A DNA stretch of 22,089 nucleotides, from positions 1 to 22,089 of the IMG/VR virus record IMGVR_UViG_3300007519_000089; one strand, given 5' to 3'. The translations under genes and the position numbers were made by a program. Numbering within the stretch: position 1 is the stretch's first letter; each line of letters starts with the position of its first letter. Shown piece after piece: positions 1-22,089 of this stretch. This DNA is from a virus. The notes beneath the pieces were generated by a model. It was given only the letters and a program-made list of their open reading frames with translations. It ran no database searches and was not told where the DNA came from.

Positions 1-1005
1 AGGTTTCGCGGTTTGGAAATCAACGGCGGTGGCATAGATGAAATTAACGAATGCCACGAGCAGATGCTATACAAGCTTTTCGAGCGTTCCGGCACGTGGC
101 TACACGCTCAGCCTGACGTCGAAGGCAATACCGCGCCTATTATCATTTTAGCGACGTGTAACCCCGCGCAAAATTGGATTAAAGACGTAGTTTACGACAA
201 ATGGAAAAGCGATACGCTACCAAAGACGTGGCAGTACATACCGTCTAAAATCACCGACAATCCACACATTCCGCTTGAATACATGGAATCGTTACGGGAA
301 AACCTACCGCCTTACGAGTTCCAAAAGTTTGTCGAAGGTGACTGGGACGTGGCAGAAAAAGCGGTTAACCCGTTCTTTTTGGCTTACGAACCCGCCAAGC
401 ACGAAAGCAAAGCGGAACTATTTGACCCGCTTAAACCGATACTTATTAGCTTAGACTTTAACCTGCAACCTTTTTGCGGCATAGTTTGTCAGTACTTTAT
501 CGACGACAAAGGAATCCACCGCTTTAGGGTAGTCGATGAAATATCGGTTGCCGATGGCTCAATCCCTAAAATGATTGATGCTATCAAGCTACGCTACGGA
601 GCGCACCTTGCAAGCTGCTTCCTGACAGGCGACGCAATGGGCAACCGCGGCGACTTATCGCAACGTGACAACGCTAACTACTACGAGCAAATAGCGCGCG
701 GCTTAGGGCTTAAGGATAGGCAAATGGTTGTACCACGCGCTAATCCAACACACGAAAATAGCCGCGCTGAATGTAACTTTGTGCTTCAAAACTTTCCAGA
801 CTTTAAAATTAGCCCTAATTGCAAAGGCGTGCGGCGCGATGTCAGGTCGGTTGAATGCGACGCAGCGGGGTCTATTATCAAGAAAAACAGAAAGATAATA
901 TCGCAACAGGCCGACATGGCTGACTGTTTACGCTATGCTATAAACACGTTCTTAGGCGAATGGTATGCCAAAGAGCTAAAAAGAATTGGATATAACCGCA
1001 AATGA
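1..1005 (+). CDS. terL: Terminase large subunit, 3' part (5' end outside window)
   Basis: This is the DNA-packaging motor ATPase/nuclease that cuts concatemeric DNA and translocates it through the portal. The reading frame is open to base 1 and begins with RFRGLEINGGGIDEI, which resembles the Walker B region, so the ATPase N-terminus lies upstream; the TTG at 13 is not a credible start. ATCNP (about residues 47-51 counted from base 1) fits the ATPase coupling motif. The C-terminal RNase H-like nuclease has its expected acidic residues: LDFN with Asp152, TGDAMGN with Asp211, and ADMAD with Asp305 and Asp308. The gene ends in TGA and is followed by a promoter-like motif and a separate small gene. 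Family assignment is secure from motif order; the packaging type (cos or pac) cannot be told from this fragment. Confidence 0.93.
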   Translation, partial: RFRGLEINGGGIDEINECHEQMLYKLFERSGTWLHAQPDVEGNTAPIIILATCNPAQNWIKDVVYDKWKSDTLPKTWQYIPSKITDNPHIPLEYMESLRENLPPYEFQKFVEGDWDVAEKAVNPFFLAYEPAKHESKAELFDPLKPILISLDFNLQPFCGIVCQYFIDDKGIHRFRVVDEISVADGSIPKMIDAIKLRYGAHLASCFLTGDAMGNRGDLSQRDNANYYEQIARGLGLKDRQMVVPRANPTHENSRAECNFVLQNFPDFKISPNCKGVRRDVRSVECDAAGSIIKKNRKIISQQADMADCLRYAINTFLGEWYAKELKRIGYNRK

Positions 1006-1014
1006 TTAATTTTG
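986..1014 (+). promoter_or_regulatory. Putative Bacteroidota-type promoter
   Basis: TTG at 986-988, an 18-base spacer, then TAATTTTG at 1007-1014. This is a full match to the Bacteroidota -7 consensus TAnnTTTG, with a plausible -33 element. It lies just after the terminase stop and about 30 bases before the ATG at 1045, so a transcript for the tail module would have a leader of roughly 20-25 bases. It belongs to the extended motif family YTARTTTTGAAW seen four times in this window. Confidence 0.6.
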
Positions 1015-1044
1015 AAACAACTAAATAAATAAATACTTACTACC

Positions 1045-1407
1045 ATGAGCTGCGAACCCTGCTTACTTATCGCTTCCTTCGACATTTGCTGCACCGACCT
1101 AACAATCGGCACGGTAGCCTTAGCTGGAGAGTACCGCACAATTATCACCGACCTATCGACAGGGGCTAAATTCAGCTACGTGTCGACAGTAGCGGCTAAT
1201 AACGACCTGCTGACAATACAGCCAAACGATATTGAGGTACGCGAATATTTCTTTACCACTAACCGAACCTACGCGCTTGAAACCTTCATACAGACAGCAA
1301 GCGACTGCAACACCAACACGCCCGCCAATATAACGCGCGGCGAAGACGTAGAAACGTGCTTTTCGTTCGAGTTCTTACGAATGGACAACATAACCACCGC
1401 GCCATGA
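1045..1407 (+). CDS. Hypothetical protein, 120 aa, Cys-containing N-terminus
   Basis: I do not recognise this protein. It starts MSCEPC and has Cys-Cys at about residues 15-16. It is rich in Thr, Asn and short beta-type segments, with no signal peptide or membrane helix, so a small beta-rich virion or assembly protein is possible. It opens the tail transcript: a promoter-like motif lies 30 bases upstream and its stop overlaps the next start as ATGA (1404-1407). Position between terminase and tail assembly chaperone fits a minor structural or neck/tail completion role, but nothing in the sequence proves this. Confidence 0.75.
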   Translation: MSCEPCLLIASFDICCTDLTIGTVALAGEYRTIITDLSTGAKFSYVSTVAANNDLLTIQPNDIEVREYFFTTNRTYALETFIQTASDCNTNTPANITRGEDVETCFSFEFLRMDNITTAP

Positions 1408-1736
1408 CCTTTCTAGAATTAGCCGTAATAACTAGCTTGTCGTGTGTAGCGATGTATGTGCTGTTTGAAAGCAATATGCTGCTATCGTTTTTTACCGACA
1501 GATACCGGATTAAAGACTTTACCCGCAACGTTATAAACGAATACGACGACAGTAAAACGAAGTGGTATCACAAGCCGCTATTCGCTTGTGTGGGCTGCAT
1601 GGCTTCGTTTTGGGGCACATCTTTCTACGCGCTATACACGGTTGTGCTAGAGTTCCGATGCTTCGATAGCGCCGAAATGCTATGCACGTGCTTGATTTGC
1701 GTTCCTTTAAATTTCATCTTTAACAACCTTACATGA
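1404..1736 (+). CDS. Small membrane protein with CxxC motif
   Basis: A 110-aa protein starting at the ATG that overlaps the previous stop (ATGA). The frame is open further upstream to 1356, but that extension would sit inside the preceding gene. An N-terminal hydrophobic helix (about residues 3-30) is followed by a charged loop containing NEYDDSKTKWYHKPL, then FACVGCMASFWGTSFYALY, where a CxxC pair sits at the start of a second hydrophobic segment, and a third hydrophobic stretch near the C-terminus. I recall similar KPL..C..CMxSxWG small membrane proteins in Bacteroidota phages, but no function is known to me. The CxxC could be a redox or metal site. A holin or other membrane role is possible but unsupported. 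Its stop overlaps the next start (ATGA, 1733-1736). Confidence 0.75.
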   Translation: MTFLELAVITSLSCVAMYVLFESNMLLSFFTDRYRIKDFTRNVINEYDDSKTKWYHKPLFACVGCMASFWGTSFYALYTVVLEFRCFDSAEMLCTCLICVPLNFIFNNLT

Positions 1737-2356
1737 TAGCTTTATTTTACAGACTATTCAAAAGCAAACTAAACAGGCTTGCGTGGATTGACCAAAACAA
1801 ACCAAACCCATTCGCGGGGCTTGAATTCGCGTTCAATCTTAACGGTGTAGATTATTGCACGTATCGCAGCGTGTTTGATATGCCTATGGTTCGCATGGGC
1901 AAAGTACAAGTTCTATTGGCTCAGCTTGCCTCCTGTATTAGCAGCGATGAATTAGATAGGTTCGTGGCGGCAATGAAAGGCGAGCTAGACAAGGCAACGC
2001 AAGGCACGGCGGTCAAGAACTTAGCACGTATCGGGTGGCTTATCGAGGAAATGAACAACCGAAAAACCCTGTTGGTGCATACCGATATAATGCTCCAAAT
2101 CTGCGCAGCGTCAGTTATGGCTAAGGGCATAGACCCCGCCGTGTGGAATGAAGACACGGAAAAACATAAGTACGAATTATTTAAATCGGCTTACAGCACG
2201 GAGGGTCTGGCAGGTTTTTTTCAGCAAGCAGGGTTAACACAATTCTTGCCTCGATTAAACGATATCGAGAAAGACTTGACGCGGTACTTGGCGGAGTCGG
2301 ACAACTACTTGAAGGCGCAGGCAGAGGTAATGAAAAGCTTCAACGAGAAATCTTAA
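1733..2356 (+). CDS. Tail assembly chaperone, short (unshifted) form
   Basis: A 207-aa, mostly helical protein without membrane segments. By position directly before the tape measure gene, and by having a -1 frameshift site near its end, it corresponds to the G protein of the lambda G/GT pair. Such proteins coat the tape measure protein during tail assembly and recruit tube subunits. The N-terminal part (about 1-160) is shared with the frameshifted form. The unshifted end after residue 163 continues QQAGLTQF and stops with TAA at 2354-2356. The start overlaps the previous stop as ATGA. The name rests on synteny and the frameshift arrangement, not on recognised residues. Confidence 0.8.
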   Translation: MIALFYRLFKSKLNRLAWIDQNKPNPFAGLEFAFNLNGVDYCTYRSVFDMPMVRMGKVQVLLAQLASCISSDELDRFVAAMKGELDKATQGTAVKNLARIGWLIEEMNNRKTLLVHTDIMLQICAASVMAKGIDPAVWNEDTEKHKYELFKSAYSTEGLAGFFQQAGLTQFLPRLNDIEKDLTRYLAESDNYLKAQAEVMKSFNEKS

Positions 2357-2514
2357 GCATCGGCGCGGAACTTTTTAAAACGGATTTGAACTTCCGTGAG
2401 TTCCTGTTATTCCACGCGCGCACCTCGCCAATGGAATATGAGTACATGAAAAAAATGAGTTGTGAGGATTTTCTAACTTTGCTCAAAGTCCGCGAAGACA
2501 TAAAACCCAAGTAG
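1733..2514 (+). CDS. Tail assembly chaperone, -1 frameshifted long form (GT-like)
   Basis: Predicted product of a -1 ribosomal frameshift on T TTT TTT (2215-2221): 163 residues from frame 1733, then 97 residues read from TCA at 2221, ending at TAG 2512-2514, about 260 aa in all. The -1 frame is open from 2185 to 2511 and fills the 2357-2516 gap before the tape measure gene, which otherwise would hold no gene. The added domain is helical, with KTDLNFREFLLFHARTSP followed by MEYEYMKKMSCEDFLTLL, looking like real coding sequence and like the T domain that binds the tape measure protein in lambda. The TAG lies two bases before the tape measure ATG, implying coupling. Efficiency and the exact slip codon are not determined. 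Confidence 0.82.
2215..2221 (+). promoter_or_regulatory. Programmed -1 frameshift slippery site T TTT TTT
   Basis: Seven T residues in the zero-frame phase T TTT TTT, where both Phe codons can re-pair fully after slipping back one base. It is the only good X XXY YYZ heptamer within the stretch (2185-2356) where the zero and -1 frames are both open. No stable downstream stem or pseudoknot was obvious to me by eye. Confidence 0.8.
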
Positions 2515-2516
2515 CT

Positions 2517-5084
2517 ATGGCTGAAAAAGTAATAATCGAGTATGATGCCAACATAAAAGGACTTACCGGCAAGCTCGACGCTATAATCAACAAAGACAAG
2601 GAATTAGGCGGTCAAACCGAGAAGACCGGTAAAAAGATGCAAGACAGCATCAATAAGACCGACGCAGACGCTAACAACCTTGGCAACAGCTTCAACAACT
2701 TAAAGGGCTATGTCGCATCGGCTTTCGCGGTCGGCTCCATACTTGCATTCGGCAAAGAGGTTGTTGATGTCACGCGCAAAACCGAGCTGCTTCAAAACCA
2801 ACTAAACTTTGTCGCAGGGTCAACACAAGCCGGAGCGATGCTATTCAGCCGCTTGCAAAAAGAAGCGCAAACATTAGGGCTTGAATTCACCGCGCTAAGT
2901 AAAGGCTTTGCGGGCTTTGCAATCGCATCGAAGCAAGCGGGTATTTCGGCAAATCAAAGCATTGAAACATATCTAAAGTTCGCCAAAGGATTGCGCGGTG
3001 CGGGCGCATCTGCTCAGGCTACCGAGCGCGCTTTCTATGCACTAGAGCAAATGATGTCGAAGGGCAAAGTATCAACCGAGGAACTAAGGCTGCAAATGGG
3101 CGAAGCGTTGCCCGGCGCTACTGCCTTAGCGGCTCGCGCGGTCGGTAAGACTACGGCTGAGTTCACTAAAATGTTGGAGCAGGGGCAAATTATATCTTCT
3201 GATTTCATCCCGAAATTTGCGGCAGTAGTCGAAAAGGAGTTCCTTCCCGCACTGACAGGTAAGACCAATAGCTTAGACGCGGCTTTGATTCGCGTAGGCA
3301 ATGGCTTTGAGAACTTGATGCGGTCTATTGGCGACAGCAATAAAGGCGCGTTTAAGGCATTGGTAGACTTCACTAGCAACGCGCTATACAGCTTCAACGC
3401 AATGGCTCAAAACGAAACGATGCCGCTTTTACAGCGGTTAGGCGTGGCGTTTGAGTTTGCTTTCGGCGGTAAGAATGCGAAGCGAATGGTTGAGGAACAA
3501 ATGGAGGTCAATGCGCTAAACGAGGCAAGCCTACAACGGCAAGCGGAGTATATTATCGTTAACGCTGACCTATCGGCTAACATTGCAGCGGTCAAAAAAG
3601 AGGAAATCGAAGACGAAAAGAAAGCGTCGGCAATCAGCAAGCTAACCAACGACGAACTATTAACACGCGTCGATTTAATACAGGCATCTATACTTTTATT
3701 CGAAAAGCGCAATTCGGTGTTTATCAAAGCCGGAACATTAGAGCGGGTCGTCGGTGAACAAGCAATCAATGATTACAAAGCGCAAAAGTTCGCTATTGGA
3801 TTAATCAACGAGGAAATATCAATACGCGCGGGGTTAGCGCAAAAAGAAGAGGAAAACAGAGGTGTCGCAGCCGAAAAGCGCAAAGCAGACGAGGCAATAT
3901 TCCTGAAAAACGCCGTAGACCTAGCACGTATTAGGGTCGTTGAATCTGAGGGCGGCATCGACCGTATCAACGCGCTGATTGAGTTGCGCCGTGCCGAAGG
4001 TGCTGCTGAAATCGGCAACATCAAAAAGACCGCGACAGAAAAACTGTTAAGCGAGGCAAATCTAAACGCCGACCTTAAAAAGCTGTATGCTGACCGCGCC
4101 GAAATGGTGGCGGACGCAACGACAGGCGGCGCGGATGAAGACATGGGCTTAAATCAGTCGGGTGGCAAAGCTATCGACCGCTTCCTAAAAAATATAGGCA
4201 TACAAAGGGACGCGGAAAAAAAGCTACTAAGCGATAAGATACAAGGCGAGCTTGAACTAGAAGCAATACGTCAGCGGCTAATCGAGCAGCAACTAGCCGA
4301 CACGGCACGGCGCACACAGGCAACGATTGAAAGCGTTACCCAAGTCGCTAATGTCTTTGGCGGCTTGATAAGCAGCTTTGTCGCTACCGAGAACCAAATC
4401 GTTCAGCAGCAAGCCGAACAAGCTTTACGCAATCAAGAAGCGCTTTTACAATCGGGCGAAATAAACCAAATAGACTACGAGAAAAACATAGGCGCCATAA
4501 AAGCCCGTGCCTTTGAAAAGCAGAAAGAAGCGGCTGTAATCGACGCGCAAATCAAATCCGCGCTTGCCGTATTGCAGCTCTTTACCTCGTTACCATTCCC
4601 CGCAGCACTAGCCGCTTCACCGTTTATAGTTGCTTTAGGGGTGCGGCAAGTCGATGCGATACGCTCACAGCCGATACCGACATTCCACGAAGGCGGTATC
4701 GACATTGGCGGCGGCGGCAACATGACTAGCGGTAGCCTTAAGCCGAACGAGTTCTTAGCTAAGCTTGAACGAAACGAATCGGTTATCACCAAGCAGCGCA
4801 CCTCTCAGTACTACGGTGAGTTAGAAGCCGTTCAAAACGGAAGGCTTGAAGATTACATCGCACGGCACTACATCGCACCGGCACTTAAGAACGCGCGCGG
4901 CGGTGAAGGCATCGGTAGCAGCACTGCCAACACAATCGAAGTAATGTTCCAACAAGCTGACTTGGTCAACGCCGTCAGGGGTAATAAAACGGTACGGCTA
5001 CACAAAGACACGGTTGAACAATTGGCAGGGGCTATGCAGCCGTCCTCAGCAGGTAAGATACTTAACAGGAGGGCGTGGGCATGA
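2517..5084 (+). CDS. Tape measure protein
   Basis: Sets tail length and is later ejected with the DNA. The 855-aa protein has the expected layout: a charged helical N-terminus; a tape-measure N-terminal domain at about residues 60-260 containing LQNQLNFVAGS and LRLQMGEALPGA; long alpha-helical, Glu/Lys/Ala-rich stretches at about 350-660; then a hydrophobic segment at about 675-715 (ALAVLQLFTSLPFPAALAAS) followed by a Gly-rich FHEGGIDIGGGGN region typical of the end of these proteins. By the usual rule of about 0.15 nm per residue, it predicts a tail near 130 nm, consistent with a siphovirus. It follows the frameshifted chaperone, as in lambda and many other phages. Its stop overlaps the next start (ATGA, 5081-5084). 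Confident from architecture and synteny. Confidence 0.93.
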   Translation: MAEKVIIEYDANIKGLTGKLDAIINKDKELGGQTEKTGKKMQDSINKTDADANNLGNSFNNLKGYVASAFAVGSILAFGKEVVDVTRKTELLQNQLNFVAGSTQAGAMLFSRLQKEAQTLGLEFTALSKGFAGFAIASKQAGISANQSIETYLKFAKGLRGAGASAQATERAFYALEQMMSKGKVSTEELRLQMGEALPGATALAARAVGKTTAEFTKMLEQGQIISSDFIPKFAAVVEKEFLPALTGKTNSLDAALIRVGNGFENLMRSIGDSNKGAFKALVDFTSNALYSFNAMAQNETMPLLQRLGVAFEFAFGGKNAKRMVEEQMEVNALNEASLQRQAEYIIVNADLSANIAAVKKEEIEDEKKASAISKLTNDELLTRVDLIQASILLFEKRNSVFIKAGTLERVVGEQAINDYKAQKFAIGLINEEISIRAGLAQKEEENRGVAAEKRKADEAIFLKNAVDLARIRVVESEGGIDRINALIELRRAEGAAEIGNIKKTATEKLLSEANLNADLKKLYADRAEMVADATTGGADEDMGLNQSGGKAIDRFLKNIGIQRDAEKKLLSDKIQGELELEAIRQRLIEQQLADTARRTQATIESVTQVANVFGGLISSFVATENQIVQQQAEQALRNQEALLQSGEINQIDYEKNIGAIKARAFEKQKEAAVIDAQIKSALAVLQLFTSLPFPAALAASPFIVALGVRQVDAIRSQPIPTFHEGGIDIGGGGNMTSGSLKPNEFLAKLERNESVITKQRTSQYYGELEAVQNGRLEDYIARHYIAPALKNARGGEGIGSSTANTIEVMFQQADLVNAVRGNKTVRLHKDTVEQLAGAMQPSSAGKILNRRAWA
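5067..5072 (+). promoter_or_regulatory. Strong Shine-Dalgarno that sets the start at 5081
   Basis: AGGAGG ends 8 bases before the ATG at 5081, inside the tape measure gene. It decides against the in-frame GTG at 5075, only 2 bases downstream. It is the only textbook Shine-Dalgarno I see before a gene start in this window; the other starts have A-rich or featureless leaders. Confidence 0.7.
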
Positions 5085-6709
5085 GTTACGCAGTAACGCT
5101 TAACGGCATAGGGCTAACCAACGAGCCGAAAGGGCTTGAACTTGAAAGTGCTATTCAGATAGTGCGCGACAGAAACATTCCGGGCTTATTTACCACGTTA
5201 ATATCTGATCTAGAGTTTTGGGGCGATGGCTACGATGTGCTATTAGCAGCAGTTCAGGGCGTGGGGATATGCGAGTCGATACCTATTACCATTGTGGAAG
5301 ATTGCGAGGTCAACGGCATCAACTTTGAAGGCTTGATATTTCTTTCCGATATTGACCTCGACCTATTCAAATGCACCGCTACGGCAAGCGCGGAAGACAA
5401 TAGCCTTGCCTCGCTTGTGCTCAGGTTAAAAGATACTAAGGTCAGGGTCAATTCAGGCTTTACGCTCAACGGCTTAGTGCTTACCGACATTGGCAGCAAT
5501 ATTGGTGGCAAGACATGGTACACGCTCGAAGAACTTTTTCAGCATACCATAAGCTACATAACCGACAATGAACTAACAGTCAACACGGGCGTAATTTTCG
5601 GCACTAATTTTTTACCATCAGACGCGGGAATTACTGTTTTAACAACAACAAGCTTGGCAGGTACTATTTTGCTTAATTACACCGACCCCGTAGGCATACC
5701 CGTTGACCGCTCTATTGCAATACCATTCGAACAAACCATTGACCAAATAGCCGAAAAAATTGCGCTATCCCTTGCTGACGAAACGCTTAACAACTTAGGC
5801 AGGCAAGCGATTGTTCCGTATTTTATCGACAGACTTGGAGCCGTAATTATATTAGTATCTTTCCCAAGCTTTAGCGGGCTTACCGTTGACATGGGCGGCA
5901 CGGGAACTGTATTGGTAGGTGTCACTGCGGGCAGCTACGGGTTAAACAATGTAGTAATAACGCCGGGCAGCAACTTAAACGCGGCAGCCCCGCAGGATTG
6001 GACAATAAGCTTCCAAAATGTTGTTTCGATAGGCGCCTATTATAACCTATCGTTTGAATTCAGAGATACCGATAGCGTGCAAGAGCTTTTTATTGACCAT
6101 GAATCAGCGTTCTTTGTCAACACTCCGTTATTCACAATCGGTGGTGCTAAAATCATGCAAAGCCAAACCGCGCCGTTTAGTTTCGGCTCGCTGCAATACA
6201 ACCAACAAGCAGAAGACGTGGAGCTGCTGCTATTTAAAGAGCGGTCTTATGTTAGCTATTCATGTGTGAATTCTGATATTAACATAGCAGCCGCGGCTTC
6301 GCCTTATTTGCTAGAAGTAGACGCTGACGCGCAAAGCGATAAGTACTACTTAGCCGAAGTAGTCGGTGGCTCAATAGCATCTTATCAAACGTCATATTAC
6401 AACGGCGCAACAATAATATTAGGAAAGCTTTACCGTAGCGGCTCGATACTAAACACGTACGTCGCTAAGAACTACTCGAACCGCGCACCCTTGGGGCTGA
6501 CATTCGAGGGCGTTACGGTCACCAACGACTACCCAATCAAGATTACGAAAAGCATTACCTTTGACTACCCGATAACACGGGCTAACCTAAAGGCGATGAA
6601 CGACAACAAAAAAGGGTATATCACCGTAAACGGCATAAACGGATGGATAAACAACGTTACGTCAAGCCTTAAAACAGGACTCACGCAATTTGAACTAATA
6701 ACAGAATGA
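5081..6709 (+). CDS. Tail protein, probable distal tail/baseplate hub component
   Basis: A 542-aa protein starting MSYAVTLNGIGL with a conserved-looking N-terminal block (NEPKGLELESAIQIVRD, then GLFTTLISDLEFWGDGYD at about 40-57). This arrangement recurs, to my memory, in tail proteins of Bacteroidota phages located right after the tape measure gene. The rest is beta-rich with repeated Thr/Val/Gly strands and no membrane segment. By synteny (tape measure, then distal tail protein, then tail-associated adhesin or hub), it should sit at the tail tip. The start is fixed by an AGGAGG site and the ATGA overlap with the tape measure stop. It could be the distal tail protein or a fused Dit/hub protein; the sequence alone does not decide. 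Confidence 0.7.
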   Translation: MSYAVTLNGIGLTNEPKGLELESAIQIVRDRNIPGLFTTLISDLEFWGDGYDVLLAAVQGVGICESIPITIVEDCEVNGINFEGLIFLSDIDLDLFKCTATASAEDNSLASLVLRLKDTKVRVNSGFTLNGLVLTDIGSNIGGKTWYTLEELFQHTISYITDNELTVNTGVIFGTNFLPSDAGITVLTTTSLAGTILLNYTDPVGIPVDRSIAIPFEQTIDQIAEKIALSLADETLNNLGRQAIVPYFIDRLGAVIILVSFPSFSGLTVDMGGTGTVLVGVTAGSYGLNNVVITPGSNLNAAAPQDWTISFQNVVSIGAYYNLSFEFRDTDSVQELFIDHESAFFVNTPLFTIGGAKIMQSQTAPFSFGSLQYNQQAEDVELLLFKERSYVSYSCVNSDINIAAAASPYLLEVDADAQSDKYYLAEVVGGSIASYQTSYYNGATIILGKLYRSGSILNTYVAKNYSNRAPLGLTFEGVTVTNDYPIKITKSITFDYPITRANLKAMNDNKKGYITVNGINGWINNVTSSLKTGLTQFELITE

Positions 6710-8412
6710 GCGTAATTCTCACACCAAATCAATCAATCGTTTGCGCGCCTACGACCTTAAGCGACGACTTAATCAATTACGATTGGTTTGTAAACGCCGA
6801 GAATTGGCAGGACACGGGCAGCAACATACTAACAGTAGGTGCTTATGGTGGCGTGCAGATTTATGCGCTTGACGTAGGCGATGGATTTTTACCCTACACG
6901 CTCTACTATGCGCAAACAATAGTAACGGATTGCGATTTCGTGCTTTACAACGTGCTGTTTGATTTCGTCAGCTACACAGGTACGATAACCGTCAGCAACG
7001 CTATTGCGTCAGCCGGAACGGGCGTAGTTATCACAGGCAGCGGGTGGTGGTCTTTTCTACTACCTAAAAACACGAAGCCGAATTTTGCTTACCAAGGCTT
7101 AGCGGGTATTACGCGAATATCAAACCTTCAAGCCTACTGCATAACCGCCGCTCCGGATTGCGATTGCAGGCACGGGGATTACATTCAGCCGATACTTGCC
7201 GAATGTGTTGTTCCGGATAGCGTCGCCGAAATGATGGCGGCAATACGCGCTGAATGGATAGCCGAAAGCACTACCTACGAATCACCGCTATGTGTTGCCG
7301 AGGTTCTTGAATCGCTAGCAGAAATAGGCACGGGGATATGTGACATGACAAGCGAGGGCGTTACGGTTCAATACCCCGCTATAATTGGCGCCGACGTGGT
7401 TTTAAACGGCAGCTTTGCAAGTGGTGCGAACTGGACACCGTCGGGCAGAATGTCAATAGGTAGCGGCTCGCTCAATTGTAACGCAACGGTAGGCGGTGCG
7501 GAATGCTTTCAAACGTGCTTGATTGTCGGCAACTACTACAAGATAACGCTGACGGTATCGGGGTCGACAGGCGGCGAGGTTAAAGTTCAGTTCGGTACTG
7601 TAAACACTATCGGCACGGTAAGCACTAACGCTACTGTCACGTTATACGGCAAGTGCATAACCGACGGCAAGCTGATATTTGAAGCAAGCGCATCAGCGGC
7701 TTTCAACGGCTCGATTGACAACGTATCGGCACGACCTATCTCTATTTTTGAATTCACGGCTTTATTCGACTCAGGGCTATCGTTAGGATTTACACAGGAC
7801 TTCATTCAGGTTGAAGACGACATTGTGTTCCAACGCATGACGCTCAACCCTACCACCGACCCTGTAGCGATTACCAAAGACTGCTTTCGTGTCTTTGTCT
7901 ATAATTCACACAATGAATCGGTAAGCACTGCTTACGAGCCTGAGTACTGCTTGACCGAGCCGTGGCAAATCACTACTAACGCGTGCGGCACGTTGCTGCT
8001 GACCGCGTTAATGGAAACATCGACTAGTTCGTGGGGATGGGGTTTTGCGGTTGAAAATAGCGGTATTTATTCTCCACGCATGAGAGTCTTTGCCGACCTT
8101 ACCGAACCGAAATTCCCTACCGAATTAGACCAATTTGAAACAAGCTTTCACTACATATCACTGATATACGGTGAAAGGCGAAAAGTTAGCTTACTAAAGA
8201 TTAACAGGTCGCCGCTTTACGTTCATGAATTCATTAGCCTTGCTTGCCGCACCGATTTGTTTGGCATAAGGTTAGCCGATAACGAGGCAAACTTCTACTT
8301 CACCAATACCGAGGAGTACACGCCGCAATGGATAAGAACGATGCGCATCGCTCCAGCTACAATCGAGGTGCAGGTCAAGCAACAGGACACCGTGAAAAAC
8401 CTTTGTGATTAA
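6706..8412 (+). CDS. Large tail-tip protein with carbohydrate-binding-like module
   Basis: A 568-aa protein in the second position after the tape measure gene. About residues 230-345 look like a jelly-roll carbohydrate-binding module of the CBM4/9 type: VVLNGSFASGANWTPSG opens it, FQTCLIVGNYYKITLTVSG is its middle strand, and FNGSIDNVSARPI closes it (the usual NGSFE...GW and F.G.IDNVS pattern). The N-terminal part is beta-rich. The C-terminal part (about 350-568) includes charged beta segments that may be a tail-core domain. It starts by ATGA overlap with the previous gene and ends the tail transcript. Likely a baseplate protein or adhesin that touches host surface glycans. The sugar-binding role is inferred from fold-like patterning only. 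Confidence 0.65.
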   Translation: MSVILTPNQSIVCAPTTLSDDLINYDWFVNAENWQDTGSNILTVGAYGGVQIYALDVGDGFLPYTLYYAQTIVTDCDFVLYNVLFDFVSYTGTITVSNAIASAGTGVVITGSGWWSFLLPKNTKPNFAYQGLAGITRISNLQAYCITAAPDCDCRHGDYIQPILAECVVPDSVAEMMAAIRAEWIAESTTYESPLCVAEVLESLAEIGTGICDMTSEGVTVQYPAIIGADVVLNGSFASGANWTPSGRMSIGSGSLNCNATVGGAECFQTCLIVGNYYKITLTVSGSTGGEVKVQFGTVNTIGTVSTNATVTLYGKCITDGKLIFEASASAAFNGSIDNVSARPISIFEFTALFDSGLSLGFTQDFIQVEDDIVFQRMTLNPTTDPVAITKDCFRVFVYNSHNESVSTAYEPEYCLTEPWQITTNACGTLLLTALMETSTSSWGWGFAVENSGIYSPRMRVFADLTEPKFPTELDQFETSFHYISLIYGERRKVSLLKINRSPLYVHEFISLACRTDLFGIRLADNEANFYFTNTEEYTPQWIRTMRIAPATIEVQVKQQDTVKNLCD

Positions 8413-8418
8413 TTTACT

Positions 8419-8426
8419 TATATTTG
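8419..8426 (+). promoter_or_regulatory. Putative -7 promoter element before tail tube gene
   Basis: TATATTTG, a full match to TAnnTTTG, in the 84-base gap after the tail-tip gene. A TTTG lies at 8402-8405, but the 13-base spacing is shorter than the usual 18-20, so the -33 assignment is weak. A transcript from here would have a leader of about 65 bases containing an imperfect inverted repeat (TCCGA 8448-8452 with TCGGA 8462-8466). Confidence 0.5.
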
Positions 8427-8496
8427 CCCTGTCGTGCGATGTGGCGTTCCGAGCCAATAAATCGGAGAAGTAAAAAATATCAAAAGTTAAAAAAAA

Positions 8497-9036
8497 ATGT
8501 CATATATCCAATATGGATGCGGCGACCTTCCTAACCATGAGTTAGTGCCGTGTGGCGTATATCCTAAAGGCGGCATTTCGGCGATTGGGATTCTGGAAAC
8601 AGATCACACCATCACCGACTTTACAAACGCCGCGCAATATACCGCCGCGATAGCGAACAACTCGCTGAATGTTATTAAGAACATTCGGGGCAATGTTCCC
8701 GACCCCTCCCCCGTTGAAGGCGACAACCCTGTAGGTTGCGGCCCTGATACGATTCTCAACGGCTTTAATTGGACAGCAAATTGGATGGATGCCAACGTAA
8801 CGAGCGGCAACATTGATTTTTACAACCAATTGAACACCCGCACGACCTTTCTGATAATTTATCTTTGCGATGAAGACACGGTCATGGTTGTTGAGCGTGC
8901 CGTTAATTACATCGGTTTTAACACCGTACCGGCAAGCAACAAAGAGTTGCAGATGTTTAACGCCACCGCGCGCGCATCGTTAAGTGCGAACGGTTTACCG
9001 CTTAAATACGACGCTCCGGCGGGTATTTTCGAGTAA
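8497..9036 (+). CDS. Probable major tail tube protein
   Basis: A 179-aa soluble, beta-rich protein. DTILNGFNWTANWMDANV followed by NIDFYNQLNTRTTF and then strand-rich segments resembles what I know of tube proteins from Bacteroidota phages. It is transcribed as its own unit, with a TAnnTTTG element upstream and a strong terminator directly after, and has an eight-A leader immediately before the ATG, nearly identical to that of the major capsid gene. Both facts suggest high expression, as expected for a protein needed in many copies. It is unusual in lying after the tail-tip genes rather than before the tape measure gene. An alternative is another abundant virion protein, such as a head decoration protein. 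Confidence 0.6.
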   Translation: MSYIQYGCGDLPNHELVPCGVYPKGGISAIGILETDHTITDFTNAAQYTAAIANNSLNVIKNIRGNVPDPSPVEGDNPVGCGPDTILNGFNWTANWMDANVTSGNIDFYNQLNTRTTFLIIYLCDEDTVMVVERAVNYIGFNTVPASNKELQMFNATARASLSANGLPLKYDAPAGIFE

Positions 9037-9053
9037 GATGTTAAGCTGTTAAT

Positions 9054-9085
9054 AAAAAGCCCTTGCGATTGTAAGGGCTTTTTTT
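9054..9085 (+). terminator. Rho-independent terminator after tail tube gene
   Basis: An 11-bp stem, AAAAAGCCCTT (9054-9064) with AAGGGCTTTTT (9073-9083), an 8-base loop and a run of seven T (9079-9085). The A-rich 5' arm could also work on the opposite strand. It closes the tail tube transcript. Confidence 0.9.
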
Positions 9086-9103
9086 ATTTCAAAATGAATT
9101 GAC

Positions 9104-9111
9104 TAATTTTG
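9104..9111 (+). promoter_or_regulatory. Putative -7 promoter element of the glycan cassette
   Basis: TAATTTTG, within the extended motif CTAATTTTGAAA (9103-9114), immediately after the terminator. It is only 3 bases before the ATG at 9115. If it acts as the -7 element, the transcript starts near or inside that small gene, so the first mRNA would be leaderless or would miss the start. Confidence 0.5.
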
Positions 9112-9114
9112 AAA

Positions 9115-9285
9115 ATGAACAAAAAGATAAGGTTTACCGGCGGCGTTCAGATATACTCAGCCGTTGTAGGCGAATTGGCTACCAAGGGCTATTGGTTGCC
9201 ACGCGTCGACCTTGCTGAATTCGAGGCAGGAGATATAAGCTTTGAAGTCAACCACAAACACAAAAAAATGATACGTATACGATGA
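9115..9285 (+). CDS. Small basic hypothetical protein, 56 aa
   Basis: Starts MNKKIRFTGGVQIYS, contains LPRVDLAEFEAGD, and ends with a basic tail (HKHKKMIRIR). No recognised domain or membrane segment. Codons are similar to those of the neighbours and the gene fills the gap between a terminator/promoter and the glycosyltransferase genes. Its stop overlaps the next small ORF as ATGA (9282-9285). If the TAATTTTG at 9104-9111 is a promoter, translation would be leaderless or use an upstream transcript. Confidence 0.55.
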   Translation: MNKKIRFTGGVQIYSAVVGELATKGYWLPRVDLAEFEAGDISFEVNHKHKKMIRIR

Positions 9286-9368
9286 TATGCTTCAATTACG
9301 ACAGGCATAAACGCTTCATTACATACATGATAACCAAGGCTCAAAGCATACACTTTATAGCCCTATGA
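9282..9368 (+). CDS. 28-codon ORF bridging to the glycosyltransferase gene
   Basis: Begins MICFNYDRHKRF, is basic and aromatic, and has no recognisable domain. It overlaps the previous stop as ATGA and its TGA (9366-9368) lies one base before the ATG at 9370. Its main role may be to carry ribosomes across the gap so that the glycosyltransferase is translated by reinitiation. It may not make a functional peptide. Confidence 0.4.
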   Translation: MICFNYDRHKRFITYMITKAQSIHFIAL

Positions 9369-9369
9369 C

Positions 9370-10311
9370 ATGACGAAAAAAACAAGTGAAACAGGCATAT
9401 TGCTAATGGCTTTCGGTAAGCCGCAATACGCTCAAATGGCGTTCAATATGGCTTTGTCAATAAAAGCGCACGGCACGACGGCACGCATTCAGCTAGTGCA
9501 TGACGACTCGGTAAAAGGACTTAGGCACGATCAGCTTTGGCCGTTTGATATACTCACGCCGATCAAGCACGACGACCTGTATAGCGGGGCTTCAATGAAT
9601 CCGGGCAGGGCAAAAACACGGATGGACTTTTATACCGAGTTTGAAAATACGATATACTTAGATGTCGACGGTATATGCTTAAAACCGATACAGCCTTTGA
9701 TTGACCACATGGACGCGCTTAGCGGCTATTACTACGTTCAATCGGCTAATTGGTACGAGCCGAGCAACGCCGTGCCTACACACAACTTGAAGCGTGACGG
9801 CTTAGCTTTCCCGCAAATGCAGTGGGCTTTGCCTGAAAAGATATGGCAAGTCCACGGACTGAAAGAAGATGCTGAGGTAACGGCTATCAATTCATCGTTC
9901 ACCTATTTCAGAAAGAACGAATCGAAAGCATTCTTTGATAGCGTCCGCGACAACATCGACAACGGATTAAAGCCCGGCGAATACAGTTTGTTGTGGGGCG
10001 GCACGTACCCCGACGAACTAGCATTTAACATCGCGTGCGCTCAACACGAAGTAAACCCGTCGGCTATGCTCAATCCGATATGGTTTCAATTCGGCAAGCC
10101 GCTTACTAAGCCCGCCGAAATGACTGCTAACTACTATTTTTTGGGCTTGTACGGAGGCGCACACGTTACCCACAGTTCGGCGGGTGACTATTACGACAGG
10201 CTTATGTTCGGGTATTGCCGCAATATGGGGCTAACACATCAGTTCAAATGGCACTTCCTTAGCAAGGCAAAGCACCAAGGCAAAAGCACTCAGTTAAAGC
10301 GGTTAAACTAA
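9370..10311 (+). CDS. GT8-like glycosyltransferase
   Basis: A 313-aa predicted GT-A fold enzyme that would move a sugar from a nucleotide sugar to an acceptor. The N-terminus ILLMAFGKPQYAQMAFNMALSIK has the alternating strand/helix of a nucleotide-binding fold, and YLDVDGICLKPI holds a DxD-type metal-binding motif (Asp98, Asp100), as in glycogenin/GT8 relatives. SSFTYFRKNES and the later DELAFNIACAQ fit the acceptor side of this family. No membrane anchor, so it should act in the cytoplasm. First enzyme of a five-enzyme sugar-modification cassette; the following GT2 gene starts one base after its TAA. The sugar and acceptor cannot be read from the sequence. Confidence 0.75.
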   Translation: MTKKTSETGILLMAFGKPQYAQMAFNMALSIKAHGTTARIQLVHDDSVKGLRHDQLWPFDILTPIKHDDLYSGASMNPGRAKTRMDFYTEFENTIYLDVDGICLKPIQPLIDHMDALSGYYYVQSANWYEPSNAVPTHNLKRDGLAFPQMQWALPEKIWQVHGLKEDAEVTAINSSFTYFRKNESKAFFDSVRDNIDNGLKPGEYSLLWGGTYPDELAFNIACAQHEVNPSAMLNPIWFQFGKPLTKPAEMTANYYFLGLYGGAHVTHSSAGDYYDRLMFGYCRNMGLTHQFKWHFLSKAKHQGKSTQLKRLN

Positions 10312-10941
10312 ATGAAGGTATCAATTATCACAACCTGCAAGGGGCGGCTTGACCACCTTAAGCAGTGCTTACCGAGTTGGTTTAACCAATCCTTTGCAGA
10401 TGTCGAGATTGTAATGGTGGATTACAACTGCCCTGAGCAAAGCGGCGACTACTGCGACTGCTTAGGCGAGGGTATTGTAGTTGTCCGCCCTGAGGGTATC
10501 GGTAAGTATTTTAACCTTAGCCATGCCCGTAATATCGGCGCGCTATCTGCAAGCGGTGATGTAATGTTCTTTATTGACGCTGACACGACGCTCGACAACG
10601 ATTTTATTCAGCACCACGTCGATAACGTGCTTGTCGACGGTAGGTTCTTATCGGGGTGGTTCTACGGCGACGCAACAGGTAGCTGCATTGTATGGGCGCG
10701 TGACTTTAAAACGGTGCGGGGCTTCAATGAAAACGTCGAAGGGTGGGGTTTTGACGACATAGACTTCTATAAGCGTTTAGAGGCTAATGGCATTGAGCAG
10801 AAAGGCTTTGAACGTGGTATCGTCACTATTAAGCACGGCGACGAAGACAGGGTGAAGCATTACCACAGCAGTAATTTAAGGGCAACAGATATGAACAACC
10901 AAAGAAAAACGAAGCAAAAATTTATAAGTTGTATATTATGA
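10312..10941 (+). CDS. GT2 family glycosyltransferase
   Basis: A 209-aa GT-A enzyme. MKVSIITTCKGRLDHLKQCLPSW is a classic GT2 N-terminus, FIDADTT carries the DxD metal-binding motif (Asp89, Asp91), and NVEGWGFDDIDFYKRL (motif at 144-151) is the pattern of galactosyl/GalNAc-transferase C-terminal domains, where the second acidic pair lies near the acceptor. There is no membrane segment. It is short compared with many GT2 proteins, but both halves of the catalytic domain are present. Its stop overlaps the next start (ATGA, 10938-10941). Together with the neighbours it suggests stepwise building of a short glycan; Gal/GalNAc or Glc-type specificity is only a guess. Confidence 0.85.
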   Translation: MKVSIITTCKGRLDHLKQCLPSWFNQSFADVEIVMVDYNCPEQSGDYCDCLGEGIVVVRPEGIGKYFNLSHARNIGALSASGDVMFFIDADTTLDNDFIQHHVDNVLVDGRFLSGWFYGDATGSCIVWARDFKTVRGFNENVEGWGFDDIDFYKRLEANGIEQKGFERGIVTIKHGDEDRVKHYHSSNLRATDMNNQRKTKQKFISCIL

Positions 10942-11483
10942 AAGTGACTTGGAAAGACTTAAAGGGGTGGTTCGACTTCCCATCAATTTACGACCGCGCA
11001 ATTGAAACCGCGCCACGCGGGGCGACGCTTGTCGAGGTCGGCGTGGCTTACGGGCGGTCAATCAATTACATGGCGACGCAGTCTAAGCTTGCCGATAAGG
11101 CGTTGAAGATTGTTGGCGTGGACTTGTTCATGGGTAGCGTTAAGGAAAAGCCCGGCACGTACGCAAAGGATATGTTTGACCAATTTGTTCACGGCGTTCA
11201 CGCGTGCGGTAATAACGACGTAATAAGAACGCTTTTAGGCGATAGTGCCGAGTCGGCAAAGAACTTCAAAGACAAAAGCTGCCACCTCGTATTTATCGAC
11301 GCGTCACACACATACGACGAGGTAAAGCGGGACTTGATCGCGTGGCTGCCCAAAGTATCGCGTGGCGGTATATTCGCCGGTCACGACATAGACGCCGAGG
11401 GTGTGCGCAAAGCCGTCAATGAGGTATTAGGCAAGGAAGGCGTTGATTGGGTTATCGAGGGCAGAAGTTGGGTGATGTCATGA
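10938..11483 (+). CDS. Class I SAM-dependent methyltransferase
   Basis: A 181-aa protein with a Rossmann methyltransferase core. VEVGVAYGRS (residues 32-41) is the SAM-binding motif I, IVGVDLF is the acidic end of strand 2, HLVFIDASHTYDEVKRDL (about 116-133) is the motif around strand 4, and GGIFAGHDID (His149, Asp150) follows strand 5. This pattern matches the Methyltransf_24 group found in sugar and secondary-metabolite pathways. I chose the ATG at 10938 because it overlaps the GT2 stop as ATGA; a TTG three codons upstream is less likely. In context it probably methylates a sugar, but protein or small-molecule targets cannot be excluded. Confidence 0.85.
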   Translation: MKVTWKDLKGWFDFPSIYDRAIETAPRGATLVEVGVAYGRSINYMATQSKLADKALKIVGVDLFMGSVKEKPGTYAKDMFDQFVHGVHACGNNDVIRTLLGDSAESAKNFKDKSCHLVFIDASHTYDEVKRDLIAWLPKVSRGGIFAGHDIDAEGVRKAVNEVLGKEGVDWVIEGRSWVMS

Positions 11484-11584
11484 AGCGCAACAAGATTTAT
11501 TATAACGACCCTGAATATTGGGAAATAGCCGTGGCAATTATTTTATTTGGCGCAATAGCGTTTTTGTTCATCGCTTTTGCTTAG
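11480..11584 (+). CDS. 34-aa single-pass membrane miniprotein
   Basis: A short gene overlapping the methyltransferase stop as ATGA. The N-terminal half is charged and aromatic (MKRNKIYYNDPEYWEI), followed by one hydrophobic helix of about 18 residues (AVAIILFGAIAFLFIAFA) that ends the protein. The positive N-terminus suggests an N-in orientation. It ends at TAG 11582-11584, which is also the first bases of a promoter-like TAGTTTTG. It could recruit the cassette enzymes to the membrane or be an accessory lysis or superinfection protein; no evidence separates these. Confidence 0.6.
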   Translation: MKRNKIYYNDPEYWEIAVAIILFGAIAFLFIAFA

Positions 11585-11589
11585 TTTTG
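11582..11589 (+). promoter_or_regulatory. Putative -7 promoter element upstream of a terminator
   Basis: TAGTTTTG, in the extended motif TTAGTTTTGAAT (11581-11592). TTTG at 11563-11566 lies 15 bases upstream. It sits just before a terminator (11624-11655), so a transcript from here would be only about 60 bases unless read through. It may be a duplicated copy of the element at 11670-11677. Confidence 0.35.
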
Positions 11590-11623
11590 AATCGGTTTAG
11601 TTATTGGCTTTGAGGTCAAGGTG

Positions 11624-11655
11624 AAAGCCGCTCAATTTTGGGCGGCTTTTTTTTA
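11624..11655 (+). terminator. Rho-independent terminator inside the glycan cassette
   Basis: Stem AAAGCCGC (11624-11631) with GCGGCTTT (11642-11649), a 10-base loop and a T run extending to about 11654. It ends the first half of the cassette (GT8-like, GT2, methyltransferase, miniprotein). Confidence 0.85.
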
Positions 11656-11669
11656 TAACTTGTTTTGCT

Positions 11670-11677
11670 TAGTTTTG
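11670..11677 (+). promoter_or_regulatory. Putative -7 promoter element of the second cassette half
   Basis: TAGTTTTG, in the extended motif TTAGTTTTGAAA (11669-11680), directly after a terminator and 21 bases before the ATG at 11699. No convincing TTG at -33 was seen. Confidence 0.55.
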
Positions 11678-11698
11678 AAAAACTTACGACAAAACCGA

Positions 11699-11869
11699 AT
11701 GACATACTCCATACAAATCGATGGGCAAACAGTAAGCAAGGCAGCAGATGAAAGCACGCGCGACATCATTTTTACCGCTATAAAAAAAGCCCACCCATAC
11801 AAGCTTGTTACATGGTCTGTTATAAAAGCCGGAACCACCAAATGTTGCGGAGCAATAGAAAAGGCATGA
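11699..11869 (+). CDS. Small hypothetical protein, 56 aa
   Basis: Starts MTYSIQIDGQTVSKAADEST. The frame is open back to 11621, but that extension would run through the terminator and promoter, so I place the start at the ATG at 11699. The protein looks like a small alpha/beta domain (strand, helix RDIIFTAIKKAH, strand), with Cys-Cys near the C-terminus. No known family recognised. Its stop overlaps the fucosyltransferase-type gene as ATGA (11866-11869). Confidence 0.6.
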   Translation: MTYSIQIDGQTVSKAADESTRDIIFTAIKKAHPYKLVTWSVIKAGTTKCCGAIEKA

Positions 11870-12717
11870 AGCGCAAAAAGGTTCGAGTCGTGACAAATTG
11901 GTGTAGTTCGTTTGACATACACGACAGGATAATTGACCAATTTTGCGCCGATAAAACAACCCTCGGCTTTGAATTTACCGCCTCGGATGATTACGACTAC
12001 CTAGTCGCATTCAACGATATGAGGGGCTTTACGCCGTTAGTTCCTAAATCCAATATCTTAGGCTTCATTCAAGAGCCACCAAACCATGCGCATTTTTACG
12101 ACACGAAATTAGCGGACAGCTGCGAATTGGTTTACACCTGCGCCGCGCCACATCAATATCCTGTTTATAGCGATAACATGAAAGGCTTTCCGTGCGGTAT
12201 GTTCTTTCACATGGGCGGTGATATACTCGATTATTTCGGTAAGCCCGAAAAAACTAAAGACGTGTCAATGATTACCAGCGGCATACGTGGCGGCTTCTAC
12301 GAACACCGCCGCAACCTTGCCTCTTATCTTCACCGTAGCGGCACGGCTGATGTTTTCGGCAGGGGGCTATCGACAGGTAAAGGCACGCTGCAAAACAAAG
12401 CAGACGGGCTAATGCCCTACAAGTTTAGCGTGTGCATGGAGAACGGAATATACGAAGGATACATTTCAGATAAGATTATAGACGCTGTTTTGTGCGACGC
12501 GATACCCATCTATGTAGGTGCGCCTGATGTTGCTGCATTCATTCCTTTTGCCATTGTACTCGATAACTTTACCAATCCAAAGCGAGCCGCTGCGGACATA
12601 AAAGAAATCATTCAGTCGGTAAATTACGACGCTATCTACCCAAAGATGCAAGCGTTTAAAAAGCTATATTTAAGCAAGCATTCAATACTAACTAAGATTA
12701 ACGAGTTTGTAAAATGA
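11866..12717 (+). CDS. GT10 family (fucosyltransferase-type) glycosyltransferase
   Basis: A 283-aa GT-B type enzyme. The hallmark GT10 donor-binding block is clear at about residues 185-220: YKFSVCMENGIYEGYISDK followed by IIDAVLCDAIPIYVGAP, matching the family pattern YKF...EN...dY.tEK...al..g.iPvy.Ga. GT10 members transfer fucose from GDP-fucose in alpha-1,3/4 linkage, although some use other sugars. The usual Thr-Glu before the Lys is Ser-Asp here, a conservative change. I chose the ATG that overlaps the previous stop as ATGA; the upstream in-frame extension to 11812 lies inside the preceding gene. No membrane anchor. It suggests a fucose-like cap on the glycan built by the cassette. Confidence 0.85.
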   Translation: MKRKKVRVVTNWCSSFDIHDRIIDQFCADKTTLGFEFTASDDYDYLVAFNDMRGFTPLVPKSNILGFIQEPPNHAHFYDTKLADSCELVYTCAAPHQYPVYSDNMKGFPCGMFFHMGGDILDYFGKPEKTKDVSMITSGIRGGFYEHRRNLASYLHRSGTADVFGRGLSTGKGTLQNKADGLMPYKFSVCMENGIYEGYISDKIIDAVLCDAIPIYVGAPDVAAFIPFAIVLDNFTNPKRAAADIKEIIQSVNYDAIYPKMQAFKKLYLSKHSILTKINEFVK

Positions 12718-13325
12718 AGACAATACACGCAACGATAGCCAAACTTATTGCCACAGGCGGTAAGGTGATATTTGAGATAGGCGCACATAAAGGCGAGGAC
12801 ACAGCGCACCTTGCATCGATTAAAGGCAGCGTCGTTCATGCCTTTGAATGCGACCCGCGCAACATCTTAACGCGATTACCTGCTAACGTGCGCATCAATT
12901 ACAGCGCGGTATCTAACCACAACGGCACTCAGGACTTTTGGCTATCCGAAAAGCCAGGCGCGCAATGGACTTGCAGCAGCAGCTTGTTGCTACCAAAGAA
13001 GCACTTAGAGGAACACCCGCAAATCAAGTTCGACCGCCGCGTAGAGGTAAGATGCACAACGCTCGACACGTACTGCGAATCGAATAGAATCGAAGCAATA
13101 GACTTTATTTGGATGGACGTACAAGGCGCGGAACACCTCGTATTTGAAGGCGGCAATTCTATACTGAAAAACACGCATTTCATATTCACCGAATACGCCG
13201 ACAACGAGCAGTTTAGAACTCAAAAACCATTGGCGGATTTATTACTAATTTTGGGTAAGAATTGGCGCGTTGTCGAGAAGTGGGATTATGACGTGCTGCT
13301 AATCAATGACAACTTTAAAATGTAA
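12714..13325 (+). CDS. FkbM family methyltransferase
   Basis: A 203-aa SAM-dependent O-methyltransferase. VIFEIGAHKGEDT (about residues 19-31) is motif I of FkbM proteins (usually DVGAN.G..T), HAFECDPRN is the strand-2 acidic motif, YSAVSNHNGTQDFW and TLDTYCE are typical FkbM central motifs, and DFIWMDVQGAEHLVFEGG (about 128-145) is the hallmark DVQG/DVEG.E..VL.G block. FkbM enzymes commonly O-methylate sugars or polyketides; beside three glycosyltransferases, sugar methylation is most likely. Starts by ATGA overlap with the GT10 gene. Last enzyme of the cassette; its 3' end carries a promoter-like TAATTTTG at 13246-13253 that could drive the head genes. Confidence 0.9.
   Translation: MKTIHATIAKLIATGGKVIFEIGAHKGEDTAHLASIKGSVVHAFECDPRNILTRLPANVRINYSAVSNHNGTQDFWLSEKPGAQWTCSSSLLLPKKHLEEHPQIKFDRRVEVRCTTLDTYCESNRIEAIDFIWMDVQGAEHLVFEGGNSILKNTHFIFTEYADNEQFRTQKPLADLLLILGKNWRVVEKWDYDVLLINDNFKM
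13246..13253 (+). promoter_or_regulatory. Possible -7 promoter element for head genes, inside coding sequence
   Basis: TAATTTTG followed by GGTAA, the same extension as at the 18362 element (TACTTTTGGGTAA). It lies near the end of the FkbM gene, 119 bases before the portal ATG. Being within coding sequence, it could be a chance match. Confidence 0.3.
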
Positions 13326-13329
13326 AGAT

Positions 13330-13368
13330 ATGTGTGGCTGCAAAAAAAAACCTAGAGGCAAAAGATGA
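13330..13368 (+). CDS. 12-codon ORF (MCGCKKKPRGKR) coupled to portal
   Basis: A tiny basic Cys-containing ORF starting four bases after the FkbM stop. Its TGA overlaps the portal ATG as ATGA (13365-13368). It resembles the start of the short CGCKK-type proteins I recall near head genes of Bacteroidota phages, here cut to 12 codons. It may be a remnant, or a translation bridge delivering ribosomes to the portal start. Confidence 0.35.
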   Translation: MCGCKKKPRGKR

Positions 13369-15143
13369 TTAACGACGAGCAAAACGTATCACCCTTAGAG
13401 GGCGCGCTAAATCATGTCGTTAAAGTGCTTAAAGGCACGAAGGGAGATGCTACGCCCGACTTTTACGACACCTATGCAGATTCTGTCAAGGTGGCCAGTA
13501 AGCTCCGGCCACACGCTGAATATGACTACTTCCCCGACGAACTTTTTGCGGAAAAAGCACCGAACCAAACCGCTGCTGAATTCACGTATCAAAAAGGGAT
13601 ATATCAGCCCGTAACCGTGCCTTACTTCCACAAAGCGGCTAACACCGCTTATCGGATATGGAACGAGCAGAACTACGATATTATTTGGGGTGAAGGCAAC
13701 GACGAGCAGCGCGACTACTTTTATAAGCAGTTTCCTTTCTGGGGCAACTTAGAAAGCTATTATAAACAGGTCGTCACGCCTCGCGACCTAACAGACCCGA
13801 ACGCGGTTATTGTTCACGTGCCTATAAACTTAGCGTTCACTGAGGAGGGTATATTCGATGACAGCAAGCGCGTTGAGGTAATAGCCGATTTATACCCGTG
13901 TGAGCGTGTATGGCTATTTGAAGACGATACCGAATGTATTATCGCGTCTTATGAACACTCGATGCTTGACGGTGATAAAACGGACGGCCTCGTATTGTGG
14001 TACTTTGATAAAAACGAAATCTACAAGCTTACGCAATACGGCAAAAAACAGGAATACACCTTTAACATCGAGCTGTATTATGCCCATAACCGCGACAAGA
14101 TGCCATGTCGTCGCCTTGGTGGCATTCCAATTCAAAGGCAAGATAACTTTTACTTTCAATCGTTCTTTAGCCCTGTTGTACCCGCTTTGAATCAAGCGCT
14201 ATGTGACAGCTCGACGCTATCAATATCTAAGTATAGCCACGCCTTTTTGCAAAAGTGGGAATACGTCGACGACTGCGAGGTGTGCGACGGCTCAGGCAAT
14301 GAAAGCTATCACATGGAAGGCTTCAACGAGCTAAAGACCCGTATCTGCTCAGGTTGCCACGGCGCGGGGGCTAAGCGTATGTTTTCCGCTTCGTCGGTTT
14401 ATCAAGTTCAATCTCCCACGAAATTCAATACCGAAAAGGAGAAAATGGCCATACCACCCGCGGGCTTTATTGACATAGACCATGGCATCCTTGACTTTTT
14501 GCAAACACAGGTCGAAAAGAATATACAAAGCGCCTTTGAGCTGTTGTCAATAGACGTAATGAACAGCGACAAAATCAGCGGGCGTGAAACGGCAACAGGC
14601 AAGGCAATAGACCGCGAGGAACTGTATTCGTTTTTACTCAGGTTTAGCGAAACGGTATTTAACTTATTTGAGTTTAGCGTTAACACAATCGGAGAAATGC
14701 GATTCGGCAAAGAATGGCAAGCGCCTTCAATCCGCTATCCGCAAAACTTTGAGATGCGAACCGATACGGAACTAACCGAGGAGCTAAAAGCCGCTCCCGA
14801 CTTCGCTAAACCGATGCTTGCCATGCAGTACGCAGGCGCGCGCTTCGCCACGCAAGAAAGCAAAGCGGACTTGCTTAAGATTTCGTTTTCGTTAGACTAC
14901 TTTTTCGGCAAAGAGGTCAAAGATGTGATAGCCCTCGTTTCGTCAGGCATTGCGCCGAAATGGAAGGCGACGCTTCACAACGAAATGATGTCTATAATCC
15001 GCGAAGCTATTGCCGGTAACGCTACGTTCATGGACTTAGACGCTATCGAGCGTCAAGCGATTGTCGATGCGATAGCTCAGGCAAGAACGCCCGACAACGC
15101 GAGGTTAACGCCGGAGCAAATCCTTTCGGAAATTATAATATGA
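13365..15143 (+). CDS. Portal protein with DnaJ-like zinc motif
   Basis: The portal forms the ring at the unique capsid vertex through which DNA enters and leaves, and docks the terminase. Assignment comes from size (592 aa), from position before the Mu F-like protein, scaffold and capsid genes, and from portal-like composition: an N-terminal acidic, Tyr/Phe-rich domain, a central beta-rich wing (about 150-300), the helical stretch LDFLQTQVEKNIQSAFELLS leading to ISGRETATGKAIDREELYSF (typical portal stem/crown helices), and an Ala/Gln-rich C-terminus. Odd feature: CEVCDGSG (Cys304, Cys307) and CSGCHGAG (Cys328, Cys331) form two CxxCxGxG repeats, as in the DnaJ zinc-binding domain. Start by ATGA overlap with the 12-codon ORF; stop overlaps the next gene as ATGA. 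Confidence 0.82.
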   Translation: MINDEQNVSPLEGALNHVVKVLKGTKGDATPDFYDTYADSVKVASKLRPHAEYDYFPDELFAEKAPNQTAAEFTYQKGIYQPVTVPYFHKAANTAYRIWNEQNYDIIWGEGNDEQRDYFYKQFPFWGNLESYYKQVVTPRDLTDPNAVIVHVPINLAFTEEGIFDDSKRVEVIADLYPCERVWLFEDDTECIIASYEHSMLDGDKTDGLVLWYFDKNEIYKLTQYGKKQEYTFNIELYYAHNRDKMPCRRLGGIPIQRQDNFYFQSFFSPVVPALNQALCDSSTLSISKYSHAFLQKWEYVDDCEVCDGSGNESYHMEGFNELKTRICSGCHGAGAKRMFSASSVYQVQSPTKFNTEKEKMAIPPAGFIDIDHGILDFLQTQVEKNIQSAFELLSIDVMNSDKISGRETATGKAIDREELYSFLLRFSETVFNLFEFSVNTIGEMRFGKEWQAPSIRYPQNFEMRTDTELTEELKAAPDFAKPMLAMQYAGARFATQESKADLLKISFSLDYFFGKEVKDVIALVSSGIAPKWKATLHNEMMSIIREAIAGNATFMDLDAIERQAIVDAIAQARTPDNARLTPEQILSEIII

Positions 15144-16012
15144 CCCTTAAGGAAATTATAGAAGCAAAAGACAGGGCGCTGATTTCCGCGCCTTTGTCTT
15201 TTAACGCAGCGGTCAACGCGGCGCAAAGACAGCTTCTACAACAAGCCTTGCAGCTAGTTGGGCAACTTGAATACAGTGAGGGTTTGCTAGTGCTGAGCGA
15301 AACAAACTACGCGCGTATAGGTCAAATTATCGAAGCCATGCGCGGCACGCTGAGCCGCGGCGAATACGCGTCGGCGGTTGTTGGACTTGCCACCAACATG
15401 GCACTGCAAGCGTCGCTCACTAGAGATTATTTCGACGCTGTTTTTGGCGATGCTTTTAGCGATAAAGCGCTTTATCAAATGGCATTTAAAAAAGCGCAAC
15501 AAAACGCTCTTTTATCGCTTACATCAGAAGGCATCGACGCTAACTTCTTAAACATATTCCGCGATCAACTGACCGACGCTACAAGTGCAACAATGAGCCG
15601 CGGACAACTAGAGTCGACTGTTAGGCTGTTTATTGAAGGCGATGCAAAGCGGCTCGGAAGGCTTCGCGGCTACACGGGTCAAATCGCTGACGATATATTC
15701 AGTATTATAGATAGGAGCTACACCAAAATAATAAGCGAAGACCTAGACGTGCAGTTCTACCTTTATTCGGGCGGAATTATCGACGATAGCCGCCCGTTTT
15801 GCGTGACCCGTCATAACAAGTATTATCACCGCATGGAAGTAGCAGCATGGGGGAGCTTAGCCGATTGGACGGGTAAGATTGCGGGCACTAACCAAAGCAC
15901 TATATTCATCTATGCCGGTGGCTACCGTTGTCGCCATTCAATACTACCCGTAGCGATAAGCAGCGTGCCTGAGGCTGTTATTCGGCGCGCTGAGCGCCTT
16001 GGGTTTATGTAG
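15140..16012 (+). CDS. Mu F-like head morphogenesis protein
   Basis: A minor head protein of the phage Mu gpF/SPP1 gp7 type that associates with the portal during head assembly. The 290-aa protein has a helical N-terminus, and its C-terminal part (about 209-271) carries the family signature in a divergent form: LYSGGIIDDSRPFCVTRHNKYYH, then GGYRCRHSILPV, corresponding to the D.R..C..H...CRC...PV metal-site-like pattern. It directly follows the portal gene (ATGA overlap, 15140-15143), which is the standard order. It ends at TAG 16010-16012 and is followed by a 57-base promoter-like gap. Confidence 0.85.
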   Translation: MTLKEIIEAKDRALISAPLSFNAAVNAAQRQLLQQALQLVGQLEYSEGLLVLSETNYARIGQIIEAMRGTLSRGEYASAVVGLATNMALQASLTRDYFDAVFGDAFSDKALYQMAFKKAQQNALLSLTSEGIDANFLNIFRDQLTDATSATMSRGQLESTVRLFIEGDAKRLGRLRGYTGQIADDIFSIIDRSYTKIISEDLDVQFYLYSGGIIDDSRPFCVTRHNKYYHRMEVAAWGSLADWTGKIAGTNQSTIFIYAGGYRCRHSILPVAISSVPEAVIRRAERLGFM

Positions 16013-16044
16013 TTTGCTACTTTCAATGTAACTACTTAATTTTA
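16013..16044 (+). promoter_or_regulatory. Putative promoter before small protein/scaffold genes
   Basis: TTTG at 16013-16016, a 20-base spacer, then TAATTTTA at 16037-16044, one mismatch from TAnnTTTG. This is the best -33/-7 spacing in the window after the 986-1014 element. It lies 25 bases before the ATG at 16070. Confidence 0.5.
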
Positions 16045-16069
16045 CAACACACATTTAAACAGAACTATC

Positions 16070-16333
16070 ATGGAAAAAGGTAAAAGAGTACGTGCTATCC
16101 GCGACAATAAGGTAGTGTTTATTAGCCAAAAGACCGCGCGCGATTCGGGATTTCTTAGGAAGTACGGAATACGCGTTGACGACGAAAAGTTTAACCCAAG
16201 CGCACCTGTTGAAGCAGAGCTGCCTGTAAAGCCAACGCCGACACCTGAGCCGGTTATGCTTACAAAGCAGGTCGAAGCACTATCGTTTGCATCTATTGAA
16301 AAACCTAAACGCACAACTAAAACCGTAAAATAA
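16070..16333 (+). CDS. Small Lys/Pro-rich protein before scaffold
   Basis: An 87-aa protein. The N-terminal half (KRVRAIRDNKVVFISQKTARDSGFLRKYG) is basic and may form a small folded domain. The second half is a Pro/Glu/Thr-rich linker (PVKPTPTPEPVM) ending in a basic tail (KPKRTTKTVK). No known family recognised. Sits between the Mu F-like and scaffold genes with its own promoter-like motif upstream; its TAA shares a base with the scaffold ATG (TAATG, 16331-16335). A virion accessory or scaffold partner is plausible. Confidence 0.75.
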   Translation: MEKGKRVRAIRDNKVVFISQKTARDSGFLRKYGIRVDDEKFNPSAPVEAELPVKPTPTPEPVMLTKQVEALSFASIEKPKRTTKTVK

Positions 16334-17142
16334 TGGCTATTGACCAAAAGGAAATCGCAAAGTATCTATTTGATGCTGAGCAGTCGTTTGAAACTATCGA
16401 CGCTTTCAAAGACGCTTTGAACGCCCGTTTTGTGAGCCGTGAAGTCGCGGCGGAAGACGAAGAAATCAAAAACAAGGTGACGGGGAAGGTATTAGGGGCT
16501 TTAGAAACCAAAATGAAGCGTGAATTTGGGCTGACAGAAGAAGAGGTCCGCGGCAAAAAGGTTTCCGAGCTTATTGAATTGGCAGGTGTTCGCGTAAAAA
16601 GCAACGTCGAAGCACTTACAGCCGAATTGGAAGCGGCCAAAAAAGGCAGCAACGGAACCGAGGAAATCGCTAAGCTGCAATCCGATTTGAACGCCGCAAA
16701 GCTACGCGCAAAGGAAAACGAAGACCTTGCAACGGCCAACGCGACGAAGCTTGAAGAAGCAACCAATATCTTCGCAAAGGAAAAAGGCGGCATATTAGTG
16801 GGCTACAAATTAGAGCAAATCAAGGCATCTATACCTTGGGCTGAGTCTGCCAACGAGTACACGCGGAAGGGCTTTGATTTTGCCATTAAAGAAAACTATA
16901 TCTTTGAAGAAGAAAACGGCGAGTTGATAGTAACCGACAAAACAGGCAACAGAATTCAGAACGAGAAAAAAACAGGCTTTATCAAGCCTGACGAACTTCT
17001 GAAATCCGAAGCTGACAAAGCAGGCTTGCTCAAAAAAGCAAGCGGTGCACCGGGAGCAAATCAACCGATACGACAATACACGCCAGCAAGTAATACGGGC
17101 AACGGCAGACAGCCGCACCCCAACTACAAGCCGCGCGCGTAA
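16333..17142 (+). CDS. Capsid scaffolding protein
   Basis: Guides assembly of the procapsid and is then lost. The 269-aa protein is strongly charged and helical, with a long coiled coil at about residues 90-155 (VEALTAELEAAKKGS, then LQSDLNAAKLRAKENEDLA), followed by a mixed region (EENGELIVTDKTGNR) and an extended, basic Pro/Asn-rich C-terminal tail ending HPNYKPRA, as expected for the tail that binds the capsid protein. It directly precedes the major capsid gene. No protease motif is seen in it or in the window, so maturation by a protease encoded here is not indicated. The assignment depends on architecture and order. Confidence 0.85.
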   Translation: MAIDQKEIAKYLFDAEQSFETIDAFKDALNARFVSREVAAEDEEIKNKVTGKVLGALETKMKREFGLTEEEVRGKKVSELIELAGVRVKSNVEALTAELEAAKKGSNGTEEIAKLQSDLNAAKLRAKENEDLATANATKLEEATNIFAKEKGGILVGYKLEQIKASIPWAESANEYTRKGFDFAIKENYIFEEENGELIVTDKTGNRIQNEKKTGFIKPDELLKSEADKAGLLKKASGAPGANQPIRQYTPASNTGNGRQPHPNYKPRA

Positions 17143-17262
17143 AGCACGACAAGATGTGCCTGAGTTATCGGGGCAATAAATACGGGTAGCGTTTTAAAAG
17201 TTGTGCCTTTCTGCTCGGGCATCATTCGCGCATAAATCCAAACAATTAAAACGTAAAACAAA
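17143..17262 (+). promoter_or_regulatory. 120-base leader of the major capsid gene
   Basis: The longest non-coding gap in the window. No full TAnnTTTG match or terminator is visible. It holds GATGTG (17153-17158), CAATAAAT (17174-17181) followed by CGG, and an A-rich stretch just before the ATG. The same three elements, in the same order, precede the tail tube gene. Likely a translation or mRNA-stability leader for an abundant protein. Confidence 0.5.
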
Positions 17263-18300
17263 ATGTCATACGCATTTAACTCATTTATCAACTGCCCCGA
17301 TATTCAGGGCAGACTTGAAGACGGCTATTTCCGTGGAGACCCCACGATGTTTCAAGGCCATATCAACGTGCTTCGCGCCGTAACCGCTCCTTTCAATGAA
17401 AGCGGCGTTATGCAGCGTCAAATCGACACGCGCAACGGCAAGTATCGCCAGGTCGAGGTTGTTTATCAGCCCCGCCTTTCAGTTACAGACGTTAGCACAA
17501 GTGCCGCACTGACCTGCGCCGGTGGTGCTACATACGGCGAAACATCGACCGTGTACAACATCGACCCTGCTGTCGGTGCTTCCTTCCCTTGGTCTGTAAG
17601 TTTAACCGATTTAGCCGCGCGTTGCGAGGCTGACGAAAACTACATCGCTCGCATGGTTGAAAAAGGTATGTCGGCAATCAAACGCTCGATGAATCAAGAA
17701 GCTGTTGCTTTCCTTGATGCCAATTTTGGACCGCTCGGCTACGGCGACACGACCTTCACGACTAAGACAAAGCTTACCAACGGCGCTTTTGTTGACGATT
17801 ACCTATCTGACATTATGTATCAGTACGAGCTTGCCGAAGGGTGGAATCGTCCTGTTGTTGTTGGCGGCGAATTGTCACGCAAGTACATGACCGCTTTACG
17901 CGCTCATTGTTGCGCTACGGTAAACGTTGACCTGCAAGCATTGGCAGGTAGCGACGCTGAAGCTTACTTCTTCTTCGAGCCGACCGCCGACACCGTATTC
18001 GGTGCAGGTCAGTTCGCATTCTGGGCGCCGGGTGCTGTTCAGTTGATTCGTTACAACGAGTTCACGAACGTACAAGGGCCGCGCGGTATTGACGACGGTG
18101 CGATTAAAATCGGCACTATCAGCGACCCGCAGACCGGCTTAGACTTTGACTACTACGCTCAATTTGATTGCGGCGTGTGGAATTTTCAGTTGAAGCTTGC
18201 CTACAAGTTCATCAGTATGCCTGAGGATATGTTCCTCACAAACGACAACTTGTCGGGCGTGAATTACATCTTCAACGGTGTAGTGACCAATCCGTCATAA
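17263..18300 (+). CDS. Major capsid protein
   Basis: A 345-aa protein that builds the head shell. It follows the scaffold gene and has its own long leader and a strong terminator shortly after. Composition is typical of an HK97-fold capsid protein: an N-terminal arm (MSYAFNSFINCPDIQGRL), a helix-rich spine-like stretch at about 119-155 (AARCEADENYIARMVEKGMSAI, then NQEAVAFLDANFG), a central axial-domain region with VVVGGELSRKYMTALRAHC and FAFWAPGAVQLIRYNEF, and a beta-rich C-terminus (DYYAQFDCGVWNFQLKLAYKF). I see no propeptide cleavage signal. The leader from -14 to codon 3 is nearly identical to that of the tail tube gene, fitting high-level translation. Confidence 0.88.
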   Translation: MSYAFNSFINCPDIQGRLEDGYFRGDPTMFQGHINVLRAVTAPFNESGVMQRQIDTRNGKYRQVEVVYQPRLSVTDVSTSAALTCAGGATYGETSTVYNIDPAVGASFPWSVSLTDLAARCEADENYIARMVEKGMSAIKRSMNQEAVAFLDANFGPLGYGDTTFTTKTKLTNGAFVDDYLSDIMYQYELAEGWNRPVVVGGELSRKYMTALRAHCCATVNVDLQALAGSDAEAYFFFEPTADTVFGAGQFAFWAPGAVQLIRYNEFTNVQGPRGIDDGAIKIGTISDPQTGLDFDYYAQFDCGVWNFQLKLAYKFISMPEDMFLTNDNLSGVNYIFNGVVTNPS

Positions 18301-18326
18301 TCGGGTAGCTTCTGCTCGATGTGTGA

Positions 18327-18360
18327 GGGGGTGCAGCAATGTACCCCTTTCTTTTTTTTT
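18327..18360 (+). terminator. Rho-independent terminator after capsid gene, GNRA tetraloop
   Basis: Stem GGGGTGCA (18328-18335) with TGTACCCC (18340-18347), containing one G-U pair, and a GCAA tetraloop (18336-18339). It is followed by TTTC and nine T. A compact, stable hairpin with a long U tract, 27 bases after the capsid stop. Confidence 0.92.
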
Positions 18361-18361
18361 G

Positions 18362-18369
18362 TACTTTTG
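18362..18369 (+). promoter_or_regulatory. Putative -7 promoter element for connector genes
   Basis: TACTTTTG, a full TAnnTTTG match, beginning two bases after the terminator T run and 16 bases before the ATG at 18386. Transcripts would have a very short leader. No clear TTG at -33; the spacer region overlaps the terminator. Confidence 0.5.
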
Positions 18370-18385
18370 GGTAAATAAAAACACA

Positions 18386-19390
18386 ATGGCAAACTGTTAC
18401 GATAACGTCATAGGCATTAAAGGCTATTGCAGCGATGTAACGCCTTCAAGCGGGTTGTGGCTTAACGACCTCACAGGACTTGATTTGATAAGCTTAGACC
18501 ACGGCGCAAACGCTGAGCAACAAACGGCAATTACATTGGTGCTGAGTAAAATTGAATCCGCTTTTAATCTCATGAAAGCCGAATCGCAGAACATCATGTC
18601 GTCACGGTGGCATTTCCAAACATCTGCAAGCGATAGCGTTATAGGCTTTTTTCCCGAATCTGTATCACCGATTGCCGCCGCTCCTGTTTTTCGAGGCATA
18701 GCGGCACGGTTCGGACAGGTCGATTACTTTAGCTTAGGGCTGACGGCTATAACGTTTCTTTTGCCCGAGACCGTAGCCAATATCCCCGTGTTTGTCGTCG
18801 ACCTCAGAACAGGCGTTACTGTCGACACCATAGCTTGCAGCAGCGTTGCCAACGTGCCGACGCGCACCAACGTGGCAAAGAAGTACATAACAAGCGGGCA
18901 GATGCTTAACTACGCGTTTTTGTTCGATACCACGACTATTCAAACCTACAACACCACGCTTTACCCTACGGCTTCATGTGGCTCGTGTAAAATCGGATAT
19001 TACGAAAACGGTAGCATCTTAGAGCGGGCAATAAAAATACCTACTGCATCGGCTAAGGTCGAGGCGAATATATCGAGCGACGGCTTTGCGGGCGGTATGT
19101 CGGTACAATATCAGCTTGCTTGTAGCTTCGACTCGTTGCTATGCGCACATATGCCACAGCTTGGATATGCGTTGCTGTATAAAACGGGTTCGCTTCTAAT
19201 GCAAGAGCTTAAGTATAGCAAGCGGCTCAACGGTATAATATTCACTAACCGCGAAAGCTTTTCTGAGCTAGAAGTATACTATCAGCAGAAGTACGAGGAA
19301 TATTTAAACACGTATTGGAACAGGGCAAATTTAAGTTCCGGCTGTATTATCTGCAACAAATCTATTAAACAAGTCGTCCGCATACCATGA
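18386..19390 (+). CDS. Putative head-tail adaptor/connector protein
   Basis: A 334-aa protein starting MANCYDNVIGIKGYCSD. An in-frame extension back to 18323 would run through the terminator and promoter-like motif, so the ATG at 18386 is preferred. The N-terminal segment SSGLWLNDLTGLDLISLDHGA is of a kind I associate with head-proximal proteins of Bacteroidota phages. Four Cys sit in two CxxC pairs (SCGSC at about residue 210 and CIIC near the C-terminus), which might bind metal. Position directly after the capsid gene and before an HK97 gp10-like protein suggests the adaptor that joins portal and neck. This is inferred from order only. Confidence 0.6.
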   Translation: MANCYDNVIGIKGYCSDVTPSSGLWLNDLTGLDLISLDHGANAEQQTAITLVLSKIESAFNLMKAESQNIMSSRWHFQTSASDSVIGFFPESVSPIAAAPVFRGIAARFGQVDYFSLGLTAITFLLPETVANIPVFVVDLRTGVTVDTIACSSVANVPTRTNVAKKYITSGQMLNYAFLFDTTTIQTYNTTLYPTASCGSCKIGYYENGSILERAIKIPTASAKVEANISSDGFAGGMSVQYQLACSFDSLLCAHMPQLGYALLYKTGSLLMQELKYSKRLNGIIFTNRESFSELEVYYQQKYEEYLNTYWNRANLSSGCIICNKSIKQVVRIP

Positions 19391-19932
19391 CCTTAGCGCA
19401 ACAAATCGAAAGCTTAGAACGTAAAAAGCAGATGTTAATATCGGGGCGGGACAAAGCACTTCGCGTCGCCGCTCTTGATACGACGGCGGCTGTATCGATG
19501 CGAATCTTTACCTCAGGCGGTGCGCAACGTGGGCGAATTGGTAGCTACTCGACGCGGCCTATGTTTGCAACGCAGTCACAGTTCGTGAAAAAAGCAGCGT
19601 TTAAAAAAGACGGGTTTATACGCTTTCCCGGCAGCAGCGGCGCAACTCCGATCATGAATCTCCCCGGCGGATATAAGCAGCTCAGGGCTATTCAAGGCAG
19701 ACCTACCAACACGGTCAACCTAGACTATTCCGGCGCAACACGTAAAGACTTCGAGAATAGCGTGCGCAAATGGGGCAACGGATATGCGGCTATTGTAAAG
19801 CGCGATTTAAGCGCCGAAATAATCGAAAAGAACGAGCTTCATTTTAAGAAAAAGATTTTCGCTTTGACTGACAAGGAATTGATACACTTTGAAAAAACGC
19901 TTACTAAAGAAGTAATGAAATGGATTTCTTAG
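19387..19932 (+). CDS. Neck/tail completion protein, HK97 gp10-like
   Basis: A 181-aa basic protein. It has an N-terminal helix rich in Lys/Arg, a central loop with Gly/Ser and Arg residues, NLDYSGATRKDFENSV, NGYAAIVKRD and EIIEKNELHFKKKIFALTDKE. This order (long N-terminal helix, beta-sheet with an L.YSG..R.S/DF pattern, then a conserved F...LT..E end) resembles the HK97 gp10/virion morphogenesis group that sits at the head-tail joint. It overlaps the upstream gene (ATGA, 19387-19390) and overlaps the downstream gene by 13 bases. Confidence 0.72.
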   Translation: MTLAQQIESLERKKQMLISGRDKALRVAALDTTAAVSMRIFTSGGAQRGRIGSYSTRPMFATQSQFVKKAAFKKDGFIRFPGSSGATPIMNLPGGYKQLRAIQGRPTNTVNLDYSGATRKDFENSVRKWGNGYAAIVKRDLSAEIIEKNELHFKKKIFALTDKELIHFEKTLTKEVMKWIS

Positions 19933-21437
19933 CCTTAACCACCGCAATATTCGACCGCATTGCGCCGTATCAATTAGTACGACATACAGGCTTTGCCGAG
20001 GTGATAACCGACAAGGATAAAAAGTACCCCGCCGTGTTTTGCACCAACGGTGAATTTAAGCACGTCGACGGTGGTTACGATTGGAACGAGGGTATAGCTT
20101 ACGTGCGCGTGAATGGTAGGCAGTCACAAAGCGACGCGCCTGAATCGGCTTACTTCATGGGCTGTCAGGACTTACAGAATATCAGCATACCGCTTCGCCT
20201 TGTGCTAATAGCCCGCCGCGATAAGTGGCTACCTTTCGACGCGGCGCAAACTATTGCCTCTGCTATCGGCGGCAACTACCGCAACTTAGCCTTAGAAATC
20301 GGCGCGGTGTATGTTAGCGTGAATTCAACAGATACAGAAAGCAATTACACTACGGTTTTAGAAGATGAATTTGAGGGCGTAGATATTCGCTTCGACACCT
20401 CGCTTATGGCTATTTACGTAGACATTGTTGTCGAGTTACAAGGCGACGCGCAATGTTTAGCAACACCTGCTTGCATTGCTGTCGTTCCCGAACCGTTATG
20501 GCTTGCGGGGGTAAGTAATGGAAGGCTTTACCGCTCTATTAATGGCGGTACGACATGGGCGGAAACACAGCCCGCTGGAAATTTTAACGCAACGTGGGCA
20601 GGCTCTCACGTAGCTACCCTAGGAACTTTTGCTTTTGTGACAACCAACACAAAACTATACAGGTCTAACGACGGCGGGGCTACATGGGTGGAATTGACAA
20701 GCCCGAACGCAAACACTAACTTAGGAGTAATAAGCGGCGCAAAGGAAAACGGCAAAGTACTTGCAATAGGCACGCCTATAAACACGGCGTTACCAAACAT
20801 ATTTTTATCCGATACTAACGGGCTAAACCTTGCATCCTTTACCATCGACGGTATAACAACGGCACGGGAGTACACAAATTCAAAAATGAGCAGCAACGGG
20901 CAAAAGATTGTTGTTGCAGGCGATAATAGGGACTTTAGGGCAGCAGGTGTTCGGTTTACAACAAGGCTTACAACAGACAACGGCGCAACGTGGTCAACAC
21001 CTTTTAATGTAAGCAACTCGTTTTATGTAGTTTATGCAGTTAATGATTTGTTGGATAAAATTTTTATTGCTGAATTCAATTCGGTCTTAACGTTTAATTC
21101 ACTAAAAAGAACGATTGACGGCGGCGCGACATGGGACACGGCGGCAGGCGTGACAAGTGGCGGGTTCTTTGACATGAGCGGCGACGGCACTACGTTGTAT
21201 TGGGCTACGTCTTCAATACTTCGCAAATCGACTAACAACGGCACGTCGTTTACCACACTCACAATACCAAGCAGGGCAGGCAATATTCAGGAAGTCCGCA
21301 CCAATTTGAACGGGCTAAAATTGTTAGTGCTGACATCTCAACGCGCCTACCTAAGCTTAGACGGCGGCACGACTTGGGCGCAAACACAACCGAACGGAAA
21401 CAGTAACTTCAATTGGGACTTAGGATTTATTCAATAA
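19920..21437 (+). CDS. Putative tail terminator fused to a six-Asp-box beta-propeller
   Basis: A 505-aa two-part protein. Residues about 1-185 look like a stand-alone neck protein: short helix MDFLALTTAIFDRIAP, then beta strands with YPAVFCTNGEFKHV and SIPLRLVLIARRDKW, in the position expected of the tail terminator. After a linker (CLATPACIAVVPEP), residues about 194-505 carry six Asp-box (BNR) repeats: SINGGTTW 206-213, SNDGGATW 249-256, TTDNGATW 351-358, TIDGGATW 398-405, STNNGTSF 437-444 and SLDGGTTW 479-486. Such repeats build sialidase-type six-bladed propellers. No catalytic Arg triad or Tyr/Glu pair is evident, so binding or structure is more likely than sialidase activity. Overlaps the previous gene by 13 bases. 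Confidence 0.75.
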   Translation: MDFLALTTAIFDRIAPYQLVRHTGFAEVITDKDKKYPAVFCTNGEFKHVDGGYDWNEGIAYVRVNGRQSQSDAPESAYFMGCQDLQNISIPLRLVLIARRDKWLPFDAAQTIASAIGGNYRNLALEIGAVYVSVNSTDTESNYTTVLEDEFEGVDIRFDTSLMAIYVDIVVELQGDAQCLATPACIAVVPEPLWLAGVSNGRLYRSINGGTTWAETQPAGNFNATWAGSHVATLGTFAFVTTNTKLYRSNDGGATWVELTSPNANTNLGVISGAKENGKVLAIGTPINTALPNIFLSDTNGLNLASFTIDGITTAREYTNSKMSSNGQKIVVAGDNRDFRAAGVRFTTRLTTDNGATWSTPFNVSNSFYVVYAVNDLLDKIFIAEFNSVLTFNSLKRTIDGGATWDTAAGVTSGGFFDMSGDGTTLYWATSSILRKSTNNGTSFTTLTIPSRAGNIQEVRTNLNGLKLLVLTSQRAYLSLDGGTTWAQTQPNGNSNFNWDLGFIQ

Positions 21438-21450
21438 GAAAAACACAGAT

Positions 21451-22089
21451 ATGAATAGCACTTTAAGCAAGGCAAGCCTAATCTTCATTGCGGGCGCACC
21501 GTACAAAGCAAGCGAGGCATACATGGCCAAACCCGCTACGAGCTTCTTCACTTTCACCCGTGCGGGCGCAACGGCTACCCGTATCAATTCGGCGGGGCTT
21601 ATCGAGGTAGTTTCGGCTAACGTGCCACGCCTCGACTACTATCCGCAGCAATCATGCCCGACGCTGCTGCTTGAAGACGATGCTGTTAATTTGACAACAT
21701 ATTCAGCAGACTTGACAAATATCGCCTATGTGCTTTTCGGTGCAACAATAGCAGCCAATTCAGCAGCCTCGCCAATGGTGGGCGACTTAGCCGACAAGCT
21801 AACCGAGGACGTGTCGACAGGCTTGCATGGATTCGCAAAAAACACAGAGCTTGGCGGCGCGGTTGATAGCTCGCCCTACTGCATAAGCTTGTTTTTAAAG
21901 GCAAGCGGTAGGCAGCGCGTTCAGATGTTTGACAACGCCCAAAACGCTTCGGGGTTAAGTGTATTTGACCTTTCAACAGGAACGGTAGTAAGCGGCACGG
22001 GCAAAATTCAGCTTTACGGCAACGGGTATTATCGTTGTACTATTTTTCCTTTAAAAAACTTTAGCACAACCTCCGTTGCTTTTGTACGG
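21451..22089 (+). CDS. Tail fibre/lectin-type protein, 5' part (3' end outside window)
   Basis: Frame open from the ATG at 21451 to the window end (213 codons). After a short N-terminal segment, residues about 29-75 read FFTFTRAGATATRINSAGLI, then NVPRLDYYP and SCPTLLLE. This matches the widespread phage motif F.RAS.AT..n..G.i......vPR.dY......LLLE found at the N-terminus of concanavalin/LamG-like domains in tail fibres and other virion surface proteins. The rest is beta-rich (SLFLKASGRQRVQMF, GTGKIQLYGNGYYR), as expected of a lectin-like jelly-roll. Position after the neck genes suggests another surface-exposed virion protein, probably involved in host binding. 13-base gap from the previous gene; no Shine-Dalgarno. 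Confidence 0.75.
   Translation, partial: MNSTLSKASLIFIAGAPYKASEAYMAKPATSFFTFTRAGATATRINSAGLIEVVSANVPRLDYYPQQSCPTLLLEDDAVNLTTYSADLTNIAYVLFGATIAANSAASPMVGDLADKLTEDVSTGLHGFAKNTELGGAVDSSPYCISLFLKASGRQRVQMFDNAQNASGLSVFDLSTGTVVSGTGKIQLYGNGYYRCTIFPLKNFSTTSVAFVR

Follow-up and report, generated by a model that had tools for sequence, protein, structure and literature searches.

The window analyzed here is a complete virus record of 22,089 bp and represents a fragment of a tailed-phage genome. All of its genes lie on the plus strand and encode terminase, tape measure, tail proteins, a tail-tube-like protein, an enzyme cassette, portal, and MuF-like, scaffold-like, and capsid-like proteins, the last three labels being based on position and relatives. 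The initial annotation had described five long same-strand enzyme ORFs between the tail-tube-like and portal genes, and these were present as judged by ORFs, Pfam, fold, and PHROG. Its identification of four of them as GT2, class I methyltransferase, GT10, and FkbM was confirmed by Pfam in each case. The features of the region are as follows.

8497..9036, +, tail-tube-like virion protein of 179 aa by predicted fold, the proposed acceptor
9054..9083, +, terminator-like hairpin in the tube/GT8 gap, with a TAnnTTTG motif TAATTTTG (putative promoter) after it near 9104
9115..9285, +, 56-aa ORF in the tube/GT8 gap
9370..10311, +, GT8-like GT-A glycosyltransferase, the proposed initiator (DxD at D98/D100, WGxTYPDEL motif, fold, tube linkage)
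10312..10941, +, GT2 glycosyltransferase with a C-terminal Glyco_transf_7C domain, GalNAc-T/beta4GalT-type (Pfam, 6.6e-12 and 6.2e-10)
10938..11483, +, Methyltransf_24 class I methyltransferase (Pfam, 3.6e-19; RMNT_CmcI, 1e-5)
11480..11584, +, 34-aa ORF coding for a single hydrophobic stretch, coupled through ATGA to the methyltransferase gene
11623..11650, +, terminator-like hairpin with a putative promoter, TAGTTTTG, next to it
11699..11869, +, 56-aa ORF, ATGA-coupled to the GT10 gene
11866..12717, +, GT10 (alpha-1,3-fucosyltransferase-type) glycosyltransferase (Pfam, 3.5e-10; alpha-1,3-fucosyltransferase 2nzw, 6.5e-9)
12714..13325, +, FkbM-domain methyltransferase (Pfam, 6.1e-21)
13365..15143, +, portal protein, the right border of the cassette (PHROG phrog_7376, 3.7e-10)

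Family scores were above the cut-offs for both GT10 (PF00852, 40.3 bits against 23.9) and FkbM (PF05050, 75.7 bits against 22.7). The arrangement recurred in all relatives that carry the complete interval, far beyond chance.

The model of the 179-aa tube-like protein had a pLDDT of 73, and its top Foldseek matches were phage tail tubes (best E, 5e-4). VIA-align gave Z values of 8 to 9 against lambda gpV, YSD1, YDC107, the 80alpha baseplate, and the DshS-R4C tube. These fold scores are modest, yet the match list consists mostly of tube-type proteins, and the protein is accepted as a predicted tail tube or close tube homolog.

No Pfam match was obtained for the GT8-like protein of the window. 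Its AlphaFold model (pLDDT, 85; pTM, 0.88) best matched the UGGT catalytic domain, glycogenin, LgtC, and LARGE1 in the PDB (E of 7e-9 and weaker), at a TM of about 0.5 and an identity of 10 to 14%, values from which a substrate is not inferable. Glycogenin and UGGT are protein-acting glucosyltransferases, and LgtC is a lipo-oligosaccharide enzyme. The GT-A fold and DxD motif expected of GT8 in CAZy are present and are shared with glycogenin and UGGT (GT8/GT24), although sequence identity to these two is just 10 to 14%. Across the family the DxD is invariant and is accompanied by a WGxxxPDEL motif. Because the best matches of the model are UGGT, glycogenin, and LgtC, the earlier guess of a GT8 enzyme holds at the level of fold (GT8/GT24), but sequence profiles did not support it: no GT8 profile exceeded its cut-off for the window protein, and a relative (L133) reached 16.8 bits against a cut-off of 24.3. 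Since the profile score is below the cut-off, the enzyme is named GT8-like only, which on the modeled fold appears a fair name.

The five enzymes had also been portrayed as a single unit coupled by ATGA overlaps. Such overlaps were found at the GT2/Methyltransf_24 (10938) and GT10/FkbM (12714) junctions but not at the other enzyme junctions. The GT8-like and GT2 genes abut at TAAATG, and the gap of ∼380 nt between the Methyltransf_24 and GT10 genes holds the two short ORFs (34 and 56 aa) and the terminator-like hairpin at 11623 to 11650. The likely start sites are 10938 for the Methyltransf_24 gene and 11866 for the GT10 gene, rather than the starts listed farther upstream among the ORFs. Because ATGA occurs at two junctions only and hairpins and short ORFs lie between, the cassette is not one coupled five-gene operon. 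The idea of a fixed unit also gave way in the relatives, where only GT8 was invariant and GT10 and FkbM were exchangeable. On the 3′ side of each of the two hairpins lies a similar AT-rich unit with the motif TAnnTTTG, which we take to be a Bacteroidota-type promoter motif and a putative promoter here, and a direct repeat (D3) pairs the unit following the hairpin in the tube/GT8 gap with positions 11647 to 11681. Since each hairpin is followed by a promoter-like AT-rich unit, the cassette may be two transcription units in the window phage. No RNA families or tRNAs were found.

The tube and GT8-like genes in related phages

Comparing related phages for the cassette alongside particular virion proteins, as the initial annotation had proposed, tied GT8 to the tail-tube gene. 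The comparison took in several hundred viral loci. A portal-profile scan yielded 68 viral loci, and the whole tube-portal interval was analyzed in 41 sequences (40 loci and the window); GT8 was present in all 41, and GT2 and GT10 were present in 38 each. Scans with GT8-like profiles yielded 118 distinct GT8-like proteins, 117 of which had a tube homolog encoded no more than 900 nt upstream, and the single gene lacking one starts 27 nt from its contig end. When the scan was seeded with the most divergent GT8, the tube gene was adjacent in 71 cases, within about 0.9 kb in 2, and undetected in 2, and the remaining 4 cases lay at contig edges. Three variants were seen in which GT8 adjoins the terminase gene, with the tube gene about 0.9 kb upstream in two of the three. 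In the reciprocal scan, the gene after the tube gene was GT8 in 78 of 79 assessable loci; a tube profile of the second large clade was used, the all-clade tube profile being too divergent for a collection scan. Because many contigs turned up in more than one scan, these counts are not independent samples. Only two matches came from genome_contigs; both contigs look phage-like, belong to MAGs, and show the same gene order.

The divergence of the two genes was also linked. Within the window's clade, pairwise tube and GT8 identities correlated at r=0.94 over 621 pairs, compared to 0.57 for tube and its upstream gene, 0.76 for tube and portal, and 0.82 for GT8 and portal. Because adjacency is conserved and the tube-GT8 correlation exceeds those of tube with the upstream gene and with portal, tube and GT8 travel together by these sequence comparisons. 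The conserved adjacency is partly a matter of shared ancestry.

An exception to the pairing was found in locus L388, which keeps the tube, an O-methyltransferase, and the portal, with GT8 absent. Since the methyltransferase is retained there without GT8, GT8 is dispensable and the O-methyltransferase may act without it. The L388 tube carries Phe at a position that is Tyr in 77 of 78 related tubes (a gap in the remaining one) and Val at the position of a conserved Thr. Because glycogenin works on tyrosine, the Phe is a suggestive pointer to a tyrosine acceptor, albeit from a single case, and the same Tyr is also absent from a few tubes that do have GT8. No single obvious Ser, Thr, or Tyr acceptor common to all tubes emerged from the tube comparison; conserved Ser and Thr positions are S28, S71, T93, T102, and T157, numbered as in the window protein.

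Downstream of GT8 the gene content varied, and some trends were apparent. First, GT8 was followed by nothing, by one O-methyltransferase, or by sets drawn from GT2, GT10, FkbM, aminotransferase, and acyltransferase genes. GT8-only loci were L307, L315, L238, L239, L289, L299, and L080; the second large clade has GT8 plus an O-methyltransferase, and the window's clade has GT8, GT2, and GT10 plus tip genes. Second, the 41 full tube-portal intervals contained several kinds of FkbM, methyltransferase and glycosyltransferase pairs, and additional GT2s; three of these loci had, in place of GT10, sets with a short DegT aminotransferase and a hexapeptide or PglD-like acyltransferase. Third, fusions occurred in other lineages (777 aa in L069 and about 740 aa in several others). 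Fourth, the methyltransferases of L023 and the L050-type phages are 90% identical compared to 50% for their tubes, so at least one tip gene moves between lineages. Finally, the first cassette gene varied least and the last varied most. For this reason the graded series fits a scheme of attachment enzyme, extenders, and tips, and gene order would reflect order of action.

Among isolated phages, no match was found to the GT8-like, capsid, or tube proteins; a weak match occurred only in an uncultured 484-kb phage. A single-sequence GT10 scan gave no matches. The phages of this group are uncultured and probably have Bacteroidota hosts, a tentative assignment because the clues to the host are weak (distant Polaribacter-phage portals, one Bacteroidota-labeled MAG, and the TAnnTTTG motifs).

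Proposed function and its alternatives

The reading we favor, with a probability of roughly 60%, is that the cassette is a virion-glycosylation module in which the GT8-like enzyme initiates glycan assembly on a virion protein, with the tail tube as the likeliest substrate. The GT8-like enzyme would place the first sugar, taken from a host nucleotide sugar, on the virion protein encoded by a neighboring gene, for which the tail-tube protein is the best candidate. In the window phage, extension and branching of the glycan would fall to the GT2/7C and GT10 enzymes, and its O-methylation and capping to Methyltransf_24 and FkbM. Swapping of tip enzymes among related phages would vary the surface glycan while the attachment enzyme is kept. 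Host donors are assumed because no member of the GDP-mannose-dehydratase family (sugar-nucleotide synthesis) was found in 14 related records. Gene content, folds, the conserved tube-GT8 linkage, the modular variation, and the lack of membrane anchors are what the analysis shows, whereas the acceptor protein, the donor sugars, the order of addition, and the purpose, which would be shielding or altered adsorption, are inferred.

The initial annotation had aimed a glycan-building and methylating cassette at the virion and had noted enzymes without membrane anchors. The latter was borne out, no likely transmembrane segment being found in the cassette enzymes, although the hydrophobic maximum of one GT8 was borderline (2.04). 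The former survives as the best reading, given the lock between GT8 and tube and that no anchors, flippase, or lysogeny genes were found, but the notion of a fixed unit does not. A bolder version holds that near-universal tail-tube glycosylation defines a large phage group, in which a glycogenin-like GT8 inherited with the tube primes every tail, possibly on a flexible N-terminal tyrosine, and exchangeable tips produce serotype-like variants. We consider this version somewhat unlikely.

The cassette might instead remodel the host surface polysaccharide or lipo-oligosaccharide and so block readsorption of progeny or superinfection. GT8 LgtC, GT2, GT10, and FkbM enzymes are also found in surface-polysaccharide loci, LgtC is among the GT8 fold matches, and the cassette content varies as O-antigen loci do. 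However, the cassettes examined contained no GtrABC-type or other membrane-anchored glycosyltransferase, no flippase, and no polymerase, and action on the host surface would leave the tie of the first enzyme to the tail-tube gene unexplained. Lasting serotype conversion is improbable because integrase (PF00589) was found in none of 12 related, possibly incomplete, records, with positive controls detected. Host-surface remodeling is therefore judged unlikely.

It is quite unlikely that the enzymes modify another virion protein, such as the capsid, neck, or tail tip, and that the link to the tube is mere conserved gene order. The portal and capsid genes lie downstream of the cassette, the tube-GT8 adjacency is partly inherited, and the capsid is reported as a target in mycobacteriophages in PMC12619734 and PMC11600133. 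Against this, GT8 divergence is more tightly correlated with tube divergence (r=0.94) than with portal divergence (0.82), a difference to which DNA distance contributes.

The terminator- and promoter-like units inside the cassette and the swapping of tip genes look like loose cargo without a common pathway, an explanation made very improbable by GT8 in 41 of 41 full intervals and by GT2 and GT10 in most. Hypermodification of phage DNA is scarcely credible: phage glycosyltransferases acting on hydroxymethylated bases are well known (PMC12619734, citing Pyle 2024) and relatives carry DNA methyltransferases, but no thymidylate-synthase-fold hydroxymethylase was found in 16 related records (detected in 9 of 14 control genomes), the enzymes sit in the virion cluster, and GT10 and FkbM are glycan families.

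Experimentally shown phage virion glycosylation rests on few isolates. If virion glycosylation by this cassette is true, it would belong to the core traits of a widespread group of aquatic phages, with the conserved tube-glycosyltransferase pair as its signature. With naturally occurring versions that are minimal (GT8 alone), methylated, or elaborate, the acceptor, the order of addition, and the purpose would become testable, and phages would be shown to vary a surface glycan much as bacteria vary O antigen.

Comparison with known systems

The closest architecture is that of the Corndog-group (cluster O) mycobacteriophages, which carry an O-methyltransferase and three glycosyltransferases between portal and protease (PMC4351075). 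These enzymes are reported to modify the capsid and tail tube (PMC11600133, citing Freeman 2023; PMC12619734). The comparison (Corndog gp35-38; Firecracker gp33-36) was made via the Firecracker and Catdawg records JN698993 and KF017002. Like the window, cassettes of this Corndog/Che8 type combine an O-methyltransferase with several soluble glycosyltransferases inside the virion gene cluster, and both the Firecracker and window cassettes include a Methyltransf_24-type enzyme. The Corndog-group enzymes are soluble and were detected in infected cells but not in virions. The differences are that the Corndog-group cassette lies between portal and protease whereas that of the window adjoins the tube gene, that the Corndog-group hosts are actinobacterial, and that GT10, FkbM, aminotransferase, and acyltransferase modules were not seen in the Corndog-group cassette. 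Firecracker gp33-36 gave no BLASTP or profile match to the window enzymes. Because no similarity of the Corndog-group glycosyltransferases to the GT8-like enzyme was detected, the Corndog-type architecture is described only as analogous.

A phage cassette combining GT10 and FkbM had been thought novel, a claim overturned by Synechococcus phage S-SRM01 (MW015081.1), in which a GT10-like gene (36% identical over the core) is followed by an overlapping annotated FkbM methyltransferase gene, with GT2s nearby. Unlike the window, S-SRM01 is a T4-like cyanophage of 241 kb; its cluster lies among auxiliary genes rather than between tube and portal and has its own GDP-fucose synthesis, and no GT8-like match was found in this phage. 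Polaribacter phages P12002L/S have a distant homolog of the window's portal (about 24% identity), but they have no annotated glycosyltransferase cassette and keep a conventional terminase-portal-capsid-tail order. No description of the tube-GT8 gene pair was found in the open-access literature. The GT10 and FkbM pair and virion glycosylation were thus already known, and what the analysis adds is the conserved tube-GT8 core with swappable tips.

Tail-tube-like protein and related loci

Four cysteines (C8, C19, C81, and C124) are almost invariant in the tail-tube-like protein encoded at 8497 to 9036 of the window and in its homologs. Such a set is unusual for tail tubes and might represent a putative metal site or disulfides. 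Among the related viral loci, L388 (758 to 3940) is the only one found that has the tube and portal genes but no GT8-like glycosyltransferase gene. Its O-methyltransferase is intact, and its tube-like protein carries Phe in place of Tyr6 and Val in place of the conserved Thr at position 139. Two further loci, L227 and L234, lie on one contig, IMGVR_UViG_3300037493_001386 (62,297 bp). Because its two tube-GT8 regions are ∼34.9 kb apart, this contig may be an over-assembled circular genome of ∼35 kb.

Features of the glycan cassette

Two similar AT-rich units, each immediately 3′ of a terminator-like hairpin and each containing TAnnTTTG, and one small open reading frame were found as follows.

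9081 to 9115, first AT-rich unit
11480 to 11584, 34-aa open reading frame with one hydrophobic stretch; its start overlaps the methyltransferase stop
11647 to 11681, second AT-rich unit

The AT-rich units look like repeated terminator-promoter joints within the cassette. In locus L069 (5977 to 8310), the GT8-like domain begins a 777-aa protein and is followed by GT2-like and GT9-like parts, as judged by eye. GT8 proteins of 737 to 750 aa occur in other loci, for example, L248, L261, and L279.

The 505-aa protein and gene order

The N-terminal part of a 505-aa protein (19920 to 21437) resembles the 209-aa protein that locus L002 encodes at the corresponding position. Downstream of this part, the SxDGGxTW Asp-box (BNR-like) motif recurs several times, whereas the L002 counterpart has no such motifs; they may form a propeller on a head-tail joining protein.

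In variant loci (L287 with L290, 312 to 4882, and L259), the GT8 gene adjoins the terminase gene, and in L287 with L290 several GT2-like genes lie upstream of the tube gene. In the window (1 to 22089), the tape measure and tail-tube genes are upstream of the portal and capsid genes, an unusual order that differs from that of Polaribacter phage P12002L (terminase-portal-capsid-tail).
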